From positions 23,899 through 87,898 of the forward strand of contig JACQMO010000019.1 in the NCBI GenBank assembly GCA_016203535.1: a stretch of 64,000 nucleotides of DNA, read 5' to 3'. How positions within the stretch are numbered: the first letter of the stretch is position 1; every line of letters starts with the position of its first letter. Below are positions 1 through 64,000 of the stretch, piece after piece. Both the position numbers and the translations under genes were made by a program. Source of the stretch: Candidatus Uhrbacteria bacterium (GTDB lineage Bacteria; Patescibacteriota; Patescibacteriia; 2-12-FULL-60-25). Under the pieces are notes generated by a model. That model made no database searches. It worked only from the letters and a program-made list of their open reading frames with translations, and was not told the origin of the DNA.

Positions 1-946
1 CGCGTTCGGTCTGGAGCCGCAGGAGGCGTTCCCGAAACCGCGCGCGTTCCGCGGACAGCCGATCCAATTCTTTCCGAAGTTCGCGGAACCCCTCGGAAGG
101 AGGCGTGGCCTTTTCCAACGCCGCGAGATCCTGTTCCACCTTGGCGGCCTGTCCGGCGCGTGCATCCCGTTCCTGTTCCGCCGCGTGAACCCGAGCGGAC
201 GCCGCGTGCAATTTTCCGCGCAAATCGGACCAAACTTGGCCGTAATACGATCGCTCCAATTCCCGCAACTCTTCTTCCAGCTTTCCGCGCTCCTGGAGCC
301 GTTTCGCCTGGCGTTCGAGTGTCGTGAGGCGCGGCCCGATCTCACGAAGCAGAAGCTCCGCTTGTTTCAAATTTTCTTTCGTGGCCTCGAGCTTGTTTTG
401 CGACGCCGTTCGCTTCAGCTGGAACGGCTTGAGCCCCGCCGCCTCGTCGAAAAACTCCTTGCGCTCGGAGGGCGTCGCGGTCAGGATGGCGTCCACCATC
501 CCCTGCCCGATGACGCTGTACGTGCGCTGTCCCATTCCGGCCTGCGCGAGGAGCAAAACCACGTCCGTCAGCCGCACGTTCTGGTTGTTGATCTGGTATT
601 CCGACTGCCCGTCGCGGTATACGCGGCGCTTGACGACGATTTCCGGCAGATCGATGTCCGGCTTGTCGTCGTTTACAAGCGTCATGCTCACCTCGGCGAA
701 CCCGGCGCGGGCCTTCCGGTCGGATCCGGAAAAAATGACATCTTCGGACTTCTTGCCGCGGAGAAGCTTCAAACTTTGTTCGCCCATGACCCAACGGATC
801 GCGTCGGCCACGTTCGATTTTCCGGACCCGTTCGGCCCGACCACCCCGGTAAGCCCGCGGCGACCGGCTGACTCCGTGAGGAATTCCAGCGACGTTCTGT
901 TGGCGAAGGTCTTAAACCCCTGAAGTTCGAGCCGGCGGAGGTACAT
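1..946 (-). CDS. smc: Chromosome segregation protein SMC, N-terminal part (runs off window edge)
   Basis: Reverse translation from the ATG at 946 reads MYLRRLELQGFKTFANRT...GVVGPNGSGKSNVADAIRWVMGEQ (SMC Walker A); open to window edge. Confidence 0.93.
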   Translation of the reverse strand, partial: MYLRRLELQGFKTFANRTSLEFLTESAGRRGLTGVVGPNGSGKSNVADAIRWVMGEQSLKLLRGKKSEDVIFSGSDRKARAGFAEVSMTLVNDDKPDIDLPEIVVKRRVYRDGQSEYQINNQNVRLTDVVLLLAQAGMGQRTYSVIGQGMVDAILTATPSERKEFFDEAAGLKPFQLKRTASQNKLEATKENLKQAELLLREIGPRLTTLERQAKRLQERGKLEEELRELERSYYGQVWSDLRGKLHAASARVHAAEQERDARAGQAAKVEQDLAALEKATPPSEGFRELRKELDRLSAERARFRERLLRLQTER

Positions 947-1022
947 ATGGATGTATAGGGTAACGAAAGAAAGGCGAGTAGGCCAGTAGGCAGGTAGGCT
1001 TGTAGCTGCTACGCTCAAACCC

Positions 1023-1382
1023 ATGCCTCACACGCGACGGCTCGAAGAAGGCGGAGGGATGCAACATTTCCGCGACGCGCTTGCGGCGGTGCTTGTCGAA
1101 CGCGTGGAATTTCCCGTCGGCGTGTTCGTCACCGTGCTCGACGCCAAAGTGACGCGCGACACGACAAAGGCCAAAGGGGTCATTTCCGTGCTGCCGGAAT
1201 CCAGGGAGAAAGAGGCGCTTGCCGCTCTCGAGGAATCCAGCCACGACATCAAAAAAGGGTTGGCAGAAAAATTGCGATTGCGCCGGATCCCCCACATCCA
1301 CTGGGCCATAGATCGAACGGAAGCCGTGGCCGAAGGGATAGAAAAAACCATTCAGGAGCTGAAGAACAAAGGGGAGCTGTAG
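1023..1382 (+). CDS. rbfA: Ribosome-binding factor A
   Basis: 119 aa ORF with RbfA-like pattern (VSVLPE..., LRRIPHIHWAID) upstream of a DHH gene. Confidence 0.75.
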   Translation: MPHTRRLEEGGGMQHFRDALAAVLVERVEFPVGVFVTVLDAKVTRDTTKAKGVISVLPESREKEALAALEESSHDIKKGLAEKLRLRRIPHIHWAIDRTEAVAEGIEKTIQELKNKGEL

Positions 1383-1424
1383 GATTGACGGACGGCACAA
1401 AGACGGATAAGGTTCCCGGTTCCT

Positions 1425-2390
1425 ATGCCGTCCCCGAGCCATCTTCTCGCCTCTGCCCACCGCCTGATCCAAAGATCAGAGCGGATTTTGCTTGTGGCCG
1501 ACGGAAGCCCGGATGGCGACTCCATCGGTTCGACCACGGCGATGCTGAATTGGCTTGCGCGCGAAGGGAAACAGGTCGAGGCGTTCTCCATCGAGCCCAT
1601 CCCCTCATCGCTCCAGTTTCTCGATGGCGTCCATCGTATCACGAACGACCCTGCCGTCTTCGCCCAACCTTACGACCTCGTCCTGACGTTCGATGCAAGT
1701 GATCCGAAACGTAGCGGGATCACGGAGCATCTTCCAAAATTGCCGCGCCCGGCGCACGTGGTGGTGTTCGACCATCACGTGACGAATCCCCGATACGGCG
1801 ACACGAATATCATCTTCACGGACGCCTGTTCCACCTGCGAGGTGATGTACCGATTCTTCGACGAGAACGGCGAGCGCATCGACGACCGGATGGCCACCTC
1901 GCTTCTCACCGGAATCACGACGGATACGTCGAGTTTCACGAACGGCGCCACCACGACGGCGGGCATGGAAGCGGCTGCGCATCTCTTTCGCTGCGGCGCG
2001 CGGCACACGGACATCGTGCGCCATGTCGTGCAAAACAAATCCATGGACGGCCTAAAACTCTGGGGGCTTGCGCTCTCGCGCCTTCGGCATGACCCGGCGC
2101 GCGATCTCGCGACGACCTTTTTCTTGCGTGAAGATCTCACGGCGCCGGGAAGCCACGAAGCCGTTGAGGGGCTGTCCAATTTTTTGAACGCCGTATGCAA
2201 CGGGTGCGACACGGTGCTCGTGCTTCGCGAAAAAGAAGACGGAACTGTCCGCGGATCCATGCGGAGCATGAATCGCGATATATCCAAGCTCGCCCAATTG
2301 ATGGGCGGAGGCGGCCACAAAAAAGCAGCGGGGTTCACGGTCAAAGGGAGGATCGAGGTGACGGAGAAGGGGCCGAGGATCGTAAATTAG
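1425..2390 (+). CDS. DHH/DHHA1 family phosphoesterase (NrnA-like)
   Basis: ADGSPDGDSIGS, VVFDHHVTN and C-terminal GGGGHKKAAGF motifs. Confidence 0.9.
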   Translation: MPSPSHLLASAHRLIQRSERILLVADGSPDGDSIGSTTAMLNWLAREGKQVEAFSIEPIPSSLQFLDGVHRITNDPAVFAQPYDLVLTFDASDPKRSGITEHLPKLPRPAHVVVFDHHVTNPRYGDTNIIFTDACSTCEVMYRFFDENGERIDDRMATSLLTGITTDTSSFTNGATTTAGMEAAAHLFRCGARHTDIVRHVVQNKSMDGLKLWGLALSRLRHDPARDLATTFFLREDLTAPGSHEAVEGLSNFLNAVCNGCDTVLVLREKEDGTVRGSMRSMNRDISKLAQLMGGGGHKKAAGFTVKGRIEVTEKGPRIVN

Positions 2391-2442
2391 CACTTCACGT
2401 CTTTGACTGCTAAAACATTTTGCGCTACGCTCAAAACCATCT

Positions 2443-3057
2443 ATGAAAAATCCCTACCAGATCACATCTGAAACGCCGTCCTCGTGGCTTGTCCCGGTGG
2501 TCATCGAGAAAACCCAGTATGGCGAACGTTCCTATGATATCTACTCGCGGCTATTGAAAGACCGGATCATCATGCTGGGAACGGCGATCAACGACGAAGT
2601 GGCCAATATCATCGTGGCGCAGATCCTCTTTCTCGAAAGCCAGGACAAGACGAAAGACATCAAGTTGTATGTGAACTCGCCGGGCGGATCGGTGACCGCT
2701 GGGCTCGCGATTTACGACACCATGCAGCACGTGAGCTGCGACGTTTCGACGATCTGCATGGGCATGGCCGCCTCGATGGGCGCGATCCTGCTCGCCGGGG
2801 GCGCAAAAGGCAAACGCTTCGCCCTGCCGAACTCGGAAATCATGATCCACCAGCCGCTCGGCGGGATGGAAGGCCAGGCGACCGACATCAAAATTCACGC
2901 CGAACGCATCCTCCAGATGCGCGAACAGCTGAACAAGATTATGCAAAAACACTCCGGCCAAAATTTGAAAAAAATCGAAGCCGACACCGAACGCGACAAC
3001 TTCATGCTGCCGAAGGAAGCGCTGGAATACGGATTGATCGACAAGATCATCGGATAA
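2443..3057 (+). CDS. clpP: ATP-dependent Clp protease proteolytic subunit
   Basis: 204 aa; [16 protein letters not shown] and MIHQPLGG catalytic motifs. Confidence 0.97.
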
Positions 3058-3079
3058 CGATCGAGGATCATTATCCAAA

Positions 3080-3117
3080 ACCCATCAAAATGATCCGATC
3101 GGATCATTTTGATGGGT
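3080..3117. repeat. 38-bp perfect palindrome between convergent clpP and gyrA
   Basis: ACCCATCAAAATGATCCGA|TCGGATCATTTTGATGGGT, 19-bp arms, no spacer. Confidence 0.9.
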
Positions 3118-3132
3118 GCGATTATTCTTTTT

Positions 3133-5670
<2,538 letters not shown>

Positions 5671-5674
5671 AGGT

Positions 5675-6202
5675 TCAGTTTGCGGATTCGGTTGACGTCG
5701 GCTGGAACAGATCCTCTCGGGTGGATGTTGCCGCGGTTGAGGTCGCCTGCAGACCCTCGGCGACGCGGTTCAGAAGCTCGTCCTGTTCCTTCAGCGCATT
5801 CAGCCGTTCGGAAATGGCTTCGATGTCATCGGCGATGCCCCCGGCTTTTTTTCCGGCGTCATTCAAGGAGGCGCCGAGATCCTTCCCGCCCTGTTTTAGG
5901 GCCTCGATGGCCGGATCCGGAGCGCTCGCCCACGAACGGCGAATTTCCGTCCCAAGACCGTAGGCCCAGACGCCCACGACGAACATGATGCTCACCGTGA
6001 TCCCGATCCACATGCTGACGCGCGCCTGACGGTCGAGCGGCTGGCGGGCTTCGGCGTGCGCGAGGATGAGTTGGCGCTTTTCGTCGGGAGAAATGAGGCG
6101 GGACGTCGGGGTGAACCTCGGCGTCGGCGCGGACTCCGCAACGCCGCCCCGTGGTCGAACGGATCTTGCTTTTGGCTTTTGGCTTTTGGCTTTTGGCTTC
6201 AT
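5675..6202 (-). CDS. Hypothetical membrane protein, one TM segment, basic N-terminus
   Basis: 175 aa ORF adjacent to gyr[26 protein letters not shown] segment. Confidence 0.7.
6168..6199. repeat. Heptanucleotide tandem repeat (GCTTTTG, 4 perfect copies plus partial)
   Basis: gcttttg x4 then gctt, directly after the start codon of the 5675..6202 ORF. Confidence 0.9.
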
Positions 6203-6204
6203 AT

Positions 6205-6849
6205 TTACGCTCGTTCGAGAACGACGATCTTCATCTCATCCGTGGGCAAATCTTTCTTGATGATCTTGAGCTTTGGAGCGTCTTCGCGTTTGCAACCGCC
6301 GAGCTGTTTGCAGAAGACGTCAACGGACGCGAGCTTAGCTTTGAGTCCGGGGATGTCGTAGGAAAGCGGGATGACGAGGCGCGGCTCGATTTCGGCGATG
6401 ACGTCGGACGCTTTTTTGGAATCAAGCGTCTCTCCGCCGCCGACAGGAAGGAGCAGGATGTCGATGTCGCCAAGCTGCTCGACTTCATAGGACGTGAGTT
6501 GGCGATTCAGCTGGCCGAGAAACGCAAGCGACATCCCTTCGGCGTCGAAACGGTAAATCACATTGCGAAGCTTCTCCGTTTCCGCCGACGGATCTTGGAT
6601 TCCGCGCACGAACATCCCCTTCACCTCATATTCTCCCGGATCGGAAATGATGAACGGTTTTCCCTCGACGGCATCGAGGGGGAAGCGCGAGCGGTCCTGA
6701 TGCGAAAGGACGAGAAGGTCGGGCGCGAGCGTTCGCGGGAAACGCAGGCCGGTGTCGTTCGGATAGGGATCGGTGAGGAGGGTTGAGGCCGTATCGGCGA
6801 ACTTCGCTTCGATCCGAATGGAGGACAATCCGTGCCAAAAAAGCTGCAT
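6205..6849 (-). CDS. MBL-fold metal-dependent hydrolase (UlaG-like)
   Basis: MQLFWHGLSSIRIEAK..TLLTDPYP...DLLVLSHQD...DILLLPVGGGETLD. Confidence 0.8.
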   Translation of the reverse strand: MQLFWHGLSSIRIEAKFADTASTLLTDPYPNDTGLRFPRTLAPDLLVLSHQDRSRFPLDAVEGKPFIISDPGEYEVKGMFVRGIQDPSAETEKLRNVIYRFDAEGMSLAFLGQLNRQLTSYEVEQLGDIDILLLPVGGGETLDSKKASDVIAEIEPRLVIPLSYDIPGLKAKLASVDVFCKQLGGCKREDAPKLKIIKKDLPTDEMKIVVLERA

Positions 6850-7018
6850 AAATGGGGAGATCTGGAGGGTCTGAAGTGGGCAAAGTGTAGCACGCAAAAA
6901 GAGGGAAAACAACAGAATACCGACGGGTCAAACAGAATTGACAAACCGGTCATTTTCTGCCCCTAACCGCACCCCGCGATCCGACAAGGATCGCTCTCTC
7001 GGATGCGGTCTTTGTTTA

Positions 7019-7915
7019 TTAGGCCATTCGATATTCTCTCGCCGCGATCTCGGCCGGGACGGGGTTCACGGAGATTCCGGCGTCGAGCTCGAATCCGCCC
7101 CAGATGTTCGCGCGCGGGACGAAACGGATCTCGAACGGCTCATCGCGCTCGTCGAGCACGTCGTGAAAAAAGAAGTTGTATGAATATTTCCGCCTCTTCA
7201 TGAGCGGCAGAAGCGCGTGGATCGCTCGTGCCAGAGACCGGCGTTCGGCCGGTGTCGTTTTCGTGATGTTGTCCACGCGGCGCTTCGGAAGGATCCGGAC
7301 TTCATAGGCGAATCGGGCCGCCGGGTTGGCGAATGCGAACACGTGCCGGTCGGAGTAGATGAGCCGTTCTTCAGAAGCCAGGCACAACGCATGTTCGTGG
7401 CTCGTCATTCCAAGGCGCTTCAACGCGCGTTTGCGTCGCGCGGCCTCGTCGCGCAACCGGTCGGGCACGAATGAGACGGCGAAAATCTGGGAATGCGGAT
7501 GTGGCTGGGATGCTCCGGCAGCAGCGCCTTCATTCTTGAACGCCTGAAGATACTGAACCGTCCGATCCTTGCGGAGAATCGTGAACCGTTCTGTGAATGC
7601 GTCCAGAAGCGCCGCGATCCGCGCCGGCGACGAATCGCAAAACGGCATGACGCGCGACCCTTCAATGATAATTTCCTGCCGACCCCGAATCCCGACGTGT
7701 TGATGAAACACCGGAAAAATATTTTGGATGACCGACATCCGGTTTTCACCGCGACCATACGACGCGATCAACCGGTCAGCCGGGATGCGGGACGGCGCGA
7801 ACACGTCCCCCTGTCGTTTGGCGCGGCCGTCCGGCCGATTCCGCCGCACCGGTGCCACGATCACCCAATCGCCGGTGATCTCATCTTGGAGGAGGTGGGA
7901 GCCGTCGGTCGCCAT
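7019..7915 (-). CDS. galT: Galactose-1-phosphate uridylyltransferase-like protein
   Basis: Start at ATG 7915; DEITGDWVIVAPVRRNRP, QPHPHSQIF motif. Confidence 0.83.
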   Translation of the reverse strand: MATDGSHLLQDEITGDWVIVAPVRRNRPDGRAKRQGDVFAPSRIPADRLIASYGRGENRMSVIQNIFPVFHQHVGIRGRQEIIIEGSRVMPFCDSSPARIAALLDAFTERFTILRKDRTVQYLQAFKNEGAAAGASQPHPHSQIFAVSFVPDRLRDEAARRKRALKRLGMTSHEHALCLASEERLIYSDRHVFAFANPAARFAYEVRILPKRRVDNITKTTPAERRSLARAIHALLPLMKRRKYSYNFFFHDVLDERDEPFEIRFVPRANIWGGFELDAGISVNPVPAEIAAREYRMA

Positions 7916-7919
7916 ACTT

Positions 7920-8417
7920 CTATTGTACCCGGCTCTGCGTCTTCCACATATATCCACCCACGATCGCGAGGGCGAGCGCATCCGACGCATCATCCAATTT
8001 CGGCGCGGTCGTGAGTTTCAACAGCCGCACGACCATTTCCTGCACCTGTTTCTTGTCCGCGCCGCCCCATCCGGCGATTCCTTGTTTTACCTGGTTCGGC
8101 GTCAGCTCGACGAGCGGAACGCCGGCATCGGCCACGGCGAGCAACATCACCCCGCGCGCCATCCCGACCTTCATGGCGGTCCGCGCGTTCGTCTGGAAAA
8201 ACAGCGACTCCACGGACGCGCACTGCGGCTGAAACCGACGGATCGCTTCCATGAGATCATTCCGTACGACCTGAAGCCGCGCGGAAAAATCCTCCTCTTT
8301 TGCCGTCTCGATCACGTCATGCCATACGTACGCCGCGTCGTTTCCGGAAATATCCACCACGCCAAGACCCGTCCGGCCGAACCCGGGATCAATGCCGAGG
8401 ATACGAAGAAGCGCCAT
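7920..8417 (-). CDS. ruvC: Crossover junction endodeoxyribonuclease RuvC
   Basis: LGIDPGFGRTGLGVVD, VESLFFQTNARTAMKVGMARGV, DASDALALAI. Confidence 0.95.
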   Translation of the reverse strand: MALLRILGIDPGFGRTGLGVVDISGNDAAYVWHDVIETAKEEDFSARLQVVRNDLMEAIRRFQPQCASVESLFFQTNARTAMKVGMARGVMLLAVADAGVPLVELTPNQVKQGIAGWGGADKKQVQEMVVRLLKLTTAPKLDDASDALALAIVGGYMWKTQSRVQ

Positions 8418-8425
8418 TTTACTTT

Positions 8426-12355
<3,930 letters not shown>

Positions 12356-12366
12356 AGGTCGTCAGG

Positions 12367-15828
<3,462 letters not shown>

Positions 15829-16191
15829 TCCCTCTTCCTCCCTCCCATCAGACCGTGGGAACGGACCGAACGGGCGGTTTCCCAGGCGATGACGAGACGG
15901 CTCCGGCAGCGGTCGGAGCGCAGAAGGAAGAGCGTGTGTGATTGATGGAAATCGAGGAGCGGCGACGCGGCCCTGTCTTCGGACAGGCGTCCGAGACACG
16001 AAAACCCACTATAACGAGATGCTAGTGGGTCTTCCTGCCTCCGGTATTTACTTGAGCATTTGGCCTAAATACTCGATTACGACGCGACGTTGTGGCCGGA
16101 TTTTGCCACGTTGCAAAAGCCCTGTCAAGAGCGAAAAACGGGGGAAGATTGGATGCCTGAAAACCAACATTCTGTCAAAATGGCTCAACAA

Positions 16192-16209
16192 AGCCAAAAT
16201 TTTTTGGCT
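16192..16209. repeat. Inverted repeat AGCCAAAA-TT-TTTTGGCT in the rpoB/island intergenic region
   Basis: Perfect 8-bp arms in an AT-rich divergent intergenic region. Confidence 0.6.
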
Positions 16210-16240
16210 AATATAAGCCCTAATTTACCGCCAACTACTC

Positions 16241-16269
16241 TTGACAAAGCCATAGATTTGTGATATTGT
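16241..16269 (+). promoter_or_regulatory. Sigma70-type promoter for the sRNA candidate
   Basis: TTGACA (16241-16246), 17-bp spacer, TATTGT (16264-16269). Confidence 0.75.
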
Positions 16270-16274
16270 GTTTT

Positions 16275-16450
16275 GTTCTGGAATGAAAAGGACATTTCAG
16301 AACGGCACCTCTACAACGTTTTCCACCGTCTCGATTGAGGAGAATCGAGGCCCATCCGTATAACACTCGATCAAACGCTCGTATTTTAGGAGTGTGTATA
16401 TTTCGATGCGCCATATTTTCCAGAAATCGGGACCCCATGGGTCCTTTTTT
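16275..16450 (+). ncRNA. Candidate small structured RNA bounded by promoter and intrinsic terminator
   Basis: 5' 11-bp hairpin GTTCTGGAATG-AAAAGGA-CATTTCAGAAC beginning at the predicted TSS; second hairpin CTCGATT-GAGGAG-AATCGAG; ends at GGACCC-CAT-GGGTCC-TTTTTT. Confidence 0.6.
16430..16450 (+). terminator. Rho-independent terminator
   Basis: GGACCC-CAT-GGGTCC followed by TTTTTT. Confidence 0.75.
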
Positions 16451-16466
16451 CTTCGTTGCCCCGACA

Positions 16467-16502
16467 GACGTGGAGGAGGAACCCGCGGCGCCCCGAACAC
16501 GG
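16467..16502 (+). other. Leader motif copy A: GACGTGGAGGAG-N14-CCGAACACGG
   Basis: Same composite motif with identical 14-nt spacing at 17002-17037. Confidence 0.65.
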
Positions 16503-16651
16503 ATCGCGTCGCGGACAGCTCGCTGAAATCATCGCCCCCGGTTCGTACTGGGGACGCATGATCGGTAGGCGGCTATGGAACTGACAATGCCTCGGCATCC
16601 GTCAGCTCCCCTCTACATCCGTCGTGGCAACCAATGACGAAGGAGGGATTC

Positions 16652-16861
16652 GTGCGGAAGGAAGCGACTAGGCAGGAAGACATCCGAGGCAATGTGCGCA
16701 GCGTCATCCTGATGACGCCGGAGGAGATCGAGCGGCTGGGGTACGCGTCCTACTCGGACATGCTCCCGCAGAACGACGATTCCGAGTGGCACCCGCAGAA
16801 GCGGCTCTGGGCGAAGTTGCCCTTCGGGCGACCGAACTCCCGGCTGCGCCGGCGGCGGTAG
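16652..16861 (+). CDS. Hypothetical protein, ~69 aa, GTG start (island ORF1)
   Basis: GAAGGAGGGATTC-GTG ribosome-binding context; VRSVILMTPEEIERLGYASYSDMLPQ. Confidence 0.6.
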   Translation: MRKEATRQEDIRGNVRSVILMTPEEIERLGYASYSDMLPQNDDSEWHPQKRLWAKLPFGRPNSRLRRRR

Positions 16862-16868
16862 GCCTCGT

Positions 16869-16911
16869 GCCGGAAGAGACGCTGGACACGTTCCACGCGA
16901 TCTCTTCCGGC
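16869..16911 (+). repeat. Long hairpin after island ORF1
   Basis: GCCGGAAGAGA...TCTCTTCCGGC, 11-bp perfect arms, no U-tract. Confidence 0.75.
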
Positions 16912-17001
16912 GCAGATCCGAGATCATGATCCCGATCGTGATTTCAGAACTGAATCTTGGTTGTCCTTCGAAAAGCCGGGGGACTGGTGTTTATCCCGAG
17001 C

Positions 17002-17037
17002 GATGTGGAGGAGAGCTCACCTGCAGTCCGAACACGG
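17002..17037 (+). other. Leader motif copy B: GATGTGGAGGAG-N14-CCGAACACGG
   Basis: Matches copy A with identical spacing. Confidence 0.65.
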
Positions 17038-17175
17038 TCGCTGCACGTGAAAGGGGTCGGAGCCCATGGCGAGCCGGATTCGTCTGGCATGCCTTGATCG
17101 TACGACTTCGAGGACACGGGACGTCTAACGTCCTACGTCCCCTTCACATCGGTCGGGAGAACATTCCGTCCATTC

Positions 17176-17273
17176 GGCAACGCCAGCAGGCGAACTGGCA
17201 CCGCGCCCAAACGGCGACGGTGAAACCACTCCTGGAACACGGGAGAATGAGGGTTCGAATCCCTCCTTTGCCG
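17176..17273 (+). ncRNA. tRNA-like cloverleaf without a conventional anticodon loop, in the 5' leader of island ORF2
   Basis: Canonical T-arm GAGGG-TTCGAAT-CCCTC (17249-17265); acceptor GGCAACG/CTTTGCC with one mismatch; D-like arm GCCAG..CTGGC; long variable-like arm CTCCTG..CGGGAG; central arm has a 5-nt loop and U8/U33 are absent. Confidence 0.5.
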
Positions 17274-17308
17274 CCGATACAAACACCAACACGATCACGG
17301 AGGAAAGA

Positions 17309-17554
17309 ATGCAAATGCAACCGATCACCGACAATTCGTTCGCCGAGGCCGACCGCGTCCTCGACCAGATCATCGCCCAGCTCGACCGCGACCGCGAGCG
17401 GCAGGAGGAGGACGAATTCATGGCCAAGCTCGCCGCTCTCGAGGCCGAGAACGAGGTCTTCCTCGCCCGGCTCCACGCCGACGACGAGGACGACGGCCCG
17501 CCGACCCTGCGCTGCCCGCCGACCTGGCCCAACGAGTGCGCGATGGAGGTCTGA
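17309..17554 (+). CDS. Hypothetical acidic coiled-coil protein, 81 aa (island ORF2)
   Basis: GGAGGAAAGA-ATG; MQMQPITDNSFAEADRVLDQIIAQLDRDRERQEEDEF. Confidence 0.65.
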   Translation: MQMQPITDNSFAEADRVLDQIIAQLDRDRERQEEDEFMAKLAALEAENEVFLARLHADDEDDGPPTLRCPPTWPNECAMEV

Positions 17555-17580
17555 CCTCCCGCGCCTCGGCGCCTCACTCG

Positions 17581-17608
17581 CAGGAGTTCCGCTCCAACGG
17601 AACTCCTG
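17581..17608 (+). repeat. Hairpin after island ORF2
   Basis: CAGGAGTTCCG-CTCCAA-CGGAACTCCTG, 11-bp perfect arms, no U-tract. Confidence 0.8.
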
Positions 17609-17741
17609 CACGCTCACAGGTTCTGAAGCACAATTCGCTTGAGAACCTCTGTCGACTCATGACATACCCGACTCTCCCCGTTCAACCAAGCACCTCAACA
17701 CGGGCGATCGTCGGGTATTTCAATACAGTGGAAGAATCCGG

Positions 17742-17789
17742 TTGACGATCGTCAAAAATTCCGCTATTTTTTCCCATCCCAGATGGGAA
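17742..17789 (+). promoter_or_regulatory. Promoter with two operator-like palindromes
   Basis: TTGACG-N17-TATTTT; -35 lies in the palindrome TTGACGATCGTCAA (17742-17755); TTCCCATC-CCA-GATGGGAA (17771-17789) follows the -10. Confidence 0.65.
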
Positions 17790-17802
17790 CGTCGTCCGAA
17801 TC

Positions 17803-17814
17803 GACGTGGAGGAG
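17803..17814 (+). other. Leader motif copy C: GACGTGGAGGAG
   Basis: 12-nt match to copies A/B; downstream half not conserved. Confidence 0.45.
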
Positions 17815-18014
17815 AGCGGGTTCTCGAAGAGCGACCGCTCCGCTTCCGGACTCCGGCCATTCGGCTGGACTTCGCAAGACGGAGCGACACCCTTCGGGCC
17901 CGGCGGCTCGTCGGTTGGTGCATACCAGACGTCGAGCCTCGCCTCCAGATCGTTTCGGAAGAACCGAGACCGGCGCGCAAGCGCTTGCGGCACCTTCGAC
18001 ACGGTGAAACGAAC

Positions 18015-18236
18015 GTGAAACAGTTTTTCGCGGTTCTGGGAATCGTGTGCTTCATCATCGTCATTCTGAGCTACGGAAAGGAGGCCTACCTCGTCGCGGC
18101 GATTTCCGCCGTGCTGGCGTTCGGCTTCCTCTTCGCGAGCGAATACATCACCCGCCTGACCCCCAAACAGGCGGGGCTCGCGGCGGCAAACGAGGTCCTG
18201 GCACGAAAACGCCACGACCTACACACCCACCACTAG
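18015..18236 (+). CDS. Small two-TM membrane protein, GTG start (island ORF3)
   Basis: VKQFFAVLGIVCFIIVILSYGKEAYLVAAISAVLAFGFLFASEYI; stop 11 nt before ORF4. Confidence 0.6.
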   Translation: MKQFFAVLGIVCFIIVILSYGKEAYLVAAISAVLAFGFLFASEYITRLTPKQAGLAAANEVLARKRHDLHTHH

Positions 18237-18246
18237 GAGGAAATGG

Positions 18247-18774
18247 ATGGCACGATATAGATCCCTGTTCGACACGGTGATCTCGGGCGTCGCAACGGAC
18301 GACATGGTCGGTCCGACGCGGGCGCGACGGTCGGAATGCGGCGTGTGGAGGCAGGTCTCGGAAGAGATCCTGCAGGAAGCGGCCGAGCCGACGGAGGAAG
18401 ACGACGAGGATCTCCTCGATCTCTTCTACCAGAGCGACGCGGAGGAAGACGACCCTCCGAGCCGCGACACGGAAGAGGACTTGGGACTCCATTCCGTTGT
18501 GTCCGTTGTGCGCCTCGAAAAGCGACGCCACGAGCTCCGAGAGGAGATCGCATGGCGCGGCCGCGTGATCGAGCATCTGCGCGAATGCCGGACGGAGCAC
18601 GCGCTCCAGGAAGCGGTCCGCGCACAGACCCGCGACCGCGACGAGTTGGAACGGATCGATGTCCAGCTGCGGAACGCGCGGATCCTGCGCCCGCCGCAGA
18701 TCGTCTTCACGGACGACCCGCTGCCGGCGACCTCCGCGGCGCTTCTGCCGCCTCGGAACGGGAAGCCGAACTAG
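18247..18774 (+). CDS. Hypothetical acidic protein, 175 aa (island ORF4)
   Basis: AGGAGGAAATGG-ATG context; MARYRSLFDTVISGVATDDMVG. Confidence 0.7.
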   Translation: MARYRSLFDTVISGVATDDMVGPTRARRSECGVWRQVSEEILQEAAEPTEEDDEDLLDLFYQSDAEEDDPPSRDTEEDLGLHSVVSVVRLEKRRHELREEIAWRGRVIEHLRECRTEHALQEAVRAQTRDRDELERIDVQLRNARILRPPQIVFTDDPLPATSAALLPPRNGKPN

Positions 18775-18794
18775 CAGCACGTCTCACCTTTCTT

Positions 18795-18861
18795 GAGCCC
18801 TCATCGGTGATGAGGGCTCCCCGCGTCTTCCGCCGATCGATCAACGACGGAAGACGCGGGG
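18795..18861 (+). repeat. Two abutting long hairpins between island ORF4 and ORF5
   Basis: GAGCCCTCATC-GGT-GATGAGGGCTC (18795-18819, 11 bp) and CCCCGCGTCTTCCG...CGGAAGACGCGGGG (18819-18861, 14 bp), both perfect. Confidence 0.85.
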
Positions 18862-18891
18862 AATCACCCCCGCACTTTCAAAGGAGACCGG

Positions 18892-19404
18892 ATGTCCAAG
18901 CAACGGATCGTCATCGTCCACGTCATCCGACGGGAGACGGCCGTAGACGCGTCGCCGACGCGGGTATCCTTCGAACTGGCGGAACGCCTCCGGGACGAAG
19001 GATTCGTGTGGCTGGAGAAACGCGCGAGCGGACTACGACTCCGTCAGCGCGTGCTCCAGGAACGCCTTGACCGCGTCGAAGAGGCGCGGGCGGTCGTCAA
19101 AAAGCAGCTCATCGAGTGCACGGCTCCGAAGACGGCGAAAACGTTCGTCGTCGCGGCTTCCGAGCACACGACGCGGCGGCTCCTGGACCGGGCGCTCCGC
19201 CGTTTCGAGACGATTTCGGCGATGCGCGAGAAGCTGCTCCGGCGGCTCGATCGGGTCGAAGGATGGCTCCGAACGCTCGACGAGGAACGACGGTCCGTCC
19301 TGCGCATGTACTTCCGGCAGATTTCGCCGCCGGACGCGCCGAAACGGTCTCGTTCCAACGTCTCGGCGGTCACCGTCCCCCGTGCGTTCGTTTCCGCTCC
19401 GTAA
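18892..19404 (+). CDS. Hypothetical basic coiled-coil protein, 170 aa (island ORF5)
   Basis: AAAGGAGACCGG-ATG context; MSKQRIVIVHVIRRETAVD. Confidence 0.7.
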   Translation: MSKQRIVIVHVIRRETAVDASPTRVSFELAERLRDEGFVWLEKRASGLRLRQRVLQERLDRVEEARAVVKKQLIECTAPKTAKTFVVAASEHTTRRLLDRALRRFETISAMREKLLRRLDRVEGWLRTLDEERRSVLRMYFRQISPPDAPKRSRSNVSAVTVPRAFVSAP

Positions 19405-19407
19405 CTC

Positions 19408-19483
19408 GGGGAGTCGTTCGTGCCCTCTCACGGCGACTCCCCCTCCTGCCGATCGCCTCATGCGAGGGACGCTCGGCAGGAGG
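19408..19483 (+). repeat. Two abutting long hairpins between island ORF5 and ORF6
   Basis: GGGGAGTCG...CGACTCCCC (19408-19442) and CCTCCTGCCGA...TCGGCAGGAGG (19442-19483). Confidence 0.8.
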
Positions 19484-19572
19484 ACGCTGTTTCACAACGT
19501 AATCAGGTGCCCGTCCGATGTTCGGACGCGGCGCTTCATCACCACGGGCCCTCACGGGCCAAGGAGGACACA

Positions 19573-20430
19573 GTGAGAAAAGCCGCGCACATGGACCTGC
19601 CGCTCAACCGGCAACATCCCTGCTTCCGCATGAAGTTCACCAACAAGCCGGTCTACGACAACGGCGAACACCAGCCCGTCCCGGCCGAGCTCATCCGGCT
19701 CATCCACGGCCCGGACTGCAAGGTGGAGCTGCCGGACTTCAAGACGAGCGTCGTCATCCACGTCTGCGACGACGACCGGCTGACGCAGCACGAGGCGCTA
19801 CAGAGGGTCAGCGACCCGACGGACGAGGAAGCCGAGTCCCTGGCGGAACGGATCGAGTTGCCGCCGGAGTGGCATCCGGCCTTCGTCGCGCATTTCGGGG
19901 AAGAGCCGACGGAGGACGACCGCCGGGCATCGCTCCGGGAGACCGCCCGGAAACTCCTGAAGGAGGAGCGGCGGGTCCTCACGGACCTGCCGGAAGAAAC
20001 GGTCACGGCCATCCGAGAAAAACGGATGGACGTGTACGAGATCCCTCCGGAGCGCCACGCCGACAAGCGGCGATGGCCGATGTGTACGGTCCAGTTGAAC
20101 TACCTCCTCCCCATGCTGACCCACGGGAAGGTACGGTCCGACATGTGGTCGGACGGACCCAGGCGGTTCGTCATGCTGACGCATCTGCGCGACAGCGGGT
20201 TCAAGTGGATCGCCGTGGTGTACATGCCGCGGCGCGAACGGAAGGGGTTCGTCATCGCCTTCCCGTTCGAGATCCTGCTCCGCACCCTCGAGACCAAGCA
20301 CGACGTGATCGCCCGGGACTACGCGAACTTCCTCGACCGGCACCCCTCGCCGCGATACCGGCCGGACCGCCAGCGCAACGACCGCCGGCGATCCGGACGC
20401 GACGAACCGGACGAGAACGATGACGACTGA
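19573..20430 (+). CDS. Hypothetical protein, ~285 aa, GTG start (island ORF6)
   Basis: AAGGAGGACACA-GTG; VRKAAHMDLPLNRQHPCFRMKFTNKPVYDNGEHQPVPAELIRLIHG. Confidence 0.7.
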   Translation: MRKAAHMDLPLNRQHPCFRMKFTNKPVYDNGEHQPVPAELIRLIHGPDCKVELPDFKTSVVIHVCDDDRLTQHEALQRVSDPTDEEAESLAERIELPPEWHPAFVAHFGEEPTEDDRRASLRETARKLLKEERRVLTDLPEETVTAIREKRMDVYEIPPERHADKRRWPMCTVQLNYLLPMLTHGKVRSDMWSDGPRRFVMLTHLRDSGFKWIAVVYMPRRERKGFVIAFPFEILLRTLETKHDVIARDYANFLDRHPSPRYRPDRQRNDRRRSGRDEPDENDDD

Positions 20431-20457
20431 CCGCCTCTCGTAACGCCCTTTCTTTTT

Positions 20458-20482
20458 CCGCGAAGAGCCTCTGTCTTCGCGG
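20458..20482 (+). repeat. Hairpin after island ORF6
   Basis: CCGCGAAGA-GCCTCTG-TCTTCGCGG, 9-bp perfect arms. Confidence 0.7.
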
Positions 20483-20483
20483 G

Positions 20484-20536
20484 ATCCCTTGACAGTCCCA
20501 ACGGATTCTGTATGATCCATGGGACGGTCAAGGGAT
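20484..20536 (+). promoter_or_regulatory. Promoter embedded in a 17-bp inverted repeat
   Basis: ATCCCTTGACAGTCCCA ... TGGGACGGTCAAGGGAT (16/17 complementary); TTGACA (20489-20494), 16-bp spacer, TATGAT (20511-20516). Confidence 0.75.
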
Positions 20537-20555
20537 CTTTCATAATGAGGTTGTG

Positions 20556-20990
20556 ATGAACGCACAGCGCGCGCAACGGGGGATTGTGATGTACCGCGCG
20601 GAAGGAAATCTCCTCCGCCCGACGGTGTGGCAACGCGACGAAGGCGAATCGGAATACGCCTCGTCCGACGAGGCGCCACACGCCGTGAACTTGAGCTTCT
20701 ACGTGATCGTTCGCAGCGGCGCCCGATGGGAAATCGGACTCCTGCAGGCGACGGACGTCCCGGAGCTCGATGCGCAACTGCTTGAGCAAGCCGGATTCCA
20801 CGGATGGGTCTCCATCCATACGAAGGATGGCGCTTCCCCCCTTCGCTGTCGAAAAACCCTCGACGACGCCGGCCTGAAGCGCCTGCTCCTCGGCTATGCC
20901 GACATGCTCTCGCGTATCTTCAACGTGAAAAATGCAGATATGCACCTCCGCGCCGCCCGCGTTCTCCACGGCCATCCCCTGACGGACTGA
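20556..20990 (+). CDS. Hypothetical protein, ~144 aa (island ORF7)
   Basis: MNAQRAQRGIVMYRAEGNLLRPTVWQRDEGESEYAS; promoter upstream, terminator downstream. Confidence 0.7.
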   Translation: MNAQRAQRGIVMYRAEGNLLRPTVWQRDEGESEYASSDEAPHAVNLSFYVIVRSGARWEIGLLQATDVPELDAQLLEQAGFHGWVSIHTKDGASPLRCRKTLDDAGLKRLLLGYADMLSRIFNVKNADMHLRAARVLHGHPLTD

Positions 20991-21010
20991 CCGCCGCCGT
21001 CCCGCCTCCG

Positions 21011-21038
21011 CCGACCCGCCCCCCACGGTCGGTTTTTT
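21011..21038 (+). terminator. Rho-independent terminator after island ORF7
   Basis: CCGACC...GGTCGG followed by TTTTTT. Confidence 0.75.
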
Positions 21039-21051
21039 GTTTTACCGCTCA

Positions 21052-21085
21052 TTGACAAAACCCTCCGTACTTCCCATCATGGGAT
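21052..21085 (+). promoter_or_regulatory. Promoter with operator-like palindrome for the rod-like RNA
   Basis: TTGACA (21052) with CATCAT 17 bp downstream; TTCCCAT-C-ATGGGAT palindrome over the -10. Confidence 0.5.
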
Positions 21086-21092
21086 CATTCCC

Positions 21093-21241
21093 GTCTTTGG
21101 AGCTGCGAAGCGGGGCACGTTCCTTAGATATCGGACTCCGTGGACTCCGTCATGTCGCCTTCGGTGACGTGACGGAATTCTCTCCTCCCATGGGGATCGA
21201 CATCTTCCTTTTACGTGGCAACGCTTTGCAGCTCCAAGGAT
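21093..21241 (+). ncRNA. Rod-shaped structured ncRNA, 6S-RNA-like architecture
   Basis: ~19-bp closing helix (21093-21112 / 21222-21241, with G:U), several internal helices (116-120/213-217, 126-133/198-205, 136-143/188-195) and a 14-bp apical hairpin TCCGTCATGTCGCC-TTC-GGTGACGTGACGGA (21146-21176). Confidence 0.65.
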
Positions 21242-21268
21242 AGAAAAAAACGATATACGTGCTGACGT

Positions 21269-21994
21269 TTATTGAGGCGAAATAGTGGATGTGGAACGTA
21301 GATCAACTTCGTCCGACGACGCCATTTCCCGACCGTATGTGACATGACGGACCTGCCGGACCGGGGACCCGTAGCGGCGACGCGCTTCCACGGAAATGAC
21401 GCTCACGCCGCGCGGAATGTCGAATTCAATGCGGAACTGGCCGTCGGGCGAAACCACGGCGCGCGCGCCGTTCACCGTCACGAGCGCGTTCGGGGCCGTC
21501 TCGCCCTGGACGGAGACGCGCGGGTGGAGGAATTCCGCGCCGTCCTGCGGAGTGAAGATCCGAAGCGGCGGAGGATCCTGGAGCAGATAGGCCTGCCAAA
21601 ACACGTACCCCCCTCCCGCGGCGGCGATCGCGAGGAATCCGAGCACCGCTACCACACGCGACGTCACGAAAAAATCCCGACGCCGAACGGTCGGACGGAC
21701 GCGCATCACGTCGGCGGAAACAAGGCCCAGCTCCACGAGGAGCTGCCGGTATTTTTGCAAGAAGTATCCGGGTCGCCCTTCGAGCGCCGCGGCGAGCGTG
21801 CGGACATGCCGTTCCGCATACATCGGATCCGTCAGTTCGTTCAGCCGTTCCTCCTCAAAGGCCGCGATGATCGAGGGGTGGATGCGCGTCCGTTCGGAAA
21901 GCTCCTCACGGGTAAATCCGCGCAGCTCCCGAAGCTCGCGCAAGGATCCGCCAAACCGGCCCTCGACGCCCAGATGTTTGTGGACGAATGACAT
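21269..21994 (-). CDS. RodZ-like HTH membrane protein
   Basis: LRELRELRGFTREELSERTRIHPSIIAAFEEER HTH, single TM, Ig-like C-terminal domain. Confidence 0.8.
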   Translation of the reverse strand: MSFVHKHLGVEGRFGGSLRELRELRGFTREELSERTRIHPSIIAAFEEERLNELTDPMYAERHVRTLAAALEGRPGYFLQKYRQLLVELGLVSADVMRVRPTVRRRDFFVTSRVVAVLGFLAIAAAGGGYVFWQAYLLQDPPPLRIFTPQDGAEFLHPRVSVQGETAPNALVTVNGARAVVSPDGQFRIEFDIPRGVSVISVEARRRYGSPVRQVRHVTYGREMASSDEVDLRSTSTISPQ

Positions 21995-21998
21995 GCCC

Positions 21999-24212
21999 TT
22001 AATGCTCTTCGTCGAACGCCTCGATCGGGGGATCGTTTGATGGGATCGGGACCTGATCCATTTGGCGGGTGAACTGGACGTTCAAAATCTCACGCGGCTT
22101 CGCGCCGTCGCCCGGACCGATGAATCCTTCCTGTTCCAGGAGGTCCAGGATCCGCGCCGCGCGGGCATATCCGACTTTCAACCGGCGCTGCAGCAGGGAA
22201 GCCGACGCTTTCCCGGCGCGAAGGATTTCTTCCTTGGCGTCCGGCAGGAACGGATCGGACTCGTCGTCGATCGGAATCCCGTTCGTGAACCGCGTTTCGC
22301 TCGATGCGCGGTCGAACACCGAGAGGTCGTAGTCCGCCGGCTCGTACTTCGATTTCATGAAATCCACCACGCGCTTGATCTCATCGTCGGCGACGAACGC
22401 GCCCTGGAGGCGCCGCGGCGTCGCCATTTCGGCGGTGACGAACAACATGTCGCCGCGCCCGAGGAGTTTTTCCGCGCCCATCTGGTCGAGGATCGTCCGC
22501 GAATCCGTCTGCGACGCGACGGCAAACGCGATGCGCGCCGGGATGTTCGCCTTGATGAGGCCGGTGATGACGTCCACCGATGGCCGCTGCGTCGCGAGCA
22601 CGAGGTGGATCCCCACCGCACGCGACATCTGCGCAAGCCGGACGATCGCGCCCTCCACCTCCGCCATCGCGGTCATCATGAGATCCGCGAGTTCGTCCAC
22701 CACGATCACGATGTTCGGCATCCGCTCCTCCGCGCGCTGGTTGTAACTGGGGAGGTCGCGCGCGCCGAAATTCGACAGCACGTCGAACCGTCGGTCCATC
22801 TCGCGGAGCGCCCACTTGAGCGCGTTCACGGTCTTTTCCGTCTCGGTGATCACCGGGACGATGAGGTGCGGGATGCCGTTATAGATGGGGAGTTCGACGC
22901 GTTTCGGGTCCACGAGGATGAGCTTGAGCTCCTCCGGCCCATTCGCATACAGCATGGACACGAGGAGCGTGTTGAGGCACACCGATTTCCCGGACCCCGT
23001 GGCGCCGGCGACGAGGAGGTGCGGCATGCGCGCGAGATCGGACACGGCCGGCTTGCCGGAAACGTCCTTCCCGACGGCGAACGTCAAGTTTGACGCGCGC
23101 TCCCGCCATTCGCGCGACTCGAGCATCTCGCGGATCCCGACCGTCGCGACGGACTGGTTCGGAACTTCGATCCCCACGAGCGATTTTCCCGGGATGGGCG
23201 CCTCGATCCGGATGGGATGGGCCGCGAGCGCCAGCGCCAGATCGTTATGGAGCGCCGTGACCTTCGAGAGCCGGATCCCCTCGCCCGGCTTCAGGGTGAA
23301 CTGCGTCACGGTGGGGCCGACGGCGACCTCTCCCATCTCGGAGGGGATCCCGAAATGTTCGAGCGTCCGTCGGATCACGGCCTGGTTGTGGTCGATGTCT
23401 CCCGAGGTTGGCCGCTGATCCCGTTTCGTAAGAAGCTCAAGAGGCACCTCCACTTTCGGCAGACGCCTTCGGGGACGCGCCGGCGGTTGCTGGCGTTCTG
23501 CCGAACCAGGAACGAGGGTCGGCTCGGATCCGCCTTCCGGTTCCGTATTCTCCACCTCTTCTTCGAGCCCGTCATCCATCCCGCCGGCCGGCTCGGGCGT
23601 TTCGGAAAACTCCATGGCGCTCGGCCGACGGACGAGTCGCGCAAAAAAACCGAACGGAGCCGCGAAGACCCCTCCGACCCGCATCGCCGCGCGGAGCGTT
23701 CCCCGGAGGACGGACAGGATGCGCCGAAGGGACGTGTTGAAAATGAAGAGGAGGGAAATGACGACGAGCGCGGCGAACAGGATCCCGGCGCCGACCGTCC
23801 CGAAAAAGTACGCCGATGGCTCGGCGAGCGTCTCTCCCAAGAGGCCGCCGGCCGTCAAAAGCGCCTCATCCGAAGCCGGAACCCCGCTGAAGGTAAGAAG
23901 ATGGACGAGCGGATTGAGCGACAGGAAAAACAGGGTGAACCCGACATAGTTCGCGACGCGCAGCGGGTATCGATCGGGGATGACGCCGTGCGTGCCGATT
24001 GCGAGGAGAAAAAATGGGAGGACGATCTTGTCCCAGCCGAACAGCATGGACATGAACCCATCCAGTCCCTCGCCGAGCCGGCCGGCGAGATCGAAAAGCG
24101 CGAGCAGGAGGAGCGCGGCGAAAACGAACACGGCGACCGTAAACACCCCGCGGCGCGTTTCCGGATTGAGGGAAAAATCGAATCGTGGCGTTCTCTGGCG
24201 GCGGCGCTTCAT
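21999..24212 (-). CDS. ftsK: DNA translocase FtsK/SpoIIIE
   Basis: LLVAGATGSGKSVCLNTLLVSML; N-terminal TM segments; C-terminal gamma domain. Confidence 0.96.
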   Translation of the reverse strand: MKRRRQRTPRFDFSLNPETRRGVFTVAVFVFAALLLLALFDLAGRLGEGLDGFMSMLFGWDKIVLPFFLLAIGTHGVIPDRYPLRVANYVGFTLFFLSLNPLVHLLTFSGVPASDEALLTAGGLLGETLAEPSAYFFGTVGAGILFAALVVISLLFIFNTSLRRILSVLRGTLRAAMRVGGVFAAPFGFFARLVRRPSAMEFSETPEPAGGMDDGLEEEVENTEPEGGSEPTLVPGSAERQQPPARPRRRLPKVEVPLELLTKRDQRPTSGDIDHNQAVIRRTLEHFGIPSEMGEVAVGPTVTQFTLKPGEGIRLSKVTALHNDLALALAAHPIRIEAPIPGKSLVGIEVPNQSVATVGIREMLESREWRERASNLTFAVGKDVSGKPAVSDLARMPHLLVAGATGSGKSVCLNTLLVSMLYANGPEELKLILVDPKRVELPIYNGIPHLIVPVITETEKTVNALKWALREMDRRFDVLSNFGARDLPSYNQRAEERMPNIVIVVDELADLMMTAMAEVEGAIVRLAQMSRAVGIHLVLATQRPSVDVITGLIKANIPARIAFAVASQTDSRTILDQMGAEKLLGRGDMLFVTAEMATPRRLQGAFVADDEIKRVVDFMKSKYEPADYDLSVFDRASSETRFTNGIPIDDESDPFLPDAKEEILRAGKASASLLQRRLKVGYARAARILDLLEQEGFIGPGDGAKPREILNVQFTRQMDQVPIPSNDPPIEAFDEEH

Positions 24213-24247
24213 GAAACTTCACCTATCCTAGCGGTTTTTCCCTGCCC

Positions 24248-25330
24248 CTACAAATCCTCCGGAGGCGGTATCTCGTCGTCGGACGGCGCGGGCGGACGGC
24301 CAACGCCGCCGATCTCCTCTTCCTTGATGCGCCATGCCTCTATGGTCCGTTCGCGGATCTCCTTGAAGAGCTCCGGACGTTCGCGAAGGGTCGTCTTCGC
24401 ATTTTCCCGGCCCATGCCGAGCTTTTCTTCCCCGTAACTGTAGGAATTTCCCGACTTCTTCACGACCCCGTATTCTGTCGCCGTATCGAGCAGGTCGCCC
24501 GCAAGCGAGATCCCTTCGTTATACATGATATCGAATTCACCCGTGCGAAACGGCGCGGCGACCTTGTTCTTCACGATCTTTACTTTCACGCGATTCCCGA
24601 TGACGCGTTCCCCCATCTTGATCTGCGCGCTGCGGCGGACTTCGATGCGAACCGAGGAATAAAACTTGAGCGCGAGGCCGCCGGTCGTCGTTTCCGGGTT
24701 GCCGTAGTACACGCCGATCTTCTGTCGGATCTGGTTGATGAAGATGACCGTCGCCTTCGATCGTGAAATCACGGACGTGAGCTTGCGGAGCGCCTGGCTC
24801 ATAAGCCGCGCCTGAAGCCCAACGTGCGAATCCCCCATTTCCCCCTCGAGTTCGGATTTCGGCGTCAGCGCGGCGACGGAATCCACCACGATCACGTCCA
24901 CCGCATTGGAACGCACGAGGGTCTCCACGATATCGAGCGCCTGCTCGCCGTTGTCCGGTTGTGAAATGAGAAGTTCGTCGATGTTTACGCCGATCTTGCG
25001 GGCGTACTCCGGATCCAGCGCGTGCTCCGCATCAACGAACGCCGCGATTCCGCCGATCTTCTGGACCTCGGCGACGACGTGCTGCGCCAAGGTCGTCTTT
25101 CCGGACGACTCCGGTCCGTACACCTCGATCACCCGTCCGCGCGGAACGCCCATGACCCCGAGCATAAGGTCGAGCGAGAGGCATCCCGTCGGGATCGCTT
25201 CGACTTCCATCTTTTTGGCCTCGCCGAGACGCATGATGGAGCCCTCGCCGAACCGCTCCTTGATCTGATCGATCGCCGATTGCGCGGCAAGCCGCCGCGG
25301 ATCGCGTTCTTCCTGTGATTTTTTAGCCAT
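24248..25330 (-). CDS. recA: Recombinase RecA
   Basis: [16 protein letters not shown], canonical RecA throughout. Confidence 0.98.
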
Positions 25331-25450
25331 ATATCTCGATTTTTTATTATTGAAGTGAGATCAACGGGTGACACGGCGGACGTCCTGAGCCACGCCAGCC
25401 AGCGTGACGAAGGGCGTTCGTCGTGGCAGGACCCGTTGCACCGAACGAAT

Positions 25451-25465
25451 GTTCTATTTTCGTTC
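25451..25465. promoter_or_regulatory. SOS-box-like direct repeat GTTC-N7-GTTC upstream of recA
   Basis: GTTCTATTTTCGTTC; nearly identical 15-mer at lexA; overlaps CGAACGAATGTTCT (25442-25455). Confidence 0.6.
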
Positions 25466-25583
25466 CATATCCTCTCATTCTCTACATTCCCGTGCAAGAG
25501 TGGACTTGGGGATAACGAAATGGGAAGGAAAAAGGCGCTCAGATGGACATCGGAGCGCCAAGGAGAATCAGGGAGGATCGCCG

Positions 25584-27389
25584 TCACGGGACCGTGGCGA
25601 CCCAGCCGTTCATGTAGAGCGGGCCGGTGCCGTTCGACACCATGACGTACGGGATATTTCCGGCCGGTCCCGTCAGAGTGACGGTCCCGATGGTGTCTCC
25701 CTGGCCGCCTTGCGGATCGTAGGACATGTCACCCCACCAGCTGCCGTCGGGCAGATGGACCTGGAACAGGAAATCCTCGGTGCCGCTCGGCATATCGAGG
25801 AGGCACTCGAGCTGACCGTCGCCCGGGACAAGGTCCGGACAGAGCGCGAACGTGGACGGAACCCAGTCGACCACCGGAGCGTTGGGGGGATACCACATCG
25901 CCTGGAATTCGTTCAGCCCGGGCAGGACCGGTCCGTTGTACTGGAAGAGCACCTTTCCCTTCGGAATCCCGGCGCCGGATCCGCTTCCGGTGCTTCCGCC
26001 TGCGCCGTCGGATCCGCCCTCTCCCAGGCCGCCGCCGGAATTACCGGGCGTCGGATGGAGGCATGCCGCGAGATCGTCGGGCAGGATGGCGCTCCCTTTC
26101 GGACCGGCCACTGCGCCGACCGTATCTTGCGGAACGACGTAGATGTTTCCCTGCGCGTACCCCAGCGCGAGAAACGTGTCCCAATCATGGATCGGGAGAC
26201 GCGCGCCTTCGGACACCGCGTAAACGTCGCTCGCGGCATCGCCCTTCACGAGCGATCCGTCCCGCATCGTCCGAAGCCCCCGGTCCTCCGTTTGGGCGAA
26301 GAATCCCGGCCGTTCGGATGCCGGACGAACCGCGATCTCCGCGTCCGTCCATCCCCACGAGAGAAACGCCTCGTAGGAGATGAAGGCCCACCGGCCCTGT
26401 CCCGCGCCGACGCCCGTGTATTCGTACACCGTGGAAGCGTCGTCGAATTTCAGGAGCAGGTGTCCGGCGCGCGGCGAGACGTAGGTCCCGCCATCCGCGT
26501 AGCATGCGAGCTCAGCATCGGTCGTCGCGACCGCGCGCGTTGCAAGCCGCTCCGTGGCGACCGTCTCCGGCGCGATCTTCTGCCGCTTGCCGCCCGAACC
26601 GACCACCCAGTACGTGCCCCCGCCGTCGCGGAGCACGGTCCCGGCCGGATGCCAGAGCGTCGCCGGGAATGACGACGCGAGCGTCGCAAGGAACGTCACC
26701 GGATCCGCAAACCATTTGCGCTGGCTCGGATTCCCGTCATATCCACGGAACCATTTGCCGTCCGTAGCCTTGGCGTCGGTCGCGTTCTGCAGCCGGATGC
26801 CCAGATGCAGGTGTTCCGCCCCGTCGCCGTTGTGCGCGTCGTCGTTCACATACCCGATCACGTCTTCCGGTCCGACCATGTCGCCGACGTGAAACGCCAA
26901 TCCATTGCCGCCGCGCTCCTCGCTCGATCGCAGATGGCCGTAGATCGAAAGGAAGGAGTTGATGGTCACCTCCACACCGGCGCCATTCACGACCGTGATC
27001 GGCTGTTCGAGCTTGTGCTCGATGACGACGACGAGCTCGCCGTAGCCGCTTGCCGGGCCGTAGAACCGGATGATTCCGCAGCCGACGGGATGGATTTCCG
27101 TCCCCTCGACGTACGCGGTGTCATAGCCCAGATGGTTGCCGTCGGCATAGAACCCGCGCCCGTCATAGACGTCCGCCAGGTCTGCAATCGTCGTAGGGTA
27201 GCGGACGAGGGACACGGCGCAAGGGACCGGCACGCCGAGCGCGACGTCCCCCTCTCCGTAATAGATCTCATCCGGTCCGCTCGTTGCGCACCCGGACAGC
27301 ATGAGGCCGAACCAGGTGAATTCGAGGGCGGTAAGCGTGAGAATAAGCCCGAACGCGAGAGCGACGCGGGCCAATTTCCGAAGCGTCAT
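25584..27389 (-). CDS. Lipoprotein with M23-like (LytM) peptidase domain and C-terminal repeats
   Basis: Lipobox LMLSGC; GELVVVIEHKL, SIYGHLRSS, GAEHLHLGI. Confidence 0.7.
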   Translation of the reverse strand: MTLRKLARVALAFGLILTLTALEFTWFGLMLSGCATSGPDEIYYGEGDVALGVPVPCAVSLVRYPTTIADLADVYDGRGFYADGNHLGYDTAYVEGTEIHPVGCGIIRFYGPASGYGELVVVIEHKLEQPITVVNGAGVEVTINSFLSIYGHLRSSEERGGNGLAFHVGDMVGPEDVIGYVNDDAHNGDGAEHLHLGIRLQNATDAKATDGKWFRGYDGNPSQRKWFADPVTFLATLASSFPATLWHPAGTVLRDGGGTYWVVGSGGKRQKIAPETVATERLATRAVATTDAELACYADGGTYVSPRAGHLLLKFDDASTVYEYTGVGAGQGRWAFISYEAFLSWGWTDAEIAVRPASERPGFFAQTEDRGLRTMRDGSLVKGDAASDVYAVSEGARLPIHDWDTFLALGYAQGNIYVVPQDTVGAVAGPKGSAILPDDLAACLHPTPGNSGGGLGEGGSDGAGGSTGSGSGAGIPKGKVLFQYNGPVLPGLNEFQAMWYPPNAPVVDWVPSTFALCPDLVPGDGQLECLLDMPSGTEDFLFQVHLPDGSWWGDMSYDPQGGQGDTIGTVTLTGPAGNIPYVMVSNGTGPLYMNGWVATVP

Positions 27390-27875
27390 GACGATCTCCA
27401 AATTGTCGAAGAACGTTTCCGGCGAGATGCCGGAACGGGGAAGGATTCCGCGGAACGCCTTCCCGTCCTCGCCGCTATGCATTTCGGCGACAACGGGCGT
27501 GCGTTCGATTTCGACGTCCAAAGGAGATGGCCGGTGCCGGACATTCGCGTCTCGCGAGGCGGATACGGCGGTAGTCGCGGCGTTCACGATGGAAGGCGCG
27601 CGGCCGACGTTCCCGCACATGGGCGGTGGCACTTGAGACGCGGCTCTATACGACAGCGCTTGAGATCCGTTTCCCCTCGACGTTCATCTCCGTTCCAGTT
27701 GCCCGACCGGAACGGGGCACCTGACAGGGCCGCTTATCCTCCCTGTCCATGCCCGAAACGTCGGACCTCGCATCGCCGTCATGACTCAATCCCGGTCCGT
27801 GTCCATCTCCTTCGGTTGTCGAGGTACGGGATCTTTCGACCCACTCTTCCAGCATAGAAGAACGAGAAATGAAGT

Positions 27876-27905
27876 CAAAAAACCTGTCAGCGATTTTTGA
27901 CAGGT
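27876..27905 (-). terminator. Rho-independent terminator downstream of comEC
   Basis: On - strand: ACCTGTCA-AAAATCGC-TGACAGGT-TTTTTT. Confidence 0.7.
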
Positions 27906-27964
27906 CGATTCGTGCCGATCCGCGGACAATTTTCTTTCCGTTCTTCCGCCCTCGTTTACGCCTG

Positions 27965-29233
27965 TCATTGCCCGCGGACAGTCGCTTCAAAAACATCCGA
28001 AAAATCCGAAGCATCCCTTTTTTCTGTTGATAACCCGTTTTTTCCGCTCAACTGAAACCAGAAATAGATGAGGAGCGCATAGGTGCCGATGAGTGTGGAT
28101 AGATTTACGCCGGTGATTCGGAGATCCAACCACGGGAAAAATACGTGGAGATGCGACACGCCTTGGAGCGCCTTCACGAATCCGGAAGCGGGAAGCATGA
28201 CGATGTCGTGCGCGAAAAAATTTCCCCAGACGGCGACGAGCGCTCCCCAGCCCATGATGAACGGGATGAGCGGCGCAGCGAGGAGGTTCGTGAGGAGACC
28301 GACAAGCGTCAGCCGATCGAACGCCCAGGCGGCATACGGCGCTGTGCAAAGCGTCGCGGCCGCGGTCATGGAAAACGCTTCGCGGATCCCGAATCGCTTC
28401 GGCAGGCGACGGCACCACGCTTCGATGAGCGGCGCCCAGCAGAGAATCCCCCATGTTGCGAGAAATGACAGTGCGAACCCGATGTCATAGAGTAACTGCC
28501 ACGGGTTGATGAGAAGCAGGAGAACGGCCACCACCAGGAGAAGTCGGAGCGGCTGGACCGGCCGGCCGACCTCGCGCGCGAGAAGAATGAGCCAGCCCAT
28601 GAATGCCGCGCGCGCGACGGAGGCGGCGAATCCCACGAACCCGACGAAGACGATGATCGCGAGCGATGTGAGAAAAAACGCGTGGCGGCGACGAAGCCCG
28701 ATCCGCGCGATGATGATCGCGAAGAATTGCACGAGCACGGTGACGTTCGCGCCGGAAACGGCGACGAGATGCGTGAGCCCGGAGGAACGGAACGCATCGC
28801 GCGCCGTTTTTGAAAGCTCTGCGTCGCCGTAGAGGATCCCGGCGACAAGCGCGGCGTCGTCCGGCGGCAAAACCGAAGCGATGCGGGCGGTGACGGTTTT
28901 TCTCCATCCCGCGAGGATGCCGGGAATGCCGCGCGTCGGCTCCGGTTGCGCCACGAGCATCCGCACGTTCCCGATCCGGCGAAGCTCGGGACGCGGCGAA
29001 ACATCCACGCGCCAAACACCGAGGAAAAAGGCGAACATGAGCGCCGCGAGACACTTCGTCTTCGTGGAAACCGGGAGAACAAAAGCGAACGCCGCAAGAA
29101 AAAGAATGATCGCGAGAGTCGCCGACGCGATATCAAACCGATGCCAGCCCGTCGCGGCCGCAACACCCGCGACGAACGCCGCAAAACACCAGCCGGCGAT
29201 CGCGCCGACGCTCGTTGGAATATGGAAGACCAT
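27965..29233 (-). CDS. comEC: ComEC/Rec2 family competence protein
   Basis: Multi-TM; GILYGDAELSKTARDAFRSSGLTHLVAVSGANV (Competence domain). Confidence 0.9.
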   Translation of the reverse strand: MVFHIPTSVGAIAGWCFAAFVAGVAAATGWHRFDIASATLAIILFLAAFAFVLPVSTKTKCLAALMFAFFLGVWRVDVSPRPELRRIGNVRMLVAQPEPTRGIPGILAGWRKTVTARIASVLPPDDAALVAGILYGDAELSKTARDAFRSSGLTHLVAVSGANVTVLVQFFAIIIARIGLRRRHAFFLTSLAIIVFVGFVGFAASVARAAFMGWLILLAREVGRPVQPLRLLLVVAVLLLLINPWQLLYDIGFALSFLATWGILCWAPLIEAWCRRLPKRFGIREAFSMTAAATLCTAPYAAWAFDRLTLVGLLTNLLAAPLIPFIMGWGALVAVWGNFFAHDIVMLPASGFVKALQGVSHLHVFFPWLDLRITGVNLSTLIGTYALLIYFWFQLSGKNGLSTEKRDASDFSDVFEATVRGQ

Positions 29234-29251
29234 ATTCCACAGCTACCACAC

Positions 29252-30541
29252 TTACGTTTTTCGTCCAACGCGCAGATAGGTAAAACCGACGGCGGTCGCA
29301 TGTTCCGGCGTCAGCAGATTTCGAGCATCGAACAAGAGCGTCCCGGCCATGACGGATTTGAGTCGCGGGAGGTCGAGCGTCCGGAATTCATCCCATTCCG
29401 TGGCGATCACGACCGCGTGCGCGTCTTGTGCGGCCGAGAACGGGTCCGGCAATTGTACAAAGTCGAACCCCATATCCGCGGACGCCACGTGAGCCACCGG
29501 ATCATACGCGCGGACGACGGCGCCGCGGCGATGGAGCTCTTTCAGGATATCGACCGCCGCGGATTCGCGAGTGTCATCGGTGTTGTCTTTGAAGGCGATC
29601 CCGAGCACGGCCACTGTCTTCCCCATGAGCGGACCAAGCGCGCGTTCCAGTCGGTCGACGACACGCATCCGCGTCATCGCATTGGTCCGGATCGCCGCGT
29701 TCACGATCGGCAATGGTTCGGACACCGATTCGCCGAGCTTCGCGAGCGCACGCACGTCCTTCGGAAAACAGCTCCCGCCCCACCCAAGGCCGGCGCGCAA
29801 AAAATCCTTGCCGATGCGCGGATCAAGACCGATCCCTTTCGCGACCGCATCGACATCCGCGCCGACCAATTCGGAAAGCGCCGCGATTTCATTGATGAAG
29901 CTGATTTTCGTCGCCAAAAACGCGTTCGCCGCATACTTGGTGAGCTCGGCACTTCGCGGATCCGTCACGACTTTCGGGCAGTCGAGGTACGCGAACAGAT
30001 GGACCATCACGTCCGATGCGCGCAACGACGACGACCCGATGATGACGCGCGATGGATGCAAAAAATCGTACACGGCACGGCCTTCGCGAAGGGTCTCGGG
30101 GTTCGATACGACGTCGAATTCCTGGCTCGTTCCGGCACGAACCGTCTGCTCGATCAGCTCGGACGTGCCGACCGGGACCGTGCTCTTCGTCGCGATCACC
30201 GCATAGCCCGTAAGATACTTCCCGATTGCTTCGGCCGCGGAAATCACGTATCGCATGTCCACCGATCCGTCTTCGGCCGACGGCGTCCCGACGGCAATGG
30301 AGATCACCTCGCTCCCCGGAATCGCGGCCTCGTACGAGGTCGTAAATCGAAGACGGCCGTGCGCGACATTTCGCTTCACCAATTCCTCGAGCCCCGGTTC
30401 ATAAATGGGAATGATCCCCAGCTTCAAGCGTTCGATTTTCCCGGCATCAACATCCACGCACGTCACGGAATGCCCGAGCTCCGCCAAACACGAGCCGGAC
30501 ACGAGTCCGACATATCCCGTCCCGACGACCGTTACGCGCAT
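29252..30541 (-). CDS. UDP-glucose 6-dehydrogenase
   Basis: MRVTVVGTGYVGLVSGSCLAELGHSVTCVDVD; GLGWGGSCFPKDVRAL. Confidence 0.95.
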   Translation of the reverse strand: MRVTVVGTGYVGLVSGSCLAELGHSVTCVDVDAGKIERLKLGIIPIYEPGLEELVKRNVAHGRLRFTTSYEAAIPGSEVISIAVGTPSAEDGSVDMRYVISAAEAIGKYLTGYAVIATKSTVPVGTSELIEQTVRAGTSQEFDVVSNPETLREGRAVYDFLHPSRVIIGSSSLRASDVMVHLFAYLDCPKVVTDPRSAELTKYAANAFLATKISFINEIAALSELVGADVDAVAKGIGLDPRIGKDFLRAGLGWGGSCFPKDVRALAKLGESVSEPLPIVNAAIRTNAMTRMRVVDRLERALGPLMGKTVAVLGIAFKDNTDDTRESAAVDILKELHRRGAVVRAYDPVAHVASADMGFDFVQLPDPFSAAQDAHAVVIATEWDEFRTLDLPRLKSVMAGTLLFDARNLLTPEHATAVGFTYLRVGRKT

Positions 30542-33540
30542 ACGATGTTTACGAGCCGTCCCGCGATATAAATCACCTTCGCTGGTTTCTTGCTGCCCAA
30601 AAATGGCTTCACTTTTTCGGACTGGAGCGCGATTGTTTTCACTTCCGCTTCAGAAATTCCCGTCGGAGCCGTCACCCGGTCTCGCACTCTTCCGTTCACC
30701 TGGATGACCAGTTCGAACGTATCCGCCACGAGTTTTTTCGGATCATACGACGGCCAATCGGCGAGATGGATGGAAGTCTTATGGCCAAGTTTCTGCCAGA
30801 GCTCTTCGGCCATGTGCGGCGCGAACGGCGCGAGAAGTTTGAGGAATGCTTCCGACGGCTCGGTCATCTCATTCGCCAAAATCATCATGGCCGAGATGGC
30901 CGTGTTGAAGTTCAACGTCTCGATGTCATCGCCGACCTTCTTGATGGTTTGATGGAGTAGCCGCTCAAAATCGGACGTCGGACGTCCGCCTTTTGCTGGC
31001 GGACGTCGGACGTCCGCATATATTCGCCACACTTTTTCCAAAAAGCGCTTCACGCCTTCGATGCCGCGCGTATCCCATGGGGCATCCGCATCAAACGGGC
31101 CGATGAACATCTCGTACATCCGGAACACGTCGGCGCCGAATTTTTCCACCACGTCGTCGGGATTCACCACGTTTCCCTTCGACTTCGACATCTTCACGCC
31201 GCCTTCCCCCAAGATAAGCGCGTGCGAGCGGCGACGCGCATATGGTTCCGATCCGCACTCGGCCGGGATCGCGCCGATGTCCCACAAAAATTTGTACCAA
31301 AATCGGGAATACAAAAGATGCAGCGTCGTGTGTTCCATCCCGCCATTGTAAAGATCCACGGGCATCCAATATTTCAGTTTCTTCGGATCGGCGAACGCTT
31401 TTTTGTTGTGCGGATCACAGTATCGGAGGAAGTACCACGAAGATCCGGCCCAGTTCGGCATGGTGTCGGTTTCGCGCTTCGCCGGCCGCTTGCACGACGG
31501 ACACGGCACCTTTACCCACGTCGAAATCTTCGCGAGCGGGGATTCGCCCGTAGCCGTCGGCTCGTAATACCGCACATCCGGAAGCTCAACCGGAAGCTGC
31601 TTGTCCGGCACCGGCACATACCCGCACTCGTCACAGTTGATAATCGGAATCGGCTCGCCCCAATACCGCTGGCGCGAAAACACCCAGTCGCGCAGTTTAA
31701 AATTAACCGTGCGCTTCCCCTTCTTCTCCGTCTCGAGCCACGCGATCATTTTTTCCTTCGCCTCCGCCGTTGCGAGACCATTCAAAAAATCGGAGTTGAT
31801 CGCCATGCCTTCTCCCGTAAACGCGCACGGCGATGCCGTCCCTTCGAGATGCGGCCAAAAACAGGCGAGCTCCGCGCCGAGGACGTATGACTTCACCTGA
31901 TCCGCCGGAACCCACACAACCTCGTGCTTCGCAGATTCTTCGTCGGAGATCGGGACGCGCGTCTCGTCAACCAGCTCCAGCCACACGCCAGTCGCAATCG
32001 CCGTCCGGTTTTCGTTTTTGTGGGCCGCGAAGTATCGCGCGATCACCTCATCGCCGAGCGTCCGAACGACGCGAACATTCGTATATCCCGTTTCCTCCCG
32101 CACCTCGCGGATCGCCGCATCCGTCGGATCTTCCCCCTCGTCCACGCCGCCCACGATGAATGTTTTCCAGTCGTGTTTTTTCCACTTGAGGCACAAAAAT
32201 GCCTTGTCGCTCGGACGCTGGACGATCGCCTGGACGTTGCGGCGCATCACGGTCTTTTTGTCGTCGCGCGGAGGATTGGTTTCGTCCGTAAAAATCGGGG
32301 CAACAACCTGCTTCACCTCCAACCCGTGTTTCTTCGCAAACTCGAAGTCGCGCTCATCATGCGCCGGCACAGCCATGATCGCGCCAGTGCCGTACCCGGC
32401 CAAAACGTAGTCCGCGATCCAAATTGGAATGTGCTTCCCCGTCGCCGAATTGATGGCGCGAATCCCCTTGAGTTCGACGCCCGTCTTTTCCTTGCTTTCC
32501 TGCCGCTCAATATCGCTCTTCCGGCGCGCGCCTTCGCGATATTCCTGCACGGGCTGCGCGTTCACGATCGCCCCGTCTCGGAGCCACCGATCGAGAAGCG
32601 GATGCTCGGGAGACAACACGAGATACGTCGCGCCAAAGAGCGTATCCGGCCGCGTGGTAAAAACGGTCGCGACGGCTTCAATCCCTTTCAACTCGACATC
32701 CTGCGCTTCGATCACGAAATCGATGCTCGCCCCTTCCGAACGGCCGATCCAGTTTATCTGCTGGGTCTTAATCCGTTCGAGATAGTCCACCTTCTCCAAA
32801 TCCTCGATCAGTCGGTCCGCATAAGCCGTAATGCGGATCATCCACTGCGCCTTCTCGCGTTTCTCTACCTTACCGCCGCACCGTTCGCAGACGCCTCCTT
32901 GCGCCTCTTCATTTGCGAGACCGATTTTGCACGCGGGGCACCAGTTGATAGTCGCGGACGCCTTGTATGCCATCCGCTTCTCGTCGAGATAGGCGCCGAT
33001 CGCCTTCGGCCCGTGCAGCCGAACCTTGGGAGGAATTTTTAACTCAGAGAGCGGTCGAGCGCGCTTCGTTTCCTCGTCGTAATAGGACGTAAAAAACTTC
33101 AGGAACATCCACTGCGTCCATTTGTAGTAGGCCGGATCGGTGGTGTTGATCTCGCGCGACCAATCGAAGCCGAAGCCGAGCGATTTGAGCTGGCGCGTAA
33201 AATTGGCGACGTTTTTCTTCGTCGCCGCCTGCGGCTTCACCTTGTGCTTGATGGCAAAATTCTCCGTGGGCAGGCCGAACGCATCCCAGCCGATGGGATA
33301 GAGCACGTTCTTCCCCTCCATCCGCTTTTTCCGCGTCACGATATCAATCGCCGTGTACGACCGCGGATGGCCGACATGCAACCCTTCGCCGGACGGATAC
33401 GGAAACTCGATCAAGCCGTAAAACTTTTCTTTTTTGCCATCTTTCGCATGGTAGATCCCATCACGCTCCCATTTCTTCTGCCATTTGGCTTCGATGGTTT
33501 TGAACGGATATCCCCCTGCAGCCGTTTTCTTTCGAGGCAT
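30532..33540 (-). CDS. leuS: Leucyl-tRNA synthetase with internal NUDIX domain
   Basis: PYPSGEGLHVGHPRSY (HIGH), VKMSKSKGN (KMSKS), CP1 TTRPDT; NUDIX box in the middle of CP1. Confidence 0.97.
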   Translation of the reverse strand: MPRKKTAAGGYPFKTIEAKWQKKWERDGIYHAKDGKKEKFYGLIEFPYPSGEGLHVGHPRSYTAIDIVTRKKRMEGKNVLYPIGWDAFGLPTENFAIKHKVKPQAATKKNVANFTRQLKSLGFGFDWSREINTTDPAYYKWTQWMFLKFFTSYYDEETKRARPLSELKIPPKVRLHGPKAIGAYLDEKRMAYKASATINWCPACKIGLANEEAQGGVCERCGGKVEKREKAQWMIRITAYADRLIEDLEKVDYLERIKTQQINWIGRSEGASIDFVIEAQDVELKGIEAVATVFTTRPDTLFGATYLVLSPEHPLLDRWLRDGAIVNAQPVQEYREGARRKSDIERQESKEKTGVELKGIRAINSATGKHIPIWIADYVLAGYGTGAIMAVPAHDERDFEFAKKHGLEVKQVVAPIFTDETNPPRDDKKTVMRRNVQAIVQRPSDKAFLCLKWKKHDWKTFIVGGVDEGEDPTDAAIREVREETGYTNVRVVRTLGDEVIARYFAAHKNENRTAIATGVWLELVDETRVPISDEESAKHEVVWVPADQVKSYVLGAELACFWPHLEGTASPCAFTGEGMAINSDFLNGLATAEAKEKMIAWLETEKKGKRTVNFKLRDWVFSRQRYWGEPIPIINCDECGYVPVPDKQLPVELPDVRYYEPTATGESPLAKISTWVKVPCPSCKRPAKRETDTMPNWAGSSWYFLRYCDPHNKKAFADPKKLKYWMPVDLYNGGMEHTTLHLLYSRFWYKFLWDIGAIPAECGSEPYARRRSHALILGEGGVKMSKSKGNVVNPDDVVEKFGADVFRMYEMFIGPFDADAPWDTRGIEGVKRFLEKVWRIYADVRRPPAKGGRPTSDFERLLHQTIKKVGDDIETLNFNTAISAMMILANEMTEPSEAFLKLLAPFAPHMAEELWQKLGHKTSIHLADWPSYDPKKLVADTFELVIQVNGRVRDRVTAPTGISEAEVKTIALQSEKVKPFLGSKKPAKVIYIAGRLVNIVCA
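30972..31016. repeat. Palindromic element in frame inside leuS
   Basis: CGGACGTCGGACGTCCGCC-TTTTGCT-GGCGGACGTCGGACGTCCG, 19-bp arms, one mismatch. Confidence 0.85.
31837..32283 (-). other. NUDIX domain inserted in the LeuRS CP1 editing domain (aa ~420-568)
   Basis: GGVDEGEDPTDAAIREVREETGY matches GX5EX7REUXEEXGU exactly (32083-32151). Confidence 0.92.
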
Positions 33541-33555
33541 AGCCGATCTACGCTA

Positions 33556-34875
33556 TCAATTTTGAGACAAAATTTCCACCCCTTCCGTCTTTCGAAACCC
33601 GATCCGATCCGGCGCTTCGCCCTCCGAGCCGAACATCGCACCGAGCATAATCGCCTCATCGCCATACCGGTCACGGACCAAATCCACGGCGTTGGAGATA
33701 GATTTTTGCCGCTCTGTTTTTGATATTCGCTCATTCGCACGAATGAGCGAATGAGACAGCGGAAGACGGTGTTGCTGCGAGGGCGGGGTGAGATTCGAAA
33801 ATGTCACGGCGAGAAAATTCACGCGCTCGCCCTGCCACATCTCGCGAAGAAGATCGCAGGCGGCGCCGACGAGTGTGAAAGAATCTTGTGCGGGTTCGGA
33901 AAGATGGAGGAAGTCGGAGACACCGTCGGAAATCGGGGTGGAAAAACCGATAGTTTTGTTCTGGAACATTCCTCTAAAACCAACTACCACCGAAACCGTT
34001 CCTGCCAAAAGTCCCTGCTGACGCATTCGCCGTCCCGCGCGCTCGGTGAGGCGCGTCAGCACGGCCATGACCTTCCCCTCGCGAGTCACGCGATCGGGAA
34101 CGCAGTATGAATGTCCGATGGATTTCGGCGGAAGTTCCTCCGCCGTCTGCACCTTCTCAAACTCCATGCCGTGCAGCTTGCACCACAGAAAAAAACCGTA
34201 TTTGCCGAACAGGCGCATGAGGTTCGCGACCGGGTATCGTTTGAGTTCGAGAAGCGTCCGGATTCCGGTGCGCTCCAGTCGGCGTCGGATACGCGGACCG
34301 ATGCCGCACACGTCTTCGAGGTCGAGCTGCGACAAAATCTCGTCGAGATTGTCTTGGTCGATCACGGTAAATCCGTTCGGTTTCTCGAAATCAGATGCGG
34401 TCTTCGCGAGAAACCGCGTTGGTGCGATGCCGATGGAACAGCGCAGCCACTCGCCAACCTCATTCGCGATCCGCCATCTCGCACGCATGAGCGCCCACGC
34501 CGCTTCGGCAGGATCGCGGTACCAGCCGGTCAAATCCAAAAACGCCTCGTCAATGGAATAGTGTTCCACGCGGTCGGTAAGTTCGTGTAGGATGGAAAAA
34601 ACGCGAGAAGTGACGGCACGATATTTTGGGGGATCATTTTGCACGAACACGGCGCTCGGGCAGATCTTCCGTGATTCAGCCATCGTCATCCCGACTTTCA
34701 TCCCAAGTTTCTTGGCCTCGATTGAGGCCGCGATGACACAGCCATGCTTATGCAAATATGCGCAAACCCCGAGCGGCTTTCCCCGCAACGTCGGATTCGC
34801 CTGCTGCTCCACCGACGCGAAGTAGGAGTTCATATCCACGTGAGCGATGAGCTTGTTGGAAACAGGAGGGAGCAT
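33556..34875 (-). CDS. dinB: DNA polymerase IV / Y-family polymerase
   Basis: IAHVDMNSYFASVEQQANPTLRGKPLGV; HYSIDEAFLDLTG. Confidence 0.93.
   Translation of the reverse strand: MLPPVSNKLIAHVDMNSYFASVEQQANPTLRGKPLGVCAYLHKHGCVIAASIEAKKLGMKVGMTMAESRKICPSAVFVQNDPPKYRAVTSRVFSILHELTDRVEHYSIDEAFLDLTGWYRDPAEAAWALMRARWRIANEVGEWLRCSIGIAPTRFLAKTASDFEKPNGFTVIDQDNLDEILSQLDLEDVCGIGPRIRRRLERTGIRTLLELKRYPVANLMRLFGKYGFFLWCKLHGMEFEKVQTAEELPPKSIGHSYCVPDRVTREGKVMAVLTRLTERAGRRMRQQGLLAGTVSVVVGFRGMFQNKTIGFSTPISDGVSDFLHLSEPAQDSFTLVGAACDLLREMWQGERVNFLAVTFSNLTPPSQQHRLPLSHSLIRANERISKTERQKSISNAVDLVRDRYGDEAIMLGAMFGSEGEAPDRIGFRKTEGVEILSQN
33725..33756. repeat. Palindromic repeat copy 1, in frame inside dinB
   Basis: ATTCGCTCATTCGCACGAATGAGCGAATGAGA, identical 32 nt at 58290-58321. 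Confidence 0.92.
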
Positions 34876-34878
34876 ATC

Positions 34879-35157
34879 TCATAGCACCGCCATGTCGTCG
34901 AGTTGCCACTTCATCGTCTCGGAGGAAAACGAGAGACGATAGGCATTGGCATCATCGGAGACCGAAAAAATATAAATCTTCTCGCGGCCGCGACGCTCCG
35001 TGTGCACAAGGTTCACTTTTTTCACTTGGTAATGCCGATTCCCCCACTTGAACGTCATGGGTTCGGTACGATCCTGTCGGAAGGCCGCCAGAACTTCAAT
35101 CGGCTCCGCAACTTTCTCGTACATATCAGCGGAAGCTACGGATGACGGCTCGGACAA
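34879..35157 (-). CDS. Small conserved-looking protein between lexA and dinB (possibly DUF6504-like)
   Basis: 92 aa, overlaps lexA end; FKWGNRHYQVKKVNLVHTERRGREKIYIFSV. Confidence 0.7.
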   Translation of the reverse strand: MSEPSSVASADMYEKVAEPIEVLAAFRQDRTEPMTFKWGNRHYQVKKVNLVHTERRGREKIYIFSVSDDANAYRLSFSSETMKWQLDDMAVL

Positions 35158-35737
35158 CCCCTTGGATCAACGGATCGTAACAATAAATCGGTTTCATCGT
35201 GGCGTTGGCGGGTTGGAGACGGATACGGTCGCGCTCGCGATAAAACCGTTTAAGCGTGGCATAGGCATTATCGAGAAGCGCCACGACCACGTCGCCGTTT
35301 TTCGGAGACGGATTCCGTTCCACTACCACGTAATCACCGTCGAAAATTCCGTCCTCGATCATGGAGCTCCCCTTCACGCGCAGTACATAGGAATTCGCCG
35401 AGTCCGGTGCGAGGTCTACGGGGACGGCGATCGTCTCGCGCTCCTCAACCGCCTCGATCGGCTCACCGGCCGTGATCAAACCGGTCAAAGGGAGCAAAAC
35501 GCTCTTGCCCCAACGCACGGCCTTGTCCGTCGGCTCGAGGTCGCGGAAGGTCGCGCCGTTCGCCCGCAAAAATCCGCGTTCCCGGAGCGCCTGGATGTGG
35601 ACATGGACCGTGGAGGGGGAAGCCAGGTCCAGGCCCGACGCGATTTCGCGAAAGGACGGCGGGTATCCCTTCTCGTGGATGAAGGACACGATGTAGTCGA
35701 GCACGTCTTTTTGTTTGGGTGTGAGTGGAGGGGCCAT
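35126..35737 (-). CDS. lexA: LexA repressor
   Basis: N-terminal wHTH; ITAGEP Ala-Gly cleavage site; GSSM Ser and ATLK Lys of the S24 dyad. Confidence 0.95.
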   Translation of the reverse strand: MAPPLTPKQKDVLDYIVSFIHEKGYPPSFREIASGLDLASPSTVHVHIQALRERGFLRANGATFRDLEPTDKAVRWGKSVLLPLTGLITAGEPIEAVEERETIAVPVDLAPDSANSYVLRVKGSSMIEDGIFDGDYVVVERNPSPKNGDVVVALLDNAYATLKRFYRERDRIRLQPANATMKPIYCYDPLIQGVVRAVIRSFR

Positions 35738-35760
35738 ATTTATGTCCCGTTAGGGATACA

Positions 35761-35794
35761 GAACAAAAATAGAACACAAAATTCATGCCGTCAA
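35761..35794 (-). promoter_or_regulatory. lexA promoter with overlapping SOS-box-like direct repeat
   Basis: On - strand TTGACG-N17-TATTTT; GTTCTATTTTTGTTC (GTTC-N7-GTTC, 35761-35775) spans the -10. Confidence 0.65.
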
Positions 35795-35896
35795 TACCCA
35801 CTTGTCCACAGCTTCCTCTCGCAAACCCCTTGACAGGGCGACGAAAAATTGGCAGCGGTAGATAGAGAGGATTTTATTCGTAACGACATCACATCT

Positions 35897-37600
35897 ATGT
35901 CTCGCCTCGTGCATTCGTGGCGGCTGGTTTGCCGTATTCTCGTGCCGATCATCGTCGCCCTGTCACCTCTGTCCGCGCCTGTCGCGTTTACCTCTTCAGA
36001 CCTCGCGCCCATCCCTCCCTGCGCTGTCGTTCTTCCGACAGAATCAACTTCGACACAGGCGGTAGAAACAGTTTCATCTGCGCTAACAACATCCACCACC
36101 CCGGAACCTCCAACAATCCTATCCACCGCAACGACGACGCCCGTCAATATCACAACGACAGCCGTTCCGGTCTCTGCGCCGGTCGTGCCCGCTCCACCGC
36201 GCTACGATCTGCTTCGTCTGAATGAACTCATGCCGCAACCGGCAGAGGGGAAAGAATGGATCGAAATGACCTCGATCGACCCAAACACGACGGTCGAGGT
36301 CGGCGGGCTTCGGTTGCGTGATCGGACCGGCGTGATCTTCACCTTCGCTAGCGGGACGCTCGACGCCGCGCATCCGTTCGTCGTCGCAACGCTTTCGAGC
36401 TCCCGGCTGAACAACGATGGTGACGACGTTTCGCTGGTCGACCCATCGGGCGCCATTCTCGACACCTTCGCTTACCTGGATTCGGAAAAAGGAAAAACGT
36501 GGTCGCGATATCCCGACGGCATCGGCGCGTGGGCCGTGTCAGATCCGACGCCGGACGGCAAAAACCTCGCGCCGCCCATCCCGCCGGATGAACCCGAAGA
36601 ATCCGAGGGACCGATGATCCTCCCGGCGGAAACGAACGACGAAATAGAAGAGCCGGCGCCCGCCGAAGCCGAACCCACCTCGGACACGCTCGAGCTCGGC
36701 GAGAGCATCGCGCCCGCCGAGCCGGAACCGGTCGAACAAGTCCCGCAATCGACAACTGAAAAAACGCTCGCGCGACGCGCCACGACAAATGCTATTTCCA
36801 CAAAGAAAAACGCGACGAAAAAAATAACGACGACGCGAAAACTCGCTTCGGCGTCAGTATCGCCACTAACAATCACCTTCGATATGATCAATGAAGATTC
36901 AAACCGCGGCATCCGCGTCCGCCTGAACGGTGTCGTCCGATCGCCGCCAGGACTTCTCACCGGACACGCATTTATCCTGAACGCGCCGGACGGACGAGGG
37001 CTCCTCGTGCGCGTTCCGACATCACGAAAACTTCCGGAGTTCGGCCGGAGGATGAGCATCACTGGTTCGCTTGTTTTCCAGGATTCAGGAATCCCGTACC
37101 TCAAACTCGGGGCAAAAGATGCGTGGGAGGTTGAGGCCGGAGAGGCGGGACCGGTCGTCCCGCGGACGGTCGACCTCACGATGCCCGCTGCCGAGGACGC
37201 GTGGAGCGTCGTCGCGGTGACAGGAACCGTCCGGAGTGTGCGCGGCCAGACCGTCACGCTCGAATATGCCTACGGCGATCTCGATATCGTCATAAAACCG
37301 GTGGCGAACTATCGGGCGGCCCGGCTTACCGCGGGCGACACGCTCACGGTCGTCGGATTTCTCGATATGACGCGGGAGTCGCCGCGCATTCTGCCGCGAC
37401 GCGCCGACGATATCGCGATCATCGCACACGCGACGCCGAAAAAACAACCGGGCGCGATGTCTCCCCTTCCCGGATGGACGCCGCTCGGCGCGGCCGGACT
37501 CGCGATCGCGGGAAACGAGGGCGTGAAAAGCTATCGCGAACGGCGAAAAAAACGCGCGCTTGAAAAAAACATCAAAACGGATCTTAATACGATGATATGA
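35897..37600 (+). CDS. Exported lamin-tail-domain (LTD) protein with OB-like C-terminal region
   Basis: LRLNELMPQPAEGKEWIEMTS...LRLRDRTGVIFTFASGTL; TM near the C-terminus. Confidence 0.78.
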   Translation: MSRLVHSWRLVCRILVPIIVALSPLSAPVAFTSSDLAPIPPCAVVLPTESTSTQAVETVSSALTTSTTPEPPTILSTATTTPVNITTTAVPVSAPVVPAPPRYDLLRLNELMPQPAEGKEWIEMTSIDPNTTVEVGGLRLRDRTGVIFTFASGTLDAAHPFVVATLSSSRLNNDGDDVSLVDPSGAILDTFAYLDSEKGKTWSRYPDGIGAWAVSDPTPDGKNLAPPIPPDEPEESEGPMILPAETNDEIEEPAPAEAEPTSDTLELGESIAPAEPEPVEQVPQSTTEKTLARRATTNAISTKKNATKKITTTRKLASASVSPLTITFDMINEDSNRGIRVRLNGVVRSPPGLLTGHAFILNAPDGRGLLVRVPTSRKLPEFGRRMSITGSLVFQDSGIPYLKLGAKDAWEVEAGEAGPVVPRTVDLTMPAAEDAWSVVAVTGTVRSVRGQTVTLEYAYGDLDIVIKPVANYRAARLTAGDTLTVVGFLDMTRESPRILPRRADDIAIIAHATPKKQPGAMSPLPGWTPLGAAGLAIAGNEGVKSYRERRKKRALEKNIKTDLNTMI

Positions 37601-38118
37601 AGAGCGTCCTACGAACCGCCGTACTCCTTTCCGGTTTAAGCGCATTTGGAGCCGGATGCCTTTCCATGCCGACGACGGGCCAACGAGCCCCGTTACAACC
37701 GACGGAAAATAAGAAAACTCTCCTCGGAAATGAACGGAATTCGTATTGCACCGCGGAACCGGAAGAAAACGAGATCGGCGCGATGGTCTATCCGATCTCG
37801 CCGGCCTATTGGAACATGCCGCACCTCGGACAAATTTTTACGGCGCTCGACTGCAATAATCGAGAACGGGCGATGAACGTTCCGGGAATGAGGGACGGGA
37901 CGTACGTCTCGGGGATTTCCCTCTCCTGGGGAGATGGCGCGCCCACCTCCGAAATGGCGGCGCTCCTCAAAAAACTTGGTTTCACGGAAACGAAATCCGG
38001 CCTCTGGCAGAAGGACGATCCGATTTCGCTGGATGGTCTCGACCAACTTCGCGCGCTCCTACGTGACCCTGAAAAAAACGGCGGCCTGGAATCCGAAGAC
38101 TGCCTGAACTGCGGATAA
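37597..38118 (+). CDS. Hypothetical lipoprotein, 173 aa
   Basis: Signal peptide with LSAFGAGC lipobox; overlaps the upstream stop. Confidence 0.65.
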   Translation: MKSVLRTAVLLSGLSAFGAGCLSMPTTGQRAPLQPTENKKTLLGNERNSYCTAEPEENEIGAMVYPISPAYWNMPHLGQIFTALDCNNRERAMNVPGMRDGTYVSGISLSWGDGAPTSEMAALLKKLGFTETKSGLWQKDDPISLDGLDQLRALLRDPEKNGGLESEDCLNCG

Positions 38119-38140
38119 AAACGTTTTCGTCGGTCAAAAA

Positions 38141-38171
38141 GAAACAGACCCTACTAGGTCTGTTTCTTTTT
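38141..38171 (+). terminator. Rho-independent terminator
   Basis: AAACAGACC-CTACTA-GGTCTGTTT-CTTTTT. Confidence 0.85.
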
Positions 38172-38245
38172 GGAGCGGGTAGGGGGAGTCGAACCCCCAT
38201 CTCCACCTTGGCAAGGTGGCATAATAGCCGCTATACGATACCCGC
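38171..38245 (-). tRNA. tRNA-Gly (GCC)
   Basis: On - strand GCGGGTATCGTATAGCGGC...CTTGCCAAG...GGGGGTTCGACTCCCCCTACCCGCTCCA. Confidence 0.95.
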
Positions 38246-38303
38246 ACGCACGCTCCTCGAGCGACGTGAGACTATCAAGGAAAAACCGCCTTCGCAAGTC
38301 TCG

Positions 38304-40031
38304 TCACCAACTTCCCCCGCCGCCGCCTCCGCCGCCTCCTCCGGAGCCGCCGCCGGAAAATCCGGATCCTCCGGAACCGGACGACGACGGCGCGGCATAC
38401 GCGCTCGACGTAGCATCCGAGTGGAGATGCCCGAGCTCCGAAGCGAACGCCGCGGCGCCCATGCTCGAGAGCGCCCCTTCCGCCCAGTCCGGCGGCGGGA
38501 CGTGGAGCGACGCGAATTGCTCCGCCCATTTCTTCTCCACGCCGAACACGATCGCGTATGGCAGGAGCGCCTGAAACTCCTCGGGCGTTCGTTCCGGCGC
38601 GTTATGAAAATCCATCCGGTCCTTTTCCGTGACCGACAAAAACCACTTAAACCCCTTGATGGCCGCGAGGAGCTTCGCCCCTTTTTGATTCCGCCGCGGC
38701 ATGAACCAGCCGAACACGGCGACAATGAGTCCCGTTAAAAATGCGCTCAATGCCCCGACGCCCGTCGAGCTGAAGAAAAAGAGGATCCCCCAAATCAAAA
38801 GAACCCCGATGATGATATACGTCGTCCGCGTCTGATTCGGTTTCGCGTCGAAAATATCAAGACGGTCTACCGATTTCTGGACGTTCGTCTTGAACGCCGC
38901 GACGGCTTCATAAAACTTTTCACGCTTCAACTGCGACATCGTCTGTTCGTCTCCACCTTTGAACAGGCCGCGGAGGATGAACAGCTCATACGGTTCGAGT
39001 TCCTTGTCCGCGTCTTTGTGCTTTACGAACGTGAACGTTTGTTTCGAACCGAAAAGGCCCGCGACCTCCCCGAAGCGGATGTTGAGATATCCGCGCCGCG
39101 CGAGATCTATGATCGTCGCCGTGACGGTGCGCGGCGGCACCTCGCCGTCCGTCATCGCCGCTCCGACCATGGCCGGCGTAAGTTTCTCCGGCGGTTCGTA
39201 CTCCGGAATGATCGCGCCGAGTTCCGGATCGCGTCCGCGCGTCCGCCATCGCCAATACATGACGCCGAACGCGATCAACGGAACAAGAAGAATCCCGTTG
39301 TCCCTGAACAGCTCCCACGTCCGATCCAGAAACGTGGGTTCCGCGATGACGCCTTTGGGGAATCCGATAACGACCGTGAGTCCTTCGCTCGGATCAAGGA
39401 CGCGCGTCGTCGAAAAGACAAGTTCATCCGCTTCCGTTTCGACGGAACAGGCCTGTTCGATTGAGCCGTAGATCCCCGTAAAGCAGGTCGTTTTCACCGA
39501 CGCGGGGTTCAGCCCCTCCGGAAGCGCAAGCCGAAAGGAGGCCTGCTCGATCGGAACCTGCCAGCCGTTCCCCGTCACGTTCCAATACAGTTCGTCTTGA
39601 TCCGGAAAAAAATTCAGGGCGCGGTTCGTTCGATATCCGATGGCGTACACGTGCGCTCCGGTCATCGTGACGTCCGGATCGCCGATTTTCAGATTCAGGA
39701 CGCCGTCGGAGGTGGATTCATCGTATTCCTCCTCCTTGCCATTACGCTCGACGGTTGTAACAGCGAGCCGCAATTTGTACGTTGCGCCTCGACGGTCATA
39801 GCTCACGGGGATGTACCGGTAGATCCCATGGCGTTCGTTCCCACCGAAATCATACGCGATCCATTCCGAGAACGTCGCCGTCCGGTCGGAGGATACGGTC
39901 GCGGTGACGTGAAATCCCGTTATCCGTTCGGGAAGATACGCTGCTTCTTCCTCCTGTGCGGAGACGGGCGGAGCACCCCCGAGGAGGATGACGCCGACCA
40001 CAGACAGACCGGCGAGCAGGCGGCGCATCAT
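38304..40031 (-). CDS. DUF2207 family membrane protein with Gly/Ser-rich C-terminus
   Basis: ITGFHVTATVSSDRTATFSEWIAYDFGGNERHGIYRYIP; ends SGGGSGGGGGGGGGGSW. Confidence 0.85.
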   Translation of the reverse strand: MMRRLLAGLSVVGVILLGGAPPVSAQEEEAAYLPERITGFHVTATVSSDRTATFSEWIAYDFGGNERHGIYRYIPVSYDRRGATYKLRLAVTTVERNGKEEEYDESTSDGVLNLKIGDPDVTMTGAHVYAIGYRTNRALNFFPDQDELYWNVTGNGWQVPIEQASFRLALPEGLNPASVKTTCFTGIYGSIEQACSVETEADELVFSTTRVLDPSEGLTVVIGFPKGVIAEPTFLDRTWELFRDNGILLVPLIAFGVMYWRWRTRGRDPELGAIIPEYEPPEKLTPAMVGAAMTDGEVPPRTVTATIIDLARRGYLNIRFGEVAGLFGSKQTFTFVKHKDADKELEPYELFILRGLFKGGDEQTMSQLKREKFYEAVAAFKTNVQKSVDRLDIFDAKPNQTRTTYIIIGVLLIWGILFFFSSTGVGALSAFLTGLIVAVFGWFMPRRNQKGAKLLAAIKGFKWFLSVTEKDRMDFHNAPERTPEEFQALLPYAIVFGVEKKWAEQFASLHVPPPDWAEGALSSMGAAAFASELGHLHSDATSSAYAAPSSSGSGGSGFSGGGSGGGGGGGGGGSW

Positions 40032-40092
40032 ATTGGTGAAAATGGTAGAATAGACGGCGGAAACGCGCCAATCGAACCCGTTTCCGATTCCC

Positions 40093-41865
40093 ATGAAAAC
40101 TTCGGCAAAAACCTCAAGCGAACTGGCAAAAATTTTCTTTGAAATCGCCTATTACGACGAGATGCAGAGCGTCCCGTTCAAGCCGCGCGCGTACCAGCTC
40201 GCCTCCGAATCCATGGCCGCGCTCGGGAATGACGTGGAAGCTGCGTGGCGGAAGGGCGGGATCAGGGCGCTCAAGGAGCTGCCGGGCGTGGGACAGTCTA
40301 TCGCGGAAAAAATCGACGAGTATTTCCGTACCGGAAAGGTGAAGGCCCATGCGGACATGAAAAAGAAATTCCCGGTGGACATTTGGTCGCTGTCGAGAAT
40401 CGAAGGGCTGGGGCCGAAACACATCCATGACCTCTACACGGTTCTCAAGGTCAAAGACCTCGGCGGATTAAAAAAGGCGCTGGCTTCTCACAAAGTCCGG
40501 ACGATTCCCCGATGGGGAGAGAAAAGCGAAGAGAAGCTCGCGCGAGAGCTCGGCCTCATGGAACGCGCGAGCGGTCGGCATTTGCTCGGTGTTATTTTGC
40601 CTGTGGCGGATGACATCGTGACCAAACTTTCTAAAATCAAGGGCGTAAAGCATTGCGTCTATGCCGGATCGCTCCGGCGCAAGCAGGAAACGATCGGCGA
40701 CATCGACCTCATCGCCACGACAAGCGATCCGGAACGCGTGATGGATGCCTTCGTCTCGCTTCCCATGGTCGAGACGGTGCAGGAACGCGGGAAAACTCGC
40801 TCGTCCGTGCGGCTCACGATGGGCATCGACGCGGATCTGCGCGTCGTCCCCGACGCCGTGTATGGCGCGACGCTCCAGTATTTCACGGGGGACAAGCGGC
40901 ATAACGTCCTCCTTCGCGAATACGCATTGAGCAAACATTTTACCCTCAATGAATACGGGCTCTTTCGCCTCAAAAAGGGACGCGATGGACACAAAAGCGG
41001 AGCATTGGTCGTGTGCAAAACCGAAGAGGAAATTTATCGGAAGCTCGGCATGGACACGCCGCCGCCGGAACTCCGCGTGGGCGGCGACGAGCTCGATGCC
41101 GCGCGCGAGCATCGCCTGCCAAAGATCGTCCCGTATGGATCGGTGAGAGGCGACCTTCAAGTGCAGACGAACTGGACCGATGGCTCTGCGACGATCGAAA
41201 AAATGGCCGTCGCCGCGAAGAATGCGGGGCTTTCCTACATGGCGGTGACGGATCATACGAAGGCACTCGCGTTTGTCGGCGGGCTGGATGATGCGAAGGT
41301 CGCCAAGCAAGGAAAAGAGATTGACCGACTGAACAAAAAACTTCGCGGCTTCCTTATCCTCAAGGGAACGGAGTGCGATATTTTGAAAGATGGCTCGCTC
41401 GACCTTTCGGACAAAACGCTCGCGACGCTCGACTGGGTCGGCATATCCGTGCACTCACACTTCAATCTGCCGCGCGCCGAACAGACAAGGCGCGTGATCC
41501 AAGCGATATCGAATCCCAACGTAGACTGCCTGTTCCATCCCACCTGCCGGCTCATCGGAAAACGTGAAGGAATCGACCTCGACATGGACGAGATCGTCGC
41601 CGCGGCAAAGAAATACCGGGTCGCGCTGGAAATCGACGCGCACCCGGACCGCACCGATCTGCGCGACCTGCACGTCCGCATGACGGTGAAGGCAGGGGTC
41701 AAACTCGTCATCGACACCGATGCCCACGCCCCCGACCACTTCCGTTTCATTCCGCTCGGCGAAGCCGTCGCCCGGCGGGGGTGGGCGACGAAAAACGACA
41801 TTTTGAATACGAAAACCGCGAGCGCACTCCTGGCGTATCTCGACAAGAAACGAAAACGCGCCTAG
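40093..41865 (+). CDS. polX: DNA polymerase/3'-5' exonuclease PolX
   Basis: Pol-beta-like HhH and nucleotidyltransferase (YAGSLRRKQETIGDIDLIAT) plus C-terminal PHP domain. Confidence 0.93.
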   Translation: MKTSAKTSSELAKIFFEIAYYDEMQSVPFKPRAYQLASESMAALGNDVEAAWRKGGIRALKELPGVGQSIAEKIDEYFRTGKVKAHADMKKKFPVDIWSLSRIEGLGPKHIHDLYTVLKVKDLGGLKKALASHKVRTIPRWGEKSEEKLARELGLMERASGRHLLGVILPVADDIVTKLSKIKGVKHCVYAGSLRRKQETIGDIDLIATTSDPERVMDAFVSLPMVETVQERGKTRSSVRLTMGIDADLRVVPDAVYGATLQYFTGDKRHNVLLREYALSKHFTLNEYGLFRLKKGRDGHKSGALVVCKTEEEIYRKLGMDTPPPELRVGGDELDAAREHRLPKIVPYGSVRGDLQVQTNWTDGSATIEKMAVAAKNAGLSYMAVTDHTKALAFVGGLDDAKVAKQGKEIDRLNKKLRGFLILKGTECDILKDGSLDLSDKTLATLDWVGISVHSHFNLPRAEQTRRVIQAISNPNVDCLFHPTCRLIGKREGIDLDMDEIVAAAKKYRVALEIDAHPDRTDLRDLHVRMTVKAGVKLVIDTDAHAPDHFRFIPLGEAVARRGWATKNDILNTKTASALLAYLDKKRKRA

Positions 41866-41880
41866 GATTGCGCGGCCCAA

Positions 41881-41966
41881 GCCCGGGTGGCGGAATGGTA
41901 TACGCAGGGGACTTAAAATCCCCGGTTCGAAAGGACATGTGGGTTCGATCCCCACCCCGGGCACCA
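41881..41966 (+). tRNA. tRNA-Leu (TAA)
   Basis: GCCCGGGTGGCGGAATGGTATACGCAGGGGACTTAAAATCCCC...GGGTTCGATCCCCACCCCGGGCACCA. Confidence 0.95.
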
Positions 41967-42003
41967 GAAAAAAACAACGCGCGCTGCGTTGTTTTTTGTT
42001 TTC
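41967..42003 (+). terminator. Rho-independent terminator after tRNA-Leu
   Basis: AAAACAACGC-GCGCT-GCGTTGTTTTTTG. Confidence 0.8.
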
Positions 42004-42029
42004 CCTGCATGCGCGTATACTAAGCCGAT

Positions 42030-42422
42030 ATGAACATCAAACACGTCATGTGGGTTCTTCGTGTCGCGGTTGCCGGAGAATTCATCGGTCACGGAATGTT
42101 CGCGCTCCAGGGAAAGGCCTCCTGGTTCGTGTACTTCCAAGCCGTCGGAATCACCGGCGATGATACGATCCGCACCCTCCTCCTGCTCGTGGGCGTTCTG
42201 GATCTTGCGCTTGCGCTGCTCCTGCTCATCAAGCCGATCCCGCTCGCCATCGTTTGGATGACGTTCTGGGGGTTCTGGACCGCGCTCATCCGCTGGCCGA
42301 TCGGACCTGATCCGGTCTGGGATTTCGTCGAGAGGTCTGCCAACTGGGGCGCGCCGCTTGCGTTGCTTCTGCTTCTCGGTTGGCCGAAAACGGCGCGCGA
42401 GTGGCTCTGGGGCAAAAAATAG
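42030..42422 (+). CDS. DoxX-like membrane protein
   Basis: RVAVAGEFIGHGMFALQGKASW; 4 TM segments. Confidence 0.65.
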   Translation: MNIKHVMWVLRVAVAGEFIGHGMFALQGKASWFVYFQAVGITGDDTIRTLLLLVGVLDLALALLLLIKPIPLAIVWMTFWGFWTALIRWPIGPDPVWDFVERSANWGAPLALLLLLGWPKTAREWLWGKK

Positions 42423-42424
42423 CC

Positions 42425-43678
42425 ATGGCAAAAAAACGCTCGCGCGTCCTGATCGTCGGCGGCGGGTTCGGAGGGCTTGCCACGGCATTGGCGCTCTCCA
42501 AGCACACGGCAGATACGGAACTTGAAATCACCCTGCTCTCCGACAAACCGCACTTCGAATACCACGCCGCCCTCTATCGCGTGGTCACCGGAAAATCGCC
42601 GCTCGAGGTGTGCATTCCCGTTTCAGAAATTCTCAAGCACGCGAACGTGAATTTCGATCTTGAAAAAGTCACGAGCGTGGATGCCGCCGAGCGCATGGTG
42701 CGCGGCGAATCCGGACGGCAATATCCATTCGACTATCTCGTGCTCGCGCTTGGTTCCGAAACGGCCTATTTCAAAATCCCTGGGCTGGAAACGTTCTCAT
42801 ATGGGTTCAAATCCATCCAGGAAGCGATGCGCCTCAAGCGGCATCTCCACGAGGTCATCGGAACCTGCGCGATTTCGGATACCGATACGGAGGAAGATCT
42901 CTGCCGGATGCATCTTGTGATCGTGGGTGGCGGGCCGAGCGGCGTCGAACTCGCCGCAGAACTTGCGGTCTACGCGCGGCGGCTCGCGAAAAACCATGGG
43001 GTTGATCCGCGCCTCCTGGCCATCGACATCATCGACAGCGCTCCGCGCATCCTTCCTATGCTCCCGTCGCGCGTATCGGAGATCGTCGCCATGCGATTGC
43101 GCGCACTCGGCGTGAACCTCTTCCTCAACCGGCCGATGCTCGAAGGAAAAATACGGGAGATCATGGTGCGCGGGATGACCATGCACACGGAAACGATCAT
43201 CTGGACAGCCGGCGTCGCGCCGAATGCGCTCTATGCGTCCACTGGCGCGTTCCGCTTCGACAAAAAGGGTCGCGTCGAAGTCGACGTCGCTCTCCGCGCG
43301 AAAGGGCACAAAAATATTTTCGTCATCGGCGACGGCGCGGCAACGCAATATTCAGGGATGGCGCAGACCGCCATTCACGACGGCAAACATGTCGCGGCTG
43401 CCATCCCGCGGCTTCTCCGAAAACAACGGCCGGCACCGTATATCCCGAAGCGGCCTGCGTACTCCATCCCGGTCGGCCCGGGGTGGGCCGCGACCATGTT
43501 CGGCTCCCTTCTCTTCACCGGTTACCTTGGCTGGATCTTCCGTCGCGCGATTGATTTCCGCTTTTTCCTGTCCATCCTTCCCTTCGGAAAAGCGCTCACG
43601 GCGTTCCGCTGCGGAAAACGGCTCACGGAGTCCTGCCCGGCGTGCGCCGAACCTACTTCTTCATCATCTCCTCGTTGA
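42425..43678 (+). CDS. FAD-dependent oxidoreductase, type II NADH dehydrogenase-like
   Basis: VLIVGGGFGGLATALAL; LVIVGGGPSGVELAAEL; IFVIGDGAA. Confidence 0.85.
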   Translation: MAKKRSRVLIVGGGFGGLATALALSKHTADTELEITLLSDKPHFEYHAALYRVVTGKSPLEVCIPVSEILKHANVNFDLEKVTSVDAAERMVRGESGRQYPFDYLVLALGSETAYFKIPGLETFSYGFKSIQEAMRLKRHLHEVIGTCAISDTDTEEDLCRMHLVIVGGGPSGVELAAELAVYARRLAKNHGVDPRLLAIDIIDSAPRILPMLPSRVSEIVAMRLRALGVNLFLNRPMLEGKIREIMVRGMTMHTETIIWTAGVAPNALYASTGAFRFDKKGRVEVDVALRAKGHKNIFVIGDGAATQYSGMAQTAIHDGKHVAAAIPRLLRKQRPAPYIPKRPAYSIPVGPGWAATMFGSLLFTGYLGWIFRRAIDFRFFLSILPFGKALTAFRCGKRLTESCPACAEPTSSSSPR

Positions 43679-44006
43679 AAAACTCGCCGCAGGATTTTGA
43701 AAGCTTTTCCTGTTCGGCAGTCGTCGGCTGGGAACCTTGAAGAAGTTCTGACACCCGTTTTTCACCGAGGACTCTTTTCCCGCACTCCATGAGACCCGGC
43801 GGAATGATCTCGCCGATTCCACCGGGACCGGAAAGTCCACTGACGACGCCTTGGAACATCTGTGAACCGGCCGATTGCATCATTTGCTGGAACCCCCCGC
43901 CGGACACGAAGAGCCCTGCCGTCACGGCCCCGGCAAGAATCGCCGCGCCGATGAGCGTCCAGATGATGAGATATAATGCTCCCAGGATTTTCAGGAAGGT
44001 GTTCAT
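43653..44006 (-). CDS. Hypothetical small membrane protein
   Basis: 117 aa; LGALYLIIWTLIGAAILAGAVTAGLFV. Confidence 0.6.
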   Translation of the reverse strand: MNTFLKILGALYLIIWTLIGAAILAGAVTAGLFVSGGGFQQMMQSAGSQMFQGVVSGLSGPGGIGEIIPPGLMECGKRVLGEKRVSELLQGSQPTTAEQEKLSKSCGEFFNEEMMKK

Positions 44007-44082
44007 ACTAAAGGTATGTTACTCCGCTCGCCGTCCTCTAGCCATGCCGACGGTCCGTGCGCTAAGGTAGAGGCATCACGCT

Positions 44083-45105
44083 ATGGAGGAGATCGAACGC
44101 ATCGTCGCGCCGGATTCGCTGGAACAGGACCGTGGATTCGAGGTCTCCCTCCGTCCGAAGACGCTCCAGGAATTCATCGGCCAGCCGAAGGTGAAGGAAA
44201 ACCTGACGATTTTTCTTGAAGCCGCGCGGGGACGGAAAGAGCCATGCGAACATGTTCTCTTATACGGCCCCCCGGGACTCGGAAAAACCACGCTCGCGCA
44301 TGTCATCGGCGCCGAGATGGGTGCGACGGTCAAGGTGACAAGCGGGCCCGCGCTTGAACGCGTCGGCGACCTCGCGGCCATCCTCACCAACCTCGAGGAA
44401 GGAGACGTGCTGTTCATCGACGAAATCCACCGCATGAACCGGACGATCGAGGAGGTGCTCTATCCGGCCATGGAGGATTACGCGCTCGATATCGTCATCG
44501 GCAAAGGCCCGACCGCGCGCACGCTCCGGCTCGATCTGAAACGCTTCACGCTCATCGGCGCGACGACGAAGATGTCGCTCCTGTCCGGACCGTTTCGCGA
44601 CCGGTTCGGCGCGATCTACCATTTGGACTTCTACGGCATCGAGGAGATGATCGACATCATCCGACGGAGCGCGGCGCTTCTCGACATCGCCGTCGGCGCG
44701 GACGAAGCCCGCGTGATCGCCTCACGGTCGCGCCGGACGCCGCGTGTCGCGAACCGGCTCCTGAAGCGCGTCCGCGACTACGCCCAGGTCCGCGGGGATG
44801 GTACACTTTCGACGCCCGTGGTGGATGAGGCGCTCACCCGTCTCGACATCGACCCGCGCGGCTTGGACGACATGGACCGCCGGACCCTCCTCGCGATGAT
44901 CGAGAAATTCGGCGGCGGCCCCGTGGGGCTCACGACCCTCGCCGCCTCGACCGCGGAAGACGTCGCGACGCTCGAAGAGGTGATCGAGCCGTTTCTCCTG
45001 CGCGAAGGCCTCATCGACCGGACCCCCCGCGGCCGCGTCGCGACCGACCTGGCCTATCACCATCTCGGGCTGACCCCACCGAACCGACAATCCTCCCTCA
45101 CCTAG
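44083..45105 (+). CDS. ruvB: Holliday junction helicase RuvB
   Basis: [36 protein letters not shown]. Confidence 0.97.
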
Positions 45106-45141
45106 CTACAGTCTACGGCCTACCGCCTATAGTCTATTCCC

Positions 45142-45393
45142 ATGATCCCCCTCCCCATCTTCCTCGCCGTCTGGGCGTTTCTCCTCCTCATCTGGCTGGC
45201 GTTTGCGGCGATCAGCGCGCTGCAGATGCTCCGCTTTGGCGTGAGCGGCCACATGGTCTACGTTTCCACGGGATTGTTCATGATCGTATCCTTCCTGGTT
45301 CTGTCCGCCACGGCGCTGTTTTTCCTCACCGTCGATTGGTCGCTCGGATTGGAATTGAGCCTCCCCGCGTTCAACGCGACCATCCCCCTCTAG
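45142..45393 (+). CDS. Small membrane protein
   Basis: 83 aa, 2 TM, immediately upstream of the PH-domain gene. Confidence 0.6.
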   Translation: MIPLPIFLAVWAFLLLIWLAFAAISALQMLRFGVSGHMVYVSTGLFMIVSFLVLSATALFFLTVDWSLGLELSLPAFNATIPL

Positions 45394-45394
45394 C

Positions 45395-45991
45395 ATGTTT
45401 GATCTCGCCCATCTCCCGAACGGCGCGCCGAATGAGAAGGCGGTCGTGCTGCTGCGCCGGCATTGGTTCACGATGCTCTCGCTCGCGCTCTCCTTCGCGT
45501 TCGTTCTGCTCCTCCCTCCCGCGATCTACATCGGCCTTCTTCTCATTGTCCCGGATTTTTTCAGCGATTCCGTCCGTGTAACGCTGCTCGTGCTCGGCGG
45601 ATCGATTTTTTTCCTGTTCGCCTGGCTGTTCCTCTATCAAAGCTACATCGACTATTACCTGGACGTCTGGATCGTGACGAACCGACGCATCTTGAGCATG
45701 GAACAGCACGGGCTGTTTTCACGGACCGTGTCGGAACTGCGGCTGCATCGCGTGCAGGATGTGACCGCGGAAGTGCACGGATTCTGGCGCACCATGTTCG
45801 ATTTTGGGGATCTCTACATCCAGACGGCCGGAGAAAAAGAGCGGTTCATCTTTGAAGAAATTCCGCATCCGAACGCGGTCGCGAAGACCATCCTCGATCT
45901 CGCCGAAGAACAGCGCAAGGCGCATCTTGAGGAAGCCGTGGAGGAATTCGGGATGCCGGACGGGAAGAAGCAAGCAGCAAGCAGCACGTAG
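45395..45991 (+). CDS. Bacterial PH (YdbS-like) domain membrane protein
   Basis: YYLDVWIVTNRRILSMEQHGLFSRTVSELRLHRVQDVTAE. Confidence 0.85.
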   Translation: MFDLAHLPNGAPNEKAVVLLRRHWFTMLSLALSFAFVLLLPPAIYIGLLLIVPDFFSDSVRVTLLVLGGSIFFLFAWLFLYQSYIDYYLDVWIVTNRRILSMEQHGLFSRTVSELRLHRVQDVTAEVHGFWRTMFDFGDLYIQTAGEKERFIFEEIPHPNAVAKTILDLAEEQRKAHLEEAVEEFGMPDGKKQAASST

Positions 45992-45997
45992 CAGGGG

Positions 45998-46327
45998 CTA
46001 TCTCCCGATCGGCGGGAGTTTCGGAGGCAGGCGCGGCGGGAGGGACGGCGGAGACATGGGACGCGGCATGGACGAGGGGCCGCCCCCGAGCGTCGTGCGG
46101 GCGAGCGACGTCCCTTGCGTCGGACCGGTCGGCTTGCCGAGACTCCGCGTCACATAGTCGCGCGCGGACGTCGCCTGCGGTCCGCCGCGGACGGCGGAAT
46201 CGCGCGTCTGCATCGATCCGGAGCGCAGGGACTCGATGCGCGCTTCAGTTTTCTGCGCGCGCTTTTCGCTGTGCGAGAGCTGCGGGCCGGTCGGTTTTTG
46301 GCCAAAGAGACCTTTGAGAAATCCCAT
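45998..46327 (-). CDS. Hypothetical Pro-rich protein
   Basis: 109 aa ORF; MGFLKGLFGQKPTGP. Confidence 0.5.
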   Translation of the reverse strand: MGFLKGLFGQKPTGPQLSHSEKRAQKTEARIESLRSGSMQTRDSAVRGGPQATSARDYVTRSLGKPTGPTQGTSLARTTLGGGPSSMPRPMSPPSLPPRLPPKLPPIGR

Positions 46328-46335
46328 ATTTACAA

Positions 46336-48630
46336 TTATTTGTATGCCTTTCGTAATTCCGTCCCTTGATAAAAGTGTTTCAGGATCGCGTCATACGTTG
46401 CGTTGTCCTTCGACGCCATATAGAGCGCGCCGCGGGCGGAGAGCCCCACGCCGTGGCCCCAGAGAGTCTGGCCGACGTCGTGCGGAACCGGCACGGACTT
46501 GAGCCAGGCGTATCCTTTGCCGCCCCACACTTCCGTCCAGTCGCGCGTCCGTCCGTCCGAGCGCGAGAAGTACGGCGTAATCGCGAGCTTCCCGTCATAC
46601 GTCACGATCTGGCCGCGCGTTTTCACGACCCCGTCGACGATATTCGGGCTTCGTTCCTCCTGTCCGTACCCGCGGTACACCTGGTCGAGGTGCGCGTCCA
46701 CGTGGAAAAACTCGTCGGCGTGTTTCGTCCCACGGTTCACGTGATAGAGCGCATACGTCCGGGCGGCCGCAAGGAGCGCTTTCTGATATTCGAGCGGGCT
46801 CACGTTCGATGTCTCGGCGATGCCGTACAGATACGATTCGAGAAGCAGTTCGTTGATGACCCAAACGTTGTCGGTTTCAGGAGTAAACCGCAGTTCGAGC
46901 TTCGCGCGGAATTTGTTGTCATTCGCGCCCGGAAGCCATGACACCGGGCGGCTGTAATCGGTGATCTCGAGCGGAGACGATCCGTCCTGCGCTTCCATCA
47001 CATACCACTCCGTGGATTGGCTCGTGCAGTTCGGCCCCGTGAGACGGTACAGTTTCGTGGTTCGATCGAAGGACGCCGTCGCGATCTCACCGGCTGCGAA
47101 CGCGCAGATGACGTTCCCCTTCTGGGTCGCCTTCATCCCGTCCGTTATCCCGCGCACCTTCATCAGGTCGTCGGTGGTACGGAACAGTCCGACGCGGATG
47201 ATCGGCTCCGCGGGCAAGCTCGCTTCGTCACCGGAGAGCGGCGGCACGCCGACGACCGGCCCGGGAACGGGTATCGGCGTCGGATCCACATACCCGTCGG
47301 ACGTCACCGTGACCGGGATGGAAACTTCGCCGCCTTCGACGTCGCGACCATCGGCCGTGAGCTGGAACGTCACCTGATAGTCGCCCATTTTCGCCGGCGC
47401 CTTGAGCGTATAACTCACGAACCCGATCTCTCCCGGCGAGGTGACGCTTTGCTCCTTCACGGGTTCGGTCGTGGTCGGCCAACTCTCATCGCGGACGTTC
47501 GAATAAACGCCAAGCGCGGGCGCGACCCCGACAAGCCGCAGCGCGCGGCTGTTCCAGATCACGTCTCCCGCGTTCTTGAACCCATGCGTGAGTTTCATCC
47601 GCCCGCTTCCCGCAACCGTCACCGCCTTGTGCGAGGTGAGGAGGAGCACCGAGCTGTATGAGCCGCCGGGCGGCGTCGTTCCTTCCGTCGGCGGAACAGC
47701 CGTATCAATAAACCCGTCCGCGCCGGTCACGCGAATCTTGAGCGTCACCGACCCGCCGTCCACCCAGGCGGTATCCTCGCTCGCGAGCTGGAAGGACTCC
47801 GTATACGTGCCGGGTTTCTCCGGAGCGCGGAGCACGAGTTTCATCGTCCCGGTCTGGCCGGTCTTCACCTCTTTTTCCACCAAAAATGCCGCCTGCGCCT
47901 CCGTCCCCCACGAGGAATCCTTGAACGCGCTGGCCCGATATTTTGGTTCCCATGTATACAAAGAGAGATACCCGGCGCCCTGCTTTTTCCAGGTGGCGGA
48001 GCCGACGTTCTTGAACTTCACGTTCACGGTCGTCTGCTCGCCCGGTTCAAGCTGCCATTCGATCCCGCCCTTGTCGGTGAGCTCCGCCTTGTACACGGAG
48101 GAGGATGGAATCGCGTCCGTGGCGGTTGCCGGCGGGGTCTTGATGGAAACCGGCTGGACCACCGGGGCGGGTTTCGCGACCGTGAACGTGACGTTGACGA
48201 CCGACCCCTTGATCCATGCGTTCGGGCCGGACGAAAGCAGAAATCGCTCCGAGTACGTTCCCGGCGTCGCGGGCGCCGTGATCTCGAAGACGGCACTCGC
48301 CATGGCGCCCGGTTTCACGCTGACCTCCCGGATGAGCGCCGGAAGATCCTTTTTCAGCCAAGTTGCGTTGCTGAAAACCGTCGTATCGCCGTACAAAAAC
48401 ACGGCTGTGGCGTTTTTCCCGCGCGTCCATGTTTTCGTCCCGATGTTCTTGAACTTGAGCGTGATCGTTTTCGTTGCCCCTGGCGCGAGCGTCACGGCGC
48501 CGGTAGACACCTCGGCTTGATAAGGTTCCGTCGCCGCGGAAACAGAAGAAAGCGGCAGAGAAACGGCCGTGGCCAGGAGCAAGGCTTCTGCAAAGCCGAG
48601 CCAAAATTTGCGGAAGTTCTTCTTGCGCAT
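46336..48630 (-). CDS. Secreted protein with three NBR1-like Ig domains and C-terminal SpoIID/LytB domain
   Basis: Three repeats around VTLAPGATKTITLKFKNIGTKTWTRG; C-terminal YLYGIAETSNVSPLEYQKALLAAARTYAL...GHGVGLSARGA. Confidence 0.82.
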   Translation of the reverse strand: MRKKNFRKFWLGFAEALLLATAVSLPLSSVSAATEPYQAEVSTGAVTLAPGATKTITLKFKNIGTKTWTRGKNATAVFLYGDTTVFSNATWLKKDLPALIREVSVKPGAMASAVFEITAPATPGTYSERFLLSSGPNAWIKGSVVNVTFTVAKPAPVVQPVSIKTPPATATDAIPSSSVYKAELTDKGGIEWQLEPGEQTTVNVKFKNVGSATWKKQGAGYLSLYTWEPKYRASAFKDSSWGTEAQAAFLVEKEVKTGQTGTMKLVLRAPEKPGTYTESFQLASEDTAWVDGGSVTLKIRVTGADGFIDTAVPPTEGTTPPGGSYSSVLLLTSHKAVTVAGSGRMKLTHGFKNAGDVIWNSRALRLVGVAPALGVYSNVRDESWPTTTEPVKEQSVTSPGEIGFVSYTLKAPAKMGDYQVTFQLTADGRDVEGGEVSIPVTVTSDGYVDPTPIPVPGPVVGVPPLSGDEASLPAEPIIRVGLFRTTDDLMKVRGITDGMKATQKGNVICAFAAGEIATASFDRTTKLYRLTGPNCTSQSTEWYVMEAQDGSSPLEITDYSRPVSWLPGANDNKFRAKLELRFTPETDNVWVINELLLESYLYGIAETSNVSPLEYQKALLAAARTYALYHVNRGTKHADEFFHVDAHLDQVYRGYGQEERSPNIVDGVVKTRGQIVTYDGKLAITPYFSRSDGRTRDWTEVWGGKGYAWLKSVPVPHDVGQTLWGHGVGLSARGALYMASKDNATYDAILKHFYQGTELRKAYK

Positions 48631-48666
48631 GCTCGTAAAATAGCACAAATGCGGTAAACTGCCCGA

Positions 48667-50127
48667 ATGTCCGTCGCTCGGGCGCTCGCCCTCAATACCG
48701 GTGTACAAATCGCCGGCAAATTCGTTTCAACCATCATCGGGGTCATCGTCGTCGGCCTCATGACCCGCCACCTGGGCCAGGAAGGGTTCGGCATGTATTC
48801 CACGGCCAACGCCTTCTTTTCATTCTTTGCGCTGTTCCTCGATTTCGGCCTGAACGTGATGGTGGTGCAGATGCTCGGCGAACGGGCCGGCGACGCCGCA
48901 TACGAACGCCGCGTGGTGAGCGCTGCGTTCACCCTGCGCGTCATTTCCGCCCTCATCCTGCTCGGCATCGCGCCGGTGATCGGGCTTGCGTTCCCCTACC
49001 CGTGGGAATTGAAGCTTGCGCTCTTCGCTATCTGGGGGTCGTTTTTCTTCGCTGTTTTGAACCAGATCGTGATCGGCGTGCAGCAGCGGCATCTCAAAAT
49101 GCACGTCGTCGCGATCGGAGAAGTAAGCGGGCGGCTCGTCCTCCTCATCGGCATTCTCGTTGCGCGATCCCTCGGCTGGGGACTCGTCCCGATCGTGCTC
49201 ATCGTGTCCGTCGGCGGCGCCGTGAACTTCCTCATCAACTTTTTTGTCGCGCAGCGGTACGCCTCATTCGCGTGGAACGTGGACATCGCGTTCTGGAAGA
49301 CGCTCCTCCGTCGAAGCTGGCCCATCGGGATCTCCATCATCTTCAACCTGATCTATTTCAAGGCAGACACGCTCATCCTTTCCTTCATCCGCCCGCAAGC
49401 CGAAGTCGGCATCTACGGCGCGGCGTACCGCGTGCTCGAAATCCTCATCACGCTCCCGTTCATGTATGCGGGCGTCCTGCTTCCCATCATCGCGAAGCAA
49501 TGGGCGGGGCGCGACCGCGAACGGTTCGGCCGCCTCTTGAGTCATTCCTATAACGCCATGCTGATCCTCGCGGCGCCGCTCGTGGCCGGGACCTTGCTGC
49601 TCGCGACCCGCGGCATGATCCTCGTCGCCGGTCCGGATTTCGCGGTGTCCGGCGGGGTTTTGCAGATCCTCATCCTTGCCGTCGGCATGATCTTCTTCGG
49701 CACCGTTTCGTCGCACGCCATCGTCGCCCTGGACGCCCAACGATCGATGCTCCCGATCTATATCGCCGTCGCCGTGGTCACGCTCGCCGGGTACATCCTC
49801 TTCATCCCCACCTACGGGATGTGGGCCGCGGCCTGGCTCACGGTCTTTTCCGAGTTCTGCATCGCGCTCGGTTCGACCGCCATGGTGATCAAAAAATCCG
49901 GCGCGCGGTGGTCTCCGGCAGCCGGACTCAAAGCCGTGGCCGCGGCCGTGGTTATGGCGTTCGTCATTCGGCCATTGCAAGACCTCCCCCTCGTGATCCC
50001 CGTTCTTGCCGGCGCCGCGACGTATACGCTTCTCGTTCTTGCTTCAGGCGCCGTCTCGAAAGAGACGATCCGCGACATCCTCTCCATCCGCAAACCCCCG
50101 CCGACGCTGGAGAACCCTCTTGGATAA
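48667..50127 (+). CDS. Polysaccharide flippase (Wzx/MurJ-like)
   Basis: 12+ TM; LALNTGVQIAGKFVSTIIGVIVVGLMTRHLGQEGFGMYS. Confidence 0.85.
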   Translation: MSVARALALNTGVQIAGKFVSTIIGVIVVGLMTRHLGQEGFGMYSTANAFFSFFALFLDFGLNVMVVQMLGERAGDAAYERRVVSAAFTLRVISALILLGIAPVIGLAFPYPWELKLALFAIWGSFFFAVLNQIVIGVQQRHLKMHVVAIGEVSGRLVLLIGILVARSLGWGLVPIVLIVSVGGAVNFLINFFVAQRYASFAWNVDIAFWKTLLRRSWPIGISIIFNLIYFKADTLILSFIRPQAEVGIYGAAYRVLEILITLPFMYAGVLLPIIAKQWAGRDRERFGRLLSHSYNAMLILAAPLVAGTLLLATRGMILVAGPDFAVSGGVLQILILAVGMIFFGTVSSHAIVALDAQRSMLPIYIAVAVVTLAGYILFIPTYGMWAAAWLTVFSEFCIALGSTAMVIKKSGARWSPAAGLKAVAAAVVMAFVIRPLQDLPLVIPVLAGAATYTLLVLASGAVSKETIRDILSIRKPPPTLENPLG

Positions 50128-50141
50128 AACGATATAATCTT

Positions 50142-50204
50142 CCCTGAGCTTGTCGAAGGGCTACCACAAGGAATTCATTACGGTAGTCCTTCGATGAACT
50201 CAGG
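50142..50204. repeat. REP-like imperfect inverted repeat
   Basis: CCCTGAGCTTGTCGAAGGGCTACC ... GGTAGTCCTTCGATGAACTCAGG. Confidence 0.75.
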
Positions 50205-50214
50205 AACGAAACAT

Positions 50215-51372
50215 ATGTCCCGCCTCATCCTCATCCTTCTCCCGCTCGTCCTCCCGACGTACGTGATCCGGTTCCAGATCGGGCCGCTGCCGACGACGCT
50301 GCTTGAAGTCTTTTTACTGGCCTTCCTGGCGCTCTGGACGACGCAGCGCGGTCTCCCTGGATGGAAAAACGCACGCACGCTTCTCCAGAAGCGCGGATGG
50401 GCGTGGCCGCTCGGTCTCTGGCTCCTCGCGGGGCTGATCGGCGTCGTCGTCGCGCAAGATCATCTCGCGGCGCTCGGACTCTGGCGAGCATATTTTCTTG
50501 AACCGGCGCTTGTCTTCGCCATGCTCACGGATCTGGTGCGGGATGATCGCGAAAAACAATTGCTTCTCCGATCGCTCTCCGTGACCGTTGCCGTGCTGGC
50601 GCTCTGGGCCATCGCACAAATCGCCGGACTTCTCCCGATCCCGACTCCGTGGGACACCCCACCAGCCGGACTTCGCGCAACCGGACCGTTCCCGTTCCCG
50701 AACGCGCTCGCGCTCTTCGTCGTGCCGGCTACCGCGCTCTTTTTCCATCTCCTGACGCGACGTGTGAACGACCGTCACGCGATCCCGCTTCATCCGCTCT
50801 GGTCCGTCATCGGTTTCGGAAGCGGCATCATCGCCACGGTCCTCGCAAAAAGCGATGGCGGGCTGATCGCGCTCGGCGCCGCGATGTTTCTATCCCTCGT
50901 GTTTCGCAAAAAATCACGGTGGCTCGCCGTTGCCCTTGTCGTAATCGCGGCCGCGTTTCTTCTAGCGCGTCCATCATCTCGGACGGAGCTCACCAACCAA
51001 TTTCTCTTTCGGGAATGGTCCGGAAAAGTACGGCTCGTGATGTGGAACGAGACGCGCGAGATGCTTAAAGACCGGCCGATCTTCGGCGCCGGGCTTGGCG
51101 GCTATCCCGACAGGATCCTGCCGTACCACAAGGCGACATGGATGGAAATTTTCCAGTATCCGCATACTATCCTGCTGAACCTCTGGAGCGAAACCGGCGT
51201 GCTGGGGGTTGCGGCATTCGGATGGATCCTTGCGTTGTGGTGGAAACATGGCCGACGTCTTGCGCTCCCGATCCTCGCCGCCATCCTCGTCCACGGCTTG
51301 GTGGACGTCCCCTATTTCAAAAACGACCTCGCGGTCATGTTTTGGATGCTCGTGGCGTTGACGACAGTATAG
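50215..51372 (+). CDS. O-antigen ligase-like membrane protein
   Basis: Multi-TM; LKDRPIFGAGLGGYPDRILPYHK...HTILLNLWSETGVLGVAAF. Confidence 0.8.
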   Translation: MSRLILILLPLVLPTYVIRFQIGPLPTTLLEVFLLAFLALWTTQRGLPGWKNARTLLQKRGWAWPLGLWLLAGLIGVVVAQDHLAALGLWRAYFLEPALVFAMLTDLVRDDREKQLLLRSLSVTVAVLALWAIAQIAGLLPIPTPWDTPPAGLRATGPFPFPNALALFVVPATALFFHLLTRRVNDRHAIPLHPLWSVIGFGSGIIATVLAKSDGGLIALGAAMFLSLVFRKKSRWLAVALVVIAAAFLLARPSSRTELTNQFLFREWSGKVRLVMWNETREMLKDRPIFGAGLGGYPDRILPYHKATWMEIFQYPHTILLNLWSETGVLGVAAFGWILALWWKHGRRLALPILAAILVHGLVDVPYFKNDLAVMFWMLVALTTV

Positions 51373-51976
51373 GCGGCCGCGCCTGAACCTTGGCGTGCTG
51401 ACGGAGGTGCGCGACCACATCGACGCCGGTCTTGAGCACGATCAGGAGCCCGAGCGCGTAGACCGGCAACCCGAACACCTGAAACAACAGACCGCCGAAG
51501 ATGATCGAAACCTGCATGATCACGATCCGCGAATACGGCGCCTCCATGACCTGCTGCTCCGTCACGCGGAGATATTCCTGCTTGCCGATGAAATTCGTCG
51601 CGAAGGAGACGCCGTGGCTCACGAAGAGCCCGACGATCGCGGGCGCCGTCTCCCATAGCGCGGCGAGGATGGGCTTCAGCGGGAATGATTCGAACGACCC
51701 GGCGCCCGGCGCGAAAAACGCGGTGAGAAACACAAGATGCGCGGCCATGAACGCGCCGTAATGCAGAAGAAAGAACGGGATGAGAAAAAACTTGAGCCCG
51801 CCTTTGAATTTTGTGAACTTGAGGATGTTGTAGAACCCGATCACGGCGCTTTCCACCCAGTACAGCATGAAGATGGTGTAGAGGTCCCATCCGCCGTACA
51901 GCACGCCGAAGAGCGGAACCGCGTTGGCGACGACGAGCGACACGACGGAGACGGACGATCGAAGCGGCTGAAGCAT
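51335..51976 (-). CDS. DUF6498-like membrane protein
   Basis: GGWDLYTIFMLYWVESAVIGFYNILKF; several TM. Confidence 0.6.
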   Translation of the reverse strand: MLQPLRSSVSVVSLVVANAVPLFGVLYGGWDLYTIFMLYWVESAVIGFYNILKFTKFKGGLKFFLIPFFLLHYGAFMAAHLVFLTAFFAPGAGSFESFPLKPILAALWETAPAIVGLFVSHGVSFATNFIGKQEYLRVTEQQVMEAPYSRIVIMQVSIIFGGLLFQVFGLPVYALGLLIVLKTGVDVVAHLRQHAKVQARPPILSSTPRASKT

Positions 51977-51990
51977 TTCCCCATAATAAC

Positions 51991-52245
51991 ATGGGAAAAA
52001 TACGTCTGTACCGCACCATACGGATGTGCCAGAATGCACCCATGCCCTGCCTCATCAAGGAACATCGCTGCCGCAGTTGCCACAAACTGCTGTTCAAGGG
52101 CGCCTTGGTGGAAGGCGAGGTAGAAATCAAATGCCGCTCCTGTCACGAGCTGAATCGTTTCATGGCAAGCCAGTTCAACGACTTGCTCTGCCTGATCCCA
52201 AACTGCCCGGGACGTATCTCATTCCAACCACAGCCACCCCCATGA
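51991..52245 (+). CDS. Com-like zinc-finger protein
   Basis: HRCRSCHKLLFKGALVEGEVEIKCRSCHELNRF: paired CxxC with CHKLLFKG signature. Confidence 0.65.
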   Translation: MGKIRLYRTIRMCQNAPMPCLIKEHRCRSCHKLLFKGALVEGEVEIKCRSCHELNRFMASQFNDLLCLIPNCPGRISFQPQPPP

Positions 52246-52331
52246 GACATCGCTGATCTTCGCCCGTCCGACGCCTCCTTCCCACGAAGCTTTAAAGCTC
52301 ACTCCGGTGAGTTTATTTTTTTTCCAACCAT

Positions 52332-54464
52332 ATGACTGCACCCTCCACGGTCCCCACTCACGTCATAAAGCGCACGGGGACGCGCGTCGCGCTCGACGTG
52401 TCCCGGATCACGACCGCCATAAAAAAAGCCGGGGAAGCGACCGGTGAATTCAACCCCTCCGTCGCGCGCCGTCTTGCGGAAACGGTCGCGCACTACATCC
52501 GCAAACGCGCGGAAAAAACTCCGGAGATCCACGTCGAAGAAATCCAGGACATCGTCGAGTTTTGTCTCATGGGTTCGGGATACTTCCGGACGGCGCGCGC
52601 CTACATCGTCTATCGGGAAACGCGCGCCCGCGCCCGCGCGACACGGGGGGTAAGCATCGAAGTCGAACAGACCATCGGGGAATATCTTCTCCAGTCCGAC
52701 TGGCGCGTCCATGCCAACGCGAACCAGGGATATTCCCTCGGGGGGATGATCCTGAACACCTCGGGGAAACTCATCGCGAACTACTGGCTCAATTCCGTCT
52801 ATCCCAAAACGATCCGCGACGCCCACGTAGAGGGCGACATCCACATCCACGATCTCGACATGTTCTCCGGATACTGCGCGGGATGGAGTCTGCGCCAGCT
52901 TCTTGAGGAGGGGTTCAACGGCGTCCCCGGCAAAGTCGAATCCTCGCCCCCAAAACATCTCGAAACGGCCGTGGCGCAAATGGTGAATTTTCTCGGGACC
53001 CTCCAGAACGAATGGGCGGGCGCGCAGGCCTTTTCCTCATTCGATACGCTTCTCGCGCCGTACGTGAAGATCGACGAGCTGGATGAACGCCGGGTCAAGC
53101 AATGCATCCAGCAGTTCGTGTTCAACATGAACGTCCCGTCCCGATGGGGAACGCAGACCCCGTTCACCAACATCACCCTCGACTGGACGTGTCCCGAAGA
53201 CCTGAAATCGGTCCATCCGAAAATCGCGGGGGAGGAACAGCCGTTCACGTACGGCGACTGCCAGGAAGAGATGAACCTGATCAACAAGACGTTCATCGAC
53301 GTGATGTCCGCCGGCGACGCCAAGGGCAGGATCTTCACGTTTCCCATCCCGACGTACAACCTCACGAAGGATTTCGACTGGGACAGCCCGCACGCCAAGG
53401 CATTGTTCGAGATGACCGCCACGTATGGCATCCCGTACTTCCAGAATTTCATCAATTCGACCCTGAACCCTTCCGACGTTCGAAGCATGTGCTGTCGCTT
53501 GCAGCTCGACATGCGGCAGCTTCGATCACGGGGCGGCGGCTTATTCGGATCGGCGGAAATGACCGGGAGCGTCGGCGTCGTCACCATCAATCTCGCGCGG
53601 ATCGGGTATCTGGCGTCTTCCGAACACGATTTCAAAGAGCGGCTGCGCCGGCTCATGGACCTTGCGAAAGAATCGCTCGAGATCAAACGGAAAGTCGTCC
53701 AGGAAAACATCGAGCGGGGGCTTCTCCCCTTCACGCGGAGATACCTCCCGAGCCTGCACAACCATTTTTCCACCATCGGAATCAACGGCATGAACGAAGC
53801 GCTGCTGAACTTCCTGCAACAGGACATCTCGACGGACGGAGGAAGATCATTCTGTCTTGAGATTCTCGACATGATTCGGAAGCGGCTGGCGGACTTCCAG
53901 GAAGAAACCGGGCATCTCTACAATCTTGAAGCGACTCCGGCGGAGGGAACGACCTATCGGTTCGCGAAGGAGGACCGCATGCGTTTTCCCGGCATCGTCC
54001 AGGCCGGAACCCCGGACGCGCCGTACTACACCAACTCCACGCATCTCCCCGTCAGCTTTACGGCAAACCCTCTTGAGGCGCTTGATCATCAGGACGAGCT
54101 TCAATGCAAATACACCGGCGGAACGGTCTTGCATCTCTTTCTCGGGGAACGCATCCACGACTGGAAGATGTGTCGGGAATTCGTGCGACGCGTGGCGAAC
54201 GGGTATCACCTTCCGTATTTCACCATCACGCCGACATTCAGCATCTGTCCGACGCACGGCTATCTCCCCGGGGAAGTGGCGGAGTGCCCGACCTGCCAAT
54301 CGTCCTGCGAGGTATGGTCGCGGATCGTCGGGTACTTCCGTCCCGTCGACCAATGGAACAAAGGAAAACAGAGCGAGTATGCGGACCGTGTGGAATTCGA
54401 CGTGCCGTCCACGTCTCCGGATGCCGCGCAACCGGTATGCGAATTGCAGGATATCAGGACGTAA
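52332..54464 (+). CDS. nrdD: Anaerobic ribonucleoside-triphosphate reductase
   Basis: ATP-cone N-terminus; C-terminal CPTC and SRIVGYFRPVDQWNKGKQSEYADR glycyl-radical motif. Confidence 0.95.
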   Translation: MTAPSTVPTHVIKRTGTRVALDVSRITTAIKKAGEATGEFNPSVARRLAETVAHYIRKRAEKTPEIHVEEIQDIVEFCLMGSGYFRTARAYIVYRETRARARATRGVSIEVEQTIGEYLLQSDWRVHANANQGYSLGGMILNTSGKLIANYWLNSVYPKTIRDAHVEGDIHIHDLDMFSGYCAGWSLRQLLEEGFNGVPGKVESSPPKHLETAVAQMVNFLGTLQNEWAGAQAFSSFDTLLAPYVKIDELDERRVKQCIQQFVFNMNVPSRWGTQTPFTNITLDWTCPEDLKSVHPKIAGEEQPFTYGDCQEEMNLINKTFIDVMSAGDAKGRIFTFPIPTYNLTKDFDWDSPHAKALFEMTATYGIPYFQNFINSTLNPSDVRSMCCRLQLDMRQLRSRGGGLFGSAEMTGSVGVVTINLARIGYLASSEHDFKERLRRLMDLAKESLEIKRKVVQENIERGLLPFTRRYLPSLHNHFSTIGINGMNEALLNFLQQDISTDGGRSFCLEILDMIRKRLADFQEETGHLYNLEATPAEGTTYRFAKEDRMRFPGIVQAGTPDAPYYTNSTHLPVSFTANPLEALDHQDELQCKYTGGTVLHLFLGERIHDWKMCREFVRRVANGYHLPYFTITPTFSICPTHGYLPGEVAECPTCQSSCEVWSRIVGYFRPVDQWNKGKQSEYADRVEFDVPSTSPDAAQPVCELQDIRT

Positions 54465-55129
54465 GTCTCATCGATTTTCCCGGAGTCATCTCCGCCGTCA
54501 TTTTTACGCAAGGATGCCCGTTCCGCTGTCCCTACTGCCATAACCCGGAGCTCATCCCGCGGACATCTTCGCACGAACGGACCTCCGAAGAGGTGATCGG
54601 GCGCCTCCGCCGCCATCGGAACATGATCGAGGGCGTCTGCATCACCGGCGGCGAGCCGACGATCCACCGCGATCTTCCGGATTTCCTTCGTCTGTTGCGA
54701 CGGGAAGGCGTCTTGATAAAACTGGACACGAACGGGGTGAACCCTCCGATGATTGAGCGGATCATCGCGGAACGCCTGGTTGATTATGTGGCGATGGACG
54801 TGAAGCACACGTGGGAAAAATACAACCTCATCGTTCGGAGCGGGAATATCCGGATCGGAGACCGATGCCGGCGCACCTTCGAGATCATCCAGGAAGGGGG
54901 AATCCCGCATGAATTCCGGACGACGGTGTACCCCGGCTTTCACACCGAAGACGACCTGCTCCGCATCGGAGCGTATTTCCAAAGCGGCGAGCGGTACGTC
55001 CTCCAGCCGATCCGATACGGAAAAACGCTTGATCCGGATCTGCCGCGGTTCCCGCAACTTGATCTTGAGCGCGTCCGCCTGACCATCCAGGAGCGGCGAC
55101 CGGGCGTGGAGGTGGCGGTGCGGGAGTAA
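54437..55129 (+). CDS. nrdG: Anaerobic RNR activating protein (radical SAM)
   Basis: FTQGCPFRCPYCHNPEL (CxxxCxxC); overlaps nrdD end. Confidence 0.9.
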   Translation: MRIAGYQDVSLIDFPGVISAVIFTQGCPFRCPYCHNPELIPRTSSHERTSEEVIGRLRRHRNMIEGVCITGGEPTIHRDLPDFLRLLRREGVLIKLDTNGVNPPMIERIIAERLVDYVAMDVKHTWEKYNLIVRSGNIRIGDRCRRTFEIIQEGGIPHEFRTTVYPGFHTEDDLLRIGAYFQSGERYVLQPIRYGKTLDPDLPRFPQLDLERVRLTIQERRPGVEVAVRE

Positions 55130-55179
55130 CACAGTACTCAACAATGAAAAATACCTCGCCCTTTGCGAGGTATTTTTCA

Positions 55180-55269
55180 TGGCGGAGAGGGTGAGATTCG
55201 AACTCACGGTACCGTTGCCGGTACACCGGATTTCGAGTCCGGCGCATTCGACCACTCTGCCACCTCTCC
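55180..55269 (-). tRNA. tRNA-Ser (CGA)
   Basis: On - strand GGAGAGGTGGCAGAGTGGTCGAATGC...GGACTCGAAATCC...GAGTTCGAATCTCACCCTCTCCGCCA. Confidence 0.95.
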
Positions 55270-55361
55270 ATATTTCTCGGCGATACCTCGGGCAAAAACT
55301 TGAGCAGAGTGTTCGCCGGGGCTCCTTTTGTCGCCCGTTCGCCCGCTTGTGGCGGGCTCAC

Positions 55362-55381
55362 CCACTCTGCCACCTCTCCAT
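55362..55381 (-). repeat. Truncated duplicate of the tRNA-Ser 5' end
   Basis: CCACTCTGCCACCTCTCCAT identical to 55252-55271; similarity continues into flanking CTCGGCG. Confidence 0.8.
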
Positions 55382-55427
55382 TGCTCGGCGGGAGCGTAAC
55401 GAAAAAAACGATTCCCGTCCAGGTCGC

Positions 55428-56192
55428 TTATCCGCACTCCACCCACTCCGGTTCACCGCGCAACTCTCGTCCGGAAAAACGGAAGATGCGGAACCCGTTC
55501 TGCTGCGTCGAAGAGCCGCCGTTCACCACGCGGAGCGTTCGACGGCCGGGGAGACGCGTCTCCATGGGCACATGCCGGTGTCCGTGCAGGAGAAGGTCGC
55601 ATCGCCCATGGAGCCGCCGGATAAGGTACTGCCCAAGCGTCAGTTCCGCCGCGAACCGCGTCCGGAACATCGCGGCGAGTTTCTCCATCCAGTTTTCTTC
55701 GGGCAACGGGACGACATGATGGTGCATGGCGACGACGACGAAATCCTCGCGTCCGGCGTCTTCGATCGCGCGCGCGATCCGTTTGATCGTCCATCGCGCG
55801 AGCGTGCCGTGCGGGAAAAACGACCATCTGTTGTGAGGCCCGGTCGTGTCCACCGCGATGAGATACAGTCCCGGACGGCGCACGATGCACATCCGCTGAT
55901 TCTCCATCATGTCCTTCGCGACCTCATGCCCCAGCCGATCATGGTTCCCGGGGATCACCGTGCAGGAACCCCCATCCAAAAATTCCTCAAACACGCGTTT
56001 GAACTGATCGTACTCCAGCGCGCGTCCGTTTTCCGTCACATCTCCCGTCACGAGAACGTGGTCCACCCGCCGCTCCCGCAGCCGATCGCGAAGGGATTCC
56101 GCCTGCTTCAAACGCGCCTCGGACAGATCGAAGTGGAGGTCGGAGAGATGGGCAATCGTGCGCGACATACGGCCGTTTTTCGCATGGTACAT
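55428..56192 (-). CDS. Calcineurin-like metallophosphoesterase
   Basis: IAHLSDLHFD, VLVTGDVTENG, VIPGNHD, LLHGHRHVP. Confidence 0.92.
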   Translation of the reverse strand: MYHAKNGRMSRTIAHLSDLHFDLSEARLKQAESLRDRLRERRVDHVLVTGDVTENGRALEYDQFKRVFEEFLDGGSCTVIPGNHDRLGHEVAKDMMENQRMCIVRRPGLYLIAVDTTGPHNRWSFFPHGTLARWTIKRIARAIEDAGREDFVVVAMHHHVVPLPEENWMEKLAAMFRTRFAAELTLGQYLIRRLHGRCDLLLHGHRHVPMETRLPGRRTLRVVNGGSSTQQNGFRIFRFSGRELRGEPEWVECG

Positions 56193-56233
56193 AATTCCTT
56201 CTTTTTCCGCGATCTGTGTTATCCTCTTCGCAT

Positions 56234-56455
56234 ATGGCCGAATTCGAAACCCTGAGAGGACTCTGCCTGGACGATCACGGCGCGCCGAAGCCGAAACCGG
56301 AATGCCGCGCCGCAATCATCAACCATCTCATCCTCGAGGAGCTCATGGACATTGACGAGGCGGAAGATCTCGCGGAGAAGACGCTGCGCGAGACGGGCTT
56401 CTGGCCGGAACAGGAAATAACAGATCCTTCGTCGCCGTCGGAACCATCCGGATGA
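56234..56455 (+). CDS. Hypothetical small protein
   Basis: MAEFETLRGLCLDDHGAPKPKPECRAAIINHLILEELM; terminator at ~56554-56583. Confidence 0.6.
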   Translation: MAEFETLRGLCLDDHGAPKPKPECRAAIINHLILEELMDIDEAEDLAEKTLRETGFWPEQEITDPSSPSEPSG

Positions 56456-56553
56456 ATCGCTATCCACAGGGCGTCTGTTGACCGATTGCCTGCCGCATGT
56501 GAAAAATATCGTCGCATCTCGCCATCTCCATGCTTGATGGCGAGCCGCAGAAA

Positions 56554-56583
56554 CTCCCGATGCATTTCGGGAGTTTTCTTTTC
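56554..56583 (+). terminator. Rho-independent terminator
   Basis: AACTCCCGA-TGCATT-TCGGGAGTT-TTCTTTT. Confidence 0.8.
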
Positions 56584-56646
56584 CCAGAAACAAAGAAGCC
56601 TCCGCACCAACCGGTGAAACCGATTGATGCGGAGGCAAGATGGCGT

Positions 56647-57306
56647 CTAGCTGTCGTTCAGCCCGACGTCGCTGGAAAAGATCTGCGTGTTCCCCCATTT
56701 GTTGTCGAAGGGGAGGTGGTCCCGGTGGACGTACCTCTTCCCGACGGCGATTCTCGGCACCGCTGCCGAGCCGCTCAAGCTGCTCGGCTCGTACGCGATG
56801 ACCGTCCAATCCTGGGGACCCACGCCGCCCTTCAGGCGATCGAAGTAGAACGCTCCGACGCCGCCGGGCGGGATGAGGTACGCCGGCCGGACGCCGCCGT
56901 TCTTCTGCTGGACGTGCTCCACGACGAGATAGCTCTCGCCGCAGGGCAGGAGCGCGCGGCTCTGGACCTCGATGTAGACGTTGGTGCGGTTCGCGACGGA
57001 GAAGTTGAACCCGTCGTCGCATCCGCCCTTCGCCGTCCGAGGCAGGAGAACCACGCGGCCCTCGACCGGAAGGCCAACCGGAGTCGGCGCCGGAGGCGAG
57101 GACGCGGGTGCATCCGTGCCTGCCGGCTTCGGCGCCGCATGCTGCTGTCGCTCGGCGGAGAACCGCTCGCGATAGCAGGCCTTATCGCGCACGAGATCGC
57201 CGGTCTCGCAGTCCGAGATCGAACCCGGAACGAGCGGCGTCGAGACCGATGCCGCACAGCCGGTCACGACGAGGAACAGAACGAACAGAAACATGGTTGT
57301 TTTCAT
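56647..57306 (-). CDS. Hypothetical lipoprotein, ~219 aa
   Basis: MKTTMFLFVLFLVVTGCAAS lipobox. Confidence 0.7.
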   Translation of the reverse strand: MKTTMFLFVLFLVVTGCAASVSTPLVPGSISDCETGDLVRDKACYRERFSAERQQHAAPKPAGTDAPASSPPAPTPVGLPVEGRVVLLPRTAKGGCDDGFNFSVANRTNVYIEVQSRALLPCGESYLVVEHVQQKNGGVRPAYLIPPGGVGAFYFDRLKGGVGPQDWTVIAYEPSSLSGSAAVPRIAVGKRYVHRDHLPFDNKWGNTQIFSSDVGLNDS

Positions 57307-57320
57307 CTTGGGCTTCCTCC

Positions 57321-57737
57321 TCACTTCTGGTTGGTTTTCTGCTCGAGCGCCTCGATGCGCGCTTCCTGGTCGTTCACCGCCGCGCCCACCGCCTTGATGG
57401 CCGTGGTCTGCTTGTGATCGACGTCCGACGGGAGCAACACGGGCGTGCCGCTTCCGATCTGCTCCTGGAGCCGCTGGCCGTCCGTGACCACCGGCGCCAT
57501 CACGTAGGTCGCGCGTCGCCCGGGCGGGAACACGAGCGGGGCGCCGATGCCGTAGCCCGCGCCGTCCACGTCCGAATCCACGCGCTCGACGCAATCCGTG
57601 TCGCCGTAGCGGGTTTCCGTGCACTGGGCGAACGTGCGGGTCGACGGCGTGTTCACCGTCCGCTGCTGGAAGTGAGCCTTCCCGCAGCCGGCCGCCATGG
57701 CGGCCAAGAAACACAACGTGGTGACTCCGGTCTTCAT
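57321..57737 (-). CDS. Hypothetical lipoprotein, 138 aa
   Basis: MKTGVTTLCFLAAMAAGCGK lipobox; C-terminal coiled coil. Confidence 0.7.
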   Translation of the reverse strand: MKTGVTTLCFLAAMAAGCGKAHFQQRTVNTPSTRTFAQCTETRYGDTDCVERVDSDVDGAGYGIGAPLVFPPGRRATYVMAPVVTDGQRLQEQIGSGTPVLLPSDVDHKQTTAIKAVGAAVNDQEARIEALEQKTNQK

Positions 57738-57835
57738 CTGCTGGTTCTCCCTGTTGGGTTGATGGTTGTCGTTTTTCGAAGCTGTCTCCATGAAACTGGC
57801 ACGATTTGGCCATTTCACAGAACAACCAAATATAG

Positions 57836-57865
57836 CATAAAAAAGCGTTTTTGTCAAGGATGGTT
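57836..57865 (-). promoter_or_regulatory. Promoter of lipoprotein operon (approximate coordinates)
   Basis: On - strand TTGACAAAAACGCTTTTTTATGCTATATT: TTGACA-N17-TATATT. Confidence 0.75.
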
Positions 57866-57867
57866 GG

Positions 57868-57897
57868 CAAAGAAAAAAGCCCGGAAAATCGGGCTGG
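57868..57897 (-). terminator. Rho-independent terminator
   Basis: On - strand AGCCCGATTTTCCGGGCTTTTTT. Confidence 0.8.
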
Positions 57898-57903
57898 AAA
57901 AGC

Positions 57904-58227
57904 CTACCGCGTCGGGTAGAACACCGGGGTCAGCGTGGCGTAGCCGTACGGATACCCGTACCAGTCGAGCTGACGATCGTGTCGGGCGGCCTCGCGGCGG
58001 GCGCGCTCCAGGCAGAGCGCCTTCTCCTCGCCGTCCATGCCGCCCAGCTTGGCCTGGCAGTTCGACATGGTCTGGTCATTTCCGACCGTCTTCGACTCGG
58101 AGTCGAAGACGCCGATGTGCGCCTCCGTCTCGCTCCGCGTGATGCCGTTCTGCACGTCCGTGATGCGCACGTCGTGCGTGCACCCCGCGATCAGGACAGC
58201 CATAGGAAGGATCGAAATACGTTTCAT
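57904..58227 (-). CDS. Hypothetical lipoprotein, ~107 aa
   Basis: MKRISILPMAVLIAGCTHD lipobox. Confidence 0.7.
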   Translation of the reverse strand: MKRISILPMAVLIAGCTHDVRITDVQNGITRSETEAHIGVFDSESKTVGNDQTMSNCQAKLGGMDGEEKALCLERARREAARHDRQLDWYGYPYGYATLTPVFYPTR

Positions 58228-58283
58228 CCAGAGCTCCTTTCGCACCTTGCTTATATCATCAATCTCCAGATAAATCAAGCCCC

Positions 58284-58323
58284 CTTCTCATTCGCTCATT
58301 CGCACGAATGAGCGAATGAGAAG
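58284..58323. repeat. Palindromic repeat copy 2, 19-bp perfect stem
   Basis: CTTCTCATTCGCTCATTCG-CA-CGAATGAGCGAATGAGAAG; 32 nt identical to the dinB copy. Confidence 0.92.
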
Positions 58324-58334
58324 TGAACGAAAAA

Positions 58335-58378
58335 GAAAAGCCGGCAGGGGGACGTTGTGACACGTCCGCCTGCCGGCG
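58335..58378 (-). terminator. Rho-independent terminator of the 61.3-58.4 kb operon
   Basis: On - strand GCCGGCAGG...CCTGCCGGC-TTTTCTTTTT. Confidence 0.8.
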
Positions 58379-58409
58379 AGGTGGGCGCGAGAGTCGCGCC
58401 AATGTGCGA

Positions 58410-60050
58410 TCAGAGCTCGGCAAGAGCCCTGTTCATGGCCCGGAGCTTCCGCTTGCTCGGGTCCATGGGAAGACGTCGTCCGTTTCCGGGCGGCGTCTTT
58501 GCAGAAGGAATACTCGACGTCTCGGCCTTGGGAGCCGCGGCGTTCGAGAGCGGAATGCTGGCGTTGTACACCGGGCTGATGGTCGTGATGGGCGTACCAT
58601 CTTTCCAGCTCGTTGCATGGATGCGGTAGACAACCGTGACCCCGGCCACCAGGTCGTCCAGCAAGAACTCATGCGTCGTCCCGCCAACGCTGGCGAGCGT
58701 CTGCAAGAGCATCGGCGGCTTGTACGTCCGATGGGCGTACTTCTTGTCCGTCGCGTGGCGGATCTCGACGATCTCGACCTTGCATTCGGCCTTGCGGTCG
58801 GTCTTCCAGGTCAAATTCACCGAGTTCCCATCAACGTCCTTCCAGGTCGGTTTGGTACCACTTCCATCCGCTCCCGATACCTTGACCGCCTCTGCGACGG
58901 TCTTGGCTTCCACGGACGGGAACGGCGACCAACCCGTCCAGTCGTTGTTCCACACGCGGATCGCCATGGCGGAGTAGAGGATGCCGAGGGCGGGAATGCC
59001 GACCCCGAGAATCTTCCACTTCTTCGCATCCACCTTTTCCACCGCGCTGATCATCCCCAGGGTGAGGATGGCGAACACGAAGACGAGAAGGATGCTCCAC
59101 CCGCCGTGGTTGCCCACGAGCATGGTCCGCCCCGCGATGAGATCGCGGATGGTGCTTCGGCCGGTGTCCGCAACCTGCCAGAGGTCGAGAATCCGGACGA
59201 CGAATGCGAGACCGCCGACGGTGAAGAGAAGGGCGTAGAAATTCTTCCGCCGCTCTTCCACCAGCTCGGCGCTCCCCGTCCGCATGGCGAACCATCCCAG
59301 GATGATGGTTCCGAAATATCCCGCCGCGACGACCGTGACCATGCGCCCGTGCACCCAGATGGAGACGAGCGTGAGGTAGGTCAGCGCGACGAGCAGGATC
59401 TTGAGCGGGAAGCCCTTGATCCTCCGGAACCAGAGCTGCTCCTCGATGAGGTTGAAAACCGGCGCGAGCCGGCCACGGATGTCATCGAGGGTGATGCCCG
59501 GCGCCACGGCCACGGCGGGACCGCCGATGGCCACGAACCCGGTCTCGATCGCCTGGCTCACCTTGAGCACGATCCATGCCAGAACTGAGGCGTAGATTTC
59601 CGCCTCGAGCAGGGCGATCGCGAGCGTTCCGCCGCCGATGATCCAGTGCCAGGTGCTTTCGGTTTTCACCGCATGCCCCAAGAGGATCAGGCCGGGGAGC
59701 GCGGTCGCGCCCACTAGCACGGCGAAGCTCGCGGTGTACGGGATGGTTCGGGGCCGCCACCGGCTCAACGCCTGAATCAGGCTCCCCATCGCGAAGATGG
59801 ACAGGACGCCGAGAGCGCTCACGATTTTGTACGTCCCGAAGTTGCCCGCGGGAAGTCCGTCTTGCGCCGTGATGGCCGCCCACGTGAGCAGCATGAGGAC
59901 GAACCCGCCCGCGAAGAGGATCTTCGCGAGCAGCGGTCCGACCACCCGTCCGACCTCCTCCTTCAGAAAGGCGTAGAGGTCTTCGGCCGTCGCCCACCCC
60001 GCCCGGATGGCGGTGATGAGCAACTGTATCGCTTGGTTCAACAGGTCCAT
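58410..60050 (-). CDS. Hypothetical polytopic membrane protein with C-terminal FN3-like domain
   Basis: 546 aa, ~10 TM; C-terminal NLTWKTDRKAECKVEIVEIRH. Confidence 0.7.
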   Translation of the reverse strand: MDLLNQAIQLLITAIRAGWATAEDLYAFLKEEVGRVVGPLLAKILFAGGFVLMLLTWAAITAQDGLPAGNFGTYKIVSALGVLSIFAMGSLIQALSRWRPRTIPYTASFAVLVGATALPGLILLGHAVKTESTWHWIIGGGTLAIALLEAEIYASVLAWIVLKVSQAIETGFVAIGGPAVAVAPGITLDDIRGRLAPVFNLIEEQLWFRRIKGFPLKILLVALTYLTLVSIWVHGRMVTVVAAGYFGTIILGWFAMRTGSAELVEERRKNFYALLFTVGGLAFVVRILDLWQVADTGRSTIRDLIAGRTMLVGNHGGWSILLVFVFAILTLGMISAVEKVDAKKWKILGVGIPALGILYSAMAIRVWNNDWTGWSPFPSVEAKTVAEAVKVSGADGSGTKPTWKDVDGNSVNLTWKTDRKAECKVEIVEIRHATDKKYAHRTYKPPMLLQTLASVGGTTHEFLLDDLVAGVTVVYRIHATSWKDGTPITTISPVYNASIPLSNAAAPKAETSSIPSAKTPPGNGRRLPMDPSKRKLRAMNRALAEL

Positions 60051-60081
60051 GAGAGTCGCTCCTTGGTTGTGGTTGGGCCCC

Positions 60082-61044
60082 TCATGCGCGGAGGAGCATG
60101 ATGACGAAGGCCACCAAAGCAGCGATGCTTAGGACGGCCGTGATAACGATGCCCGCGATAGACACGGGCCGATCTTCCTTGTCCTTGGCCGTGAGCTCCA
60201 GCCGCTTGTCGGCCGTATACTGCTGCAATTCGGTGCGGGCGTTCCCCAGTTGCTTCTTGGCCTTCTTGGTCGCCCGCGTATCCCGCCCCAGCACGGCGTC
60301 TTTGGCCGCCTGAAGCAGGGAGTTGCTTCCGTACAGATCCTCGAGGTACGCCATCCGCACGCGCGTATTGCGGTACATCTCGAGATATTTCGGATCCGGA
60401 TTCGGACCCAGCTCCGTCGGATGCGGAAACGGATCGTCGGCCGCAGTCACCGTGAGACTCACCAGGTTTTTGATTCGTTGCGTGCTCTCGATCTTTTCGC
60501 GGTAGTCCATCCAGCACTCGTGCACTTCGGGAAGATGTCTGCCCATCCAGGCCGTCCACTCGAGATGTTTCATACGCATCTTCCGTGGAAGCAGCGACTC
60601 GAGCGCCGCGTACGGCTTCTTGGCGGCCATCTTCTTCACGAACTCCCGGAGCTTGCCCCGGGCGTTGTCGATCCCCTGGCCGCGGGCCTGCTTCACCTGG
60701 TTCTCGCTCGCATCCTTCGACAGGGCCTTGACCTTGTCGAAGTAGGCGTCCGAAAACTCGATGAGAAATTCCCGCAGGGCGGGATGCAAACCGCCGACGC
60801 GGATCGCGGTGCGCATGCCGAGATCCAGACCGTGGATCACGGTCGGATTGTCGGCGCCGACCTTCTTGAGCGCCGCGACGAGCGGCTGCATGCCCGTGAG
60901 CGTGAGCCCCGTCGGGCCCAGATCTTCCATGATGTTCTCGACGAGCTCTGCGAGCCCGTCGGCGATCAAGATGCCGGCGCTGAATTCCTTGCGCCCGCGA
61001 CCGTCCTGGTCGCGATCCCTGTTTCCGTCCCTGTCTCGTGCCAT
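60082..61044 (-). CDS. Hypothetical tail-anchored protein, 320 aa
   Basis: Soluble helical region; C-terminal TM IAGIVITAVLSIAALVAFVIMLLRA. Confidence 0.7.
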   Translation of the reverse strand: MARDRDGNRDRDQDGRGRKEFSAGILIADGLAELVENIMEDLGPTGLTLTGMQPLVAALKKVGADNPTVIHGLDLGMRTAIRVGGLHPALREFLIEFSDAYFDKVKALSKDASENQVKQARGQGIDNARGKLREFVKKMAAKKPYAALESLLPRKMRMKHLEWTAWMGRHLPEVHECWMDYREKIESTQRIKNLVSLTVTAADDPFPHPTELGPNPDPKYLEMYRNTRVRMAYLEDLYGSNSLLQAAKDAVLGRDTRATKKAKKQLGNARTELQQYTADKRLELTAKDKEDRPVSIAGIVITAVLSIAALVAFVIMLLRA

Positions 61045-61053
61045 GGTTCTCCT

Positions 61054-61329
61054 TCAGTCGTGTGTGGAGGTTGGGGTGTTGGGCGGTCCGGAGAGCGTGC
61101 GGAGGTATCCCAACCGCGCTTCCGTCGCCCGCAGATGATTGAGGTTTCTCCCGCGAGCGAGAAGCTCGTGGAATTCCTCGACGGTGGCGAGACACTCCTT
61201 GAGCATCTCCCATGCCACAGAGGCGATGGGATCCGTCTTGTCCATCCAGCGGATCCAGGCATGGAGCTCGGAACGCTCCGCGAAACTCAGCTTCGCGAGA
61301 AGCGCGCCGTACGGCGGTTTCTTGGACAT
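61054..61329 (-). CDS. Hypothetical protein, ~91 aa
   Basis: MSKKPPYGALLAKLSFAERSELHAWIRW; first ORF after the promoter. Confidence 0.6.
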   Translation of the reverse strand: MSKKPPYGALLAKLSFAERSELHAWIRWMDKTDPIASVAWEMLKECLATVEEFHELLARGRNLNHLRATEARLGYLRTLSGPPNTPTSTHD

Positions 61330-61397
61330 TCCTTGCCTTTCATTCAGTTGTCGAAATGGCATTTCCCGTCCGGACGAATTCCGAGCGAGAACAAAAA

Positions 61398-61426
61398 AAT
61401 ATAGCACAAAAAAGCAGTTTTGTCAA
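61398..61426 (-). promoter_or_regulatory. Promoter of the 61.3-58.4 kb operon
   Basis: On - strand TTGACAAAACTGCTTTTTTGTGCTATATT: TTGACA-N17-TATATT. Confidence 0.8.
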
Positions 61427-61473
61427 CTCTGTCTGACAAATGATCTGTCCGGTCGCTGACGAAAATTTTTGGC

Positions 61474-62184
61474 TTAACGAAGGGCTTTTCTGACACGAAA
61501 AAGACCTGTCAGAAATCCCCATCCGTGGTGAAACAGGCGGAGAGCGCTGCGACGATTCGGCTCACGGTGCTCGATCCAGGACACGGGGATTTCACGGATC
61601 CGGAAATTGTCGCGCGCGGCAAGCCCCAGCAGTTCGGAATCGAACATCCACCCGGGCTCGCGGCATCGCGGGAGAACGGCTCGCGCGGCGTGCGATGAGA
61701 TCGCCTTGAATCCGCACTGTGCGTCCGTCACGGGAAGACGCAAAATTAAGCGCTGGAGCAGCCGATAGAGATAGGACGCGGCGGTCCGGTGCGGCGCGCG
61801 CTTCACGTCCGCGCCCGGAACGAACCGCGAGCCGCACACAAGGTCCGCAGCTCCGACGAGGATAGGCCGAATGAGACGCGGAAGCGCTTCGAGGCCTGCG
61901 GCAAGATCCGCATCCATGAAAAGAAGGACGTCCGCGTCATCGAGATGACGTTCCCACGAGCGACGGATCGCGAGACCTTTCCCTCGATCCGGAATTTCCA
62001 TGAGACGCGCTCCGATGCGGCGAACGATCTCCCTTGTCCCGTCCGTGCTTCCGTTATCCGCGACCTCGATCGTCACGTCGTGTTCCGGAAGGTACCGCGA
62101 CACGGCGTCTTGAAGCACGCGAAGATTCTTCCCGATGACCACGGCTTCGTTCCAGGTGGGGATGGTGATGAGGAGGCGGGTCAT
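61474..62184 (-). CDS. Family 2 glycosyltransferase (dolichyl-phosphate-glucosyltransferase-like)
   Basis: LLITIPTWNEAVVIGKNLRVL; VLLFMDADLAAGLEALPRLI. Confidence 0.88.
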   Translation of the reverse strand: MTRLLITIPTWNEAVVIGKNLRVLQDAVSRYLPEHDVTIEVADNGSTDGTREIVRRIGARLMEIPDRGKGLAIRRSWERHLDDADVLLFMDADLAAGLEALPRLIRPILVGAADLVCGSRFVPGADVKRAPHRTAASYLYRLLQRLILRLPVTDAQCGFKAISSHAARAVLPRCREPGWMFDSELLGLAARDNFRIREIPVSWIEHREPNRRSALRLFHHGWGFLTGLFRVRKALR

Positions 62185-63737
62185 GGGGGAGGTTGAAGGT
62201 CGTAGGTGGTGGGTTGTAGGACTTCAAAAGAAGCAGCGTCGGGGGTGTCGGCGAGGAGCGTATACCGCGGGTCGCTTTTTATCACGTCAAGAAGTATTTG
62301 ATGATCCCGCTTTGCGATGAAGATGAAACGGCTCTCCAGCCGCTCATGGATGACGTCCCAGGCCTGATCGCGCGTCGGAGTGGTCGCGCCCCACGTGAGA
62401 TCGCGGTATGCGTCGGAGAGCGTGGACGACGCTTTGTAGAGAAATGTCGGATCGAGCCCGGCGATGTATTTCAATCGGTCATCGAGATTCCAGAGAATTG
62501 GAAATTCGTCCCAGTCCGAATGGAACATGCGATCGCCCGGCATGGCGCGTTCAGAGACGGGCTTCATCGCCGCTGCGTAACTGTCATCCGAATATCCGGG
62601 CGTGTGAAGAATTTCCCGCGCCTCAAGCGGACCCTGGATGAATGCGGTGAAGAGCAAAAGAAGGATAATAGGTGCAACGGGTCCTGCCTTTGCGTTTTTT
62701 GCCGGGTAAAAAAACCTCAACAAAGCGCCTGGATCAACAAGACTCCAAATGAGCGGGATCCAGATCGCCAGGACCGGCGTGAGATACTCCGCGTTCCGTC
62801 GGCTCTTGAAGGTCAGGGCGACGAACGCCGCCACGAGCCAGGTGAAGGTGGTAACGGCTCGGGCGGCGTCGCGGTCGAGCGGTTTTTTCGAAGCGAAAAA
62901 AATCCCGCAAATCCCGACAAGCGCGGCAACGCCCCATAACACGAACGTACTGATGAACGATGCGAGTCCGGACGGCTGCCATTCCTGGCCCAGGATCACG
63001 TGTTCAAACGGCGTGGCGACGCCGATGCTCACGACCTGCGTCCAGAGGAACGAAAGAATCTCGGGAAAATTCGGATGGAGAAGGAGACCGAATGCGATGC
63101 CTGCGCCAACGGCCACGACCTCCTTCCACAGACAGGCTTGAAACGCCGCGCGCCAGGATAATCCATCAACGATGTGGCGATGGAGTAGATCGCCGAAACA
63201 GAGCAGGACGGACGCGCAGAGAAGATACACGCCGCCGCCATGGGCCAACGCCGCCAATATGGCGATCCAAAACGCCGCGGCGCGTCGGTGCGTCCAGACG
63301 GCCGTCACGCCGGCGACGAACAGAAGAAGCGCGAGCGGCGAGGCCTTCGCGAGAAGGAGTCGGACGATCATCGGGGACGTCGCGGCGAGCAGGACGATCC
63401 AAGGCAGCGTCCGCTTCACCCCGAGGCGACGGAGGCATTCTGAAAAGACGAGGAGAAAAACGGCGGAAAGAAAAACGGTCACAACGCGCGCTCCGGTCGC
63501 CCACCCGAGCCATGCGACGAACGGCGCCTCGATCGCATGAAACAAAAAATGATGATCCGCCCAGGACGACCCGAGCGTCGTGAGGTCAAGCCATGGAAAC
63601 GCGTAAAACGGCCCGTGCTCCCACAACAGAAGTGAAAGACGGGCGTGATAAAACGCGTCCGGGTCGACGAAGAGACTCCACGAAATGAGGAAAGAAAACC
63701 AGGCGAGCGCGGCGAGAAATCCAAACAGACATTTCAT
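62181..63737 (-). CDS. Polytopic membrane glycosyltransferase-like protein
   Basis: 518 aa, ~10 TM; overlaps the GT2 gene. Confidence 0.65.
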   Translation of the reverse strand: MKCLFGFLAALAWFSFLISWSLFVDPDAFYHARLSLLLWEHGPFYAFPWLDLTTLGSSWADHHFLFHAIEAPFVAWLGWATGARVVTVFLSAVFLLVFSECLRRLGVKRTLPWIVLLAATSPMIVRLLLAKASPLALLLFVAGVTAVWTHRRAAAFWIAILAALAHGGGVYLLCASVLLCFGDLLHRHIVDGLSWRAAFQACLWKEVVAVGAGIAFGLLLHPNFPEILSFLWTQVVSIGVATPFEHVILGQEWQPSGLASFISTFVLWGVAALVGICGIFFASKKPLDRDAARAVTTFTWLVAAFVALTFKSRRNAEYLTPVLAIWIPLIWSLVDPGALLRFFYPAKNAKAGPVAPIILLLLFTAFIQGPLEAREILHTPGYSDDSYAAAMKPVSERAMPGDRMFHSDWDEFPILWNLDDRLKYIAGLDPTFLYKASSTLSDAYRDLTWGATTPTRDQAWDVIHERLESRFIFIAKRDHQILLDVIKSDPRYTLLADTPDAASFEVLQPTTYDLQPPP

Positions 63738-63773
63738 CCGGGCAAGGGTAACACAGATGACATTTTTTTTACC

Positions 63774-63800
63774 AAAACCCCGCCGTCGGCGGGGTTTTGG
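63774..63800. terminator. Bidirectional terminator
   Basis: AAAACCCCGCC-GTC-GGCGGGGTTTT. Confidence 0.85.
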
Positions 63801-63819
63801 GGTTCGTTGCGCAACGAAC

Positions 63820-64000
63820 TTATTGGCTGCCGGTCACCTTGACGAGCGAGCTCAGCACGAAGTTGGAGATGGAGAATGCGGCGACGATGATCACGAGGCC
63901 GATGATGGCGTTGCGGATCATGGTCTTGGCTTTGGTCACCCCTTCTTCGCTGCCTCCGGCGGTCATCCAAAGAAACCCGCCGTACAGGAGATAGGCAAGG
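63820..64000 (-). CDS. Pilin-like (TrbC/VirB2 or CPR T4SS-pilin type) membrane protein, C-terminal part
   Basis: - strand reads LAYLLYGGFLWMTAGGSEEGVTKAKTMIRNAIIGLVIIVAAFSISNFVLSSLVKVTGSQ*. Confidence 0.65.
   Translation of the reverse strand, partial: LAYLLYGGFLWMTAGGSEEGVTKAKTMIRNAIIGLVIIVAAFSISNFVLSSLVKVTGSQ

Follow-up and report, generated by a model that had tools for sequence, protein, structure and literature searches.

The window analyzed here is a 64,000-nucleotide (nt) stretch of DNA from an assembly of Candidatus Uhrbacteria bacterium (811 kb in 30 contigs, ~60% GC, 88% complete), whose relatives have genomes of 0.7-1.6 Mb. Within the window, a stretch of orphan open reading frames (ORFs) separates rpoB from a rodZ-like gene. 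This interval carries two copies of a structured RNA, here referred to as R1, and a tRNA-like structure (TLS) that begins 20 nt past the second copy:

12367..15840, minus strand: rpoB, the divergent neighbor (Pfam RNA_pol_Rpb2 domains)
16461..16625, plus strand: first R1 copy (118.8 bits with the R1 covariance model, as a copy from its training set)
16634..16861, plus strand: orphan ORF of 75 aa lying between the R1 copies
16996..17156, plus strand: second R1 copy, immediately 5' of the TLS, with long closing helix P1 CCGAGCGATGTGGAG/CTTCACATCGGTCGG (114 bits, also a training-set copy; covariation in P1)
17176..17276, plus strand: whole TLS, including discriminator G17273 and CCG at 17274-17276 (sequence, fold and positional counterparts)
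17309..17554, plus strand: 81-aa orphan ORF, starting 36 nt past the TLS and preceded by a Shine-Dalgarno-like GGAGGAAAG (17299-17307)
17797..17957, plus strand: possible third, divergent R1-like domain (22.9 bits), preceding an ORF for a small membrane protein (18015-18236); weak, because the opposite strand also scores 19.1 bits
21269-21994: HTH-domain gene that looks like rodZ (Pfam)

The 81-aa ORF, whose start at 17309 agrees with an earlier note on this DNA, produced only sub-threshold matches of the coiled-coil type in Pfam, and a search of the family yielded no convincing relative (best E value of 0.005, 32% over 63 aa). A match to Bifidobacterium was rejected as a 16-residue coincidence, and the antisense peptide GGIRTLI was dismissed as a spurious translation of the T-arm. 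Directly after the ORF, positions 17580-17612 form a 12-bp perfect hairpin (GCAGGAGTTCCG...CGGAACTCCTGC) without a T-run.

A cloverleaf without an anticodon

The elements of the TLS, all on the plus strand, were assigned from the sequence and, for the central and variable arms, also from the predicted fold:

17176..17182: acceptor 5' strand, GGCAACG
17183..17198: D-like arm CCAGCAGGCGAACTGG, i.e., CCAG-CAGGCGAA-CTGG, without a U8/A9 linker; missing from the minimum free energy (MFE) fold
17199..17222: extended central arm at the anticodon position, CACCGCGCC-CAAAC-GGCGACGGTG
17229..17245: class-II-like variable hairpin CTCCTGGAACACGGGAG, i.e., CTCCTG-GAACA-CGGGAG
17249..17265: T-arm, GAGGG-TTCGAAT-CCCTC
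17266..17272: acceptor 3' strand, CTTTGCC

The T-arm, the acceptor, the CAAAC hairpin and the variable arm are present letter for letter as the earlier note had described them, and direct reading of the sequence likewise bore out the missing U8 and U33 and the GCCG end. The acceptor pairs at six of seven positions, with a single C.U mismatch, and the central arm consists of 9 bp with a bulged A and closes on a 5-nt loop that offers no anticodon. The 3' end is encoded as G-CCG (17273-17276) rather than RCCA or NCCA, and the base at position -1 is a C. The element folds far more stably than shuffled sequences (z of -4.3 to -4.8; 0/200), and its MFE structure retains the T-arm, the variable arm, the central arm and five of the seven acceptor pairs. 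The letters of the proposed D-like arm are there, but the MFE fold re-pairs them, so that the D-arm as drawn is uncertain. Taken alone, the 6/7 acceptor match is weak, with a chance of ~9% estimated over ~70 positions. We accepted the TLS as real because of comparative evidence: a strict acceptor plus T-arm descriptor retrieved seven distinct elements in R1 loci versus 0.1 expected under a first-order Markov model.

A structured RNA beside rpoB

Comparison of the rpoB-upstream regions of 18 relatives revealed weak colinear matches with a recurring 3' motif, CCCCTYYACATCNGTCGG, which locates the 3' strand of a long helix that closes a four-way junction of ~140-190 nt. In the first alignment of this RNA, both bases have changed, with pairing retained, in 20 of the 27 predicted pairs. 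A covariance model, R1, was built and scanned over 41 family genomes, 34 of which proved to carry the RNA, usually as two tandem copies of ~165 nt divergent from rpoB; wherever its location was visible, R1 generally adjoined rpoB. Matches were also found in several other families of the class (loci L172-L197). The window and the loci of 12 relatives, most of them carrying R1, gave no relevant match in Rfam, whether at the gathering threshold or convincing below it, and R1 appears to be undescribed as far as our Rfam and literature searches show. The earlier note had overlooked this R1 context.

Locus L109 of one relative, G005, contains R1 in triplicate (minus-strand ruler 5443-3386): the copies are near-identical (83-90% identity) and a different small ORF follows each, which amounts to a local expansion of an RNA-ORF unit. 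In another relative, G003, which has no TLS, a hairpin resembling an intrinsic terminator comes after the second R1 domain. As this arrangement is clear in G003 only, an intrinsic terminator was rejected as the general 3' end of R1.

Counterparts of the TLS in other genomes

TLSs were found in nine family genomes, the window's own (G000) included, ~17-65 nt past an R1 domain. Further TLSs occur in a second family, in G047 and G093, ~400 and ~1200 nt downstream of R1, a separation that makes the link to the R1 3' end looser in that family. In all 11 cases the TLS lies on the R1 strand. The acceptors of the counterparts read as follows:

G005: GGCATCG/CGATGCC
G008: GGCGTCG/CGATGCC
G013: GGCAGCG/CGCTGCC
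G018: CGCGTAC/GTACGCG
G021: CGCAGAA/TTCTGCG
G024: CGCAGTG/CTCTGCG
G025: GCCACCG/CGGTGGC
G030: GGCGGCG/CGTCGCC
G047 and G093: GGCTGGT/ACCAGCC

The TLS sequences are mutually unrelated across genera, and that of the window is not conserved even within the family: a DNA search of the relatives returned only matches of its T-arm to tRNA-Ser genes and nothing for the remainder. A relaxed descriptor applied to 293 kb of other loci retrieved true tRNAs and six matches that we judged by eye to be due to chance, none of which has the canonical G53 and C61. The automated count for these other loci is not a false-positive rate, because the ARAGORN filter missed part of the true tRNAs. Two more candidates were doubtful and were left out of the counts, that of G016 for a 3-nt gap after the T-arm and that of G079 for want of an acceptor partner.

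The TLS is not obligatory to R1, since most of the R1-bearing family genomes examined have no recognizable one. This bears on the idea that R1 and the TLS constitute a single larger ornate noncoding RNA, with the TLS as one of its structural domains. tRNAs often occur near or within the GOLLD and ROOL ornate RNAs, which, like R1, are large structured bacterial RNAs, and the usual tandem arrangement of R1 with a TLS often within 17-65 nt would suit such an architecture. However, R1 domains are ~165-nt four-way junctions, chromosomal and beside rpoB, and show no Rfam match to those families; most R1 loci lack a TLS, complete genomes included, and may have a terminator or a different stable hairpin behind R1 instead. 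We consider this architecture very improbable.

The fold is maintained while the anticodon arm is not

The part common to the TLSs is a 7-bp acceptor stacked directly, without a gap, on a 5-bp T-stem. A purine occupies position 73 in 11/11, C74 is found in nine of the 11 and so is U at -1, and nine have the T-loop TTCRANY, the exceptions being G013 and G030, which lack a canonical T-loop. CCA is encoded in three of them, and U8/A9 is not retained across the set. At the anticodon position, arms are missing, extended or rearranged. In G008 the whole TLS spans only ~62 nt and has no arm there at all; the arm is extended in G000, G025, G047 and G093, with a 5-nt loop on a long stem in G025 as in the window; and G013, G021 and G024 have in common an arm of the form GCCC-UAYCCAU-GGGC, identical in the latter two (GCCC-UAUCCAU-GGGC). 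The anticodon position is thus dispensable.

Another possibility is that the TLS may be a cis-acting mimic in the leader. It would be bound by the ribosome, an aminoacyl-tRNA synthetase or some other protein that binds tRNA, and would control translation of the small ORF. In favor of this are the arm shared by G013, G021 and G024, the ORF start that follows the TLS in G005 and G021 as well, and the location of the window TLS 36 nt before an ORF with a good Shine-Dalgarno sequence. That sequence nevertheless lies outside the TLS, no identity element or anticodon is retained across the TLSs, and those of G047 and G093 are far from R1. Moreover, the window ORF is without convincing family relatives and the ORFs behind other TLSs look unrelated. 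We regard such control as unlikely.

Selection on the fold was assessed in two ways. In an alignment (A4) of the acceptor and T-arm columns of nine canonical TLSs, 96.3% of cells pair, 9/12 pairs change on both sides, and G53 and C61 are invariant; the covariation score of 0.85, compared with 0.19 for shuffled and at most 0.22 for slid alignments, is inflated because the elements had been picked by a descriptor that requires pairing. A comparison of congeners provides a less biased test, and the G030 element had been spotted by its position rather than by the descriptor. Over the acceptor, variable arm and T-arm (the D-arm was left out), four compensatory differences separate G013 from G030, plus one G-C to G-U change, and none of the 20 pairs is broken. 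The compensatory changes are A-U to G-C in the acceptor, C-G to U-A in the variable arm, and U-A to A-U and G-C to A-U in the T-arm. As these changes are compensatory and the T-loop is not tRNA-like, it is the fold that has been kept and not a copied tRNA sequence. In the other family, G047 and G093 have the same acceptor and largely the same T-arm but a rewritten central arm, and the variable arm has gained length in helical form.

Collectively, these data indicate that the window TLS is a genuine non-decoding tRNA-like structure selected for its fold, with RNA processing as its most likely job, a reading to which we assign a probability of roughly 55%.

Comparison with known RNA classes

The window TLS was not called by ARAGORN, even with relaxed and intron settings, and scored 18.0 bits against the Rfam tRNA model (RF00005), below the gathering threshold of 29. 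It has the 7-bp acceptor (6/7 paired), the 5-bp T-stem (5/5) and the T-loop motif TTCRANY (TTCGAAT) of this family, and in place of a decodable 7-nt anticodon loop with U33 it has the 5-nt CAAAC on an extended stem. We therefore rejected an ordinary tRNA, with or without an intron, in agreement with the earlier note, which had stated that this is not a normal tRNA. The long variable arm recalls class-II tRNAs (Ser/Leu), and the T-arm is identical to the T-arms of tRNA-Ser in relatives; unlike these, the TLS lacks an anticodon loop, U8, U33 and an encoded CCA.

The earlier note had also allowed for a degenerate tRNA. tRNA-Ser(GCT) was not found in the 88%-complete assembly, and a decayed version of this gene was considered and rejected, since its arms and position do not fit and the counterparts show independent structures. 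More generally, a decayed tRNA gene or a tRNA-derived attachment scar in a hypervariable island would suit the nearby orphan ORFs, would have company in the tRNA-like duplicates and introns found elsewhere in the genome, and would agree with close relatives matching only the tRNA-Ser-like T-arm. Yet in independent genera, structural counterparts of unrelated sequence occupy the same site next to R1, their stems are intact but different, and congeners change in a compensatory manner. Apart from its T-arm, the TLS has no close match elsewhere in the genome, nor does it closely match the tRNAs compared, which represent a minority of tRNA sequences. Decay is thereby largely refuted and we hold it to be quite improbable; the window TLS is neither an ordinary nor a decayed tRNA.

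Other loci of the genome hold tRNA-like sequences of different kinds. A full-length copy of tRNA-Asp (G000:C29:31492-31567, L054) and a copy of the 3' half of tRNA-Pro (G000:C30:~3126-3165, L053) lie beside their parents, and in place of the anticodon arm both have a 5-bp stem capped by an identical palindromic loop of 8 nt, ATGGCCAT. Two tRNA 3' halves (G000:C2:1-125, L051, and G000:C12:~5100-5420, L052) follow sequence resembling a group I intron end (GCCGTAGAGACTAGATACCAGAACGCC...GAAGATATAGTCC), which suggests intron-bearing tRNAs missed by ARAGORN. A chimeric tRNA-Ile(GAT) (G000:C18:19792-19865, L062), with a 5' part as in the normal gene and a 3' part like the T-arm and acceptor of tRNA-Gly, sits at a contig end and is possibly an assembly artifact.

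A tmRNA was rejected as well. It shares with the TLS a tRNA-like domain without an anticodon, but the window TLS spans ~98 nt with its own 5' strand, has no tag frame, and does not show the tRNA domain split around a tag-coding region that characterizes RF00023; an ordinary tmRNA is present at another locus (G000:C28:16030-16427).

The top Rfam match of the window TLS was mascRNA-menRNA (RF01684), with 25.8 bits and an E value of 0.006. Because this score is below the gathering threshold of 42.5, we propose that the TLS works like mascRNA and do not call it one. The likeness extends to the position directly 3' of a structured noncoding RNA, as R1 ends at 17156 and the TLS starts at 17176. mascRNA and menRNA, from MALAT1 and MEN beta, similarly combine a tRNA-like acceptor and T-arm with a reduced D-arm. 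Both are short of linker residues, and at the anticodon position they carry a lengthened stem that ends in a compact loop (PMC11693755). RNase P and RNase Z cleave these human RNAs and thereby mature the host RNA (PMC11693755). They are mammalian and no homology is implied, whereas the bacterial TLS, a putative processing substrate, precedes an ORF.

Proposed processing by RNase P

For bacterial RNase P, the 12-bp acceptor/T stack serves as a ruler, and the GGU of its L15 loop pairs with R73-C74-C75 of the substrate (PMC11143913, PMC12710915). The features kept in the TLSs are the feature set read by this enzyme, and sequence correlates of RNase P and RNase Z cutting recur among them (U-1 in 9/11, R73 in 11/11, C74 in 9/11). 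The RNase P RNA of this genome is of type A and contains GGTAAACC in what, by our reading of its sequence, is an L15-like position. We propose that R1, the TLS and the small ORF are carried on one transcript, in which the 12-bp stack, the purine-C-rich 3' end and usually U-1 would recruit RNase P. A predicted cut at 17175/17176 would set the 3' end of the upstream R1, and RNase Z or the exonucleases of tRNA 3' maturation would act near 17273 and release the downstream mRNA, the Shine-Dalgarno sequence of which (17299-17307) would then lie just beyond the 3' border of the TLS. The TLS would most likely be a bacterial functional counterpart of the MALAT1/mascRNA arrangement. In the window, the C at -1, the C.U mismatch in the acceptor and GCCG in place of RCCA speak against processing; the absence of a TLS from most R1 loci, together with the terminator-like hairpin of G003, suits an exchangeable 3'-end device. 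Of the options raised in the earlier note, that of a mimic or a signal for processing in the ORF leader is the one that holds, now with counterparts that recur behind R1.

The cut would also liberate a small RNA, which may have a role of its own. Whether the TLS RNA is itself the product, a small stable and perhaps CCA-tailed tRNA-like RNA with a non-decoding role, was therefore considered. mascRNA is itself such a released small RNA (PMC11693755), and the encoded CCA of three TLSs and the purine 73 of all would agree with this. A trans-acting partner, however, usually preserves some sequence, and little is conserved between genera; several TLSs have no CCA and one has no arm at the anticodon position. 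We consider this role improbable, less likely than control of translation in cis and more likely than a decayed tRNA.

Implications

RNase P substrates other than tRNAs are already known as a kind in bacteria, among them pre-4.5S RNA, pre-tmRNA, phage C4 antisense RNA and intergenic mRNA sites (PMC11143913). They resemble the present case as non-tRNA or tRNA-like RNAs inside longer transcripts, although cutting of the TLS is a proposal. They are RNAs of other kinds, whereas the TLS is a full cloverleaf behind a separate structured domain and recurs within a bacterial class; the literature searched contained no bacterial case of a full cloverleaf that recurs behind a conserved structured RNA. 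Tentatively, and with somewhat less than even odds, we suggest a new bacterial gene arrangement, in which R1 is an unlisted four-way-junction RNA, mostly duplicated in tandem, that stays beside rpoB throughout a class of tiny-genome bacteria and whose 3' end is sometimes defined, via RNase P, by a fast-evolving TLS without an anticodon, so that maturation of the MALAT1/mascRNA type would have evolved independently in bacteria.

Mammalian MALAT1 and NEAT1 are the best-known cases in which a tRNA-like element steers the tRNA-processing machinery to a noncoding RNA; a 2025 paper calls them the only long noncoding RNAs to mature in this way (PMC12941219). The finding points to a conserved RNA beside rpoB in small-genome bacteria, unmatched by Rfam in the searches made. 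If the proposal is true, the TLSs, in which the anticodon arm has been altered or lost in many lineages while the RNase P ruler has been kept, would constitute a natural mutational experiment on the requirements of RNase P.

Follow-up and report, generated by a model that had tools for sequence, protein, structure and literature searches.

The small RNA Yfr1 of cyanobacteria carries an ultraconserved unpaired undecamer, ACUCCUCACAC, between its helices (PMC2190773), and it represses the translation of a target in a reporter assay (PMC6778093). Small RNAs with UCCC motifs, exemplified by RNAIII, RsaE and SprD of S. aureus, FsrA of B. subtilis and LhrC of Listeria, bind Shine-Dalgarno (SD) sequences (PMC4132741). 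Ms1 of Actinobacteria, an RNA of about 300 nt, has been demonstrated by experiment to bind core RNA polymerase (PMC9130861).

The regulatory RNAs of Patescibacteria have hardly been described, and in text searches of the literature neither 6S nor small regulatory RNA proved to be the subject of any paper on this group of ultra-small, reduced bacteria. The present work examines a segment of a 64,000-nucleotide stretch of DNA from Candidatus Uhrbacteria bacterium, referred to below as the window. The segment, almost certainly a real and conserved non-coding RNA, belongs to an undescribed Patescibacteria family of RNAs of about 150 nt, single-copy and, by their signals, separately transcribed, which is distributed over many genera of one class and has no entry in Rfam 15. 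In the preferred explanation, this rod-shaped RNA would act in trans by presenting a CU-rich strand, most likely to purine-rich, SD-like mRNA sequences, base pairing as the mechanism having a probability of roughly 0.4. Its parts and surroundings in the window are as follows.

21052-21057 (+): -35-like element TTGACA, which most relatives have at an equal distance before the RNA
21075-21080 (+): -10-like element CATCAT after a 17-nt spacer, completing a promoter-like site
21093-21241 (+): rod-shaped ncRNA, structured part (fold, homologues, covariation)
21093-21112 (+): 5' arm of the basal stem with a conserved CUGCG core, pairing with 21222-21241
21116-21120 (+): 5' strand of the ACGU helix, within a conserved GYACGN (fold and covariation)
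21126-21143 (+): 5' strand of the middle helices (fold and covariation)
21146-21176 (+): apical hairpin of 14 bp with a UUC loop (fold and covariation)
21177-21187 (+): one-sided 11-nt bulge holding UCUCUCCUC at 21179-21187 (motif counts and fold)
21188-21205 (+): 3' strand of the middle helices (fold and covariation)
21213-21217 (+): 3' strand of the ACGU helix, with a conserved bulged G after it (NCGUGGC; fold and covariation)
21222-21241 (+): 3' arm of the basal stem with a conserved GCAG core (fold and covariation)
21269-21994 (-): gene for a RodZ-like protein (HTH_25), the convergent neighbour, beside the RNA in 29 of 29 family loci
21999-24212 (-): ftsK, the gene after the RodZ-like gene, near the RNA in other families too

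Structure and distribution of the rod RNA

The segment folds into a single rod with an MFE of -86 kcal/mol, compared to -46.5 +/- 4.1 for dinucleotide shuffles (z -9.6), none of 200 shuffles being equally stable; the opposite strand folds less stably, at -65 kcal/mol. The initial annotation, which described a rod-shaped ncRNA of about 149 nt at this place, was exact in its coordinates, and the features that it read from the letters are reproduced in the fold: the ends pair over 20 bp, including three G:U pairs, the interior helices are collinear, and the 14-bp hairpin with its UUC loop forms the cap. Between the ACGU helix and the bulge lie a 5x7 internal loop and a run of short helices. The source genome, a draft of 0.81 Mb in 30 contigs, contains one copy.

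By DNA similarity, the rod RNA has partial matches in further genomes of its GTDB family. A covariance model built from six sequences (R1) matches in 29 of the 41 family genomes and 13 of the 21 genera, and R3 adds four genomes, such that the RNA is found in 33 of 41. R2 and R3, the further models used for class-wide searches, locate it in at least 61 and at least 79 genomes, respectively, of a class sample of 381, and outside the class it occurs in at least four genomes (families f107, f118 and f119); these counts are lower bounds, due to strict filters and the few candidates scored per genome. Chance matches in 2 Mb of related genomes reach at most 13.8 bits, which sets the false-positive ceiling, compared to about 23-28 bits for the weakest accepted matches; E-values in general are rough owing to a shortened calibration. 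The matches extend over about 113-184 nt, and the models can be rebuilt from the listed loci. Possible second copies are seen in two family genomes (G014:C4:786279-786395 and G057:C4:20003-20159). As a phylum-wide probe, the exact 14-mer AAATCTCTCTCCTC gives only a weak excess, with 15 genomes versus 6 for the reversed control pattern.

Strong covariation shows that the rod structure is under selection. In the family alignment (n=27, mean identity 0.52), standard pairs fill 88.7% of the pair cells versus 66.7% after shuffling, and pairing falls to only 38-44% when the partners are slid by one to three columns; in the class-wide alignment (n=42, mean identity 0.48) the values are 89.2% and 62.0%. 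Both alignments were fitted to the structure, which biases them toward pairing, but by far less than the distance that separates them from both controls. Double changes are present in 48 of 54 pairs in the family (17 of 21 in the basal stem) and in 50 of 54 class-wide. The pairing at the RNA level that the initial annotation had suspected from the G:U pairs is thereby borne out, as is its conservation in related genomes. The ACGU helix (helix 2) is paired in 97.5% of the alignment cells, and the apical hairpin retains its pairing among the relatives while its length and sequence differ.

An invariant unpaired motif

Nearly all of the RNA is free to change, with the exception of nine unpaired bases. 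The 8-mer UCUCUCCU, part of an unpaired UCUCUCCU(C), is found in 70 of 71 copies and in all 42 rows of the class-wide alignment, although mean identity is 0.48-0.52; model selection may inflate this invariance for the weakest matches, yet not for the family copies supported by synteny. Columns conserved class-wide at 95% or more comprise all of UCUCUCCUC, the UGCG, GC and G of the basal stem, and one G of the second helix. The bulge holding UCUCUCCUC lies where the apical hairpin begins and is one-sided, with a median of 13 nt versus 0-3 nt opposite. Among the 54 copies in which no base of the 8-mer is paired in the MFE structure, 10-16 nt are unpaired on that strand and 0-3 on the other. In three copies of family f15 (L059, L064 and L067) the motif lies 5' of the apical hairpin rather than 3' of it, still unpaired, and its placement in L213 and L217 (f56) is similar; in L214 it lies between two hairpins. 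Since the motif switches between the strands of the rod yet remains unpaired, it is the displayed strand, and not its place in the rod, that seems to matter. The sole exception, L036:1501-1648 (-), is a syntenic family copy that has kept the rod, has lost UCUCUCCU and carries GCUUUUCCUCC in its place, a natural variant worthy of study.

Transcription signals and coding potential

The TTGACA-type promoter that had been noted 5' of the RNA is present as TTGACA-17-CATCAT at 21052-21080, its 3' end 13 nt upstream of the rod, and transcription would thus start at about 21087 (+). With a sigma70-like site scoring at least 9 of 12 within 62 nt upstream as the measure, promoters precede 47 of 63 loci; the opposite strand has 1 of 63, and shuffles would give 4.3. 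Intrinsic terminators within 70 nt downstream follow 34 of 63 loci (none of 63 on the opposite strand, 3.3 expected); no clear terminator follows the rod RNA in the window itself. The RNA thus has promoter-like signals of its own, in many relatives terminator signals as well, and these on one strand only.

The statement that no ORF fits the segment does not hold literally, as a 68-codon frame from a TTG at 21037 to 21243 crosses it, yet in substance it stands, for this frame is not a gene: taken modulo 3, the lengths of the family RNAs are spread over every residue, and the changes keep base pairs. These lengths, together with a sense strand that is more stable than the antisense in 49 of 59 loci, indicate an RNA, as opposed to a protein-coding gene or a palindrome at the DNA level. 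The long, near-palindromic arms are what a DNA-level inverted repeat would also display, be it a MITE, a REP-like element or a protein-binding palindrome. Such an origin is refuted by the single copy per genome, the synteny, the retained G:U pairs, the asymmetry of the strands in both stability and transcription signals, and the invariance of the loop instead of the arms, and it retains practically no probability.

Genomic neighbourhood

In the window, 28 bp separate the rod RNA from the stop codon of the convergent RodZ-like gene, and in the family loci the RNA is likewise convergent to a RodZ-like gene that adjoins ftsK. The initial annotation had placed the RNA at the end of an island; its synteny beside the RodZ-like gene in all 29 family loci does not support this, and by the same token the RNA looks vertically inherited. 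Among 42 loci outside the family, with gene identities assigned by Pfam, rpoB is nearby in 23, ftsK in 14 and recA or rodZ in some; at least one of the four is near the RNA in 30 of 42, in eight families. That these neighbours recur is evidence of common descent that does not depend on the RNA model. On the upstream side in the window, a 145-aa protein (20553-20990, +) has no Pfam match and is kept in close relatives only, and the ORFs around 18247-20430 have no convincing Pfam match.

The fixed convergent arrangement, with those 28 bp in the window and a place beside rodZ in 29 of 29 family loci, together with the location upstream of rpoB in other families, could signify a cis element: in the family a partner of rodZ, antisense or 3', and elsewhere an rpoB leader. 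Nevertheless, the neighbour varies among families, several of which have none of these genes adjoining, a terminator often lies behind the RNA in relatives, and a separate promoter-like site is situated between the RNA and rpoB in all 15 inspected rpoB loci, which also dismisses the rpoB leader in particular. The varied context largely refutes a cis-acting role, which is thus very improbable, and the change of immediate neighbour between families argues for action in trans. As for rpoB itself, this frequent neighbour has no evident SD, and its frame often lies directly behind a terminator-like hairpin and U run (L037, L063, L066, L077, L079 and G041), an arrangement that looks like transcription attenuation of rpoB.

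Relationship to 6S RNA and RNA polymerase

The initial annotation proposed a 6S-like architecture, of which the rod, the closing stem, the asymmetric loop and the RNA's own promoter stand; the assignment to 6S is not supported, as a match to the Rfam 6S models and a two-sided bubble are lacking. At the window locus no Rfam family, be it RF00013 or any other to which the RNA might be reassigned, gives a match at E <= 10; an Rfam scan of the entire window reports only three tRNAs, and scans of 20 and 19 loci of relatives give no match that matters. Canonical 6S (RF00013) is found in none of 57 genomes of the family and class (G000-G056), in searches whose positive controls were detected. 6S RNA is defined by a central bubble that is open on both strands. 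The rod RNA is not 6S by any test made and is not to be filed as such.

At the level of function, a role with RNA polymerase is conceivable in view of the lack of canonical 6S in the 57 genomes and of the adjoining rpoB. The RNA would then be a polymerase regulator taking the place of 6S or Ms1 where no 6S is recognisable. In this model the rod would bind RNA polymerase, and the CU-rich bulge would either enter the active-site cleft or template a short product starting with GAGGAGAGA. The rod architecture and the gene position, mostly just upstream of rpoB and on the same strand in the 23 of 42 non-family loci, are in line with such a role, for which Ms1 provides the precedent of an unrelated-looking RNA that binds RNA polymerase and replaces 6S (PMC9130861). 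The evidence against it is that the large loop is one-sided and changes strand between families, the three f15 copies being a misfit with a fixed template/non-template geometry, that no Rfam match exists, and that an invariant pyrimidine strand is foreign to 6S. Moreover, recA, rodZ and ftsK are equally frequent neighbours, so the link to rpoB may merely be old gene order. Altogether this role is unlikely. A broader conjecture, slightly less unlikely, is that of a core Patescibacteria RNA replacing 6S, which predates the class and regulates either RNA polymerase, by binding it, or translation initiation globally, through a nonamer on a strand-switchable bulge; if true, reduced, host-dependent bacteria would be regulated by an RNA through one invariant nonamer.

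A displayed strand and its possible partners

According to the reading preferred here, the rod would be a scaffold that protects and displays the invariant UCUCUCCUC strand, through which the RNA would act in trans. Most likely the strand would pair with AGGAG in purine-rich RNA, namely in Shine-Dalgarno regions, and such pairing would lower the translation of the respective mRNAs in the manner of Yfr1 and the UCCC-motif RNAs. Indeed, UCUCUCCUC is complementary to AGGAG, and the RNA has the trait of SD-blocking CU-rich small RNAs, an unpaired C/U-rich stretch complementary to the SD. The 16S anti-SD GGATCACCTCCTTTCT is intact, and many starts in three genomes have AGGAG upstream. Base pairing as the mechanism is tentative.

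No conserved mRNA target emerged from 113 ortholog triples of three families, in a test with heuristic gene starts and with the genomes G326 and G013 read partially: the best motif score was matched by permuted motifs, and the best triple, a DnaK-like protein, did no better than these. The full complement shows no enrichment at starts, AGGAGAGA preceding none in 660 kb of G326, and the genome counts of AGGAGAGA are near the composition estimate. It likewise speaks against this mechanism that rpoB, so often beside the RNA, has no evident SD. Two further partners were considered and rejected. As for an rRNA partner, the 23S of G041 contains AGGAGAGA, yet G013 and G326 carry AGCGGAGA at that place. 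Yfr1 has a companion RNA, Yfr2; for a comparable companion bearing the complement, the intergenic AGGAGAGA sites have no common context between genomes.

In view of the target test and the distribution of the complement, a protein partner, which would account for the invariance just as well, is almost as likely as base pairing and constitutes the main alternative, with RNA polymerase as one candidate. The rod RNA would accordingly act as a decoy or scaffold bound by a protein, such as a KH-domain, cold-shock or Rho-like RNA-binding protein or another factor, that reads the single-stranded pyrimidine bulge between two helices. The motif is invariant without a covarying partner or a conserved mRNA target; moreover, when the bulge changes strand, the two helices on its sides trade places and the local geometry is preserved, which a protein site could tolerate. 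No candidate protein was identified, however, and this proposal in its entirety is rather unlikely, if still worthy of consideration.

Comparison with known RNAs

In its rod shape and similar length, the RNA resembles SRP (4.5S) RNA (RF00169), yet it differs in having neither a match to RF00169 nor a domain IV, and its hairpin loop is not conserved. The clade apparently has no recognisable SRP. SRP RNA has no match in the window, the small SRP RNA was found in none of 38 relatives' genomes, and an SRP54-type GTPase gave one weak match above the cut-off among 19 genomes, and no ORF in the 0.93-Mb contig of G041 combines DTAGR with a P-loop; the search controls were positive in 11 and 14 of 14 genomes. 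In organisms without recognisable 6S, and apparently without SRP, the family provides a concrete handle on global regulation.

With 6S (RF00013) the RNA shares a single long rod with closing stem, terminal stem, internal loops and its own promoter, and it departs from 6S in lacking a covariance-model match, in a one-sided bulge that may lie on either strand and in its invariant pyrimidine loop. Like Ms1, it is a lineage-specific RNA with a conserved neighbourhood in bacteria without 6S, whereas Ms1 has a central bubble and extra hairpins, and the rod RNA is known here from sequence only. The UCCC-motif RNAs also offer an unpaired C/U-rich stretch complementary to the SD, yet their short motif is repeated in loops, in contrast to the single invariant nonamer on a long rod. 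Yfr1, of 54-69 nt, consists of two hairpins with ACUCCUCACAC between them, unlike the single 150-nt rod with its bulged UCUCUCCUC; the two share neither sequence relation nor an Rfam covariance-model match, and a perfect ACUCCUCACAC is absent from the unpaired region of the rod RNA. Nevertheless, both are phylum-specific, housekeeping-like small RNAs with a conserved genome position in many members, and in both an ultraconserved unpaired CU-rich stretch with CUCCUC is held open by helices of variable sequence.
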